Part shown: piece after piece, positions 1-38,536 of the stretch | Position numbering within the stretch: the stretch's first letter is position 1 | Layout: each line of letters starts with the position of its first letter | Assembly (NCBI RefSeq): GCF_023256435.1 | Contig: NZ_JAGDXM010000041.1 | Coordinates: 1-38,536, forward strand | Length of the DNA stretch: 38,536 bases | Direction of reading: 5' to 3' | DNA from: Thermoplasma sp. | GTDB taxonomy: Archaea > Thermoplasmatota > Thermoplasmata > Thermoplasmatales > Thermoplasmataceae | Translations under genes and position numbers: made by a program | The notes under the pieces: generated by a model | Database searches by the model: none | The model's input: only the letters and a program-made list of their open reading frames with translations | What the model was told of the DNA's origin: nothing

Positions 1-170
1 ATGAAGCGTCTTTCTTCATATCCGTAGCAGGTTTAATACCTCATTAGCTTTAATAGTTAATAATATAACACATTAGTTATAAATAAAGTTATTGGAACTA
101 TGTATAATATTCTTTATCCATTCCTATTTATTCATATCGAGAGGTTAGATAATGATACGTTGGCAACACG
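1..170. other. AT-rich left-edge intergenic stretch
   Basis: No gene is supported here. The stretch lies 3' of the minus-strand ABC operon and is strongly AT-rich, with several TATA-like runs. A small inverted repeat (ATGAAG ... CTTCAT, 7-base loop) sits at bases 1-19, but the window edge prevents judging its context. It may hold the ABC operon terminator and a promoter for a gene to the left. Confidence 0.4.
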
Positions 171-935
171 TCATATATTTAAGCGTGAGGATATCGATCT
201 GCTCGCATCCATCAGCTTCCTAACGTACTCAGTTTTCGGCTTCCTGAATATAGAATAAGTATCACCGTCTTCGATGATATTCCCATGATCAAAGGCGATG
301 ACATGATCGCAGAGATAGGCCACTCTGTCTAAATTGTGATCTATGTATATCACCGTGCTTCCTTTTAGATATTTTTTTAAAACAGAGAAGAGCACCATGC
401 TGTTGGGCGGGTCTATCATGGAAAATGGCTCATCAAGTATTAGAATATCAGGGTTTTGCGACACGACCATTGCAAACGCGAGTCTCTGGCGCTGTCCTCC
501 GGACAGCTTTTCTACCTCCATGGTTCCGAATTTTTTAGGATCAAGTCCGACGGTGTAAAGTAATTCTTCCATTATACGCCGATCTGATATTATTTTCGAT
601 ACGCTTTCTATATACCAATTAATGGAATTCAGAGGATTCAGAAATTTGAAGGTATCCTGAAAGATATTTCTTATCTTTTTGTTCGAATGACCTGCGGGCT
701 TTCCAAAATAAAGTAGAGATCCAGAATCAGGTTTATCAAAACCAGAAAGGATGTTCGCAAGGGTCGTCTTTCCCGATCCGGATGCACCTATTATTCCATA
801 TATTACCCCGGATATGAAATCATAAGAAAAATTCTTTATTATATCTCTTCTCTTCCACCTCATCATTGAAGTTCTATCAAGATATGTTTTGTTTATGCCT
901 TCTGCCGAAATGGCTATCTCTTCCAAATGACGCAC
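171..935 (-). CDS. ABC transporter ATP-binding protein, DppF/OppF type
   Basis: A 254-residue ATPase that would power uptake of peptides or similar solutes from the cytoplasmic face of the membrane. Visible motifs are Walker A GASGSGKTT (about residues 50-58), signature LSGGQ (144-148), Walker B ILILDEP (164-170) and a switch histidine in YIDHN. It closes a minus-strand operon and overlaps the preceding ATPase by 22 bases, so the two probably form a heterodimer as in Dpp/Opp systems. No ABC membrane subunit or binding protein lies in the window. The assignment to the peptide/nickel subfamily is by family resemblance, and the substrate is unknown. Confidence 0.85.
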   Translation of the reverse strand: MRHLEEIAISAEGINKTYLDRTSMMRWKRRDIIKNFSYDFISGVIYGIIGASGSGKTTLANILSGFDKPDSGSLLYFGKPAGHSNKKIRNIFQDTFKFLNPLNSINWYIESVSKIISDRRIMEELLYTVGLDPKKFGTMEVEKLSGGQRQRLAFAMVVSQNPDILILDEPFSMIDPPNSMVLFSVLKKYLKGSTVIYIDHNLDRVAYLCDHVIAFDHGNIIEDGDTYSIFRKPKTEYVRKLMDASRSISSRLNI

Positions 936-1810
936 CTCACAGACCTTGATTGATATTGAAACATATCTACTGGTGATCTACACTCATCACGGACATGCGG
1001 GCAGTAGTTCAAGAATGGGCATCCACCATCACCGCATTCAGAGATGAATCGGAATGGGGTGAGGTTTTTGGTGTTCAACGAAGGCCTTCTCCTGAGAATC
1101 ATCTCGGTATAGGGGTGAAGCGGATCCCGGGCAAGATCATCGGTCGAAGAATATTCCAGGATCATACCGCACATCATGACGTATATGAAATCGGAAACAT
1201 AGGTTATCACCTCGGGCGAAGTTCCGGATATGATAAATGATATGTGGTAGTCATGTGCCATTCTCTTCACAATATCCAGAAATTCAAGCGTTTCAACGCT
1301 GTCGAGAGAGGTGGTGGGCTCATCCATCATTATAAGGCTAGGGTGCATCATGATCGCCATCAGAAGTACAGAAAGATGCCTCTCCCCCTGACTGAGAAAT
1401 TGTGGTTTCTTTTTTATCATGGTGATATCCTTTCCCAGCATGTTAAGATACTGATTTAGAAGATCATGATCCAGCGCCATATTCCTCTGCTTCAGTACCT
1501 TCCCGATCTGATCGATCACGTTGCTTATGGTATCAAGAGAATCGGCTGCTGACTGCGGTACATAGACGAAGTTTGGTCTTCTCCTGTTCAGAACATCTAT
1601 GTAGTATCCGCCATTCCATGTCAATTCCCCGTTCCCATGCTTAAGGCCTGCGTTCAAGACATTAAGCAGCGTTGTCTTACCACATCCCGTTATACCCAGA
1701 ATTCCATATATACGCCCTTCATGGACGCTGATATTTATATCTCTCAATGAAAAATCAGGATAGGAAAAATTAAGATGTCTTGCATCCAATATGATATTTT
1801 CATTTTGCAT
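914..1810 (-). CDS. ABC transporter ATP-binding protein, DppD/OppD type
   Basis: A 298-residue ATPase subunit. Walker A is GITGCGKTT (about 39-47), the signature is the variant LSQGERH (139-145) and Walker B is LIMMDEP (159-165). The C-terminal region has four cysteines (CPFLNYCPHVRDEC and nearby), which matches the oligopeptide/dipeptide ATPase C-terminal domain. It overlaps the permease gene upstream by 11 bases and the second ATPase downstream by 22, suggesting translational coupling. The Q in the signature is a non-canonical but tolerated substitution. It probably pairs with the downstream ATPase; the transported solute cannot be read from the sequence. Confidence 0.83.
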   Translation of the reverse strand: MQNENIILDARHLNFSYPDFSLRDINISVHEGRIYGILGITGCGKTTLLNVLNAGLKHGNGELTWNGGYYIDVLNRRRPNFVYVPQSAADSLDTISNVIDQIGKVLKQRNMALDHDLLNQYLNMLGKDITMIKKKPQFLSQGERHLSVLLMAIMMHPSLIMMDEPTTSLDSVETLEFLDIVKRMAHDYHISFIISGTSPEVITYVSDFIYVMMCGMILEYSSTDDLARDPLHPYTEMILRRRPSLNTKNLTPFRFISECGDGGCPFLNYCPHVRDECRSPVDMFQYQSRSVRCVIWKR

Positions 1811-3362
1811 CGAGTTCCTCTTCTCTTATCAGGTTAACGCGTCTTCCTGCGCTTTCTACCACATCGGGATGCCTTCTGGAAAGCCACATTATGTAGAATA
1901 CCATGAATATTATGTATACGGCCACGGCCGCAACCGCCTGAGTTATTGGAAATACCGGTGGCACAACAGATTCATACAGTACGAATATGAAAACCGCAGT
2001 GGCAACAGCCGGTAGTATATAGTGTTCAATTGGATGCGTTATCTTGTGGAAGCCGAAATGGGTCTCCTTTAGCCTTCTGAAGAGCGTCATCACGCTCGTG
2101 TTCAGCATCAGATGAACGGATATCAGACCAACAAGAGCCATCGTAGAGAGCAGATCGAAGGAGTTTTCGAGTATATTATCAATATTCTGCAGATTCCTGC
2201 CGCTTATCAGGTAAAGGGGCCCGAAGCCCATTGCAATTTCCACAAGAAACGGCACCAGCAAACTCATAACGACCGAAATGAACGCAATGAAGATCAGCGA
2301 GACGTATGGTGTTCCGAATCTTTTGCTTATCTTCGCAAATGCCTGAGGTATTACTCTGTCGCGTGCCATGGAGAAATACACTCTCCCAGCGTTGGCCTGC
2401 ATGGCCACTGCATCGGAAAACGCGGAGTTGAAGGCGGTAAGAGACAGGAGCAGTCCGCCAATTATACCGGCATACAGTGTTGCAACGATGACACCAGGGA
2501 TCTCAGCATTAGCAAAGGAGGCCATGTTGTTTACACCCCATCCGACGGTGAGCGCATATGCAACCTCAGTGAGCACAGCTCCCACTATCAGCAGCCCCAG
2601 CACAAGCGATCTTGTTATTGAGCTCTTTACCCTCACCTCTTCTCCCAGTGGTGCAGATCCACCATAGCCTATGAAGCTGGTGAGGCCGAAGATCATGCCA
2701 AGTCCAAGCCCAGCGAATGGACCGCCATACGGTCTGAACTCCGCATTATATGATGACCAAGCAAATGGATCGAACACCCTCAGCGTGTTGTCTGGAGCGT
2801 GTATTATTATTATGATACCCAGTATCGCAAGGAATGCAACCTCATAGGCAGCTGCATATCTGACATATTTCATCTGCGGCCTTATCCCTGCTATGGCCAG
2901 TATTATGGGTGCAACTATGAATATAGCCACAAATGGAAGCCATATCCATACGGGCAGCGTTATATGGAAGAAGTATTGAACCACGCCTGGAAGCAGAATA
3001 CCAGCTACATACACTGGAATCGCCGCAGTGCTTACACCCTGATAGAGGACGTAAAGAAAGCCTGAGAGAATGGCACTCTTGGAACCAAGTGCCGTTGATA
3101 TGTAGCCGTAATAACCTCCTGCACTGGCATGATGCTTGGAAAGGTGGTAAAGCGTGTTGACCTCGAGATACATCGTCAGCGTTGCTATGAGAAAGGCCAG
3201 TGGAGTCAGTACAAAGGCGAACATAGCAGCAGATGTCATGAAGGCCACAGTATCGCAGGCCGGTGCCATCGCAGATATTTCCTCAGCTATAGCACCCCAT
3301 GTGCCAACATCTCCGTGCAATCTAATTGCTGTATCGTTTGCGGTTCCATCAATACCATTCAT
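1800..3362 (-). CDS. APC-superfamily amino acid permease
   Basis: A 520-residue polytopic protein with about twelve hydrophobic segments, fitting the amino acid-polyamine-organocation transporter family. The first segment lies around residues 40-65 and is followed by a glycine-rich SAGGYYGYIS stretch typical of this family. Such permeases are secondary transporters for amino acids, amines or related solutes. It is the first gene of the minus-strand unit and overlaps the first ABC ATPase. A TATA-like TAAATAAT lies about 24 bases before the start (near 3382-3390 on the minus strand), so the transcript is probably leaderless. Substrate unknown. Confidence 0.85.
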   Translation of the reverse strand: MNGIDGTANDTAIRLHGDVGTWGAIAEEISAMAPACDTVAFMTSAAMFAFVLTPLAFLIATLTMYLEVNTLYHLSKHHASAGGYYGYISTALGSKSAILSGFLYVLYQGVSTAAIPVYVAGILLPGVVQYFFHITLPVWIWLPFVAIFIVAPIILAIAGIRPQMKYVRYAAAYEVAFLAILGIIIIIHAPDNTLRVFDPFAWSSYNAEFRPYGGPFAGLGLGMIFGLTSFIGYGGSAPLGEEVRVKSSITRSLVLGLLIVGAVLTEVAYALTVGWGVNNMASFANAEIPGVIVATLYAGIIGGLLLSLTAFNSAFSDAVAMQANAGRVYFSMARDRVIPQAFAKISKRFGTPYVSLIFIAFISVVMSLLVPFLVEIAMGFGPLYLISGRNLQNIDNILENSFDLLSTMALVGLISVHLMLNTSVMTLFRRLKETHFGFHKITHPIEHYILPAVATAVFIFVLYESVVPPVFPITQAVAAVAVYIIFMVFYIMWLSRRHPDVVESAGRRVNLIREEELDAK

Positions 3363-3386
3363 TGTGCCAGTTATCTTTTAATATTA

Positions 3387-3409
3387 TTTAGTATTTACTG
3401 AATACTAAA
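3387..3409. repeat. inverted repeat 1 in divergent promoter region
   Basis: Perfect 9-base arms TTTAGTATT / AATACTAAA separated by TACTG. It lies directly upstream of the TATA-like element of the minus-strand permease gene, overlapping where TFB would contact DNA, so it could be an operator. Confidence 0.6.
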
Positions 3410-3432
3410 ATTATTAGCATATTGCTAATAAT
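3410..3432. repeat. inverted repeat 2, perfect 10-base arms
   Basis: Arms ATTATTAGCA / TGCTAATAAT around a 3-base centre. It abuts inverted repeat 1 without a gap and sits just upstream of the plus-strand TATA element at 3443-3451. A binding site for a dimeric regulator is the simplest reading. Confidence 0.65.
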
Positions 3433-3442
3433 TCAGACAACC

Positions 3443-3451
3443 GTTTTATCA
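3443..3451 (+). promoter_or_regulatory. TATA element of the 3471 gene
   Basis: GTTTTATCA is centred about 24 bases before the ATG at 3471, the spacing expected for a leaderless archaeal transcript. It lies between inverted repeat 2 and a third small dyad (GTCTG ... CAGAC, 3454-3470) that runs up to the start codon. Confidence 0.5.
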
Positions 3452-3470
3452 TGGTCTGCAATATACAGAC

Positions 3471-4517
3471 ATGGAACCACCCGGCAAGCTCGATAGGGAA
3501 TTCTTCACATCAAGGATACTGTCCAGAACTGGTGCAAGGCATGATGCAGACGTTGTTCCGCCAGCGAACGGCGTAGATGTGGGCATTATAAGGATCGGCG
3601 ATGGCAGGGTTCTCTCGATTACGACGGATCCATTCTATTTCGATCCCATATTCGGCTATGAGGATTCTGCCTGGTTTGCATACCATATCTTGGCATCTGA
3701 CCTACTGACGTCTGGAGCAAATCCTGATTACATGACCGTGGATCTGAATTTACCGCTTTCCATGACCGATGAGGAAATCGAAAGAATGTGGTCAGCCTTC
3801 ACCAATGAAGCATCAAAATTCGGTACATCGATCATAACCGGGCATACGGCAAGGTACGCTGGAACATCGTTTCCTATGATAGGCGGTATAACAGCTATGG
3901 GATTCATCGGTGAAGATGAGTACGTGACAAGTTCCATGGCGGAGCCGGGAGACAGGATAGTGCTGACCAAATCGCCAGGGATTGAGGCCGCAGCTCTGCT
4001 CACAAGGTTGTTCCCAGAAACCATAAAATCCAGGCTTGGGGAGGATTCGTACTCATATGGCTTTGGTCTGTTCAGGAGATTAACAACGGTCTACGAAAGC
4101 ATGGTTGCCAGAAAGGTCGGCCTCAGAAGCAGGGTAACGGCCATGCACGACGTAACTGAAGGAGGGCTTCTAGGTGCATTGTTCGAAATTGCAGATTCAT
4201 CTGGTAACGGCATCAGGATATATGAGGAGAACATACACGTAGACAATTACATAGACAACGTATGTTCACTCTTTGGAATAGATCCCCTGAAGGCGATAAG
4301 TGAAGGGGCACTTCTCATAACCGTAAGGGAAGATTTCGCACAGCATCTGATCTCTGCATTAAAGGAAGAGGGGATCGAAGCAAGCATCATCGGGGAGATA
4401 ACCGATAATAGAGGGGAAAGGATACTCACGGGCAAGGAGAAGAGGCTGATCGGGCCGCCGGAGAAGGATCCGTTCTGGGCTGCTGTTGAATACGGTATGA
4501 AGAAGGGCTGGAGATGA
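3471..4517 (+). CDS. AIR synthase-related (HypE/ThiL/PurM fold) ATP-binding protein
   Basis: A 348-residue protein of the PurM/HypE/ThiL/SelD superfamily, whose members use ATP to phosphorylate or dehydrate small substrates. Visible features are the N-terminal acidic segment with TTDPFYFDP, the LLTSGANPDYM segment of the dimer fold, the GHTARY region and a late HDVTEGGLLGALFE motif typical of the second domain. It overlaps thiE by the four bases ATGA, implying coupling. From this context a thiamine-monophosphate kinase-like role is plausible, but HypE-like proteins of unknown role are common in archaea without hydrogenases. The start is supported by a TATA element about 24 bases upstream. Confidence 0.75.
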   Translation: MEPPGKLDREFFTSRILSRTGARHDADVVPPANGVDVGIIRIGDGRVLSITTDPFYFDPIFGYEDSAWFAYHILASDLLTSGANPDYMTVDLNLPLSMTDEEIERMWSAFTNEASKFGTSIITGHTARYAGTSFPMIGGITAMGFIGEDEYVTSSMAEPGDRIVLTKSPGIEAAALLTRLFPETIKSRLGEDSYSYGFGLFRRLTTVYESMVARKVGLRSRVTAMHDVTEGGLLGALFEIADSSGNGIRIYEENIHVDNYIDNVCSLFGIDPLKAISEGALLITVREDFAQHLISALKEEGIEASIIGEITDNRGERILTGKEKRLIGPPEKDPFWAAVEYGMKKGWR

Positions 4518-5176
4518 GTGATAAAAGCAAGAAACTGAGCGGTCTATACCTCGTCACTCAGGATTATTTCGGTGAGGAATTCTACAGGATAATAGAGGAA
4601 GCCATAATAGGCGGCGTAGATATAGTTCAATACAGGGATAAAACTAATCCAAAGGACGTAAGAAGGGATGTTGCCAGAAAGGTCAAGCGCATATGTTCAA
4701 GGTATGATATACCGTTCTTCATAGATGATGACGTTGGTCTTGCAATTGAGATAGATTCTGACGGTGTTCACATAGGTAAGGATGACATGCCGTTGCCGGA
4801 GGCCAGAAGGCTTTTCAACGGCTTCATAGGTTATTCAACATATGGTGACAGAGAGATGGCCATATACGCCGAACAGAACGGAGCCGATTATGTGGCGTTC
4901 GGACCATTCTTTCACACAGGAACAAAGAAGGATGCAGGTATTTACGATATTGGCGTCCTGAAGGATATTCACAGATACGTTGACATACCCGTGTTCGTAA
5001 TAGGCGGTATCAGCAGATCGAACGTCTCTGCATTCTCTGAATACGATATCGACGGAATCGCAGTGGTGTCAGCCATTTTTTCATCTCCAGATCCCAGGTC
5101 TGCAGCTAGAGATCTGAAGGAGGCGTTTCAAAACTCGGTGATACGATCTCGCAGATCAGATGATCGAACCCATTAG
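4514..5176 (+). CDS. thiE: Thiamine-phosphate synthase ThiE
   Basis: A 220-residue TIM-barrel enzyme joining HMP-pyrophosphate and the thiazole phosphate to make thiamine monophosphate. Family motifs appear in order: VDIVQYRDK (usually VQLREK) near residue 38, [20 protein letters not shown] for diphosphate and metal binding, [15 protein letters not shown], and VFVIGGIS for the phosphate site. Length is normal. It overlaps the preceding AIR-synthase-like gene by ATGA. In the pathway the product would next be phosphorylated by a ThiL-type kinase, for which the upstream neighbour is a candidate. No TPP riboswitch signature was seen upstream of the pair. Confidence 0.9.
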
Positions 5177-5182
5177 AAATGC

Positions 5183-5189
5183 TTATATA
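5183..5189 (+). promoter_or_regulatory. TATA box of thermosome gene
   Basis: TTATATA lies 30-36 bases before the ATG at 5219, between the thiE stop and thsB. A transcript start near 5211 leaves almost no leader, and no ribosome binding site is evident. Confidence 0.7.
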
Positions 5190-5218
5190 GAAGTTTATTT
5201 TTACTCCATTGGATAGCC

Positions 5219-6853
5219 ATGATAGCTGGACAACCTATATTCATTCTTAAGGAAGGTACTAAGAGAGAAAGCGGAAAAGACGCAATGAAGGAGAATATCG
5301 AAGCTGCAATTGCAATTTCAAATTCTGTCAGATCTAGTCTTGGCCCGAGGGGTATGGACAAGATGCTCGTAGACTCGCTCGGTGATATCGTCATCACCAA
5401 CGATGGTGTAACGATACTGAAAGAGATGGATGTTGAGCACCCAGCCGCCAAGATGATGGTTGAGGTATCAAAGACGCAGGATTCATTCGTTGGTGATGGT
5501 ACAACCACCGCCGTGATCATAGCGGGCGGCCTGCTCCAGCAGGCTCAGGGCCTGATAAATCAGAACGTTCACCCGACAGTGATATCAGAAGGATACAGGA
5601 TGGCCTCTGAAGAGGCAAAGAGGGTGATCGATGAGGTATCGACAAAGATCGATAAGGATGAAAAGGCGCTCCTCATCAAGATGGCACAAACCTCACTGAA
5701 CAGCAAGAGCGCATCAGTGGCCAAGGACAAGCTGGCTGAGATATCGTACGAGGCAGTCAAATCCGTAGCTGAGCTGAGGGACGGAAAATACTATGTGGAC
5801 TTCGACAACATACAGGTAGTCAAGAAACAGGGTGGCGCAATAGATGATACACAGCTCATAAACGGTATAATAGTCGACAAGGAGAAGGTCCACCCAGGAA
5901 TGCCTGATGTTGTGAAGGATGCCAAGATAGCACTGCTCGACGCACCTCTCGAGATAAAGAAGCCGGAATTCGACACAAATCTCAGGATAGAGGACCCATC
6001 AATGATTCAGAAGTTCCTAGCTCAGGAAGAGAACATGCTCAGAGAGATGGTCGATAAGATCAAATCAGTTGGCGCAAACGTTGTGATTACCCAGAAGGGA
6101 ATAGATGACATGGCACAGCACTATCTCTCAAGAGCCGGCATATACGCCGTACGCAGGGTAAAGAAGAGCGATATGGACAAGCTCGCCAAGGCAACGGGTG
6201 CATCCATAGTTTCAACCATAGATGAGATATCATCATCCGATCTCGGTTCAGCAGAGAAGGTGGAGCAGGTCAAGGTTGGCGAGGACTACATGACCTTCGT
6301 CACAGGCTGCAAGAATCCAAAGGCTGTGAGCATACTGGTAAGGGGAGAAACCGAACATGTCGTTGATGAGATGGAGAGATCCATTACCGACTCTCTGCAC
6401 GTTGTGGCGAGCGCCCTCGAGGATGGGGCTTACACCGCAGGCGGAGGTGCAACGGCCGCAGAGATAGCTTTCAGGCTTAGATCATATGCACAGAAGATAG
6501 GCGGAAGGCAGCAGCTTGCCATAGAGAAATTTGCAGACGCCATCGAGGAGATACCCAGGGCTCTGGCTGAGAACGCTGGACTTGACCCAATAGACATACT
6601 CCTGAAGCTCAGAGCTGAGCACGCCAAGGGTAACAAGACCTACGGTATCAACGTCTTCACCGGAGAGATAGAGGACATGGTGAAGAACGGCGTAATAGAG
6701 CCGATAAGGGTCGGAAAGCAGGCGATAGAGTCTGCCACTGAGGCCGCCATAATGATACTGCGTATAGATGATGTTATAGCAACCAAGTCAAGCGGTTCGT
6801 CAAGCAATCCGTCAAAGGGCGGAAGCGGCAGCAGTGAGTCATCCGAAGACTGA
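5219..6853 (+). CDS. thsB: Thermosome beta subunit (group II chaperonin)
   Basis: A 544-residue ATP-driven chaperonin subunit. It assembles with the alpha subunit into a double ring of eight subunits each that folds proteins in the cytoplasm. Visible hallmarks are [13 protein letters not shown] (about 39-51), TNDGVTIL, the ATPase motif GDGTTTA (around residue 93), and a GGGATAAE stretch near residue 402. The sequence agrees with my memory of the Thermoplasma beta subunit. The C-terminus is a Ser/Gly-rich tail ending SESSED that would hang into the ring cavity. It is a single gene with its own TATA box. The alpha subunit is not in the window. Confidence 0.97.
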
Positions 6854-6896
6854 AAATCTTTAGGATATTTTTAAAAATTATTTATTACGAACGTGT

Positions 6897-6903
6897 TAAA
6901 TAT
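6897..6903 (+). promoter_or_regulatory. TATA box of taw1
   Basis: TTAAATA is centred about 25 bases before the GTG at 6924, supporting a leaderless transcript and that unusual start codon. The next upstream in-frame codon of note is a stop at 6897-6899. Confidence 0.6.
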
Positions 6904-6923
6904 TTGTTTTTCATGCGTATCCT

Positions 6924-7862
6924 GTGCAGAACCTCTATGCGGATATCTATCGTAAGGAACATTACGGTCTCGTGGGCAATCATTCTGCCGTGAAAGTTTG
7001 CCACTGGACAAAGGATGAGCTCCTTGGCGGTCCTGGTTGTTATAAGAATACATTCTATGGAATAAAATCCCACCAGTGTATACAGATGACACCGGCTTTG
7101 AACGCTTGCACTGAAAATTGTGCATTTTGCTGGCGTTTTCAGGGCTTCGACTCCATGCACATATCCAATGAAGACGATCCAGAGTACATACTGGAGGAGA
7201 GCATCAGGCAGCATCTGAAGCTGATCTCTGGATTCAAGGGCAATCCAAAAGTTTCAAAGGAGATATGGGAGGAAGCAACTCATCCAAAGCATATGGCAAT
7301 ATCGTTGACTGGTGAGCCAACTCTATACTCAAGATTGGGCGAACTGATCGCTGCAGCTAAAAAACGTGGCATCAGCACTTTCTTGGTCACCAATGGAACG
7401 CTGCCATCCGTACTTGAAAGGTTAGATCCTCTTCCGACGCAGCTTTATGTGACTGTTGCAGCTCCCAATAAGAAGATATTCAATGAACTTCTGAATCCAT
7501 CGATAGGAAATGGATGGGAGAATCTGATGAGAACGCTCGAACTTCTGCCCAGCCTTGACACAAGGATCGTCATCAGGCATACCCTCGTACATAATATCAA
7601 TATGCCGTACCTGGATGAATACGAAATGCTCGATAAAAAGGCCGATCCGGATTTCATAGAGGCAAAAGGCTACGTTCATGTCGGTTCGTCTATGACAAAA
7701 CTTATGGCATCCAATATGCCGTCACATACAGAGATCCTTGAGTTCTCACATGATCTTGCGGATAGAATGGGATACACCTTTGTTGCAGACAGGGTCGAAA
7801 GCAGGGTAGCTATGATCGCAAAGGATCCGTCAAAGGCAAAGATAGACTTCAGCAGCGTTTGA
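6924..7862 (+). CDS. taw1: tRNA-Phe 4-demethylwyosine synthase Taw1 (radical SAM)
   Basis: A 312-residue radical SAM enzyme that builds the tricyclic 4-demethylwyosine from N1-methylguanosine-37 of tRNA-Phe using pyruvate. The cluster motif CTENCAFC (CX3CX2C, about residues 57-64) and the following WRFQGFDS are typical of the Taw1/TYW1 radical SAM domain; SLTGEPTLYSRL corresponds to the SAM-binding GEPT motif. Length matches archaeal Taw1, which lacks the flavodoxin domain of eukaryotic TYW1. The start is GTG: the upstream ATG at 6913 is out of frame and the frame is blocked upstream. It is a stand-alone gene just after the thermosome gene. Confidence 0.9.
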   Translation: MQNLYADIYRKEHYGLVGNHSAVKVCHWTKDELLGGPGCYKNTFYGIKSHQCIQMTPALNACTENCAFCWRFQGFDSMHISNEDDPEYILEESIRQHLKLISGFKGNPKVSKEIWEEATHPKHMAISLTGEPTLYSRLGELIAAAKKRGISTFLVTNGTLPSVLERLDPLPTQLYVTVAAPNKKIFNELLNPSIGNGWENLMRTLELLPSLDTRIVIRHTLVHNINMPYLDEYEMLDKKADPDFIEAKGYVHVGSSMTKLMASNMPSHTEILEFSHDLADRMGYTFVADRVESRVAMIAKDPSKAKIDFSSV

Positions 7863-7878
7863 GGGAAATCTTTGAATA

Positions 7879-7962
7879 TTTTTGATTTATAAAAAAGTTA
7901 GGGGTTTGGGGGAAGCAGTAAAAAACTCCCTGTCCGGAAAGGCAGATGTCTCTTCGCTGTAA
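7879..7962 (+). pseudogene. possible TnpB C-terminal remnant
   Basis: A short frame beginning after a stop at 7873 reads ...RGLGEAVKNSLSGK... and ends TAA directly before the hairpin at 7963. In IS200/IS605 elements the tnpB stop codon often falls within or just before the right-end structured RNA, so this may be the last codons of a lost tnpB. There is no start codon and the peptide is too short for confident assignment. It could equally be chance. Confidence 0.3.
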
Positions 7963-7997
7963 GGAAGCTCCGAAGCTTTAGCTTAGGAGCAGCTCAC
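7930..7997 (+). ncRNA. omega-RNA-like right end of an IS200/IS605-type element (remnant)
   Basis: Two consecutive hairpins are seen. The first is CTGTC / GGCAG (7930-7945). The second is GCTCC-G-AAGC TTTA GCTT-A-GGAGC (7967-7990), preceded by GGAA and followed by AGCTCAC. The pattern of a stem capped by CTTTAG with a downstream AG..TCAC is, as I recall it, the layout at right ends of TnpB elements, where it forms the guide-RNA scaffold and the transposon terminus. No intact tnpA or tnpB is present, so this would be a decayed or internally deleted copy. A competing pairing exists between CTTTAGCTT (7976-7984) and AAGCTAAAG (8012-8020). Alternative: an unrelated structured RNA. Confidence 0.5.
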
Positions 7998-8142
7998 TCT
8001 ATTCATGATCGAAGCTAAAGAGATTTCACCAACTACAGTGAATTATTTCAGATTTATGCGTCTAAACGTCAACAGCGTAGATCACTAGGATCCATAGATT
8101 GATATGAAAAGATTATTAAAGAAAAATGGGATTCACCTCGGA
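7998..8142. other. intergenic region before tRNA-Gln
   Basis: No coding signal. It holds the putative guide-side flank of the omega-RNA-like structure, a small dyad TTCAC / GTGAA near 8024-8041, and the tRNA promoter element TTATTAAA at 8113-8120. Confidence 0.5.
8113..8120 (+). promoter_or_regulatory. TATA-like element of tRNA-Gln
   Basis: TTATTAAA lies 23-30 bases upstream of the mature tRNA 5' end at 8143, as expected for an archaeal box A. Confidence 0.5.
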
Positions 8143-8215
8143 AGCCCTGTGGTGTAGTGGCCAAGCATTATGGGCTCTGGACCCATCGACGGCAGTTCGA
8201 ATCTGCCCAGGGCTA
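8143..8215 (+). tRNA. tRNA-Gln (anticodon CUG)
   Basis: A 73-base cloverleaf. The acceptor arms AGCCCTG / CAGGGCT pair fully with discriminator A. The D arm is GTGT...GCAT, the anticodon stem ATGGG / CCCAT encloses loop CTCTGGA giving anticodon CTG, the variable loop is CGAC, and the T arm is GGCAG-TTCGAAT-CTGCC. No CCA is encoded and no intron is seen. It decodes CAG glutamine codons. Its last base abuts the stop codon of the convergent metalloprotease gene. Archaea usually charge tRNA-Gln indirectly through GatDE, which is not in the window. Confidence 0.95.
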
Positions 8216-9751
8216 TTATATTATCCTCGGTATTATGAGCTCCCACATTATGAGGAACAGGACAAGGAAACTCATAAAATACATCACTTGATTCACTACC
8301 TTTTCACTGGACAGGGCTTTGAATCTTCTACCGGCAATTATCAGAGTGTCCTTGAAAAATTGCCCACCGTCGAAGAAGGCAAAGGGAAGTGCGTTGGTTA
8401 TGCCAAGAAGTATGTTTATCCAGAAAAACCAGTAGAATGTATTTACCATTCCCCAGAAAATAAGTGGATTGAAAGGAACAGAAAACAGATCCGCCATTGC
8501 TGAAGGCACAGGATTAAATCCGTAGAATGGTAGACCTATGGCCTCTATGAAGCCCTCAACGGGATTCGAATAGAAGCCACGCATGAAGATCAGATCCCTT
8601 ATTTCACCCATCTGGTAGCCAGTTATGCCCATATAGGAGATCGAGATGCCGATGAAGCTGTATCCCTTATATGCCGGGTTATTGGCACTTGGATCGTACT
8701 GTGCGTAATATCTGTATGCTGATGTTGTGGTCATATTATAGGTCCTTACGGTGTGGGAGGGCATCACCATAACCTTCATTGAGATCGAATTTCCCGGTGG
8801 GATGGCGTCCAGAACATCAGCAAGAACAGTTTCATTCCTTATCTCCGTATTGTTTATTGAGAGAAGTATAGAGTTTGATGGCACGCTCACATTTGCTGCT
8901 GGATAACCGGGCAGAGTTGAAACTATCACTATACCGGCCAGTGCCTGGACACGTTCCACTGTTTTTCCATTGAAAAGACTGACTGAGACGTTCGTGCCCG
9001 GAGGAATATTGGAGTTTATGAGAGCGTTGGTAACATTATTTCCTGTATAATTGCCTATGGCTATTATTTCATTACCAGGGATGATTGATGGATTGACATT
9101 CGTATCTGAGCTCTGCACGTAGACGCCTTGGTGCATCGGTACAGCAGAGGAGAACATTACGGTAGAGATTATGATGGCCAGCAGGACGCCGATTATTATA
9201 TTTATGCCCGGGCCGGCCGCGAATATTCTCCTTCTTACAACCGGATCGGCCTGCATCATCTCTGATTCATCTGGTTCCACAAACGCGCCAACCGGTACTA
9301 TGAAGAATAATACTCCAACGGAGTCCACCTTGAGCCCATGTTTCTTGGCCGTGACGCCATGCATGAGCTCATGGACGACAACAGAGATCACCAGTGCTAC
9401 AATACCATACCCGATGGGTATAACCGGGTTTATGCCCGGTATACCAAGAAATTCGGTTACGGGTGGAGCCTGGCTTGGTCTAATGAATGAGGCAAGATAT
9501 GCGCTATACGCCAGGCTTATGAGCGCAACGATCCCAGCCAAAATAACAATTACAACCGAAACCCTGGCGAACGTTTTTGCTGGAAATTTCTTGGATATAC
9601 TCTCTATAACTCCTCTGTTCTTTACGAATTTCAGCATTATTGCGGGACCAAAGAGAGAAAAATGTCTCGATTTTCTGATATATGGTGAAAGAAAATAAAT
9701 CGCAGCTATCCATGAGAAGAGGAGTATCACAAATAAGTATATCCCATTCAT
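8216..9751 (-). CDS. M50-family site-2 intramembrane metalloprotease with PDZ domain
   Basis: A 511-residue polytopic zinc protease of the RseP/S2P family that cuts membrane-anchored substrates inside the bilayer. The zinc motif HELMH lies at about residues 127-131 in a hydrophobic segment. A PDZ-like extracytoplasmic region fills the middle (roughly 200-330), with IIPGNEIIAIGN and NSILLSINN resembling paired PDZ binding loops. The third ligand motif, ALPFAFFDGGQ, lies near residue 460. A TATA element (TTATAACT, about 9773-9780 on the minus strand) sits about 25 bases before the start. The stop codon directly follows the end of the convergent tRNA-Gln. Its physiological substrate is unknown. 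Confidence 0.9.
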   Translation of the reverse strand: MNGIYLFVILLFSWIAAIYFLSPYIRKSRHFSLFGPAIMLKFVKNRGVIESISKKFPAKTFARVSVVIVILAGIVALISLAYSAYLASFIRPSQAPPVTEFLGIPGINPVIPIGYGIVALVISVVVHELMHGVTAKKHGLKVDSVGVLFFIVPVGAFVEPDESEMMQADPVVRRRIFAAGPGINIIIGVLLAIIISTVMFSSAVPMHQGVYVQSSDTNVNPSIIPGNEIIAIGNYTGNNVTNALINSNIPPGTNVSVSLFNGKTVERVQALAGIVIVSTLPGYPAANVSVPSNSILLSINNTEIRNETVLADVLDAIPPGNSISMKVMVMPSHTVRTYNMTTTSAYRYYAQYDPSANNPAYKGYSFIGISISYMGITGYQMGEIRDLIFMRGFYSNPVEGFIEAIGLPFYGFNPVPSAMADLFSVPFNPLIFWGMVNTFYWFFWINILLGITNALPFAFFDGGQFFKDTLIIAGRRFKALSSEKVVNQVMYFMSFLVLFLIMWELIIPRII

Positions 9752-9803
9752 TCTTGTCTATATCAAATCAAAAGTTATAACATTTCTCTAAAGCACTGTA
9801 TGA

Positions 9804-10628
9804 TCATCCTTTCATCCTTTTTGCCCTGCTGGATATTATCCTGTTTGCCTTGTTGATTAGGTAAGCTATGAGATAAAGCAGTGAAATCACACCCAATATC
9901 GCTATGGCCAATCTATGTTCGTAATCAAAGGAAGGGGTTAACACATATATTCCTGAATATCCTATGTATATGAGAAGGCCAAACCTTATGGCGAAACCGG
10001 CAAAATTTGAAAGAAAAAACCACGGTGCATTCATCTTCAGCGTTCCAGCTGCCAGCGAAGTTACATTTTTGAAGTAGGGTATGAAGGTGGCAACGAATAT
10101 TGAAAAAGGGCCATGATCCTGTATCCATTTATCTGCGGCCTCAAGATCCCTTTCGGTTATCTTGAAATAAGAGAGTGCCTTGAGCAGTATTGCCCTGCCA
10201 GCAAGTCTTCCGCCAGCGTATTCTATACCCATCTCAAAGAGCATTGCGAGAACTGAGACAAAGAATGCCGCAAATATGTTGAATTCGCCTATGGACGACA
10301 GGTATCCGTAGAATGGTATTATGAGATAATCTGGAAGAGGGGCAAAGGCCACAACAAAGAACATACCTTCATATCCCGTTAAAGAGAAGGGGGACAGTAT
10401 CTTTCTCTCATAGGAATAATAGGACGAGATGTTGACATAATGTATGTATGCGTTGGTTAGAGCCACAACCGATGCAAACAGTATCAGCAGGGAAAAGATA
10501 AATCCATAATAGGCATATTTCCCAAGTTCCTGATCGCCAGTAGGATTTACCTTCAGTATCAAGGATCTCGCACTTACTACAACCTTTTCCTTCAACGCGT
10601 CTTTTCTTGTCCTCTCTGTTGTACTCAT
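9804..10628 (-). CDS. DedA/VTT-family membrane protein
   Basis: A 274-residue polytopic protein with a VTT (SNARE-associated, DedA) core at about residues 70-220. The segment FVATFIPYFKNVTSLAAGTLKM corresponds to the conserved re-entrant loop of the family, where bacterial proteins usually carry F.GRF.P..R. Here the arginines are replaced by Y and K. DedA members include lipid flippases and scramblases and contribute to membrane homeostasis. A GAGG lies a few bases before the ATG, so this gene probably has a short leader. It lies 52 bases upstream of the protease gene on the same strand; co-transcription is doubtful because the protease has its own TATA box. Confidence 0.8.
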   Translation of the reverse strand: MSTTERTRKDALKEKVVVSARSLILKVNPTGDQELGKYAYYGFIFSLLILFASVVALTNAYIHYVNISSYYSYERKILSPFSLTGYEGMFFVVAFAPLPDYLIIPFYGYLSSIGEFNIFAAFFVSVLAMLFEMGIEYAGGRLAGRAILLKALSYFKITERDLEAADKWIQDHGPFSIFVATFIPYFKNVTSLAAGTLKMNAPWFFLSNFAGFAIRFGLLIYIGYSGIYVLTPSFDYEHRLAIAILGVISLLYLIAYLINKANRIISSRAKRMKG

Positions 10629-10853
10629 CGTGGCCTCTTCGTCTCACAATTCAGGACATGGCTGTTATTAATCCTTTCCCTGAAGTTTTCATTTTTGGAT
10701 CTGGGTTCTGCCCATATTGACAGTTCTATTTAGAGGTATTATAGCATACATACCTATGCTTTGGTAAAGCGGTGCAGTCCTATTCAACGCTTAAAAAGAG
10801 GAATATTTTCATAGCTAAGAAAGTATTTAATAGTGAAAAGACTTGATTCCCTA
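10629..10853. other. divergent intergenic region
   Basis: This 225-base spacer separates the DedA-like gene from the epimerase gene. It contains an inverted repeat AGCATA / TATGCT (10743-10760) within a sequence that also has TACC ... GGTA, and the epimerase TATA element at 10824-10831. No gene or RNA is recognisable. Confidence 0.5.
10824..10831 (+). promoter_or_regulatory. TATA element of the epimerase gene
   Basis: TATTTAAT lies about 26 bases before the ATG at 10854, favouring that ATG over the in-frame GTG at 10833, which falls too close to the element to be transcribed. Confidence 0.6.
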
Positions 10854-11714
10854 ATGGACATAGTGGTATCAGGTGGCACTGGGCTCATAGGAAAGGCAAT
10901 AACAGAGATCCCTGGGAATAATTATTTCATAATAACGCGTGGAGGATCCAGAACAGAGGGGAACATAAGCTTTGTGAACTGGAACGAACTTGAAAAGATA
11001 AGAAGATGCGATGTGGTGATAAATCTCTCTGGGTTCAACATAGGTTCAAAACGTTGGAATCACAAGATCAAAGAAGAAATAATAAGGAGCAGAATAGAAA
11101 GTACAAGGACCATGGTTAAATTCATAGCATCCCTTGAAGAGAAGCCTGATGTTTTCCTCTCTGGATCAGCTATAGGCTACTATGGATATGATGATAACAG
11201 CACATTCGATGAAAGCTCACCTCCGGGAACAGGATTCCTGGCTGAGCTTGCGAATGCATGGGAGGATGAGGCGCTTAAAGCCTCAAAACTAACCAGAACG
11301 GTACTGCTGAGGACTTCTAACGTACTGAGCAGTCGTGGAGGATTTTTATCCAGAATAATGAATACACGTTCCAGAAGAGTATACTATTTTGGCTCAGGGG
11401 TCCAGCCAGTTTCATGGATTCATCTTGAAGATTATGTCAGCGCAGTCAGCTTCCTTATAGAGAATGAGACCATAAGTGGACCGGTAAATATGGCTTCGCC
11501 TTCGCCAGTTTCGTTCAGCGAACTAGCAGGCATCATATCAAAAGAGAAAGGCTATAAGACCATGCGCATTCCGGATCTGATAGGCCACATTATCCTTGGA
11601 TCCGAGATGTACAGGGAATTGATGAGTGGGCAAAAGGTGATCCCGAAGAAGCTTCTAGACTCAGGATTCCAATTCAAATATCCGGATATAGAATCTGCAG
11701 TAAGAAATCTCTAG
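10854..11714 (+). CDS. SDR39U1/YfcH-like NAD(P)-dependent epimerase
   Basis: A 286-residue atypical short-chain dehydrogenase of the TIGR01777 type. The N-terminal nucleotide motif is VVSGGTGLIG at residue 4. VVINLSGFNI, SGSAIGYYGYD (with the family's YYG) and PVSWIHLEDYVSA follow in the expected order, ending in a DUF1731-like C-terminus (KLLDSGFQFKYPDIESAV). The catalytic role of this family is not established. I chose ATG 10854 rather than the ORF-track GTG at 10833 because of the TATA spacing and because family members begin directly at the first beta strand. It has no operon partner. Confidence 0.85.
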   Translation: MDIVVSGGTGLIGKAITEIPGNNYFIITRGGSRTEGNISFVNWNELEKIRRCDVVINLSGFNIGSKRWNHKIKEEIIRSRIESTRTMVKFIASLEEKPDVFLSGSAIGYYGYDDNSTFDESSPPGTGFLAELANAWEDEALKASKLTRTVLLRTSNVLSSRGGFLSRIMNTRSRRVYYFGSGVQPVSWIHLEDYVSAVSFLIENETISGPVNMASPSPVSFSELAGIISKEKGYKTMRIPDLIGHIILGSEMYRELMSGQKVIPKKLLDSGFQFKYPDIESAVRNL

Positions 11715-11903
11715 ATCAATCCTCGTTAAAGAATAGATCTTAACTGCGCTGATGATGAAATCAAATACGCTTAGATGTAGAGCCATATTTTTAAGAGATT
11801 TTTCTGTTATCTTTTGTTTCCATACCAGTACCGTAGAGAGGAATGTCAGGGGTACCTTGATTTTCACCTTGTTTCGAATGTAATAACTAAACATCTTCAA
11901 GAA
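11715..11903. other. spacer between epimerase gene and ribosomal operon promoter
   Basis: No gene is supported. A TGATGATGA resembling a C box (near 11750) has no matching D box. T-rich runs near 11790-11820 could terminate the epimerase transcript. Confidence 0.4.
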
Positions 11904-11913
11904 ATATTAATAA
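11904..11913 (+). promoter_or_regulatory. TATA box of the ribosomal protein operon
   Basis: ATATTAATAA is centred about 22-25 bases before GGG at 11928-11930, where the structured leader begins. This places the transcript start at or near the leader's first base pair and predicts an unusually long leader of about 150 bases. Confidence 0.6.
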
Positions 11914-11927
11914 CCATGTTTGCATTA

Positions 11928-12080
11928 GGGCTGTAAGTGCTCGATAGAGCTGTCTTTACGGTGCTTTGAAAGCGCCATAAAGCCATACACGTTTGGGCAA
12001 CTCCTGCGAGAGTCCCAGAGTGGTCGATCTATTATTTTAGATCGGCATACAACGTGTAACGGTATAAGGTGGTGAATTAG
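11928..12080 (+). ncRNA. structured 5' leader RNA of the uL3 operon, two tandem three-way junctions
   Basis: The first module is closed by GGCT / AGCC (11929-11932 with 11981-11984). It holds one arm ending in a GCTC-GATA-GAGC hairpin and a second hairpin GGTGCTT / AAGCGCC. The second module is closed by a perfect ACACGTT / AACGTGT stem (11987-11993 with 12051-12057). It encloses TGGG..ACTC / GAGT-CCCA (11994-12017) and CGATCTA / TAGATCG (12025-12044). A ribosome binding site GGTGGTG follows before ATG 12081. A leader like this in a mostly leaderless genome suggests autogenous or ligand control of ribosomal protein synthesis. I do not recognise it as a known riboswitch. A processed stand-alone RNA is also possible. 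Confidence 0.6.
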
Positions 12081-13076
12081 ATGGCGACGCCTCATCATTC
12101 GAGAAGGGGGTCAATGGCATATTACCCCAGAGTAAGAGCGAAGAGTTTAGATCCAAAGATCCGTAGCTGGCCTGAGATAAAGGGAGAGGTCAAGGTGCAG
12201 GGGTTCGCTGGATTCAAGGTTGGAATGACGCATGTGGAGATGATAGATTACAGGAAGAAGAGCGTCACAGCCGGACAGCCGATCCTTGTGCCTGTAACGG
12301 TCGTGGAGGTTCCGCCTCTCGATGTTATCGGTTATCGTCTTTATGACGAAGATCCGGAGGGGAATCTGGTCGTTACCTATGAAACATGGGCTAAGGATCT
12401 GGATAAGGAGATATTCAGGAAAATTCCTGAAATCAAGAAAAATGTTGAAAGAGAACCGCCTGAATCATATGCTGATGTTAGGATAATAGTTGCTACAAGG
12501 AACAAGGATGTAGCCGGCATACCATCAAAGAAGCCGGAGATATTCGAATTGAGGATCGGCGGTGGCAATTCACTTAAGGATCGTCTGGACTACGCTAGGA
12601 ATCATCTGGGTAAACAGATAATTTTCAGCGATTTCTCCAAGGCTGGAAAGTTTGTTGACGTGGTTTCAGTGACGAAAGGCAAAGGATTCACAGGCCACGT
12701 TAAGAGATTTGGAGTAAAACTGCTTCCAAGAAAGAACAGAAAGCACAGGAGAATGATAGGTACGCTTGGTCCATGGCATCCTGACTGGGTAAGAAACACG
12801 GTCCCTCAGGCAGGTCAGATGGGATTCCAGCAGAGAACCATAAGCAACGTAAGAGTCATCAAATATGGGAGCAAGGATGATGTAGATGCTATAAATGTCC
12901 GTGGCGGTTTCCTCCATTACGGCATGGTGAAGAATGACTACGTTCTTCTTTTCGGTTCAATACCCGGACCTGCAAAGAGACTGATAAAGATGAGAGACCC
13001 AGCAAGGCAGAAGGTGCCAGACATAGAGGAAGTCAAACTTGAGTATGTATCATTGGAATCAAAACAGGGTGATTGA
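12081..13076 (+). CDS. rpl3: Large subunit ribosomal protein uL3
   Basis: A 331-residue archaeal/eukaryotic-type uL3, first gene of the long ribosomal operon. It begins with ATPHHSRRGSMAYYPR, the usual archaeal opening, and carries SVTKGKGFTGHVKRFGVK, the loop reaching toward the peptidyl transferase centre, and GTLGPWHPDWVRNTVPQAGQ. Length is normal for archaea. The ribosome binding site GGTGGTG lies about 8 bases upstream. Its stop codon overlaps the TTG start of uL4. As a primary rRNA binder it could be the protein that senses the structured leader, but that is inference. Confidence 0.97.
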   Translation: MATPHHSRRGSMAYYPRVRAKSLDPKIRSWPEIKGEVKVQGFAGFKVGMTHVEMIDYRKKSVTAGQPILVPVTVVEVPPLDVIGYRLYDEDPEGNLVVTYETWAKDLDKEIFRKIPEIKKNVEREPPESYADVRIIVATRNKDVAGIPSKKPEIFELRIGGGNSLKDRLDYARNHLGKQIIFSDFSKAGKFVDVVSVTKGKGFTGHVKRFGVKLLPRKNRKHRRMIGTLGPWHPDWVRNTVPQAGQMGFQQRTISNVRVIKYGSKDDVDAINVRGGFLHYGMVKNDYVLLFGSIPGPAKRLIKMRDPARQKVPDIEEVKLEYVSLESKQGD

Positions 13077-13840
13077 ATACGAAGGTACCAATTTATTCAA
13101 TTTCTGGTGAAACTAAGGGAGAGATCGATCTTCCAGAGATATTCGATACAGAGGTTAGAGAGGATCTCATAAGGAAGGCCTTCAGAGCTATTTCGCTTTC
13201 TATGAGGCAACCCTATGGTTCATCCCCTCTAGCTGGAATGAGGAGAGTGGGCCATACCACCAGACCAGGACTTGGCATTTCGAGAATGCCAAGGATAGCG
13301 GGTGGATCCAGGGTGGTCGGCATAGCCAGTGCTGTAGGTGGAAAAAGTGCGCATTCACCAAGGGTCACCAAGAATCTCTACGTCAAGATAAATGACAAGG
13401 AAAGAAAGATCGCAAAGTACTCTGCAATTGCACTCACAGCATCATCCGAAGCTGTCAAAAAGAGAGGACACAGATTCAAGGATGATCTTAAGCTTCCGAT
13501 CGTGGTGGAAGATGGTCTCGAAGGTATAGCGAAGACGAAGGATGCCATAGCACTGCTGAAGAATATAGGGGTGTACGAGGATATTGAAAGATCCAGTGAA
13601 GGAAAGCATATCAGAGCGGGTCGTGGAAAGATGAGAGGAAGAAAATACAGGCAGCCAAAGAGTGTGCTGATAGTTGCAAAGAACTCTTCCGCGCTGAAGG
13701 CATTCAGATCTCTACCTGGGGTTGATGTGGCATCTCCGAACTCGCTCAGCATAAGGAAACTTGCCCCGGGTGGCGTGGGCGGCAGGCTTACCATATTCAC
13801 TGAAGGTGCGATTGAATCACTGAAGGAGGTGAATCCATGA
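13073..13840 (+). CDS. rpl4: Large subunit ribosomal protein uL4
   Basis: A 255-residue archaeal uL4, which lines the peptide exit tunnel. The long basic loop with RQPYGSSPLAGMRRVGHTTRPG and later RAGRGKMRGRKYRQPKS is diagnostic. The frame appears to start at TTG 13073, which overlaps the uL3 stop (TTGA). A GGGTGA sequence abuts that codon with no spacing, so initiation probably depends on coupled termination of uL3. No better start exists before the conserved N-terminal strand (VPIYSISGE). The stop region overlaps uL23 by 4 bases. Confidence 0.95.
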   Translation: MNTKVPIYSISGETKGEIDLPEIFDTEVREDLIRKAFRAISLSMRQPYGSSPLAGMRRVGHTTRPGLGISRMPRIAGGSRVVGIASAVGGKSAHSPRVTKNLYVKINDKERKIAKYSAIALTASSEAVKKRGHRFKDDLKLPIVVEDGLEGIAKTKDAIALLKNIGVYEDIERSSEGKHIRAGRGKMRGRKYRQPKSVLIVAKNSSALKAFRSLPGVDVASPNSLSIRKLAPGGVGGRLTIFTEGAIESLKEVNP

Positions 13841-14091
13841 AGGGCGATGTGATAATATCACCTCTTTCTACAGAAAAAACTGCTTTAATGGCTGAAAAGG
13901 AGAATAAGCTGACGCTGATAGTCAGGAGAGAAGCCAATAAGGAAATGATCAAGAAAGAGGTAGAGGAAAGGTTCGGAGTGAAGGTTGAGGAGATCAACGT
14001 ACTCATAACGAAAAAAGGAAAAAAGGCAATAGTAAAGCTGGCAAAGGAGTTCTCGGCTGAAGAGATAGCCGAGCGTATTGGTGTGTTCTGA
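13837..14091 (+). CDS. rpl23: Large subunit ribosomal protein uL23
   Basis: An 84-residue uL23, which sits at the tunnel exit and helps dock SRP and SecY. It starts with [20 protein letters not shown], the typical STEK motif, and continues with a beta-alpha fold of normal archaeal length. The ATG overlaps the uL4 stop (ATGA) and has GGAGGTGA just upstream. It is part of the uL3-uL4-uL23-uL2 order conserved across archaea and bacteria. Confidence 0.96.
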
Positions 14092-14099
14092 GGTGTATT

Positions 14100-14801
14100 A
14101 TGGGTAAACATATAATCCCGCAGAGAAGAGGACATGGAAGCCTGGTTTACAGGAGTCCAAGTCACAGGCATCTGGCAGATATAAAACATGTTGCGCCAGG
14201 ATCATACGTGGTAAAGGACATAATCCATGCGCCAGGCAGGAACGCCCCGCTCTTGGAATTGATGGGCAACGATGGAAAGAAGGCATACCAGATAGCTTTC
14301 ACCGGAGCCTATGTTGGGCAGAACATAGTCGCTGGAAATGTGGATAGCGTTGCGCCTGGCACAACAACGGTTCTCGCAAATATACCTGACGGAAGCTATG
14401 TGTACAATATAGAGAGCAGTCCGGGAGATGGCGGAGAATTCTGCAGAAGTGCAGGTACGTTTGCACTGGTCGTCTCACACGGACAGCATGTGACACTGAA
14501 GCTGCCGTCCGGTAGAATGAGAGATTTCGATCCAAGATGCAGAGCAACGGTTGGTGTGGTGGCAGCTTCCGGTCTTAAGGATCCGCCGATCCTGAAGGCA
14601 GGTACGCATGTTCATTACCTTAGGAGCAAGGCGAAGCGTCCGTATACGGTAAGGGGTGTTGCCATGAACGCTGTGAATCATCCGCATGGAGGCGGAAACC
14701 ACCAGCATGTAGGTAGGCCAAGTACCGTTGGAAGGAACGCTCCACCAGGAAGGAAGGTAGGAAGGCTTTCACCGAAGAGGAGGAGAGTAAATGGTCGTTA
14801 A
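14100..14801 (+). CDS. rpl2: Large subunit ribosomal protein uL2
   Basis: A 233-residue uL2, which bridges the subunits and is needed for peptidyl transferase activity. The C-terminal motif [20 protein letters not shown] contains the conserved histidine region, and the N-terminus ([20 protein letters not shown]) is the archaeal form. GAGGTG precedes the ATG by a few bases. The last 11 bases overlap uS19. Confidence 0.97.
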
Positions 14802-15246
14802 TAAACAGGGCTCTGTTAAATCAATAAAGAGAAAGGCAAGGAAGTCAAGGAAGGTAGTGAGTGGCAGGGCTAAAGAGTTCAGCTATAAGGGTTATTCCCT
14901 TGAGGATCTCCAGAAGATGAGTCTGGAGGAACTCATTAAGATCCTGCCAGCAAGAGCAAGGAGAACTCTTTCCAGGGAGCCGAACTACGAGCAGAAGAAA
15001 CTCATGGAAAAGCTCGAGGGAGACGAGGAGGATATAAAAACTCATGTCAGAGACGTCATAATCCTTCCAAACTATGTTGGCAAGATAGTCGAAGTTTACA
15101 ATGGGAACAGTTACTTCAAGTTCGAAATTAAGCCAGAGATGATTGGGCACTATCTGGGAGAATTCGTGATGACAAGAAAGGAGGTAAAGCACTCTGGGCC
15201 TGGTGTAGGTGCTACTCGTTCGTCTAAATTCATGCCGCTGAAGTGA
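14791..15246 (+). CDS. rps19: Small subunit ribosomal protein uS19
   Basis: A 151-residue archaeal uS19 of the small-subunit head. The N-terminal extension typical of archaea and eukaryotes is present ([19 protein letters not shown]). The core ends with [38 protein letters not shown] site about 6 bases upstream supports ATG 14791, which lies inside the end of uL2. Confidence 0.96.
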
Positions 15247-15251
15247 TCAAC

Positions 15252-15698
15252 ATGAAAGGATATTCAATGGAAATTGAAGGAAATCAGGCAAGAGCAAGGA
15301 TAAGGGAGGCGGAAATTTCGTTAAAGGATTCCGTCAACATAGCACATCATCTTAGAGGTATGCCGCTCTCAAGGGCGAAGGAAATAATCGATGGTGTCAT
15401 AAATAAAACATATGCAATACCCTATTTCAGATATCTAGACTCGGTTTCCCATAGACCGGGGATCGGCCCTGGGAGATATCCAGTCAAGGCTGCAAAGGCA
15501 TTCAAGCAGCTGCTGGAAAATGTCGAGAACAATGCGGAGTTCAAGGGAATGAACACGGATAATCTTATCATCCGACACATAGCAGCAAACAAGGGCAGGA
15601 TGATCAAGAAGTACACGCCAAAAGCCTATGGAAGGGCTGGTGCAAACTTCAAAGATCTCATCAATCTTGAGATAATAGTCACGGAGGGATCAGAATGA
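15252..15698 (+). CDS. rpl22: Large subunit ribosomal protein uL22
   Basis: A 148-residue uL22 that lines the exit tunnel. The core reads [30 protein letters not shown] and continues to the hairpin region [11 protein letters not shown] prefer ATG 15252 over the ORF-track GTG at 15243, because the AGTGATC containing that GTG is then the ribosome binding site with suitable spacing. Its end overlaps uS3 by 4 bases. Confidence 0.95.
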
Positions 15699-16372
15699 AG
15701 GAGAGAAAATTCATCAATGAAGCGGTTAAGAGGCTGCTCGTTTACGAGTATGTTGTTAAGGAAACTGAAAACGCTGGCTTCGGAAACATGATAATGAAGA
15801 GAACTCCGTTTGGCACAAATATAACGCTTTATGTGAACAGACCAGGGCTTGTTATAGGAAGACGCGGCAGCAAGGTACAGCAGATGACCGAAACTCTTGA
15901 AAAGAAGTACGGTATTGAGACGCCTCAGATCGAGGTAAAAGATGTGAAGGATCCTGATCTCAACCCGTCGGTGATCGCAAAGAAGATAGCGCTTTCGCTC
16001 GAGAAGGGATGGTCCTATAGAAAGGCAGGCAATACGTCTCTGAACAGAACAATACAGGCAGGCGCGAGGGGAGTATTGATAAAGATATCAGGGAAGATAT
16101 CCGGGGAACGAGCAAGGTACCAGAAGTTCATATATGGAAACGTTAAATATTCAGGAGAACCAGGAAGCAAAGGTATGATAACGGGATTCTCTACAGCAAA
16201 GCTCAAGGTGGGCATACTGGGCGTGACGGTCAAGATACTGAACCCAGATTACAAGCTTCCAGATGTGTTCAGTATAGAAAATATAACGGGAGGTGAAGAG
16301 GTTGGAACTGAGAGCAAAGCAGATAAGGCAGATGTCGAAGGAAGAGAGGCAGGAGACACTGAAGAATCTTAA
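15695..16372 (+). CDS. rps3: Small subunit ribosomal protein uS3
   Basis: A 225-residue uS3 at the mRNA entry of the small subunit. The N-terminal KH domain has [14 protein letters not shown] (GxxG loop RRGS), and the C-terminal domain has [14 protein letters not shown]. After the conserved core, the last 25 or so residues form an acidic tail ([18 protein letters not shown]...). Most of this tail is encoded by DNA that also encodes uL29 in another frame. Length is typical for archaea with a variable tail. Confidence 0.96.
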
Positions 16373-16499
16373 GGAGAGCCTTCTTCATGAGAGGGCCCTG
16401 ATATCAATGGGAGGTTCTTCTCCCAGTCCTGGCAAGGTACGTGCAATAAGGCGTCAGATAGCCAGGCTATTGACAGTTGAGAGGGAGGAAAAAAGGTAA
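16302..16499 (+). CDS. rpl29: Large subunit ribosomal protein uL29
   Basis: A 65-residue two-helix uL29 near the tunnel exit, beginning [16 protein letters not shown], the family pattern. The ORF track gives GTG 16293. I favour TTG 16302 because GGGAGGTG (16288-16295) is then a ribosome binding site about 6 bases upstream, and the conserved helix begins there. Either start places roughly 70-80 bases inside the end of uS3, an unusually long overlap for this operon. Confidence 0.9.
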
Positions 16500-16799
16500 A
16501 TGAAGGATAAAAATTTCACCGGCATGCCCAAGGAATTACAGCCTTGGGAAGGATTCGGAAGAGAAACGCAGGCCGTCAAGATAATGGTTGACAAGAGAAG
16601 GTATGGAAAATTCGTCACCATCATAGAAGGCATAGATCCAAAGACAGAGGACATTGAAAAGATAGCCAAAGAGCTGAAGAAGAAGGTAGCCTCAGGCGGT
16701 ACAGTGAAAGAGGGAAAGATAATTGAACTCCAGGGAGACCATAGGCAAGAGGTCAAAAAATACCTCGAAGACATGGGATTCAAAGCGAGCGTGGAATGA
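16500..16799 (+). CDS. Translation initiation factor aIF1 (SUI1 family)
   Basis: A 99-residue SUI1-domain protein. aIF1 binds the small-subunit P site and checks start-codon choice. Recognisable features are the basic loop region VDKRRYGKFVTIIEGID and the later ASGGTVKEGKIIELQGDH and VKKYLEDMGF, matching SUI1 (..G.GG...G.I.LQGDHR). The start directly follows the uL29 stop, and its AGGGAGGAAAAAAGG site is strong. Its position between uL29 and Rpp29 is common in archaea. Confidence 0.94.
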   Translation: MKDKNFTGMPKELQPWEGFGRETQAVKIMVDKRRYGKFVTIIEGIDPKTEDIEKIAKELKKKVASGGTVKEGKIIELQGDHRQEVKKYLEDMGFKASVE

Positions 16800-16800
16800 G

Positions 16801-17064
16801 ATGATCTATTTCGACGAATTCACTGGAATGGATATTTCGGTGATCGACAGCCCGAACAGGACTGAAATAGGAAAGAAGGGCCTGGTCAGTTTCGAAACCA
16901 AGAACATGTTGGAAATAGATACCGGCGGGAGAAGAATAAAGATAGCGAAGCATCTGAGGAGATTCAAGATAAATGATCGGTATGTTGATGGAGATCTGAT
17001 AAATATGCGGCCTGAAGACAGGCTGAAGGAATACCGCAGAATATTGAGAGATCTTAGGAGGTAA
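16801..17064 (+). CDS. rnp1: RNase P protein component 1 (Rpp29/Pop4)
   Basis: An 87-residue Sm-like-fold subunit of archaeal RNase P, which matures tRNA 5' ends. The core NRTEIGKKGLVSFETKNMLEI and RRIKIAKHLRRFKI fit the Rpp29 family, and the placement before uS17 is the usual archaeal one. The ORF track extends to 16723, but that region is the aIF1 gene in another frame. ATG 16801 follows the aIF1 stop by one base and matches family length. Confidence 0.92.
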   Translation: MIYFDEFTGMDISVIDSPNRTEIGKKGLVSFETKNMLEIDTGGRRIKIAKHLRRFKINDRYVDGDLINMRPEDRLKEYRRILRDLRR

Positions 17065-17068
17065 GAAG

Positions 17069-17398
17069 ATGTATACACGTAATATAGGACTCGACGTCAA
17101 AGCGCCAGAAAATGAATGCAACGATCCGCACTGCCCATATCATGGGAAGCTGTCTGTAAGAGGTCAGGTACTCGTAGGCAGAGTTGTGTCAGCAAATATG
17201 ACCAAGAGTGCGGTCGTTGCCAGGGAGTACCAGCAGTACATTCCAAAATATGAAAGAAAGGCAACAAAGATAAAAAAATATCACGTTCATGTTCCAGACT
17301 GCATTAAGATCAAACCGGGAGACACCGTGAGGTTTGCCGAATGCAGGAAGTTGGCCAAAACGATTTCTTTCGTAATTGTTGAGAAGGTGAACCAATGA
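17069..17398 (+). CDS. rps17: Small subunit ribosomal protein uS17
   Basis: A 109-residue archaeal uS17, a primary 16S rRNA binder with an OB fold. Motifs are the N-terminal NIGLDVKAPENECNDPHCPYHG, where the CNDPHCPYHG stretch is typical of archaea, VSANMTKSAVVAREY, and KIKPGDTVRFAECRKLAKTISFVI. A GGAGG lies just upstream of the ATG. Its end overlaps uL14 by 4 bases. Confidence 0.97.
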   Translation: MYTRNIGLDVKAPENECNDPHCPYHGKLSVRGQVLVGRVVSANMTKSAVVAREYQQYIPKYERKATKIKKYHVHVPDCIKIKPGDTVRFAECRKLAKTISFVIVEKVNQ

Positions 17399-17793
17399 AG
17401 GGAATAGCAGGCAGACAGACAAGGGGATTGCCGCTTGGTGCGAATATAACATGCGCTGACAATACGGGGGCCAGATCTATAAGCCTTATCGACGTCAAGG
17501 CATGGCACGGAAAGGCAAGAAGGATACCTGCAGCTGGTGTGGGCGATATGTTCATGGCTAGCGTTAAAAAGGGCACTCCTGAAATGAGATCCAAGGTTGT
17601 GTACGCAGTCGTCATCAGGCAGAAGCGTCCCTATCGGAGACCTGATGGTACGATGGTGCAATTCGAGGACAATGCGGCTGTTCTGGTGACGCCTGATGGC
17701 GAGGTACGCGGTTCTGAGATCAAAGGACCCGTTGCCAGGGAAGCAGCCGAAAGATGGCCAAGAATAGCGGCCATAGCATCCATTATAGTTTAA
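17395..17793 (+). CDS. rpl14: Large subunit ribosomal protein uL14
   Basis: A 132-residue uL14, part of the subunit interface. The conserved NITCADNTGARSISLIDVKAWHG opening and the central VGDMFMASVKKGTPEMR, VVIRQKRPYRRPDGTMVQFEDNA are clear. It overlaps uS17 by ATGA, with GAAGGTGA upstream. Length is normal. Confidence 0.97.
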   Translation: MKGIAGRQTRGLPLGANITCADNTGARSISLIDVKAWHGKARRIPAAGVGDMFMASVKKGTPEMRSKVVYAVVIRQKRPYRRPDGTMVQFEDNAAVLVTPDGEVRGSEIKGPVAREAAERWPRIAAIASIIV

Positions 17794-17804
17794 GGTGATC
17801 GCTA

Positions 17805-18242
17805 ATGTACAGAAAGATGGAGGTATCTCTTAGCAAGGATCTGAGAAAGAAATATGGAATCCGTTCGTTCCCTGTGATCAAGGGCGATGTTGTCAAAGTC
17901 ATTAGTGGATCAAAGAAGGGAGAGGGCGGCAAGGTCGCAGAAGTGGATCATGCTGCCGGCTTAGTTGTGGTTGAAGGTATAACCATAGCCAAGGCTGATG
18001 GAAAACAGAAGGGCTTCGGTATCCAGCCAGAAAAGCTTCAGATCACCCATCTGGATCTGTCTCGTGGTGACAGATTCGATAAGATCAAATCGCTGGCTGC
18101 CAGGAAGAATATAGTGGTAGAGAAGCCAGAACCAGAACCTGCCGAGACCAAGCAGGAGGAGAAGGCTGAACCGGAGAAAACCGGAGAAGAGCCAGTAGCG
18201 GAGGAAAAAGCGGAGGTTGATGAAGATGATAAACAGAACTAA
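17805..18242 (+). CDS. rpl24: Large subunit ribosomal protein uL24 with acidic C-terminal tail
   Basis: A 145-residue uL24, an early assembly initiator of the large subunit. The KOW motif is GDVVKVISGSKKGEGGKVAEVD, and the archaeal N-terminus MEVSLSKDLRKKYGIRSFPV is intact. After about residue 104 comes a roughly 40-residue acidic, Glu/Pro/Lys-rich tail (PEPEPAETKQEEKAEPEK...) ending EDDKQN. The final bases overlap the start of eS4. AAGGTGAT precedes the ATG. Confidence 0.95.
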   Translation: MYRKMEVSLSKDLRKKYGIRSFPVIKGDVVKVISGSKKGEGGKVAEVDHAAGLVVVEGITIAKADGKQKGFGIQPEKLQITHLDLSRGDRFDKIKSLAARKNIVVEKPEPEPAETKQEEKAEPEKTGEEPVAEEKAEVDEDDKQN

Positions 18243-18933
18243 GAGGCTGATGGTATCAAGGCAGGTGAAGATCCCGAGGAAGACCTTCTTCTGGGGTCCA
18301 ACCCCAAATCCTGGCATGCATCCTAAGGATCAGTCGGTAACCTTGCTATCGATAATCAGGGACTATCTCGGTCTATCAGACAAGGAACGTGAAGCTGCCA
18401 GAATATTGGCGAACGGACTTGTCAAGGTGGACGGAAAGGTCGTTAGGCAGAAGAAATTTGCAGTCGGATTCATGGATGTAGTTGAGATCAATAACGAATT
18501 CTTCAGAATGATATACAATGATCAGGGTGCGCTTGTACTGATGAGAGAGGATAAGGAGAGATCCGGAATCAAACTGCTCAAAGTGAAGACCAAGGTCGTA
18601 GCTCCTGGAAACAAGATACAGATAGGAACTCACGATGGAAGGACGATAATGACAGATGATAAGAGCATCAAGGTAGGGGATGTGCTGGTAGTTTCCATTC
18701 CGGACATACAGATAAAGGAAATAATAAAGATGCAGCCAGGTAACAAGGCCTATCTTACAGCTGGATCTCATGTCAACCAGATAGGTACAATAAGCAAGAT
18801 AGAGGTCAAGGAGGGATCTTCTGCTAACCTGGTACACTTCCAGGAAGGCTTCTCCACCATAAAGGATCATGTCTTCATGGTGGGCAGTTCGAAGTTCTCC
18901 TTCGCAATAAGTCCTGAAGAGGTGATCCCATGA
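18226..18933 (+). CDS. rps4e: Small subunit ribosomal protein eS4
   Basis: About 235 residues. This protein family is shared by archaea and eukaryotes, with S4-like, central and KOW domains. Family features include RKTFFWGPTPNPGMHP near the start, LANGLVKVDGKVVRQKKFAVGFMDVV, and VHFQEGFSTIKDHVFMVG at the end. The ORF track uses TTG 18217, but GGAGG (18212-18216) touches it. ATG 18226 (or 18220) gives sensible spacing. The gene start lies inside the uL24 acidic tail. Confidence 0.95.
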   Translation: MINRTKRLMVSRQVKIPRKTFFWGPTPNPGMHPKDQSVTLLSIIRDYLGLSDKEREAARILANGLVKVDGKVVRQKKFAVGFMDVVEINNEFFRMIYNDQGALVLMREDKERSGIKLLKVKTKVVAPGNKIQIGTHDGRTIMTDDKSIKVGDVLVVSIPDIQIKEIIKMQPGNKAYLTAGSHVNQIGTISKIEVKEGSSANLVHFQEGFSTIKDHVFMVGSSKFSFAISPEEVIP

Positions 18934-19442
18934 ATCCCATGGAGGAGATCATCATAGACAAGGTCGTAGTAAACATAGGTGTCGGACAGGCAGGAGATCG
19001 CCTTACGAAGGCTGCAAAGGTCCTAGAGATGCTTACAGGCCATAAGGCAACGAACACTCTTGCAAAGAAGAGCGTCCGTGATTTCAACATAAGGAAGAGA
19101 TTGCCCATAGGTGTTAAGGTGACGCTCAGGAAGAAGGATGCAATGGAATTCCTGAACAGGGCTTTCTATGTGAAGGACTACAAGATAACAGATTACTCAT
19201 TCGACAAACACGGAAATGCGTACTTTGGTATATCTGATTATACTGATTTCAAGGGAATGAAGTATGATCCTGATATAGGTATATTTGGTATGGATGTCGC
19301 CATCGTATTCAAGAGACGGGGCGGATACAGAATAGAGAGAAGAAGGATCGCGGCGAGAACTGTACCAAATAGCATAAGGATAAAGAAGGAAGAAGCGCAG
19401 GAGTTCCTGCAGAAGAACTTCAAGGTTACAGTGGTGAGGTGA
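18930..19442 (+). CDS. rpl5: Large subunit ribosomal protein uL5
   Basis: A 170-residue uL5, which binds 5S rRNA and contacts the P-site tRNA. Typical features are [43 protein letters not shown] and [18 protein letters not shown]. The ATG overlaps the eS4 stop by 4 bases, with GAGGTGAT upstream. Length is normal for archaea. Confidence 0.97.
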
Positions 19443-19446
19443 AATT

Positions 19447-19608
19447 TTGTCTCAGGTAAAACTTAAACCAAAGAAGAAGTACGGGCATATTGACGGTTGT
19501 GTCAGATGCGGTAGGAAGAGAGGCATTGTAAGAAGGTATGGCCTGCACCTGTGCAGACAGTGCTTTAGAGAGACTGCAAGACAGTTGGGTTTTGAGAAAT
19601 ATAGCTGA
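19447..19608 (+). CDS. rps14: Small subunit ribosomal protein uS14, zinc-binding (not in ORF track)
   Basis: A 53-residue gene missed by the ORF track because of its size. The frame reads [17 protein letters not shown], then CVRC and later CRQC, giving the zinc ribbon of the C+ form of uS14, and ends LGFEKYS. It starts at TTG 19447 with AGGTGA three bases upstream and fills the otherwise unexplained gap between uL5 and uS8, its conserved position. Confidence 0.95.
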
Positions 19609-19617
19609 GGTGTCCAG

Positions 19618-20007
19618 ATGAAAAATGATACATTGAACGATGTCATAAATTCGATAAAGAATGCTTCGAGGCTGGGAAAGAGAGAGATAATTGCTGAACC
19701 CGCAGCGAAGTTGATAGGCAAGGTACTCAAAGTTATGCAGGATTACAACTACATCAAGAGCTTCGAGGTCATAGATGAAAGCAGGGGCGGCAAATTCAGA
19801 ATTGTTCTGAACACAACTATAAATAACTGTGGCGTCATTAAGCCAAGGTTCCCTGTTAAGAACGAGAATCTTGAGAAGTATGAGGCCAGATACCTACCTG
19901 CCGAGGATTTCGGTATACTCATACTCACCACAACCAAAGGTGTGATGAGCAATATCGAGGCAAGAAAGCTTGGAATCGGGGGTAAACTTCTGGCCTACGT
20001 ATACTGA
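19618..20007 (+). CDS. rps8: Small subunit ribosomal protein uS8
   Basis: A 129-residue uS8, a primary binder of 16S rRNA helix 21. The N-terminus DTLNDVINSIKNASRLGKRE and the C-terminal LTTTKGVMSNIEARKLGIGGKLLAYVY, with the TTKGVM motif, are diagnostic. GAGGTG lies a few bases upstream of the ATG. It sits between uS14 and uL6 as in other archaea. Confidence 0.97.
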   Translation: MKNDTLNDVINSIKNASRLGKREIIAEPAAKLIGKVLKVMQDYNYIKSFEVIDESRGGKFRIVLNTTINNCGVIKPRFPVKNENLEKYEARYLPAEDFGILILTTTKGVMSNIEARKLGIGGKLLAYVY

Positions 20008-20017
20008 GGTGTAAAAA

Positions 20018-20554
20018 ATGATAAACTGGAAGGAAGCTAGATCCATAGATATCCCAGAGGGCTTTACGGCAACTGTTTCTGGGACCAACATTACGATGTC
20101 TTATGGTGGTAAAACCATTTCGAAAGACTTTGCAAACAATTACGTCAGAATAGCAAAGGAAGGAAATGCCATAAAGATATATTCAAGCAAAGATAATTCA
20201 ATGGTAAGAGGAATAGTAGGAACATGGGCTTCTGAGATCAAAAACATGATAAAGGGGTTGAAGGATGGCTTCCAGTATGAGATGAAGATCGATTACAGCC
20301 ATTTCCCTATGAGAGTCTCCGTTAAAGGAAAGACAGTGGTCATAGAAAACTTCTTCGGAGAACGATCTCCGAGAACTGCTGAGATAGTCGGCGATACAAC
20401 GGTCACGGTCAAAGGAGATCGCGTTTACATTTCAGGAGTATCAAAGAAGGATGTTGGTGAGACAGCAGCAAATATAGAAAGGTCAACCATAATCAAGGGG
20501 TTTGACCCAAGGGTCTTTCAGGATGGTATATACCTCATTTCCAAGGGTGAATGA
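20018..20554 (+). CDS. rpl6: Large subunit ribosomal protein uL6
   Basis: A 178-residue uL6 near the sarcin-ricin loop, with two repeated domains. The segments [40 protein letters not shown] and [20 protein letters not shown] are family-typical. GAGGTG precedes the ATG. The end lies one base before the eL32 start. Confidence 0.97.
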
Positions 20555-20555
20555 G

Positions 20556-20948
20556 ATGAACAGATCACTTGATGAGAATCAGCGTAGATTGCTAAAGATC
20601 AAGAATTTGATGGCCAGAAAGAGAGTCGAGTTCCACCGCCAAGAGTGGTTCAGGTACAAGAAACTCGGTGATGCATGGCGTAAACCTAGAGGAAAGCACT
20701 CAAAGTTGAGAGAGCATCTTGCAAGAAGGCCACCCGTAGTTGATGCTGGATTCAGATCTCCTGCTGCAGTCAGGGGCATGCATCCATCCGGATACCATGA
20801 AGTCCTGGTGCACAATGTTAAAGAACTGGAGGCCATAGACCCGAAATATCAAGCAGTCAGGATAGCGTCAAGCGTTGGTTCCCGTAAGAGGCAGGAAATA
20901 ATGAAAAGGTCTGAAGAGCTCAACCTTAAGGTGCTCAACGGAAGGTGA
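20556..20948 (+). CDS. rpl32e: Large subunit ribosomal protein eL32
   Basis: A 130-residue eL32, shared by archaea and eukaryotes. The core reads [20 protein letters not shown], then [15 protein letters not shown] and [16 protein letters not shown]. The ORF track extends 18 codons upstream into uL6. ATG 20556, with AAGGGTGA five bases upstream, is the better start. Confidence 0.95.
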
Positions 20949-20953
20949 AATTC

Positions 20954-21403
20954 ATGAGATCAGACAGTGTGAAGAGAATTGTGGCTGATATGAAAGGTGT
21001 CGGTGTTTCTAGGGTGTACATCGATACAAATAAGGTTGACAGAGTGATGGAGGCTGCCACAAGGCAGGATATAATGGCCCTGATGAAGCAGGATGTTATA
21101 AGGATCAAGCAGAAGAAAGGAATATCCAATGGAAGACTGAAGAAGAGAATAAAGCAGCTATCCAAGGACAGGAGAAGAGGGCCAGGTTCCATCAGGGGAA
21201 CAAGGTACGCAAGATATCCACGCAAGGAGCGTTGGATAGACACAATAAGGGCCCTCAGGGATGAACTCAGGACCCTCAAGAGTGATGGAAAGATAACAAA
21301 GGAAACCTACAGGAGGTATTACAGATTCATAAAGAGCGGATCCATAAGATCCAGATCTCAGCTTCTGTCCCATCTCAAAAGTGCAGGTTTGGTTGGTGAG
21401 TGA
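20954..21403 (+). CDS. rpl19e: Large subunit ribosomal protein eL19
   Basis: A 149-residue eL19, rich in basic helices, which forms intersubunit bridges. Typical segments are VKRIVADMKGVGVSRVYID, IRIKQKKGISNGRLKKR and RRGPGSIRGTRYARYPRKERWI. I prefer ATG 20954 over GTG 20945 because GGTGA (20944-20948) then acts as the ribosome binding site. Confidence 0.95.
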   Translation: MRSDSVKRIVADMKGVGVSRVYIDTNKVDRVMEAATRQDIMALMKQDVIRIKQKKGISNGRLKKRIKQLSKDRRRGPGSIRGTRYARYPRKERWIDTIRALRDELRTLKSDGKITKETYRRYYRFIKSGSIRSRSQLLSHLKSAGLVGE

Positions 21404-21408
21404 TATCC

Positions 21409-21891
21409 ATGGTGTTCAAGAGAAAAGAGGCTGGAATTACAGATTATTCGAAGAGACTCAAGTTACTAAAATCAAGGGAAAGGAGGTTCATAGTCCGAAT
21501 AACTGGAAAGGGTGTCATAGCACAGCTTGCTGAATATTCTGACGTTGGAGACAGAATACTTTTCACAGTCACAGACAAATCGTTGGCCAAGTACGGTGTC
21601 GATCTCAGAGGGAACAATATTCAGGTATGCTACTTGGTCGGTTACATAGCTGGTATTGAAGCCGAGAAGAACGGTGTTGAGACAGCTGTGCTGGACACCG
21701 GCAGAAGAAAATTCAGAAAAGGTGGAAGGATCTCTGCCTGTCTGAAAGGCTTCATAGACGCGGGTGTAGAGGTTCCGCATGGAGATGACGTTTTTCCAGA
21801 CAAGAAGAGGATCGATGGAAAGCACCTCAAGTCTCCGGTGAAGATATCAGAAGTTGTTAAAAACTTCAAGAAAATGGAGGAAAAAGCATGA
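21409..21891 (+). CDS. rpl18: Large subunit ribosomal protein uL18
   Basis: A 160-residue archaeal uL18, a 5S rRNA binder of the central protuberance. It shows TDYSKRLKLLKSRERRFIVR, then GRRKFRKGGRISACLKGFIDAG and EVPHGDDVFPDKKRIDGKHL. The ORF track starts at GTG 21400; ATG 21409 is favoured because GGTGAGTGAT lies just before it. Its end overlaps uS5 by 4 bases. Confidence 0.95.
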   Translation: MVFKRKEAGITDYSKRLKLLKSRERRFIVRITGKGVIAQLAEYSDVGDRILFTVTDKSLAKYGVDLRGNNIQVCYLVGYIAGIEAEKNGVETAVLDTGRRKFRKGGRISACLKGFIDAGVEVPHGDDVFPDKKRIDGKHLKSPVKISEVVKNFKKMEEKA

Positions 21892-22553
21892 GTGATGAAT
21901 GGATTCCTAAGACACAGCTGGGTAAGCTTGTGGCATCGGGCCAGATAAAGACCATGGGGGAAGCCCTCAGGAGCAAGCTTCCGCTGAAGGAGTACGAGAT
22001 AGTCGACTATCTGCTCCCTAACCTTAAGGATGAGGTTATAGATATCAAAAGGGCGCAGAGGATGACCGACTCTGGAAGAAGAATGACCTATTCAATAACC
22101 GTTGTCGTGGGCAACGGAGACGGGTACGTTGGTCTCGGCATAGGAAGGTCAAAGGAGGCTGCTCCGGCAATCAGAAAGGCGCTGATCAATGCAAAGCTCA
22201 ATATAATGGAGATAAGGAGAGGTTGTGGTTCCTGGGAATGCGGATGTGGTAGAGCGCACACACTGCCATTTCTGGTTCAGGGCAAATCAGGATCCGTCAG
22301 GATAACGTTGAAACCTGCTCCAAGAGGCGTCGGTCTTGCGGTTGGCGATGTTGCAAGAACCATACTCAGCATCGCAGGCATAGAAGATGCATGGGGGTTC
22401 GCCTCCGGTCACACCAAGACAACGGTGAATTATGCTTTAGCGGTCTACAACGCGCTAAAGGAAACGTCAAAGGTCAGAATCAATCCTGGCATTGTGTTGT
22501 CTACACCTATATATTCGGGGAGTGTTATAAATGTTAGCGGCCATAAGGATTAG
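21888..22553 (+). CDS. rps5: Small subunit ribosomal protein uS5
   Basis: A 221-residue uS5, involved in decoding accuracy. It shows the S5 dsRBD-like motif RMTYSITVVVGNGDGYVGLGIGRSKEAAPAIRKA and the C-terminal VGLAVGDVARTILSIAGI. ATG overlaps the uL18 stop. Its final 23 bases overlap the uL30 start. Length is normal for archaea. Confidence 0.97.
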   Translation: MSDEWIPKTQLGKLVASGQIKTMGEALRSKLPLKEYEIVDYLLPNLKDEVIDIKRAQRMTDSGRRMTYSITVVVGNGDGYVGLGIGRSKEAAPAIRKALINAKLNIMEIRRGCGSWECGCGRAHTLPFLVQGKSGSVRITLKPAPRGVGLAVGDVARTILSIAGIEDAWGFASGHTKTTVNYALAVYNALKETSKVRINPGIVLSTPIYSGSVINVSGHKD

Positions 22554-23028
22554 AGGCAGGACTGGAATAAAGCAGGATATTGCTGATACTGCACATCTGA
22601 TGCGGCTTAACCGGATAAATCACCTTGTCCTGCTGAATGAGGATGAGGTGGTCAAGGGTATGCTTCAGAAGGTCAAAGATTACGTTACATGGGGCGAGAT
22701 AGACGTTGATACGCTTGAGATTCTGCTGAAGAACAGACTCCTCTTCAAAGGACGCAGGCATCTCACGGAAGAGGAACTTAAAGAGAAGACTGGATTTGCA
22801 TCCTACAGGGATCTGGCACAGGCACTCATAGATGGGAAGGTAAAGCCATCCGATATAGCGGATGCCGTCCCTGTCATCAGATTGAATCCACCAAAGGGCG
22901 GGTATGAAGCCATAAGGAAGTCTTATAGGAGTGGTGGATCTTCTGGATACAGAGGATCCGATATCAACAGGTTGATCAGAAAGATGATCGTATCAGGGGT
23001 GGATCTGAATGGTAAGAGAGAGAACTAA
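22531..23028 (+). CDS. rpl30: Large subunit ribosomal protein uL30
   Basis: A 165-residue archaeal uL30, longer than the bacterial form and typical of archaea. The core is LAAIRIRGRTGIKQDIADTA and MRLNRINHLVLLNEDEVVKGM, and the C-terminal extension ends with the glycine/serine-rich YRSGGSSGYRGSDINRLIRK. A GGGGAGTG site precedes the ATG within uS5. Its end overlaps uL15 by 20 bases. Confidence 0.95.
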   Translation: MLAAIRIRGRTGIKQDIADTAHLMRLNRINHLVLLNEDEVVKGMLQKVKDYVTWGEIDVDTLEILLKNRLLFKGRRHLTEEELKEKTGFASYRDLAQALIDGKVKPSDIADAVPVIRLNPPKGGYEAIRKSYRSGGSSGYRGSDINRLIRKMIVSGVDLNGKREN

Positions 23029-23443
23029 GAAACTCCGCGGCGGCCATTACGGACGCGGATTCAAGGCAGGCCGTGGAAAGGGAAAGAAGGGAGGAAACGG
23101 CAACGCAGGTATGGGAAAGCATAAATGGATATGGATGGTGAAATACGATCCACTTCACTTCGGAGGGAAGGGTTTCACAAGCCATCACATATCTCAGGTC
23201 GAGGTACCAATCAACCTTGGTGACATAGAATACATGTACGAAAGTCTCAAGAGAGACGGCTTCGTCAGGGAAGAAAATGGCGAGGTGATAGTTGATCTCA
23301 AGTCCGCAGGTTACGATAAACTGCTTGGTAACGGCAATTTCACAGTTAAGTCAACGATCATCATTGACAAGGCAACCGAAAAAGCAATAAGTAAGCTTTC
23401 AGCTATAGGTTCGAAGATCGAAAATGACGGAAGCTCAGCGTAA
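23009..23443 (+). CDS. rpl15: Large subunit ribosomal protein uL15
   Basis: A 144-residue archaeal uL15. The glycine/basic-rich N-terminus RTKKLRGGHYGRGFKAGRGK threads into rRNA, followed by NAGMGKHKWIWMVKYDPLHFG, as in other archaeal homologues. GGGGTGGAT precedes ATG 23009, which lies inside uL30. It is followed by secY with a 20-base overlap, the conserved uL15-secY order. Confidence 0.95.
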   Translation: MVRERTKKLRGGHYGRGFKAGRGKGKKGGNGNAGMGKHKWIWMVKYDPLHFGGKGFTSHHISQVEVPINLGDIEYMYESLKRDGFVREENGEVIVDLKSAGYDKLLGNGNFTVKSTIIIDKATEKAISKLSAIGSKIENDGSSA

Positions 23444-25184
23444 TAACTCAGTTGTTTTCCCCCTCATAGTCGTATATGCGATCATAATGGTCGCATTCTG
23501 GTACTTCGGTCATCTGGGATACATCAAGCTTGCAATAGCGGGAGTTATAATAGCACCGCTCTTTTATATAACGTATCTGGTTGCAAGCTATACCGGCCCA
23601 AAGAAGAGCAAATTATATGGGCTGGAAGACCTTACCGCGAAGCTACCTGCGGTCAAGAAGGCTAAGGGCCATGTAGAGTTCAAATATAAGATGGCATGGA
23701 CAGCGCTCATAGTTGTGCTATACTTTGCGTTGAGCAATATATACATATACGGTTTGAATACAGCGCAGACAATAGATGTTTTTGCATCATTCAGGGAGAT
23801 ATTCGCCGGAGCTTCTGGCTCTCTTATGGATCTAGGTATTGGCCCAATAGTTACCGCAAGCATAGTGATGCAGCTCTTCGTGGGAGCTAAGATATTCAAT
23901 CTTGATCTTCAGAACGCTGAGGATAAGGCCATATATCAGGGTGTACAGAAGCTCCTCGTAATAATAATGATCTTCGTGGAGGCTATCCCGCAGGCATTTG
24001 GTTATCTGGTTCCGGATACAAAGGTAGTGAACTCAATAAACGCCGTGTTTCCGGGATATGGTGAGTTTCTGGCACAGACCATAATCATACTTCAGCTCTT
24101 CTTCGGTTCATACCTTGTCTTCCTCATGGACGAGGTCGTTTCCAAATACGGGATAGGATCTGGTATATCGCTCTTCATAGCGGCTGATGTTTCAGAGCAG
24201 CTATTCATCGGCGCGTTCAACTGGCAGGCACTTAACAACGCTCTTACATACTCTCTCACCAATCCACCAGCCGGTGCTTTTCCAAAGATGTTCTACATAA
24301 TAATGCATTCATCCTCATCTTATCTTCTCACAAACGGCGTAGTGCAGATCCTGTTCTCACCTCCGAACCCAATGATAGCTGTTCTGGGCACGCTGCTGAT
24401 ATTCTTCCTAGTGGCCTATTTCCAGAGCAGCAAGATCGAACTTCCGATATCGCATGAGAGGGTCAGGGGAGCAAGAGGAAGATACCCACTTCAGCTTCTC
24501 TATGCGTCGAATATACCGGTGATACTTGCTACAGCACTCCTGGCCAACGTATCAATGTGGACCCTGCTGTTCTGGAGCAGTCCAGTACTGAGCAAAGTGC
24601 CTATACTTGGTCACAATCCTCTGCTCGGTTCCTATCCGACAACTGCGCAGGCCACTGCGCTGAATATATCGGCAACAACCCCAACGGGTGGGCTTGCATA
24701 CTATCTCTTCTCGCCTAACGGCCTCTCCGACTGGCTGTTTCCAATTCTTCAGCCATCGGGATATCAGAATATCCTGCTTGGGCACACCCCTCTGCAGGAG
24801 GCAATACACATAATAGTGTTCACGGCCTTCATGGTTGGCTTCAGCGTATTGTTTGCCATATTCTGGATTGAAACCACCAATATGGGTGCCTCTGCGGTAG
24901 CGAAGCAGATACAGGCCAGCGGTATGCAGATACCTGGGTTCAGAAGGGATCCAAGGGTTATGGAACGCGTCCTCAAGAAATACATACCAGCTATAACCAT
25001 ATTTAGTGGTGCGGTGGTTGGCCTGCTGGCAGCTGGAGCTAACTTGATAGGTACTGTGGGCGACACGAGCGGTACTGGCCTGCTTCTGGCAGTTGGTATA
25101 ATCATACAGTTCTATGAGGCTATGGGCAGGGAGCAGCTCATGGAGATGCATCCTGTGATAAGGCAGTTCTTCGTTGGTGGTTAA
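23424..25184 (+). CDS. secY: Protein translocase subunit SecY, with N-terminal extension
   Basis: A 586-residue polytopic protein forming the membrane channel through which proteins are exported or inserted. From LTAKLPAVKKAKGHVEFKYK onward it follows archaeal SecY, including IVTASIVMQLFVGAKI, MDEVVSKYGIGSGISLFIAA, and HERVRGARGRYPLQLLYASNIPVIL (cytosolic ribosome-binding loop). Before this lie about 75 residues with two additional hydrophobic segments (about 11-27 and 31-52). Length exceeds the roughly 440-490 residues I expect of archaeal SecY. The extension and a long loop in the second half account for the excess. Confidence 0.95.
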   Translation: MTEAQRNNSVVFPLIVVYAIIMVAFWYFGHLGYIKLAIAGVIIAPLFYITYLVASYTGPKKSKLYGLEDLTAKLPAVKKAKGHVEFKYKMAWTALIVVLYFALSNIYIYGLNTAQTIDVFASFREIFAGASGSLMDLGIGPIVTASIVMQLFVGAKIFNLDLQNAEDKAIYQGVQKLLVIIMIFVEAIPQAFGYLVPDTKVVNSINAVFPGYGEFLAQTIIILQLFFGSYLVFLMDEVVSKYGIGSGISLFIAADVSEQLFIGAFNWQALNNALTYSLTNPPAGAFPKMFYIIMHSSSSYLLTNGVVQILFSPPNPMIAVLGTLLIFFLVAYFQSSKIELPISHERVRGARGRYPLQLLYASNIPVILATALLANVSMWTLLFWSSPVLSKVPILGHNPLLGSYPTTAQATALNISATTPTGGLAYYLFSPNGLSDWLFPILQPSGYQNILLGHTPLQEAIHIIVFTAFMVGFSVLFAIFWIETTNMGASAVAKQIQASGMQIPGFRRDPRVMERVLKKYIPAITIFSGAVVGLLAAGANLIGTVGDTSGTGLLLAVGIIIQFYEAMGREQLMEMHPVIRQFFVGG

Positions 25185-25736
25185 ATGCGATCTGTAATTA
25201 CTGGTGTGGCAGGGGTTGGCAAGACCACTGTACTGGACATAGTGAGCAAGCAAACCGGGATAAGGATAGTGAACTACGGCACCCTCATGTTTGAGCTGGC
25301 AAAAAAGAGAGGCCTGGTCGAGAACAGGGATCAGATGCGCAAGCTATCGAGGGAAATCCAGATAGACCTGCAAAAGAATGCAGGTACTGAGATAGGGAAG
25401 ATGGACAATGTAATAGTTGACACACATATGTCCATCAAAACGCCATTCGGATATCTACCAGGATTACCAGAATGGGTGCTTAGAGAGATAAATGCATCAG
25501 TGTACATCATAATTGAGGCACCTCCAGATCTGATCCTGAAGAGAAGACAGAACGATCCAACGAGATCTAGGGACGAAGACTCTCTGGAGAGCATAAGGGA
25601 GCATCAGGAGATCAACAGGGCATTTGCTGCAGCATACTCTATATTCAGTGGGGCTACCGTAAAGATAATCACTAACGAAGAAGGAAAACCAGATAAAGCA
25701 GCTCAGGATATAATAAAGGTGATAGCAGTTGACTGA
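25185..25736 (+). CDS. adkA: Archaeal adenylate kinase AdkA
   Basis: A 183-residue archaeal-type adenylate kinase (ATP + AMP to 2 ADP). The P-loop ITGVAGVGKTTV is at residues 5-16. The AMP region NYGTLMFELAKKRGLV and the VIVDTHMSIKTPFGYLPGLP segment are typical of archaeal AdkA, which lacks the bacterial lid domain. The ATG directly follows the secY stop. The secY-adk pairing is conserved even in bacteria, although the enzymes differ. Confidence 0.93.
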   Translation: MRSVITGVAGVGKTTVLDIVSKQTGIRIVNYGTLMFELAKKRGLVENRDQMRKLSREIQIDLQKNAGTEIGKMDNVIVDTHMSIKTPFGYLPGLPEWVLREINASVYIIIEAPPDLILKRRQNDPTRSRDEDSLESIREHQEINRAFAAAYSIFSGATVKIITNEEGKPDKAAQDIIKVIAVD

Positions 25737-26418
25737 ACAGTATCCAAAGGAACAGCAGGAAGCGATGAAGAAGATGATGACCTTCCAGATGATTTACATG
25801 GTCGTCATGCTCGGCTCGCTGTTCCTGGTGATCACGCCTTCATCCAGGGATGCTGTTGGAAGGTTGCTCAATTTTGCACTCATTCCCTCAATCGGCTTCG
25901 GTTACAGGTATCCAGTTCTCACGATCATACTCACCGGCGTGATAATAGGTATAATTCTCTCCATACCCAGGTATTTCTTCACGGACTGGGTCAAGATGGG
26001 CAAGATGCAGAACACGATGAAGGCCTTCAACGATGCCATAAGGGAGGCTTACAGAGAGCGTGATATGAAGAAGATAAACAAGCTGAACAGCATGAGGATG
26101 CAGATGTCCATGGACCAGTATCAGCTCTCAATGAACACCATGAAGCCCCTCATGGTCATCAGCGTTGTGACGATCCTGTTCTATGCCTGGCTATTCGTTT
26201 TCGTAGGAAACCTTCCCTATAATTACGTTGCCTTTCCCTGGGACTTCAACATAAACATAACTACAGCGCATTTCTGGATAATGCCATACTGGATATTCAT
26301 GTATTTCCTGACCGAGCTTGTCGTTTCATACTTTGTGACCATGGTCATGAAGTATGTGGACTTCAGCTTCAAGCTCAGAAAGTTAAGCAGAATGGCTCCA
26401 TCAAAAACGGCAGATTGA
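25729..26418 (+). CDS. YidC/Oxa1/EMC3-superfamily membrane protein (DUF106)
   Basis: A 229-residue membrane protein with three main hydrophobic segments after the N-terminus and a cytosolic coiled-coil-like stretch (NTMKAFNDAIREAYRERDMKKINKLNSM). This fits the archaeal DUF106 family, regarded as the YidC/EMC3 counterpart that inserts membrane proteins. The frame starts at TTG 25729 with AAAGGTGAT about 5 bases upstream, overlapping the adkA end by 8 bases. Its place after secY and adkA supports a role in membrane insertion. Confidence 0.85.
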   Translation: MTEQYPKEQQEAMKKMMTFQMIYMVVMLGSLFLVITPSSRDAVGRLLNFALIPSIGFGYRYPVLTIILTGVIIGIILSIPRYFFTDWVKMGKMQNTMKAFNDAIREAYRERDMKKINKLNSMRMQMSMDQYQLSMNTMKPLMVISVVTILFYAWLFVFVGNLPYNYVAFPWDFNINITTAHFWIMPYWIFMYFLTELVVSYFVTMVMKYVDFSFKLRKLSRMAPSKTAD

Positions 26419-26430
26419 TCAGTGACGCAG

Positions 26431-26994
26431 ATGAGGATAACAATTGCCGGAAAGATAGGCAGCGGAAAATCAACTGTGAGCAAGGAACTCTCAAAGATAA
26501 CCGGTTATACTGTATACTCATCTGGAACATTTTTCAGAGAAACTGCAAGGAAGATGGGCATGAGCATAGAGGACTTCAATATTTATTCAGAAACGCATCC
26601 TGAGGCCGATTACTATACTGATGAGACTCAGAAGGCCTTCATGATGCAGAACGATAACATAATTGTGGAAGGGCGTCTTGCAGGCTGGATATCATATATG
26701 AACGGTATAACAGCGTTCAGGGTATTTCTCTATGCAACCTATTACACAAGGCTTGTACGCTTTGCTGGAAGAGAAAATATAGACATAGACAGCGCCAGAA
26801 GCCTCATGGATAAGCGGGAAAGATCTGAGAAAGAGAGATACAAGAAGCTATACGGTATAGACATAGACGATCTATCGATATACGATATAGTGGTGAACAC
26901 CGAATTTATGAAGCCTGATGAAATAGCGGTTCATATAGCAAATAGGATAGATGAGATGTCAAGAAAGGAGATATTTACTCCAAGGTTAAGCTGA
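26431..26994 (+). CDS. cmk: Archaeal cytidylate kinase
   Basis: A 187-residue CMP kinase of the short archaeal type. It opens RITIAGKIGSGKSTVSKEL, containing the P-loop, then YSSGTFFRETARKMGMSIEDF and NIIVEGRLAGW, all typical of archaeal Cmk. The ORF track starts at GTG 26422; ATG 26431, with that GTGA as ribosome binding site, fits the family N-terminus better. It is the last gene of the ribosomal operon; the following gene has its own TATA box. Confidence 0.93.
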   Translation: MRITIAGKIGSGKSTVSKELSKITGYTVYSSGTFFRETARKMGMSIEDFNIYSETHPEADYYTDETQKAFMMQNDNIIVEGRLAGWISYMNGITAFRVFLYATYYTRLVRFAGRENIDIDSARSLMDKRERSEKERYKKLYGIDIDDLSIYDIVVNTEFMKPDEIAVHIANRIDEMSRKEIFTPRLS

Positions 26995-27007
26995 TCATCA
27001 TCCTAAC

Positions 27008-27014
27008 TTAAATA
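27008..27014 (+). promoter_or_regulatory. TATA box of cbf5-nop5
   Basis: TTAAATA lies 22-28 bases before ATG 27036 in the 41-base gap after cmk. It predicts a leaderless transcript start and a new transcription unit. Confidence 0.65.
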
Positions 27015-27035
27015 CATAGGTAAGATAAGCAGGCG

Positions 27036-28139
27036 ATGTCTTTGGATTTTTCTAGGATCAATGGTTTCATAGTTATCGATAAGCCGCAGGGCCCAACTAG
27101 TCATCAGGTTGATTACTGGGTTAGGGATCTGATGGGAATAGAGAAGGTTGCTCATATAGGAACGCTGGATCCAAATGTCACCGGAGTATTAACCATGGCC
27201 ATAGGAAAAGCAGTACGGCTTGTGGATGTGGTGCATGAAAGCCCAAAGGAGTATGTGGGCGTGATGCGTTTCTATGAGGACATAACCGAAGATGAGGTAA
27301 AATCCTATTTCAGAAAATTTACTGGTAAGATATACCAGCTTCCACCCGTCAGAAGCGCAGTTGCGAGAAATCTGAGGGTGAAGACGATATACTCCCTTGA
27401 TCTGCTGGAAAAGAAGGATAAGATAGTACTCTTTCATGTCAAATGCGAGTCTGGAACCTATATACGTACTCTGTGCACCGACATAGGGTATGTTTCAGGC
27501 AAAGGAGGACAGATGGTCGATCTGCGCAGAATATCCACAGGGCCCTTTACAGAGGACAACTGCATAACTCTGCAGGATCTATCGGCCATGGTCGATCTCG
27601 CCAGGAACGGCGATGACGTGGCTCTACGCGATCATATTCTGGATATGACCTATGCCTTCAGGGATCATCCCAAGATAGTGGTAAAGAGGAGCGCGATGAA
27701 GAATATAGCACATGGTTCAGATCTATATGCTGGAGGCATAAAGATAATCAATGGAAAATTCAGGAAGGGAGATCGTGTGGCTGTCATCTCCGAGGACAAT
27801 GAACTGGTTGGAACCGGCATAGCGATGTGTAGCTCTGACAACATCTTTATGAAAGTAGTGGATTTCGATCATATATTCCTGGAGGCTGACGATGGAAAGA
27901 ATAATGTGGTACGGCAGCGGGAAGAGGCTGTTCAAAGATCTGGATCAGGATTACATAAGGATATTCAAAGAACTGAGAGAGGGAAAAATACCAGAACTGA
28001 ACGGGACAGGGGAGAAGCCAGATCTGAGAAGGCTGCTGATAGAGTATGGAAAGGAAAGGATAAGGGAAGAGTTCACCCCAGACCAGGCACTGATAAAGGT
28101 AGCTTCTATAAGAAACGCTCTGGACGAGATAATAAATAA
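27036..28139 (+). CDS. cbf5: tRNA/rRNA pseudouridine synthase Cbf5 (H/ACA RNP catalytic subunit)
   Basis: A 367-residue TruB/Cbf5 pseudouridine synthase. In archaea it is guided by H/ACA RNAs with Nop10, Gar1 and L7Ae, and also makes tRNA pseudouridine-55. Visible are GFIVIDKPQGPTSHQV, the catalytic aspartate motif GTLDPNVTGVL (about 43-53), ESGTYIRTLCTDIG, and a PUA domain (about 205-283). Residues from about 286 on are a non-conserved, strongly basic and charged tail, encoded by DNA that is nop5 in another frame. Leaderless start. Confidence 0.93.
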   Translation: MSLDFSRINGFIVIDKPQGPTSHQVDYWVRDLMGIEKVAHIGTLDPNVTGVLTMAIGKAVRLVDVVHESPKEYVGVMRFYEDITEDEVKSYFRKFTGKIYQLPPVRSAVARNLRVKTIYSLDLLEKKDKIVLFHVKCESGTYIRTLCTDIGYVSGKGGQMVDLRRISTGPFTEDNCITLQDLSAMVDLARNGDDVALRDHILDMTYAFRDHPKIVVKRSAMKNIAHGSDLYAGGIKIINGKFRKGDRVAVISEDNELVGTGIAMCSSDNIFMKVVDFDHIFLEADDGKNNVVRQREEAVQRSGSGLHKDIQRTERGKNTRTERDRGEARSEKAADRVWKGKDKGRVHPRPGTDKGSFYKKRSGRDNK

Positions 28140-28671
28140 ATATTATGAGAAGTGCCTTCCATTCTCCATACCATACCGGATAAACACATCGGGAGATCCC
28201 TGCCAATTCTTCAGGAACGGATCATCGATCGATGATATATCCACCATATTCAGGAAGGGATCGGATCTCTGCGATTTCAGATCCCAGATCGATGACAGCA
28301 TCAGGTTGAGAATAAGGGAGATTATGCCTAATACGACGGATCTTGTGGGCCCCAAGTTGGCTATGGATCTTCTTGAGAGATCACGCGGTCTGAAGCGTCT
28401 TGCCTTCATGCCGAGCAGTTCAATACAGATGCTTGGAGCAGAGAAAGCACTGTTTCAGGCCCTCGGCCATGGAAGGAAGAATCCAAAGTATGGGGTTATA
28501 TTCAAATTTCCAGGTCTGTCGGCCATAAACCCAAAGGCGAGGGGGAGAATAGCAAGGATCATAGCCAATAAGGTTGCTATAGCTGCCAGATCGGATCTGC
28601 TTGGAACACGGATAGACACAAAATCGATACGCGAGAAGATCGAGGATGAGATAAAAAAGGCGAAGAAATGA
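27892..28671 (+). CDS. nop5: Nop5-like C/D box RNP core protein (Nop56/58 family), short form
   Basis: A 259-residue member of the Nop5/Nop56/58 family, which scaffolds C/D RNPs for guided 2'-O-methylation together with fibrillarin and L7Ae. The Nop domain is clear in the C-terminal half: TDLVGPKLAMDLLERSRGLKR, MPSSSIQMLGAEKALF, KYGVIFKFPGL and ARIIANKVAIAARSD. It is much shorter than the archaeal Nop5 proteins I know (about 370-420 residues), with a reduced N-terminal domain. GGAGG six bases before ATG 27892 supports the start. No fibrillarin gene is adjacent. Confidence 0.88.
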   Translation: MERIMWYGSGKRLFKDLDQDYIRIFKELREGKIPELNGTGEKPDLRRLLIEYGKERIREEFTPDQALIKVASIRNALDEIINKYYEKCLPFSIPYRINTSGDPCQFFRNGSSIDDISTIFRKGSDLCDFRSQIDDSIRLRIREIMPNTTDLVGPKLAMDLLERSRGLKRLAFMPSSSIQMLGAEKALFQALGHGRKNPKYGVIFKFPGLSAINPKARGRIARIIANKVAIAARSDLLGTRIDTKSIREKIEDEIKKAKK

Positions 28672-28673
28672 AT

Positions 28674-30098
28674 CTAATATTGCGTGATCTTTTCTGCTAT
28701 CTTCTTTGAGATATCTATTGGATATATGCCTGTTAAGCATCCAAGGCAGAGATGGTTTTCATCCAAACCTATGGCTTTTTTCAGTCCATCGATTGAGAGG
28801 AATGCCAAGGAATCTGCTCCTATCTCCCTGTTTATTTCCTCGTCAGTCTTTCCGCGAGCTATGAACTGATCCTTTGTCTTCATATCAACTCCGAAATAGC
28901 AAGGCGCAACGATGTGAGGTGAACCTATGCGAACATGAACCTCTCTGGCGCCATACTTCCTCATCAGGCTGACTATGAACCGCATGGTGTTGCCCCTCAC
29001 TATGCTGTCATCAACCAGCACAACCTTCTTTCCGCTTATGACCTCTCTCACAGGATTCAGCTTCAACCTGACAGCGGACTTTCTGTCGCTTTGCGTCGGC
29101 ATTATGAACGTCCTCTCGGAGTACCTGTTCTTCATAAGGCCCTCAGCATAAGGGATGCCTGACTGCATGGAATAGCCTATGGCCTGTGATCTTCCAGAAT
29201 CTGGAACAGGAATTACGAGATCGGCCTGCACCGGGCTTTCCTCAGCAAGCATCATCCCCATCTTCACTCTGGCCATGTACACATTTATTCCGTCTATGGT
29301 ACTGTCTGGCCTCGAGAAATAGACATATTCGAACATACAGTGCGCTCTTTTCTCTCCGCTATGCAGCGCTATTGTCTTCGGGCCATCTTCGGTGAGCTCT
29401 ACAACCTCTCCAGGTTCAACATTTCTTATCAGCGTACCCTCAAGAGCGTCGATCGCGCAGCTCTCACTGGCAATTATGTAGCCGTCGGAGTTCTTTCCTA
29501 TGACAAGGGGCCTTATTCCATTGGGATCTCGCATGGCAAAGAGTCTGTCGTTTATTCCAACTGCGCACGCGTAGGCGCCTCGCAGCGTGTTCATTGATAC
29601 CTCGAAGCCCTGCTTCAGTCCGTATTTTGATATGTTTCTTGACAGTTCTGCTAGGAGAACTTCTGTATCAGAATCACTCTGGAAATTGACACCTTCCCTT
29701 TTCATCTCATCTTTGAGCTCTTCCGCATTGACTATCTCTCCATTGTGAGATAATGAGATGAACCCAACCTGGGAGTTTATCACAAATGGACCGGCGTCTG
29801 TCACATCCTTGGAACCTGCGGTCGAATATCTTGTGTGCCCAACACCCACCTTGCCCTGAATGTTATCCATTGAAGGATTGAAAACATCGGTTACTAAACC
29901 TCGACCTTTTTTAAGTACAGTTCTCTTTCCATCAAAAACGGCCATACCGGCGGATTCCTGACCTCTATGCTGCAATGTACGAAGCGCAGTTATTATGGGA
30001 TCATAGGCATTTATCCTGCCCTTGAACCCAACAACTGCACAGTCTTCACTTGGCTTTTGCCCATCTATAGGATCTGATCCTTGGGGCAGGGAATCCAC
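28674..30098 (-). CDS. purF: Amidophosphoribosyltransferase PurF
   Basis: A 474-residue first enzyme of purine synthesis, making phosphoribosylamine from PRPP and glutamine. The class II glutaminase nucleophile is the cysteine in CAVVGF at residue 20, followed by LRTLQHRGQESAGMAV. The PRPP-binding motif VVLVDDSIVRGNTM is near residue 345, and the C-terminus has CLGCLTGIYP. Maturation would remove a 19-residue leader. The start is GTG 30098, which lies inside the end of eL37; no other start exists before the cysteine. The stop is two bases from the convergent nop5 stop. Confidence 0.95.
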   Translation of the reverse strand: MDSLPQGSDPIDGQKPSEDCAVVGFKGRINAYDPIITALRTLQHRGQESAGMAVFDGKRTVLKKGRGLVTDVFNPSMDNIQGKVGVGHTRYSTAGSKDVTDAGPFVINSQVGFISLSHNGEIVNAEELKDEMKREGVNFQSDSDTEVLLAELSRNISKYGLKQGFEVSMNTLRGAYACAVGINDRLFAMRDPNGIRPLVIGKNSDGYIIASESCAIDALEGTLIRNVEPGEVVELTEDGPKTIALHSGEKRAHCMFEYVYFSRPDSTIDGINVYMARVKMGMMLAEESPVQADLVIPVPDSGRSQAIGYSMQSGIPYAEGLMKNRYSERTFIMPTQSDRKSAVRLKLNPVREVISGKKVVLVDDSIVRGNTMRFIVSLMRKYGAREVHVRIGSPHIVAPCYFGVDMKTKDQFIARGKTDEEINREIGADSLAFLSIDGLKKAIGLDENHLCLGCLTGIYPIDISKKIAEKITQY

Positions 30099-30210
30099 AG
30101 TGAGAGCACCTCTTGGTTCTTACATTATACGTGTGGTGACCACACCTTCTGCATCTTATGTGCGTTTTCTTATTATTTATCTTACCCATTACGGCTGTTC
30201 CATTGCTCAT
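30046..30210 (-). CDS. rpl37e: Large subunit ribosomal protein eL37 (not in ORF track)
   Basis: A 54-residue zinc-ribbon ribosomal protein missed by the ORF track for its size. On the minus strand the frame reads MSNGTAVMGKINNKKTHIRC, then CRRC at residues 20-23 and CSHC at 35-38, and ends RIRSYRWAKAK, matching eL37. The ATG overlaps the lsm stop (ATGA). Its 3' end overlaps the purF start by 53 bases. The order lsm, rpl37e, purF is a known archaeal arrangement. Confidence 0.95.
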   Translation of the reverse strand: MSNGTAVMGKINNKKTHIRCRRCGHHTYNVRTKRCSHCGFPAPRIRSYRWAKAK

Positions 30211-30458
30211 GAACCATCACCTTTTGAAGGAGAGACGAATATTACGTTGTCGCCTCTGACCAGAACACGATCGTACACACCCTTGTTTTCGCCATTTATG
30301 ATCTCACTGGCATTGAGAAGAACGATGTTCATATAGACATCGTATCCATCAAGTATCCCTGAGTATTCTCTATTTCCTTTAACATCTATTAATACGTTCC
30401 TGGAAAGCGCTGATTTCAATACATCCATTGGTTTAACATTCGTTGGTGTCTTAGGCAT
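30207..30458 (-). CDS. Sm-like archaeal protein (Lsm/SmAP)
   Basis: An 83-residue Sm-fold protein forming RNA-binding rings. Sm1 is visible as VLIDVKGNREYSGILDGYDVYMNIVL with the expected D and N, and Sm2 as RVLVRGDNVIFVSP. The ORF track starts at 30554, but the upstream codons are promoter. ATG 30458 matches family length and lies about 30 bases from the TATA element TTATATATAA. It is the first gene of the lsm-rpl37e-purF unit. Confidence 0.93.
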   Translation of the reverse strand: MPKTPTNVKPMDVLKSALSRNVLIDVKGNREYSGILDGYDVYMNIVLLNASEIINGENKGVYDRVLVRGDNVIFVSPSKGDGS

Positions 30459-30483
30459 TGCAATTCGGCATTGAATTGTTAGT

Positions 30484-30493
30484 TTATATATAA
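30484..30493 (-). promoter_or_regulatory. TATA box of lsm-rpl37e-purF
   Basis: TTATATATAA is centred about 30 bases before the lsm ATG at 30458. It sits inside the ORF-track extension, showing that the extension is not coding. Confidence 0.65.
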
Positions 30494-30582
30494 CGTTATT
30501 CGTTTCTGGCTTCACCAATCGCCATATATTCTCATGCATTGTGCAAAAGTGCAAGCGCTTTAACCTAAGATGGCTACGTCAG

Positions 30583-30590
30583 TTTTTAAT
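30583..30590 (+). promoter_or_regulatory. TATA-like element of the 30612 gene
   Basis: TTTTTAAT is centred about 25 bases before GTG 30612, suggesting a leaderless start there rather than at ATG 30570. Confidence 0.4.
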
Positions 30591-30611
30591 AGGTTAAAAA
30601 AATACAAGAAT

Positions 30612-31445
30612 GTGAAGATAATAGTATTCGGTGGTTCTGGATTTCTTGGTAGTCATCTGGTTAATAAACTGGATGCCGATGAGATAGCATACTTCTCGCT
30701 TGATAAGGGCAATTCCATCACCAGAGAGAATGCGGTATGGATCAAGGGCGACGTCACGGATTATGCCAAGGTCGCCGAGGCTGTGAAAGATGCTGACATA
30801 GCAATGTTTGCCGTGGAAGACTGGAATGCAGATGAGAAGAGAAATCGCGAAGTCCTGCTTGGAGGAATTAAGAATGTCGTCAACGCTGTTAAGGCGAACA
30901 ATACTGATCAGAAGGTTGTTTCATTTTCAATAATAAACCAGCCATCGTATCCTCTTGAATTCTTCAGAACGAAGAGGCTTGTCGAAGATAATACGCGCGT
31001 TTTGAAGAACGGTCTTGTGATAAGGCTGTCATTTCTCTTTGGCGAAGGGGATCATTTCACCGACAGATTCAGGAAATTATCGGATAAGGTCAGTCATCTT
31101 TCACCGGAAGGCAACTTAGCACCAGTGTATGTTGACGACGTGGTTACGGTTGTAAATTCCATCCTGAAGCGTGAAGGTGTTTACGATATATGCAGTAACG
31201 ATAATCTGCCGCTATTGAAGATACTAAACTACATCAGAAAGATGAATGGAAAGAAGGAGATAGGAGAGACCAAGTTGGAAAAATCTATATCGTCTGTAAT
31301 TGAAACAGGCCTGTTCTCAGAGTATGAAGCGCACCTGCTCTTTCAGGACTATTACAGGGAAACGAACATACTCGATAGGTACGTCAAGGATCCGTTGTCC
31401 TACCTTGATTTCCTGCGCGGGATATCAGTAGCACATACCACATGA
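30612..31445 (+). CDS. Atypical short-chain dehydrogenase / NAD-dependent epimerase-like protein
   Basis: About 277 residues from this start. It begins directly at the first beta strand with VKIIVFGGSGFLGSHLV (Rossmann GxxGxxG). DVTDYAKVAEAVKDADIA follows, then a degenerate active-site region (SFSIINQPSYPLEFFRTKRLVED) where the usual YxxxK is not obvious, and LAPVYVDDVVTVV. It resembles the NDUFA9-like or epimerase branch. The substrate is unknown. The ORF track starts at ATG 30570, adding 14 residues; both starts are possible, and I prefer GTG 30612 from TATA spacing and domain start. It is divergent from lsm. Confidence 0.75.
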   Translation: MKIIVFGGSGFLGSHLVNKLDADEIAYFSLDKGNSITRENAVWIKGDVTDYAKVAEAVKDADIAMFAVEDWNADEKRNREVLLGGIKNVVNAVKANNTDQKVVSFSIINQPSYPLEFFRTKRLVEDNTRVLKNGLVIRLSFLFGEGDHFTDRFRKLSDKVSHLSPEGNLAPVYVDDVVTVVNSILKREGVYDICSNDNLPLLKILNYIRKMNGKKEIGETKLEKSISSVIETGLFSEYEAHLLFQDYYRETNILDRYVKDPLSYLDFLRGISVAHTT

Positions 31446-31468
31446 TCGATCATTGGCCGCATAATTTG

Positions 31469-31490
31469 ATGGATAATCAGATCCATTTTT
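31469..31490 (+). terminator. candidate terminator of the SDR gene
   Basis: A hairpin ATGGAT / ATCCAT with a 6-base loop is followed directly by a run of five T. It lies 24 bases after the stop codon. Archaeal termination depends mostly on the T-run, so the hairpin may be incidental. Confidence 0.35.
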
Positions 31491-31571
31491 GAGACCATTG
31501 AGAATATACGTGTATTTTCACTTCATTTTTGTTTCTTAGAATCTAATTTAAGTTCTGAACATGGAATTGAA

Positions 31572-32030
31572 TCAAAGCCTTACGTCCCCAAGCGATTCTC
31601 TCAGAATGACGAAGCCAGCCTTCATTAGTTTTGATATGACATCGTCTTTTACGATGTCTCTGAATTCATTCGATTCTTTTAGTTTGCAGAGCCAGTATAC
31701 AGCACTGTCTATGGATCTTCTGGCTAGGAACATGTACATTGACCACTTGTTTCCATTGTTTGCCTTTTCCTTGAGATCATACCAGTCCTCATCGGTGAAA
31801 TTCAGCCTCTTCTCCTGGAAGTCATTGAGCCTTGATTCCGGATCTGCAAGCGAATTGTATATGGTATCCACCATATCCAGTATTTCTCTGGTCTCCGTTA
31901 CCTTGATCCCCTCAGATATGGCTAGACCAAGGAATGCTTCAGCAGCCTCTATTTCGCTTCTGAATTTGAAGTAAACGTGATCCACAGGCAATTCAGAATC
32001 TGTGACAGGGCAATATCTCTTGATCTCCAT
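31572..32030 (-). CDS. hypothetical protein
   Basis: I do not recognise this protein. From ATG 32030 it has 152 residues: [17 protein letters not shown], then a largely helical acidic body with no signal peptide or membrane segment and no cysteine cluster. The ORF track starts at 32108, but the extra 26 codons are very AT-rich and contain a TATA-like stretch about 25 bases before 32030. The shorter start therefore fits the local leaderless pattern. It is divergent from the SelB-like gene and convergent with the SDR gene. Composition resembles its neighbours, with no sign of transfer. Confidence 0.65.
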
Positions 32031-32050
32031 ATTTTCGCAGTTTGATTTCC

Positions 32051-32068
32051 AATATAAATTAAAATATT
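32051..32068 (-). promoter_or_regulatory. TATA region of the hypothetical gene
   Basis: An 18-base run of A and T (AATATAAATT...) centred near 32057 lies about 27 bases upstream of ATG 32030 on the minus strand. Confidence 0.45.
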
Positions 32069-32124
32069 TCTTAGCTTCTGAAGTAAATGGATATTTTAAT
32101 CTAAACATATGGCATAGGGGTTAT

Positions 32125-33024
32125 ATGTATCATTTCAACGTATTTGCCTATGGTGTTGAGGATATACTCCGTGAGATCTCAAAGAAGGGGACGGAGAGCG
32201 ATATAAGACTTTACAATCGAAAGGAAGAGGACGGAGTCATGACGTTCATAGAACCGATAAAATATCCAGATAAGATCTCCTCACTAACCGATTCCATATA
32301 CCCAACGGACATCTTTATCATCAACGGGGACAATCTGGACAAGTACTTTGCGGAGACGGTCATCGCTCTTGATCTGTTCGGCAAGAGAAGAGGTATAATA
32401 GTTGCACAGGAGGATAAGCAGAACACCATAAGGAAGCTCCTGAAGGATACTCAGCTTCAGCCCGAGTTCTTTTCTGGCAGGCCCATGGAGATAATAGATA
32501 AGATAAAGGCCATAAACATAGAAAGAAGTGATCAGGGATCCCTGGTGGTCATCGATCACTACTTCAAGGTTAAGAGCGTTGGCACTGTTGTTCTTGGCTT
32601 TGTTCTATCCGGAAAGATAAAAAAGCATCAGGATCTCTATCTCTCGGAGATAAACAGGCAAGTTCAGATAAGATCAATACAGGTCAACGATGTTGATTTC
32701 GAAGAAGCCGAGGCAGGCACCAGGGTAGGCCTTGCCCTGAAGAACGTTGAGGTCGAGGAACTGTCAAGGGGGATGTTCCTCTCAGATAAGCCCTTTGAAT
32801 ACACCAATCAGGTTGAAGACAATGTTGTATTTCACAAATCACTAAAGGGGAAGGATACGCTCTCTGATCCTTACATATCGGATCTGATGAATTTTGTCAA
32901 ATGCAATGCGGAAGGAGATTCGTACACCACAAGGTTGAAGATACCGATCATAAAGGATTCGCTTATACTTGCCGATCAGAACGGCTTTCCGCGTGTCGTG
33001 GGATACAGCAAGATCAGAAGATAA
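32125..33024 (+). CDS. SelB-like elongation factor paralogue without GTPase motifs (aSelBL-like)
   Basis: A 299-residue protein. Residues from about 135 to the end resemble translation factor beta-barrel domains 2 and 3 (SVGTVVLGFVLSGKIKKHQDLYL, IRSIQVNDVDFEEAEAGTRVGLALK, RGMFLSD). The N-terminal third resembles a GTPase domain in overall pattern but has no GHVDHGKT P-loop, DxxG or NKxD. This fits the archaeal SelB-like family reported to lack catalytic GTPase residues. Its role is unknown, and selenocysteine insertion is unlikely. ATG 32125 follows GGGG by four bases; the ORF-track start is too far upstream and runs through promoter sequence. Confidence 0.7.
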   Translation: MYHFNVFAYGVEDILREISKKGTESDIRLYNRKEEDGVMTFIEPIKYPDKISSLTDSIYPTDIFIINGDNLDKYFAETVIALDLFGKRRGIIVAQEDKQNTIRKLLKDTQLQPEFFSGRPMEIIDKIKAINIERSDQGSLVVIDHYFKVKSVGTVVLGFVLSGKIKKHQDLYLSEINRQVQIRSIQVNDVDFEEAEAGTRVGLALKNVEVEELSRGMFLSDKPFEYTNQVEDNVVFHKSLKGKDTLSDPYISDLMNFVKCNAEGDSYTTRLKIPIIKDSLILADQNGFPRVVGYSKIRR

Positions 33025-33061
33025 TCCATGATCTATGATCTTCTACTTTTACCTATGTGGT

Positions 33062-33092
33062 GGGCATAATGCCCGTTATTCTGACTTTTTCT
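33062..33092 (+). terminator. candidate terminator of the SelB-like gene
   Basis: A short hairpin GGGCA-TAA-TGCCC is followed about 10 bases later by a T-rich run (CTTTTTCTT). It lies about 40 bases past the stop codon. Confidence 0.35.
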
Positions 33093-33149
33093 TAATTCTC
33101 TCATAGATGGTCTCTTAACAGCATTAACCTAAAATGTTAGCTTTCACGG

Positions 33150-33156
33150 TTAAATA
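33150..33156 (+). promoter_or_regulatory. TATA element of the cupredoxin-ferredoxin cluster
   Basis: TTAAATA lies about 30 bases before ATG 33186, with a second AT-rich run TTTTAATAA nearer the start. No ribosome binding site is evident, so the first gene is probably leaderless or nearly so. Confidence 0.45.
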
Positions 33157-33185
33157 GCGAATCATAATTTTAATAACGATAACAG

Positions 33186-33896
33186 ATGGATGATAAGGTA
33201 TTCTATGCATTGGTAACAGCGGTAGTCGTGATAGGTGGTATAGGCATAGGCGTTGCCTATTCCTACACAACAAGCCATCCAGTTTCGGTTCCATCAACAG
33301 GCCCGTACTATCTTACGATGGTGATAACGCCATCCAATCCCTATGTCTATAACAAAACCTATGAACACAATCAACCCTCCTACTTCATACTGGCAGCCAA
33401 CAATTCGCTTGAATCTGCTGCAAACATAGTGTTGCCGGCTCACAGGGAGATAGTACTCACAATAATAGATTACGATTCTGGTCCTACCCCGAATATCGGA
33501 AACACTAGCACCTCAAACACAACGATCTTCACCAAAGTTATAGGTACGGTGGGCGGAGTTGAATATCAGTACAATACCACGACTTCACTTGCGAGCTACA
33601 AAGACAACAACACCAGCCTGCTTAAGCCAGTTGTGATAAGTCAGGTAAACTGGTATGGAAATGCATCAGGAGGATACAATATAACGCACACATTCACCAT
33701 ACTCAACAGTGGTCAAGTCATCGTTAACATACCAACATTTGGTGGTACCACAACACTGGCATACCTCTACCTCAACAACACCGGCACATACACGTGGCAG
33801 TGTTATGTCCCGTGCGGCCTCTCAGCTGTTAACGGAGGCTGGAGCGGGGCCATGACCACAGTTGGCTGGATGACCGGTACCGTGGTAGTCGATTAA
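33186..33896 (+). CDS. membrane-anchored cupredoxin-like protein
   Basis: A 236-residue protein with an N-terminal membrane anchor (about 5-27) and an exported, Asn/Thr-rich body with many N-glycosylation sequons. The C-terminal half has a cupredoxin-like order: H168 in ITHTFTI, then TYTWQCYVPCG with C206 and C210, then methionines 223 and 229 before a final GTVVV strand. The C-x3-C-G spacing recalls the CuA domain of oxidase subunit II, but the expected histidine four residues after the second cysteine is alanine. It may carry blue or CuA-like copper, or a degenerate site. The next gene begins 2 bases after its stop, so the three genes are probably one operon. Confidence 0.65.
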   Translation: MDDKVFYALVTAVVVIGGIGIGVAYSYTTSHPVSVPSTGPYYLTMVITPSNPYVYNKTYEHNQPSYFILAANNSLESAANIVLPAHREIVLTIIDYDSGPTPNIGNTSTSNTTIFTKVIGTVGGVEYQYNTTTSLASYKDNNTSLLKPVVISQVNWYGNASGGYNITHTFTILNSGQVIVNIPTFGGTTTLAYLYLNNTGTYTWQCYVPCGLSAVNGGWSGAMTTVGWMTGTVVVD

Positions 33897-33898
33897 GC

Positions 33899-35362
33899 AT
33901 GCAAAATAGATCAATTTTTATATTTCAATTATCCTCTATATTATTATTTTTTCTGGCATTCGCCATATTCTACAACAGGTATATTTTCATAACGAGCGAT
34001 TCGCTTTATCTTTCATTTCTGATCCTCTTGATACCGGCGATCCTTTTTCTATCCACAGAGGCTCTATCAAAATTCTTCAATTCAATAGCCATATACACAG
34101 AAACTTTTTACATGTTCTTTCTGGTTGCAATCCTGTTCTCTTTTTACAGATATCCTATGTTCTGGATTCTGCTGCTTTCTGCCGTGCCTGCAGCCGTCTC
34201 ATACTGGAAGATGCTCGATGGATCTGAGGGCATTCTGATCAGGCTACCGGCATTCATAGGCACAATGATATTCATGATATACCTTGGTGGCCTGATCTCT
34301 ATACCGTTGCCGACTCAGGCTCCGGTGATAATTGAATCGGATGTCAGCGTTTTTAAGGGTCTAGGTATGATACCACTTGGTCTTGATATAGACGGAGTGT
34401 TCATACTATCCCAGAATCTGGACATACTCATAAGTCCATTCATAGAGATCGTTTTCTTTGCGGTGGCCTCGCTCGTATCCGAAAACTATTACCAGATAAT
34501 ATCGTACTCCTCCCGCCACGGTAACACCATTGGATCGGCACTGTCTGGTCTGACAAGTGCCTTCAGCTGCCAGTGTGAGAGCTTTATATCGCTTCTACCG
34601 GCTGTTGCCGCGCTGATAATAGATGTGATACTTATCCCCGTTCTGTTTCTGAGTCTTACCCTTCTCATTCTCACCTACATCTTTGTGTCCAGATACTACA
34701 AATCAGGAAGACGCATAAGGAAATTTTTTGTGATTCCAAACAGAGGATCATATATTCACACGCTGATGCTGGTTGCTGGATCAGTGTTGCTTCCAGTCAT
34801 TCTTGAATACTTAGTTTCACTTGGGCTGGAGAAGAATTTCATATTTTTCTTTATGGGTGGCATGGCCATGGTTCTCTCAGGCTTCATCTTCATTCTTATG
34901 GTTCTGTACTTTATTGATTTCAGTTTCCGCTCCCTGCTGGTTGGTTCGATGCTGTCTCTATCAGGGCTCGCCCTTTCATATGTATGGTTTCTACCTTCAT
35001 TAACATACAAAGCGTACTCTGTTCCGGCTTATTATGCACTCATGATGATCACTGGATATCTGTCCGGTATCGCAATAGGATCAGGCTATCATGTTATGCC
35101 GGATAGAATGAAGTACACATATTTGGAATATGTCACCGTAATTTTCAACGTTATACCTCTGATTATCTTCTATATGTCAGCGATCCTTGAGATACACGTA
35201 TGGAAATTCATGCCCATACTTGATCAGGTATGGTTCAGTCTTGCGCTATGGATCTCCATGCTTCCGCTGATGTGGTATACAACGCATCTTTCACTCAACA
35301 GCTTCGCTGGATCCGATGCTTTTATTGCAAAACAGGTGATCGCCCATGAACATCCTGATTGA
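33899..35362 (+). CDS. polytopic membrane protein with CQC motif, unknown function
   Basis: A 487-residue protein with about twelve hydrophobic segments and no soluble domain. I recognise no family. The notable feature is SAFSCQCESF at about residue 222, a CXC pair at the start of a membrane segment following a loop with HGNTIGSALSGLTS. Histidines near the C-terminus (YHVMPDRM, LEIHVWKF, YTTHLS, HEHPD) could be ligands. It begins two bases after the cupredoxin-like gene and overlaps the ferredoxin gene by 17 bases, so it is probably part of the same membrane complex. A heme or copper role is possible but not shown. Confidence 0.6.
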   Translation: MQNRSIFIFQLSSILLFFLAFAIFYNRYIFITSDSLYLSFLILLIPAILFLSTEALSKFFNSIAIYTETFYMFFLVAILFSFYRYPMFWILLLSAVPAAVSYWKMLDGSEGILIRLPAFIGTMIFMIYLGGLISIPLPTQAPVIIESDVSVFKGLGMIPLGLDIDGVFILSQNLDILISPFIEIVFFAVASLVSENYYQIISYSSRHGNTIGSALSGLTSAFSCQCESFISLLPAVAALIIDVILIPVLFLSLTLLILTYIFVSRYYKSGRRIRKFFVIPNRGSYIHTLMLVAGSVLLPVILEYLVSLGLEKNFIFFFMGGMAMVLSGFIFILMVLYFIDFSFRSLLVGSMLSLSGLALSYVWFLPSLTYKAYSVPAYYALMMITGYLSGIAIGSGYHVMPDRMKYTYLEYVTVIFNVIPLIIFYMSAILEIHVWKFMPILDQVWFSLALWISMLPLMWYTTHLSLNSFAGSDAFIAKQVIAHEHPD

Positions 35363-37268
35363 TCTGGGCATAGAGCTTTCGATGTCTCTCTTCTTCTTCT
35401 ATCTATTTTACAGGATGGCGAAGAAGACCACAAGCGGTGTCCTCGAAATATTCCTGGAAGCAATGATGCTGTCCATGTTCGCCGGCCTCACAATATATTA
35501 TCAGTGGCCGATAACATTCTTAACAGCCTCCGCAGCTGTTGATTCACCCATGGTCATCATGGGGGTCGCAGCCGTATGGGCCTATTCTAAAAGATATTCC
35601 ACCATAACCCTCACAAGATACCCCGCATTCATAACTCTTCTGATCGCTAACGAGGTTCTTATGGCGTACTTTCTTATGATCGTAACGTACCCGAATCTCT
35701 CCGGATACGGATCCTTCTATGTTCTTTCCCACGCCATAAGCAGTTATCTCTTCGTTCTGTCCATGGAGATAGAGATGATCCTTTCCATAATTTTCCTTGA
35801 AACGGATCGGATCAAGAGGATAATCTTTTCTGGCATCGCGTTCTCAGGCATGTTCAATCCATTCATACTGCCTGGCAGAATCTTTCCCATTTACGGAACA
35901 GTGTATATCGCCATTATCATGGTCGTATTCATGGCCATACTCTTCGAATTCATCGCCCTAAAATTCGATACGATGAATCATTTCAGAATCACTATAATAA
36001 CGATCTTTTTCGGGCTCATGGCGTTTTCATCCTTAGGCCTGTTTCTGTCCCTTATATTGAATTCCCACATCTTCCTGATTATTTTCGGCATTTCAATGCT
36101 TGCGCAGATGGCATTCTATTTCCATTATCTCTTTGCCCCGGATAAAAGCAAAGGCAGCATTGGCTGGTCCAACAACAGATACCATATGTTCTATGTGCTT
36201 TTGTTCTCGTTCGTTGCCGAGTGGTTCATTTCCGCTACTCTTGACTCCATCCTTGGAGGGGTTCATGGTGTTCAGGCATTCCTGAACTCATTCGGCACTG
36301 GCACCGGTGCCGGAATAGTTCAGTCTATATTCAACGTTATACTCATCTTCGGTTCTGTTACAAATTCATACGTATTTCTAATAATAATGGGAATCGAAAT
36401 GGCTTCACTGGTCATCATACGCATCGGCAGGCTAAGATGGAGAGAGAAGAGATGGAATTTGACATTCGCACTGATAGCGTATGCTCTGTACACCGTTTAT
36501 TTTCCCAATTTTGTCGATCCCAAATATTATGAGACGATCCCACTCTGGGGTAATATTGGCAGTCTTGGTCCAGTATATCCTGACATACTGGCCGCTCTCA
36601 TAGGCAGCTACGCGCTCTATGCTGTTCTTGCGCTTTTGTTTGGAAGAAGGAGCTACTGCAGCACCCTATGTCCTTCTGCGGTCATGTATGGCGGTACGCT
36701 AGGACAGGCCATGATAAAGTACAATTATTCTGCTCCCGCCAGCAGGAAACATATAGGCAGCAAGTTCAAGGAGTCGCTGTACCCCGTCATCGGATCTTCA
36801 TGGATATTGATACTCATAGCAGCTTATCTCTCATATCTCTCAAGCACAGGTTCGCATAACTTCGATCTGTTTGGAGTGGACCCAGCAATTCTTTATTCAG
36901 TGGCTGTATGGAACGTCTTGTGGTACGTATTCTTCATGAGCATACCAATTGTGGGCATGAGTCCATGCAGGAGATACGGCTGGTGCACCACAGGAACATT
37001 CGTTGGGTTTTTCAGTAAAATTGGATTTTTCAGGCTCAAGGTACATGATCCATCCCAGTGCGTCAGATGCGAAACGAAGGCCTGCGTCACTGCATGCGAA
37101 GTTGGGGCTGGGGATCTGGCCGGGCAGTTCATAAAGCAGGGCTATTTCAAGAGTTCTAAGTGTGTTGGTTCAGGATCGTGCGTACTCGCATGCCCATACG
37201 ATAACATCTACTTTTATGATGTAAGAAATGCCATGCATGACTTCATAAAGAAATTCAGGAAAAAGTAG
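35346..37268 (+). CDS. polytopic membrane iron-sulfur protein (NapH/CcoG-like C-terminus)
   Basis: A 640-residue protein. The first 420 residues are about ten membrane segments of unknown type. The C-terminal third resembles NapH/CcoG-type membrane ferredoxins: RRSYCSTLCPSAV near 437, SPCRRYGWC near 541, then two cluster motifs, CVRCETKACVTAC (CX2CX4CX3C, about 572-584) and CVGSGSCVLACP (about 606-617), where only three cysteines remain. Such proteins pass electrons between quinol and extracytoplasmic or cytoplasmic carriers. It is the last gene of the cluster, and its overlap with the preceding gene implies coupling. The fusion of a long N-terminal membrane region to this module is unusual. 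Confidence 0.7.
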   Translation: MNILIDLGIELSMSLFFFYLFYRMAKKTTSGVLEIFLEAMMLSMFAGLTIYYQWPITFLTASAAVDSPMVIMGVAAVWAYSKRYSTITLTRYPAFITLLIANEVLMAYFLMIVTYPNLSGYGSFYVLSHAISSYLFVLSMEIEMILSIIFLETDRIKRIIFSGIAFSGMFNPFILPGRIFPIYGTVYIAIIMVVFMAILFEFIALKFDTMNHFRITIITIFFGLMAFSSLGLFLSLILNSHIFLIIFGISMLAQMAFYFHYLFAPDKSKGSIGWSNNRYHMFYVLLFSFVAEWFISATLDSILGGVHGVQAFLNSFGTGTGAGIVQSIFNVILIFGSVTNSYVFLIIMGIEMASLVIIRIGRLRWREKRWNLTFALIAYALYTVYFPNFVDPKYYETIPLWGNIGSLGPVYPDILAALIGSYALYAVLALLFGRRSYCSTLCPSAVMYGGTLGQAMIKYNYSAPASRKHIGSKFKESLYPVIGSSWILILIAAYLSYLSSTGSHNFDLFGVDPAILYSVAVWNVLWYVFFMSIPIVGMSPCRRYGWCTTGTFVGFFSKIGFFRLKVHDPSQCVRCETKACVTACEVGAGDLAGQFIKQGYFKSSKCVGSGSCVLACPYDNIYFYDVRNAMHDFIKKFRKK

Positions 37269-37288
37269 AATTTTTTCATGTTGATATT

Positions 37289-37948
37289 TCAGGATCTGCT
37301 GAGGTAATTTTCATAATAGTACAGCTTCTCTAGATTTATGAGTTCAGTTATGTCGTGATATCTCTGTCTCCTTCTTATGGAGTAATTTGTATCATGATCC
37401 TTCTTGATGATCTCCTTTGAGGTTTCAAGAAGATTTTCGTGTCTCAGCACGGTGTCAACATTTATACCTTCCAATGGTCCTGATATTTCTGTCTTCTTCA
37501 TCCTTAGTGAAGTGAAAGAACCTCCTATCTTGAATTCGTAACCCTGATCGAATCCGACCTTTATATCATCTGCAGCTATTATTCTATCGGCAAGAAGCGC
37601 AATCTCATAGCCTTCATCCACAGCGTCTCCATTAAGTATGGCGAAAACTGGTTTCTGAAAGGAATAGATCATCGAGATGAGTGACGAAGAGGACTGCATC
37701 ATCCTGTAAATTTCCCTATTGGTGATGCTGCTGATCAAAAGCTTTTTGGCAAATATGTTATTCATACCAGTCAGCGCTATTGAATGCACGCTCTCATCCA
37801 TGGCTGCTATGCCAAAGGCTGCGATCATCTCATCAAGCGTGTTTAGATCAAAATTCCCCTTCGTGTCGCTTCTGATAACGATCAGACCGATTCCTTCCTC
37901 CTGCCAGAATGAAATACTCTTATATCCTCTCACCCTGATATCATTCAT
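37289..37948 (-). CDS. crotonase-fold (enoyl-CoA hydratase/isomerase-like) protein
   Basis: A 219-residue protein with a crotonase core: IGLIVIRSD near the start, then SIALTGMNNIFAKK and KPVFAILNGDAVDEGYEIALLADRIIA. The last corresponds to the family KPV.A.VNG.A.GGG.ELAL..D. The second oxyanion-hole region is altered (DAVDEG in place of ALGGG), and the usual second catalytic glutamate segment is not evident, so a typical hydratase reaction is doubtful. The C-terminus is helical and basic. A leaderless start is suggested by the TATA element near 37973-37980. It is divergent from the HTH_10 regulator. Confidence 0.7.
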   Translation of the reverse strand: MNDIRVRGYKSISFWQEEGIGLIVIRSDTKGNFDLNTLDEMIAAFGIAAMDESVHSIALTGMNNIFAKKLLISSITNREIYRMMQSSSSLISMIYSFQKPVFAILNGDAVDEGYEIALLADRIIAADDIKVGFDQGYEFKIGGSFTSLRMKKTEISGPLEGINVDTVLRHENLLETSKEIIKKDHDTNYSIRRRQRYHDITELINLEKLYYYENYLSRS

Positions 37949-37972
37949 CTTATCTGATTCCTAATGGCAATA

Positions 37973-37980
37973 CTTATATT
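37973..37980. promoter_or_regulatory. shared bidirectional TATA element
   Basis: CTTATATT lies about 25 bases before TTG 38004 on the plus strand and, read in reverse as AATATAAG, about 27 bases before ATG 37948 on the minus strand. One element could serve both genes. Both transcripts would then be leaderless. Confidence 0.5.
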
Positions 37981-38003
37981 TGATGGATGCCTAACATGTT
38001 AGA

Positions 38004-38536
38004 TTGAAAGCAAACAGTCCATCGATAGAAGCTATTATAGAAGTGGAGAGGGAAGACTGCTGGGTCACGAATCTTGTCCTGGATAGGGATCCCAAAGCTG
38101 TGATAGAGAGGCTTCGCATAGGCGAAAACACAACGATACACCTAGTAAAGCCGTCTATAGATCGACGTACGCTCTTCAATGAGATAAAAAAATATCCTGG
38201 TTATGTCCTGAAGGCAAACCTGAGCGGCAAAGATTCCATATGGGCTGAGGGAAAAAGCTGTTCGTCCTGCCGCATCCTTGAATCGTTTAATCTGATGGTG
38301 ATGGGTGGAAAATCCATAGGTTTTGATAAGGTCAGATACAGGATAATCGCCCCTACAAAAGCCGAATTCAATCGGGCGCTCAAAAAATTGAAGGATGAAG
38401 AGCTGAACGCTGTTGTTATCACGACGAACGAGTACTCAAAGAATGATCTCACGCCCAGAGAAAGGGAGGTTATAATGAGCGCCCTTAAGCTTGGATATTT
38501 TTATATCGATAGGCAGATCTCCATGAAGGATCTGGC
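38004..38536 (+). CDS. HTH_10 (Bat-type) transcriptional regulator, truncated by window end
   Basis: At least 177 residues, running off the right edge; absent from the ORF track. From TTG 38004 the frame reads LKANSPSIEAIIEVEREDCW, continues through a ligand-binding-like region with CSSC at about residues 85-88, and ends with LTPREREVIMSALKLGYFYID. That is the start of the HTH_10 domain of bacterio-opsin activator-like proteins. Upstream the frame is closed by TAA at 37992, so TTG is the only start near the TATA element. It may regulate the adjacent crotonase-like gene. Confidence 0.75.
   Translation, partial: MKANSPSIEAIIEVEREDCWVTNLVLDRDPKAVIERLRIGENTTIHLVKPSIDRRTLFNEIKKYPGYVLKANLSGKDSIWAEGKSCSSCRILESFNLMVMGGKSIGFDKVRYRIIAPTKAEFNRALKKLKDEELNAVVITTNEYSKNDLTPREREVIMSALKLGYFYIDRQISMKDL

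Follow-up and report, generated by a model that had tools for sequence, protein, structure and literature searches.

Introduction

Autoregulatory leaders are known before archaeal and bacterial ribosomal-protein (r-protein) operons other than the one described here (PMC7247131). Few cis-regulatory RNAs have been confirmed or even predicted in archaea; the covariation-supported archaeal r-leaders include eL15-Euryarchaeota (RF03144) and the S15 leaders of Halobacteria and Methanomicrobia (PMC7247131), all of which precede genes other than uL3. RF03135 (L4-Archaeoglobi; Eckert and Weinberg 2020), rated borderline by its own authors (PMC7247131), has been proposed for the same operon (uL3, uL4 and following genes) as the element described below, in another archaeal lineage. 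Like the new element, it is drawn as a closing stem with two hairpins at a junction and has a GGG-UCAA-type inner loop. Here we analyse the region upstream of uL3 in a 38,536-nucleotide stretch of Thermoplasma sp. DNA (the window) and its counterparts in related genomes.

Results

A folded leader precedes the uL3 operon

An earlier note on this DNA had proposed that positions 11928-12080 form an undescribed folded leader RNA, consisting of two tandem three-way junctions, which fills the space before the uL3 operon. The predicted folding energy of these 153 nt is -53.9 kcal/mol, compared with -39.8 +/- 4.1 kcal/mol for dinucleotide-shuffled sequences (z -3.4; 0 of 200 shuffles equalled it), which bears out the claim of a folded leader. 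The leader does span the gap between a TATA-like box and the ribosome binding site (RBS), and uL3, uL4, uL23 and uL2, assigned by Pfam, follow directly. The GATA-tetraloop hairpin described in the note was located at 11939-11950. With regard to the tandem junctions, the 3' one stands and is deeply conserved, whereas the 5' one is not confirmed: this part is conserved within the genus only and reads as two hairpins in a congener. The features of the locus are as follows.

11902-11913, + strand: TATA-like box AAATATTAATAA, probable operon promoter, from its sequence and from the TATA boxes upstream of the element in relatives
11933-11981, + strand: genus-only 5' domain, absent from other genera
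11982-12063, + strand: conserved core, three-way junction P1-P2-P3, by covariance-model match
11982-11991, + strand: P1 5' strand, GCC-A-UACACG, in which A11985 contributes the 5' side of the invariant A/AC internal loop
11995-12016, + strand: P2, GGG-CAA-CUC, loop, GAG-U-CCC; CAA/N internal loop with 11998-12000 opposite 12013
12020-12050, + strand: P3 hairpin of variable sequence, with its loop at 12032-12037; missing in family f12
12053-12063, + strand: P1 3' strand, CGUGUA-AC-GGU, in which A12059-C12060 contributes the 3' side of the A/AC loop
12068-12074, + strand: ribosome binding site GGTGGTG, from sequence
12081-13076, + strand: uL3, 331 codons, first operon gene (Pfam PF00297)
13073-13840, + strand: uL4 (Pfam PF00573)
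13837-14091, + strand: uL23 (Pfam PF00276)
14100-14801, + strand: uL2 (Pfam PF03947)

A DNA similarity search returned nothing usable beyond the genus, and the loci of relatives were taken by extracting the region upstream of uL3. A covariance model (R1) was built from 36 cores of the window's order, and a second (R2) from a wider alignment. Both match the window at exactly 11982-12063, with E-values of 2.9e-11 (R1, whose training set contains the window sequence, so that this value is not independent) and 8.0e-12 (R2). The end of P1 lies 4 nt from the RBS.

Comparison with known RNA families supports the view that the element is undescribed, as it is absent from Rfam 15 and from the papers that could be searched. 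Rfam 15 gave nothing convincing in the window leader even at E 10, none of 18 loci from across the class matched an Rfam family at E 1, and the searchable literature held nothing relevant on leaders in this lineage. The possibility that the element is a divergent RF03135 was rejected in both directions: 0 of 61 related genomes scored over the RF03135 cut-off, and R1 had no meaningful match at an RF03135 member.

Covariation defines a conserved core

In other genera and families of the order, the region before uL3 carries the pattern NCC-A-KACRC, GGG-CAA-UGC...GCA-W-CCC, a variable hairpin and GYGUM-AC-GGN, in which P1 is formed by pairing of the first and last strings. The P1 sequence is ACCAUACAC/GUGUAACGGU in most of the window's family, GCCAGACGC/GCGUCACGGC in family f5 and CCCAGACAC/GUGUCACGGG in family f4, so that these differences are compensatory. 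Such changes in relatives, which the earlier note had suggested looking for, proved to be numerous across the order, class and phylum. In an alignment of 59 distinct sequences (A5), pairing is 98.7% in P1, 99.4% and 97.0% in the two P2 helices, and 67.9% in P3, whose registration in A5 is poor. A5 has 161 cells in which both sides have changed, compared with 57 +/- 6 after shuffling; when the partner columns are slid by 1-3, pairing falls from 89% to 31-44%. Given the alignment without a structure, RNAalifold recovers P1, P2 and two P3 pairs, although the alignment had previously been fitted to the model and the result is not fully independent. Counting on a tree gave 37 compensatory double changes over 20 pairs, or 1.85 per pair, whereas 2579 other column pairs averaged 0.23; this tally is indicative, the tree having been derived from the same alignment. 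Since the first MAFFT alignment puts P3 out of register, this hairpin was judged by folding each sequence separately; the P3 segments have a mean folding z of -2.5 (75 sequences). We conclude that the core at 11982-12063 is a real and deeply conserved three-way junction.

Several positions are invariant in 59 of 59 sequences: C2, C3, A4, A6 and C7 in the P1 5' strand, G97, A100, C101, G102 and G103 in the P1 3' strand, and G16, G17 and C43 in P2. Because of this invariance, the A/AC loop of P1 is the best candidate for a recognition site. In one genome missed by the models (G039, locus L282), reading by eye shows one invariant C-G pair of P1 as U-A. In two members of family f12 (L141 and L151), P3 is wholly gone and P1 and P2 join into a single irregular hairpin, in effect a minimal form of the element found in nature; the absence of P3 in these members points to P1 plus P2 as the essential part.

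Distribution in archaea

In the class, R1 matched 184 of 300 genomes at E 0.1 or better, and 132 of these 184 fall outside the training order. Each genome has one copy except G031, which has two; its second, higher-scoring copy sits at a contig end (C20:14-91) and may reflect contamination, a locus duplicated in the assembly or a second operon. At the level of the phylum, R1 matched 90 of 145 genomes and R2 96 of 141. Among the carriers are two single-contig genomes of the genus (1,564,906 and 1,584,804 bp), by size those of T. acidophilum and T. volcanium. The element is widespread in the window's archaeal phylum and probably ancestral to it.

Families f15 and f37 appear to be without the element. 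Within the class, the large family f15 gave no R1 match, which apparently represents a loss of the element and could serve as a natural control. Inspection by eye of four f15 genomes (L152-L155) found a TATA box close to the start codon, a short upstream region and no element. In the phylum that contains the Archaeoglobi, R1 gave one marginal match (E 0.01) in 148 genomes, not on the contig of uL3. The element was not found at 46 uL3 loci of Methanosarcina, Methanomicrobia and relatives, by reading and by R1 search; there, the region before the gene preceding uL3 was covered by 1.5 kb flanks and by whole-genome search.

The element lies upstream of uL3

In the genomes searched with R1, uL3 was located independently. 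Among the comparable matches listed, all were on the contig and strand of uL3 in both sets (92 of 92, 12-137 nt upstream; 72 of 72, 39-307 nt upstream). One genome is common to the two sets, which leaves 163 distinct genomes; in 163 of 163 with both on one contig, the element thus lies 12-307 nt upstream of uL3. Two matches located at the ends of contigs depart from this placement, as does a weak second match (E 0.026). The gap between element and uL3 is 12-19 nt in the window's family and mostly ~40-90 nt in other orders and classes. The element therefore combines two hallmarks of r-leaders, a conserved structure backed by covariation and a consistent place before r-protein genes, and its position before uL3 upholds the reading of this region as leader RNA. 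Because the place before uL3 is fixed and the copy number almost always one, we regard the element as cis-regulatory rather than as a processed stand-alone RNA, an option that the earlier note had raised and that these observations disfavour.

A second hairpin, GCGAGR-UUAGCGAAGA..-YCUCGC, with a UUAGC-containing loop, is present between P1 and uL3 at L119, L127, L242-L255 and other loci. It occurs in several non-Thermoplasmatales lineages, an example being GCGAGG-UUAGCGAAGAGA-CCCUCGC, and in one genome reads GUGAGA/UCUCAC instead, a compensatory change. The extra hairpin suggests that the expression platform may differ elsewhere while the sensor is the same.

Promoter and genus-only 5' domain

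Of 76 relatives, 56 have a perfect match to the TATA 8-mer YTTAWATA in the 150 nt before P1, compared with 4 of 76 shuffled sequences, and the distances from TATA box to P1 cluster at ~27-33 and ~45-53 nt. With transcription starting ~25 nt past the TATA box, P1 would begin no more than a few tens of nucleotides into the mRNA. The Thermoplasma box is farther away, ~73 nt upstream of P1, because of the extra 5' domain at 11933-11981; judging from its position, the transcript in the window is likely to start near 11930-11940. A Thermoplasma RNA-seq dataset exists (PMC6877293).

The 5' domain can be folded into hairpins at 11933-11959, with the GATA loop, and at 11960-11976; an alternative helix pairs CUUUA (11954-11958) with UAAAG (11978-11982). 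In the most distant congener, whose whole leader is 69% identical, the 5' part reads as two hairpins with the UAAAG/CUUUA/UAAAG triplet in common, and the GATA loop is not kept. In the window (11933-11982), the triplet permits two mutually exclusive pairings, one of which takes up the first nucleotide of P1. A role of these alternative pairings of the Thermoplasma 5' domain as a switch is speculative.

Candidate ligands and resemblance to rRNA

Which protein might bind the leader is uncertain. Among the possible ligands we would place uL4 at the head, followed by uL23, with uL3 ranked after it and on a par with all remaining candidates together. uL4 is favoured on the basis of r-leader precedent, as an established ligand of bacterial r-leaders and by a rule that was applied in PMC7247131. 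In the genomes compared, uL4 is close behind uL3, so that gene order cannot separate the two. uL23 is favoured by a lead from the sequence, namely the likeness of P2 to a hairpin in domain III of 23S rRNA (E. coli 1314-1338, T. acidophilum 1391-1415), which carries GG-CAA-UG...CA-N-CC and so agrees with the P2 consensus. In T. acidophilum 23S this hairpin, UGG-CAA-UGU...UCA-G-CCG at 1391-1415, holds the sole CAA 3x1 loop among 43 internal loops parsed in the Rfam-aligned parts (~2.2 kb), and the full CAA motif arose in 2 of 300 shuffled 23S sequences, a comparison made post hoc, after the leader had been seen. PMC9935924 reports that the density of uL23 emerges together with helices H49-53. 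The two hairpins differ in the base opposite CAA, which is G in 23S but mostly A or U in the leader (G in 2 of 59 sequences), and P1 has no counterpart in the domain III hairpin. An r-leader often, although not always, mimics the rRNA site of its regulator; when T. acidophilum 23S was scanned with covariance models and by geometry, neither the whole element nor P1 had a mimic there.

L7Ae is not supported as a ligand. Its target, the kink-turn, has a 3-nt bulge and next to it tandem sheared G-A pairs, whereas the A/AC and CAA/N loops are without tandem G-A pairs and are flanked by Watson-Crick pairs.

Discussion

We think it likely that this stretch serves the uL3-uL4-uL23-uL2 operon as its 5' leader and acts as an autoregulatory element through which an operon protein blocks translation. 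A putative mechanism is that an r-protein of the operon, when in excess over rRNA, would bind the invariant parts of the leader, with predicted contacts at the A/AC loop of P1 and its flanking C-G pairs and at the CAA/N loop of P2. Bound or stabilised in this way, P1 would sterically exclude the 30S subunit from the RBS 4 nt away, and this exclusion would shut down translation of the operon. The data show the element itself, with its fold, its conservation and its constant position before uL3, whereas its transcription (judged from the TATA position), its binding by a protein and the block of translation are inferred. P1 is ~40-90 nt away from the start codon in other orders and classes, where direct occlusion of the RBS cannot alone account for control. 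What counts against autoregulation by an operon protein is that scans of T. acidophilum 23S gave no clear rRNA mimic of P1 and that some lineages (f15, f37) appear to be without the element.

Other readings have to be set against these data. That the leader merely sets mRNA stability or the efficiency of translation start, with no specific ligand, would agree with its position at the transcript 5' end, as placed by the TATA boxes, and with a P3 that is variable and dispensable. We nevertheless judge it unlikely, since a constitutive stabiliser needs no internal loops that are invariant throughout a phylum. It is improbable, too, that the element responds to a signal other than an r-protein (a metabolite, ion, trans-acting RNA or assembly factor) and so ties ribosome production to that signal. 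Ligand-binding RNA can also look like this, with invariant internal loops in a compact junction, and the T. acidophilum 23S holds no convincing mimic of the whole element; against this, the element occurs before uL3 only, never before metabolic genes, and the classical control of r-protein operons is by their own proteins. That a metabolite, ion or trans-acting RNA governs the main r-protein operon across the phylum by way of such a non-protein sensor is likewise improbable, and we know of no archaeal case in which ribosomes are controlled in this manner.

The remaining two readings concern the nature of the RNA itself. Release of a stable non-coding RNA with its own function is very improbable: the element does fold by itself, but it is always in cis before uL3, is otherwise unseen in these genomes and matches no known RNA family. 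We give almost no credence to a fold that arose by chance or belongs to promoter DNA rather than RNA. The initial observation came from a single sequence, whereas the compensatory changes now far exceed those in shuffles, slid controls and the tree-based background, and the TATA boxes precede the element.

Autoregulation by an operon protein thus being the preferred reading, the element would place such control in several classes of one phylum, ahead of the largest ribosomal operon, and makes the balance of archaeal r-proteins against rRNA a directly testable question. The analysis also puts in doubt RF03135, the catalogued archaeal leader for the uL3 operon. In the Archaeoglobi genome JdFR-42, a match to RF03135 (L239:1501-1585, 45.6 bits) lies within a protein-coding gene (L239 1095-1943, 282 aa; PF02598, RNA methyltransferase) that overlaps the uL3 start. 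Being inside a coding gene, the match is not in an untranslated leader in JdFR-42, and this placement, seen in one genome rather than in a survey, fits the borderline rating given by the authors of the family.

The uL4-binding leader of the bacterial S10 operon precedes the same genes (uL3, uL4, uL23, uL2 and others) as the new element, and its operon is controlled by one of its own proteins, as we expect here. To our knowledge, the S10 leader contains neither the A/AC loop of the closing stem nor the CAA/N hairpin. The element before the archaeal uL3 operon is probably an undescribed switch that tunes ribosome production.

Follow-up and report, generated by a model that had tools for sequence, protein, structure and literature searches.

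Can one stretch of 248 nt truly encode parts of two proteins of the RNA-guided modification machinery, Cbf5 and Nop5? The question is raised by a contig of Thermoplasma sp. (NZ_JAGDXM010000041.1), which was analysed at its whole length of 38,536 nt and is called the window here. An earlier note on this DNA had claimed that the two genes overlap on the same strand by 248 bases, and the coordinates it gave are exact: the cbf5 ORF runs over 27036-28139 and the nop5 ORF over 27892-28671.

Gene identities at the cbf5-nop5 locus

The overlapping pair is held in the gene run secY-adk-cmk-cbf5-nop5 (Table 1). Cbf5 has the TruB catalytic core and the PUA domain, and it scores 432 bits with NF003280 (equivalog cut-off, 242). 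Matches to the PUA and Cbf5 profiles stop at residues 270-295, and the basic tail that had been claimed to begin right after the PUA domain does so (82 aa, charge +12); the AF2 model predicts it to be disordered, with pLDDT <50 over residues 287-364. A strong ribosome binding site had been claimed for nop5 as well, and GGAGG indeed stands a few bases before its ATG (duplex energy -10.0).

Nop5 misses the NF011121 equivalog cut-off (128 bits vs 452), with only profile positions 234-377 matched. Its AF2 model is confident throughout (mean pLDDT 92.8) and aligns to 3nmu_A as well as to Sulfolobus Nop5, with both the Nop domain and the coiled coil present. The window Nop5 is a divergent short Nop5, without the full-length N-terminal fibrillarin-binding domain.

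Table 1. Features of the cbf5-nop5 locus in the window
Feature	Coordinates	Strand	Evidence
cbf5, RNA-guided pseudouridine synthase (H/ACA RNP catalytic subunit), 367 aa	27036..28139	+	NF003280 E 9.3e-130, TIGR00425 E 6.9e-91; Pfam TruB_N, TruB_C_2, PUA
Cbf5 C-terminal tail, residues 286-367, 82 aa, net charge +12, K+R 30%, predicted disordered	27891..28136	+	Translation; AF2 pLDDT <50 at 287-364
nop5 (box C/D RNP scaffold), 259 aa, miniature N-terminal domain	27892..28671	+	Pfam Nop E 2.1e-34; AF2 mean pLDDT 92.8; Sulfolobus Nop5 3pla_A over 258 residues, Z 20.9
Dual-coding overlap, 248 nt, nop5 frame = cbf5 frame +1	27892..28139	+	ORF coordinates; conserved in 42 genomes / 12 genera
Shine-Dalgarno GGAGG of nop5, within cbf5 coding sequence	27881..27885	+	Sequence cctGGAGGctgacgATG; anti-SD duplex energy -10.0

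Nop5 is short across the whole order (about 260-300 aa). Its fibrillarin-binding N-terminal domain (window 27892-28071) has shrunk to ~60 residues, with fibrillarin kept. Residues 61-250 of the Nop5 model also give weak fold matches (Z ~8.5) to the IS621/ISCro4 bridge-RNA recombinases and to the TasH-tigRNA protein, which belong to RNA-guided systems with Nop-like parts.

We considered whether the Cbf5 tail stands in for a lost subunit. Nop10 scores above its cut-off in 41/41 genomes, Gar1 is matched in 40/41 (mostly under the Pfam cut-off), and fibrillarin is present. Hence, the tail replaces no lost Gar1, Nop10 or fibrillarin, all three being present (Gar1 by weak matches), and this candidate role was rejected.

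Spread of the overlap and of the basic tail

The survey covered 69 genomes of the same GTDB family that carry cbf5 and nop5 on one contig, together with five genomes of the neighbouring family. Comparison with related genomes, which had been proposed as a check, bore the overlap out: 42 of the 69 family genomes, from 12 genera, have a long overlap of 194-248 nt, and its +1 frame is identical throughout. Two single-contig chromosomes of the window's own genus (G001 and G004) are among them, with overlaps of 248 nt and 206 nt, respectively. The other 27 genomes, from six genera (g3, g6, g11, g12, g13 and g16), have an overlap of at most 44 nt or a small gap, and these served as controls.

The basic tail itself is found with and without the overlap. 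Five of the six genera with a short overlap or none encode it upstream of nop5 (50-88 residues, and 278 in g3); the sixth, g13, has only 19 residues. Tails have a median charge of +14.5 and a median length of 74 aa in overlap genomes, +14 and 62 aa in non-overlap genomes, and +3 and 9 aa in the neighbouring family, where 7-17 residues follow the PUA domain. Mixed tails occur in L045 (g5; 106 residues) and L051 (g8; 99 residues), in which about a quarter to a third of the tail has DNA to itself and nop5 encodes the remainder; these look like intermediates. Among 18 checked members of the wider phylum no basic Cbf5 tail was found, as 0-25 mostly uncharged residues stand in this place.

Two of the non-overlapping genera are of interest in themselves. 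The 278-residue tail of g3 (L115, L089 and L090) is charged, rich in R, K, G and N, and encoded almost wholly upstream of nop5. Genus g13 (L048 and L049) is the sole genus of the family in which the tail is nearly lost, so that it is a natural tail deletion; its nop5 start is GTG or TTG, placed at the cbf5 stop codon.

The cbf5 frame is kept open and basic

We counted stops in the cbf5 frame of the 42 overlap genomes and found none in 2,943 overlap codons vs 492 in 8,314 codons of the remaining nop5, i.e. 1 stop per 16.9 codons there. Synonymous shuffling of nop5 in these genomes gives 209 expected stops in the overlap, where 0 are observed. The same shuffle of the same nop5 region in the 27 control genomes gives 153 expected vs 143 observed, and control genomes with the same nop5 N-terminus have 3-10 stops each. 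Exact conditional sampling puts the probability that the frame is open at 0.0004-0.02 for each genus, and the product is 1e-32 if the genera are taken as independent.

The charge of the tail was then compared with that imposed by nop5. Given openness, there is a charge excess in all 12 genera (z 0.55-3.7; Stouffer ~6.7 with the genera treated as independent); in the genus of the window itself the tail is only weakly more basic than nop5 imposes (z 0.8). From nop5 codons alone a charge of about +6 is expected vs about +15 observed; part of the basicity of the tail is a by-product of the nop5 codons. Controls have no excess in the corresponding frame (6.2 observed vs 7.4 expected).

A single genome is less telling. 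In 400 kb of a close relative, 6 of 294 genes (2%) are open in the corresponding frame over their first 81 codons, and none of these reaches a charge of +13 or more. The +1 frame is also less stop-prone in this control, with 4.0 stops per 81 codons vs 7.0 in the other frame. An open frame in one genome is only mildly unusual; the overlap goes beyond chance because it is retained open in 42 genomes of 12 genera. We conclude that the overlap is real and is under selection in both frames.

Synonymous change in nop5 is reduced in overlap genera

We compared within-genus differences in nop5 codons 1-63, relative to codons 91 to the end, between overlap genera and controls. Relative synonymous change in codons 1-63 is 0.64 in overlap genera vs 0.88 in controls (p 0.0024). 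At sites where T creates a cbf5 stop, the values are 0.59 vs 1.00 (p 0.0004), and at the other nop5 sites the difference is not significant (0.70 vs 0.77, p 0.11). Amino-acid change at the Nop5 N-terminus is lower in overlap genera than in controls as well (p 0.0008). Hence, constraint on both frames, another check that had been proposed, is seen as stop avoidance, charge excess and reduced synonymous change in nop5.

How closely the tail residues themselves are held was assessed in two ways. For a given nop5 identity, overlap genera mostly surpass controls in how similar their cbf5-frame products are. At nop5-synonymous A/G sites, K-to-E changes were examined for avoidance, and controls showed a drop similar to that in overlap genera. 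Our reading is that selection on the tail would mostly be to stay open and stay basic, with individual residues not fixed, which fits a disordered arm.

Age of the two frames and origin of the overlap

The nop5 start given in the earlier note agrees with the alignment of 39 Nop5 proteins, where M1 and W6 are invariant in overlap and non-overlap genera alike; the start residue is about the same in non-overlapping genera. The structural alignment pairs Nop5 residues 1-60 with the N-terminal domain that Sulfolobus Nop5 has in a catalytically active C/D RNP (3pla_A). Because the N-terminus is conserved from M1 and W6 and its model is folded like Sulfolobus Nop5, the nop5 frame is the ancestral one, and the overlap is predicted to encode the shortened fibrillarin-binding domain and the first coiled-coil helix.

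In all probability the tail is older than the overlap and moved into the alternate frame of nop5 later, since tails of like size and like charge are found on non-overlapping DNA in five further genera and are absent outside the family. As none of the Thermoplasmata sampled outside the family carries it, the tail is also a lineage-specific invention. The resemblance to the eukaryotic dyskerin tail noted earlier thus stands for composition only, and homology was rejected, as those relatives have just 0-25 mostly uncharged residues.

We built a tree from the Cbf5 core and the Nop5 C-terminal parts. On it the long overlap is one change, and the non-overlap genera g3 and g12 branch first. The overlap genera form one clade at low support (65/29), so a single gain is favoured only; the overlap may also have arisen once and been lost again in places, or have been gained more than once. 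Tandem duplication was considered as the route by which the overlap was resolved in g6 and was dropped, since the stop-ridden echo of the tail frame in nop5 is the alternate frame of nop5 itself.

From these comparisons we lean, at slightly better than even confidence, towards the view that a basic Cbf5 segment changed its DNA address: a tail on its own DNA would have been replaced in one clade by a reading of the nop5 alternate frame, with charge and length kept, so that one stretch encodes parts of the H/ACA and the C/D machinery under dual selection.

Other explanations of the open frame

The strongest rival is that the open frame serves the control of translation, i.e. ribosomes that end cbf5 deep within nop5 prevent folding around the nop5 start or adjust its initiation, and the tail is a tolerated by-product. 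Two findings would fit such control: constraint is strongest at the stop-creating sites, and the nop5 start lies within cbf5, preceded by an SD-like site in 83% of the overlap genomes. However, it leaves unexplained why charge is raised beyond openness in 12/12 genera (z 0.55-3.7) and not in controls, and why five genera carry a tail of the same charge on non-overlapping DNA, where such control would be needless; we regard this explanation as improbable. We give considerably less credence still to a passive origin, in which nop5 protein conservation and codon bias leave the cbf5 frame open and the tail is translated junk. The frame is indeed the less stop-prone one (4.0 vs 7.0 stops per 81 codons), 2% of genes are open by chance, and nop5 residues alone give a basic product (about +6). 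Yet controls with the same nop5 N-terminus have 3-10 stops each, overlap genomes have 1 per 16.9 codons in the remainder of nop5, and the synonymous constraint is significant; the stop counts, the exact probabilities of openness and the stops in the rest of nop5 refute a passive reading of the openness.

A programmed +1 frameshift that also yields a Cbf5-Nop5 fusion protein is possible in principle, as every overlap genus has the same +1 offset. This phase is, however, the commoner one for overlaps generally (PMC10666635), nop5 brings a start codon of its own, ATG (GTG in one genome), mostly with an SD-like site, and the two proteins are made apart in non-overlapping genera, so we think a fusion very unlikely. 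Least credible of all, to the point of near certainty against it, is an artefact, either a misannotation with the true nop5 start past the cbf5 stop or a frameshift error that hides a stop near 27895. A survey that called all 715 co-directional overlaps >60 bp errors (PMC2478687) gives a prior for it. Against it stand the same frame in 42 genomes, a Nop5 N-terminus that is conserved from M1/W6 and folded in the AF2 model, and Nop5 proteins of non-overlapping genera that start near the same residue. The earlier note had named a sequencing error or polymorphism that gives a cbf5 stop near 27895 in other strains as what would overturn its claim; the 42 genomes, including the single-contig chromosomes G001 and G004, exclude this.

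Proposed origin, translation and role of the tail

We return to dual coding and judge it quite probable that this is a true dual-coding region, in which a disordered basic Cbf5 tail is overprinted on the ancestral nop5 frame and acts as a flexible polycationic arm. The tail would first have been encoded on its own DNA upstream of nop5. It would then have moved into nop5 as successive cbf5 stops were lost, and the original tail DNA would have shrunk.

One mRNA from the secY-adk-cmk-cbf5-nop5 run presumably carries both genes. Some ribosomes would read cbf5 through to 28139, and others would start nop5 internally at 27892; the tail is probably translated, as there is no stop before 28139. Termination-reinitiation needs a stop within ~20 nt of the start and fades beyond (PMC10666635), and the nop5 start lies 248 nt before the cbf5 stop. 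Hence, independent internal initiation of nop5 is likelier than stop-coupled translation. In overlap genomes nop5 has its own ATG start codon (GTG in one), preceded by an SD-like site in 83%. The co-translation that had been suggested is thus likely only in the sense of one mRNA, and coupling through the cbf5 stop is unlikely. Among the papers searched, no proteome study that reports Cbf5 tail peptides was found.

The ACA box and the lower stem are binding sites of the PUA domain in H/ACA RNPs (PMC7991803). Beside this RNA-binding domain, the tail may act as a flexible cationic arm that helps the H/ACA RNP to bind guide or ribosomal RNA more tightly.

Comparison with known systems

The shared stretch is far longer than has been believed real for same-strand neighbour genes in microbes. 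The survey of prokaryotes that dismissed every co-directional overlap >60 bp, 715 in all, as an error left holD-rimI of enterobacteria, at 56 bp, as the longest real one (PMC2478687). Like holD-rimI, cbf5-nop5 is a conserved co-directional terminal overlap of genes for unrelated proteins; holD-rimI spans at most 56 bp, whereas cbf5-nop5 spans 194-248 nt over 12 genera. Both frames are kept in length across orthologues and the second frame shows signs of purifying selection, so that by sequence the overlap would rank as genuine.

Thermus rnpA-rpmH (Feltens 2003, cited in PMC9841429) is, as described there, also a long same-strand overlap of two core RNA/ribosome genes in different frames, both expressed in Thermus. 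There, the 5' end of rnpA contains the nested rpmH, and the two have one shared start site (PMC9841429). In contrast, in archaeal cbf5-nop5 the 3' tail of cbf5 lies in the 5' part of nop5, and the separate starts are 856 nt apart.

In overprinted viral genes (PMC8227390), too, an old gene for a folded protein yields a new product when its alternate frame is read. Unlike these, the cbf5-nop5 overlap lengthens an enzyme that the cell already has and creates no new gene, and sister genera have an equivalent that is not overprinted. What is new here is a segment with alternate-frame encoding in part of one family and ordinary encoding in the rest. The sister genera with little or no overlap are natural controls, by which cellular (non-viral) overprinting onto a core gene can be traced.

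Lysine-rich KKE/D tails are carried by eukaryotic Cbf5, Nop56 and Nop58, and such extensions are stated to be absent in archaea (PMC11528048). The tail described here is an example from archaea of a Cbf5 extension that is basic and disordered. It shares with the KKE/D tails the form of a disordered, charged C-terminal extension of Cbf5 past the PUA domain; unlike them, it is rich in R, K, G and N, with a mixed R/K/G/D/E sequence free of KKE repeats, is overprinted on nop5 and has an independent origin. This suggests that basic Cbf5 tails arose more than once.

Follow-up and report, generated by a model that had tools for sequence, protein, structure and literature searches.

Three contiguous genes of Thermoplasma sp. 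(ORF1, ORF2 and ORF3), all on the forward strand of the window (i.e. the whole 38,536-nucleotide stretch of DNA that was analysed), may encode a cupredoxin that serves as the cytochrome-c substitute of the Rieske/cytochrome b complex, together with two membrane proteins that would act as copper-handling assembly factors; we put this reading forward tentatively. The genes are real, with homologues arranged identically in four further Thermoplasma genomes (identities of 73-100% for ORF1, 43-97% for ORF2 and 58-98% for ORF3), and all three are adjacent in 5/5 genomes of the genus. ORF1 and ORF2 are separated by a 2 bp gap, while ORF2 and ORF3 overlap by 17 bp. That the set comprises a copper protein, a large polytopic protein with a metal motif and a polytopic iron-sulfur protein in a respiratory context had been proposed in the original prediction, and agrees with the fold, topology, invariant residues and gene linkage recovered here (Table 1).

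Table 1. Features of the cassette and its surroundings (positions counted from the first letter of the window).
Feature	Position	Strand	Remarks
ORF1, N-terminally membrane-anchored extracellular cupredoxin (predicted), CuA-like (COX2-related) family	33186..33896	+	236 aa
ORF1 predicted copper ligands, region	33687..33872	+	from the alignment; all invariant in 30 sequences
ORF1 predicted ligand H168	33687-33689	+	invariant in 30 sequences
ORF1 predicted ligand C206	33801-33803	+	invariant in 30 sequences
ORF1 predicted ligand C210	33813-33815	+	invariant in 30 sequences
ORF1 predicted ligand M223	33852-33854	+	invariant in 30 sequences
ORF1 predicted ligand M229	33870-33872	+	invariant in 30 sequences
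ORF2, protein with 13-14 TM segments, unnamed family restricted to Thermoplasmatales	33899..35362	+	487 aa
ORF2 C224-Q225-C226-E227	34568..34579	+	invariant; where membrane helix 7 is broken (model)
ORF3, Met/Glu-conserved polytopic domain followed by NapH/CcoG-like iron-sulfur module	35346..37268	+	640 aa
ORF3 C438-x3-C442 pair, membrane boundary	36657..36671	+	invariant in 24 sequences
ORF3 C541-x5-C547 pair	36966..36986	+	invariant in 24 sequences
ORF3 ferredoxin domain, C572-x2-C575-x4-C580-x3-C584 and C606-x5-C612-x3-C616	37059..37193	+	
HTH_10 regulator, running off the window	38004..38536	+	conserved between ORF3 and Rieske-cytochrome b in Thermoplasma
YceI, same contig beyond the window	38571-39155	-	
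Rieske, same contig beyond the window	39381-40106	+	
Cytochrome b, same contig beyond the window	40087-41730	+	

ORF1 carries a single, N-terminal TM segment, and its AlphaFold2 model (pLDDT 79.6) adopts a cupredoxin fold that matched 136 PDB chains in Foldseek at E<=0.001 (cupredoxins, with rusticyanin, AcoP, CotA and nitrosocyanin among them). When the family profile was compared with the PDB, the best nine matches were COX2 CuA domains, and the conserved His-Cys-Cys columns, which together with two Met make up the predicted copper site, align with the CuA ligands of the Thermus ba3 oxidase. In 30/30 aligned sequences ORF1 is without two CuA residues, namely the second His and the Glu of C-x-E-x-C, and the same alignment holds no conserved His beyond C210. 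A type 1 blue copper protein was rejected on these predicted ligands (second His absent, second Cys present). A match of the single sequence to the thioesterase SP_1851 (E 0.013) was due to chance, as it was gone once the profile was used.

The Rieske/cytochrome b complex emerged as a conserved partner of the cassette that the earlier analysis had overlooked. In Thermoplasma the Rieske-cytochrome b pair lies ~2 kb past ORF3; relatives have the HTH_10 regulator close to ORF3 or to ORF1. Outside the genus, a cytochrome b gene is located <=2.3 kb from ORF1 at 28/65 places (27/42 genomes), against a chance expectation of ~0.65% per place, and the gene separating the two was Rieske wherever examined. 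At ten loci of relatives ORF1 immediately precedes the Rieske and cytochrome b genes, with ORF2 coming next, and the Thermoplasma ORF2 nests in the clade of these ORF1-Rieske-cytochrome b-ORF2 loci (100/98). Given this gene order, ORF1 would be a membrane-tethered, outward-facing, CuA-derived cupredoxin that is reduced by the Rieske/cytochrome b complex encoded nearby, and the cassette would form part of a quinol-oxidising chain operating without cytochrome c. Not all members fit this proposal, since ORF1 is absent from the Rieske-cytochrome b locus (L164) of G067, the genome that probably represents cultured Cuniculiplasma.

The tight spacing in Thermoplasma is also what would be expected if, as had been suggested for this set, the three proteins formed a single complex, but outside the genus the triple is no self-contained unit: sought in other archaea, the three genes were found together in one genome (L092/L136), with Rieske-cytochrome b inserted. 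In other genomes ORF1 pairs with Rieske-cytochrome b, ORF2 resides in a Rieske-cytochrome b or oxidase operon, and ORF3 is situated near bc, oxidase or other genes. Hence, we consider it unlikely that ORF1-3 together build a single membrane oxidoreductase as its structural subunits (perhaps docked on Rieske/cytochrome b), in which electrons pass between cytoplasmic iron-sulfur centres, quinone and an outer copper site. Such an enzyme would accord with several attributes of ORF3 (~16 TM segments, with a two-cluster ferredoxin domain at the C-terminus), as its C-terminal part is NapH-like (TIGR02163, residues 416-622, E 5e-9, 36 bits, the curated cut-off of 213 bits not being reached), its gene lies in another family (L083) directly upstream of Rieske-cytochrome b-COX1-COX2, and cytochrome b co-occurs with it in 39/41 genomes. 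It accords poorly with ORF2, for which neither an invariant His nor a redox cofactor is predicted or seen, and of which a paralogue belongs to the operon of a different complex (the COX2-COX1-cupredoxin-UbiA operon of a haem-copper oxidase).

As COX1 is present in 34/41 of the ORF3 genomes, ORF3 tracks cytochrome b slightly better, and because, in addition, two families (f24/f25) possess COX1 without ORF3, it is not a general copper-enzyme factor, which is a point against the copper reading. A dedicated COX1 factor was likewise rejected, on account of these families and of the Thermoplasma genomes, which harbour ORF3 without COX1. Since the second ferredoxin motif is devoid of its middle Cys, the clusters are predicted, from sequence, to be one 4Fe-4S and one 3Fe-4S (or unusual). 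Met occupies 13 of the conserved ORF3 columns (3.8 expected), and no Met excess was seen in the conserved columns of cytochrome b and COX1 checked likewise; the conserved Met may, however, be needed for packing or to bind quinone instead of copper. The motif MxxEM is repeated within ORF3. NapH, the nearest named family, takes electrons from quinol, which counts against the copper reading.

ORF2 had no match in Pfam and NCBIfam (E<=1), among PDB sequences (profile, E<=10) or in the Foldseek fold search (E<=0.001), and none was found in viral contigs. The best VIA-align result (Z 10.4) covered 119 residues of transhydrogenase only, and was judged uninformative for a helical bundle; a remote structural relationship to some known family is conceivable. 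A haem A synthase or other haem protein is unlikely, as no His is invariant. In view of the paralogue in the oxidase operon, ORF2 seems mostly to follow copper proteins; moreover, a YHS-domain-containing P1B metal ATPase adjoins it at two loci (L093 and L129), and a gene of equal length does so at three others (L130-L132). The Met/Glu/Cys conservation is no less compatible with copper handling than with quinone chemistry.

Several of these neighbourhoods could be accommodated by a scheme that we deem improbable, in which ORF1 is a respiratory carrier, ORF2 a non-copper membrane factor (for lipid, for haem or for the assembly of subunits) and ORF3 works separately, oxidising quinol or acting as a ferredoxin:quinone oxidoreductase. 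Thus, in the oxidase operon ORF2 adjoins UbiA (haem O synthase type), some of its copies (L149, L154, L159) are not neighboured by any copper gene, which counts against a copper role, and ORF3 is often alone in other families. However, ORF2 offers no invariant His for haem, it is kept by Thermoplasma without the oxidase that UbiA would serve, and its invariant intramembrane Cys/Glu/Met fits the binding of a soft metal.

Returning to the cytochrome-c substitute with its assembly factors, we infer, beyond the observed gene order, fold, ligand conservation, phylogeny and COX1 absence, copper occupancy of ORF1, electron transfer to it and insertion of its copper, the last being the most likely task of ORF2 and ORF3 as accessory membrane proteins. 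Cu(I) would be generated from Cu(II) by the cytoplasmic iron-sulfur module of ORF3 and carried by the membrane part of that protein, lined with Met and Glu, and ORF2 would relay Cu(I) to the outside via its intramembrane CQC site. We find it rather unlikely that the boldest form of the idea holds in full, namely that ORF1 holds a natural CuA-derived centre with Met in place of the exposed His, a replacement that would preserve its function at pH 1-2, and acts as a cytochrome-c1/c substitute of a Rieske/cytochrome b complex, and that ORF2/ORF3 constitute an archaeal route devoted to copper insertion (a cupric reductase of the iron-sulfur type whose membrane path is lined with Met, plus a CQC relay).

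Thermoplasma keeps ORF1-3 despite the absence of a haem-copper oxidase (COX1 was sought and found in 0/5 genomes), and cytochrome bd is present. It is very improbable that the cassette is a decaying relic of a lost haem-copper oxidase, as might be suggested by this absence and by one genome (G082) in which ORF2 and ORF3 show frame breaks beside an intact ORF1, a finding that also counts against the main reading. Against decay, sequencing errors may account for the breaks, identity in ORF1 amounts to 73-100%, and the ORF2 and ORF3 reading frames are open in 4/5 Thermoplasma genomes, with all motif residues retained. The question raised is which recipient takes the ORF1 electrons in a genus with cytochrome bd alone of these oxidases. 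For the Thermoplasmatales, which have no cytochrome c, ORF1 is a specific and testable candidate electron carrier whose predicted copper ligands are unusual, and ORF2 and ORF3 are two linked membrane protein families newly brought forward alongside it. In Cuniculiplasma strain PM4 the carrier from complex III to IV could not be assigned by the authors (PMC5155288).

The ligand set of ORF1 and the ORF2/ORF3 pair appear to be undescribed, although cupredoxins beside complex III have been reported before from other Thermoplasmata (PMC9038741). At the Rieske/cytochrome b loci of Angelarchaeales a cupredoxin gene likewise lies upstream and cytochrome c is lacking, but that cupredoxin is a one-domain, plastocyanin-like protein, whereas ORF1 is CuA-like, has its own ligand set and is accompanied by ORF2 (PMC9038741). 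With the COX2 CuA domain (PF00116; Thermus ba3 CuA, 2CUA) ORF1 shares the cupredoxin fold, the first His, C-x3-C-G and the terminal Met-x-G; it differs in having neither the second His nor the inter-Cys Glu, in its extra invariant Met (M223) and longer ligand loop, and in having no partner COX1 in Thermoplasma, while COX2 of related archaea retains the full C-x-E-x-C-x3-H-x2-M. Rusticyanin, sulfocyanin and AcoP resemble it in fold and in their acidophile respiratory context, yet the type 1 sites of rusticyanin and sulfocyanin are His-Cys-His-Met, with the second His that ORF1 lacks. ORF3 partly resembles NapH/MauN and CcoG/RdxA in its membrane CxxxC followed by a two-cluster ferredoxin domain, and departs from them by an N-terminal extension of ~400 residues in which Met and Glu are invariant, by a single CxxxC(P) supplemented with Cx5C, and by a second ferredoxin motif one Cys short; CcoG, whose gene neighbours those of cbb3, is an iron-sulfur membrane protein that functions as a cupric reductase (PMC7558416).

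The three tightly spaced genes of the original prediction, which encode a membrane-anchored extracellular cupredoxin (ORF1, 236 aa), a polytopic CQCE protein (ORF2, 487 aa) and a polytopic iron-sulfur protein (ORF3, 640 aa), are all present in the 1.55 Mb genome, with a 2-bp gap between ORF1 and ORF2 and a 17-bp overlap between ORF2 and ORF3, a spacing that suggests co-transcription. The proposed search of other genomes found this order kept in 5/5 Thermoplasma genomes examined. The Thermoplasma genome G082 carries frame breaks that split ORF3 and disrupt the 5' part of ORF2 (ORF1 is intact), reflecting either decay or sequencing error. Directly 5' of ORF1 lies a gene for an EF-Tu domain 2 protein with no GTPase domain match, and the other Thermoplasma genomes have a gene of like size and strand at this position.

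Coordinates of the genes in the window genome and of loci in relatives
Feature	Position	Strand
EF-Tu domain 2 protein	32083-33024	
ORF1	33186-33896	+
ORF2	33899-35362	+
ORF3	35346-37268	+
HTH_10 regulator	38004-38536	
Rieske (beyond window)	39381-40106	
Cytochrome b (beyond window)	40087-41730	
Second Rieske/cytochrome b pair	G000:C4:44533-48049	
Broken gene set, G082	L099:5662-9744	
Two-domain cupredoxin	L095:6385-7602	
Stand-alone Met/Glu domain	L108:7425-8330	
Stand-alone Met/Glu domain	L106:5330-6196	
Stand-alone Met/Glu domain	L115:5601-6500	
Stand-alone Met/Glu domain	L092:779-1687	
P1B-type ATPase	L093:1801-3861	
P1B-type ATPase	L129:8554-10611	

The best-supported part of our reading is that ORF1 probably takes the place of cytochrome c as partner of the Rieske/cytochrome b complex. 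In relatives its gene is immediately followed by a Rieske and a cytochrome b gene; outside the genus, cytochrome b was found less than 2.3 kb from an ORF1-family gene at 28/65 places (chance expectation about 0.65% per place) and in 27 of 42 genomes. On the window's own contig, the pair follows about 2 kb past ORF3, after an enoyl-CoA hydratase-like gene, an HTH_10 regulator and a YceI gene, and this block is kept in 5/5 Thermoplasma genomes. The HTH_10 gene, a candidate regulator, is a conserved neighbour of ORF3 in both Thermoplasma and Ferroplasma/Acidiplasma; elsewhere it occurs near ORF1. A duplicated ORF1 (a two-domain cupredoxin) occurs directly 5' of Rieske-cytochrome b in locus L095 and in G158, G181 and G189. 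Further along the window contig a second Rieske gene is paired with a cytochrome b that is shorter, at 390 aa; TatC/TatA-looking genes precede the two on the opposite strand.

The ORF1 protein matched no Pfam family. The nine best PDB matches of its profile (30 homologues) were CuA domains of haem-copper oxidase subunit II (COX2), weak (E 0.017-0.034) but consistent, and its AlphaFold2 model (pLDDT 79.6, pTM 0.75) matched cupredoxins (136 chains at E<=0.001; VIA-align Z up to 8.9). H168, C206, C210, M223 and M229 are invariant (30/30). This alignment lacks the Glu and the second His that CuA has, whereas COX2 of related genomes retains C-x-E-x-C-x3-H-x2-M. Hence, ORF1 is a CuA relative with an altered predicted ligand set.

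For ORF2, neither Pfam nor NCBIfam gave a match at E<=1, the PDB gave none to its profile at E<=10, and Foldseek gave none to its fair model (pLDDT 76.7, pTM 0.74) at E<=0.001. Scanning about 85,000 species genomes with a pattern that demands SCQCE (divergent members may escape) recovered 38 loci, all from Thermoplasmatales or unnamed Thermoplasmata. C224-Q225-C226-E227, N196, W363, M382 and E410 do not vary in the alignment. Judged by the model and by the distribution of charges (16 K/R and 8 D/E inside, 6 K/R and 11 D/E outside), CQCE would fall at a break midway along the seventh membrane helix, where pLDDT is low. The tree, whose finer structure is uncertain because of several long branches, has two supported halves: ORF1-Rieske-cytochrome b-ORF2 operons (Thermoplasma included), and COX2-COX1-cupredoxin-UbiA-ORF2 operons with the Ferroplasma/Acidiplasma type. 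At two loci a convergent P1B-type metal ATPase with an N-terminal YHS domain adjoins ORF2, and L130-L132 have a gene of like length there. The copies in L149, L154, L159 and L114 neighbour VIT-like, FAA hydrolase and HerA-like ATPase genes and lack any copper gene in their vicinity.

Residues 416-622 of ORF3 resemble NapH (36 bits vs a cut-off of 213), and its C-terminal end is a two-cluster ferredoxin domain; 11 Cys are invariant and the middle Cys of the second ferredoxin motif is missing. Columns conserved at >=90% (24 sequences) hold 4 Glu, no His and 13 Met vs 3.8 expected (binomial P about 1e-4, relatedness ignored), an excess absent from the cytochrome b and COX1 (oxidase subunit I) alignments of the same loci. 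ORF3 occurs in three families of the class sample (f1, f11, f12), whose ORF3 genomes carry cytochrome b in 39/41 and COX1 in 34/41 cases (hand count, phylogenetically clumped); one locus reads ORF3-Rieske-cytochrome b-COX1-COX2. Four stand-alone relatives (~300 aa) of its N-terminal Met/Glu domain each adjoin an ORF3 copy.

The original prediction envisaged a possible membrane oxidoreductase formed by all three proteins, and ORF2 and ORF3 being electron-transfer subunits is the main rival to the role we propose for them, a role less certain than that of ORF1 and about evenly poised: by analogy with CcoG (PMC7558416), they would reduce copper and insert it. We favour copper handling because paralogues of ORF2 track two kinds of copper protein, the invariant residues of ORF2 proposed to lie within the membrane are Cys, Glu and Met, some genomes have a metal-pumping ATPase adjoining it, and ORF3 joins an iron-sulfur reductase-like module to conserved membrane Met/Glu.

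COX1, present in 53/61 family genomes, was not found in 5/5 Thermoplasma genomes, but cytochrome bd is present; thus, judging by gene content, ORF1-3 do not serve a haem-copper oxidase there. As regards possible acceptors, a review lists elemental sulfur for T. acidophilum under anaerobic conditions (PMC8790237).

The openly accessible literature yielded no description of the ORF1 ligand set or of ORF2/ORF3; linkage of a cupredoxin with Rieske-cytochrome b has been reported before. A gene cluster of complex III, complex IV and cupredoxin that also holds unknown membrane proteins is reported from Lutacidiplasmatales (PMC9287336), and Angelarchaeales, where a cupredoxin is on record beside Rieske-cytochrome b (PMC9038741), share the latter arrangement with the ORF1 locus.
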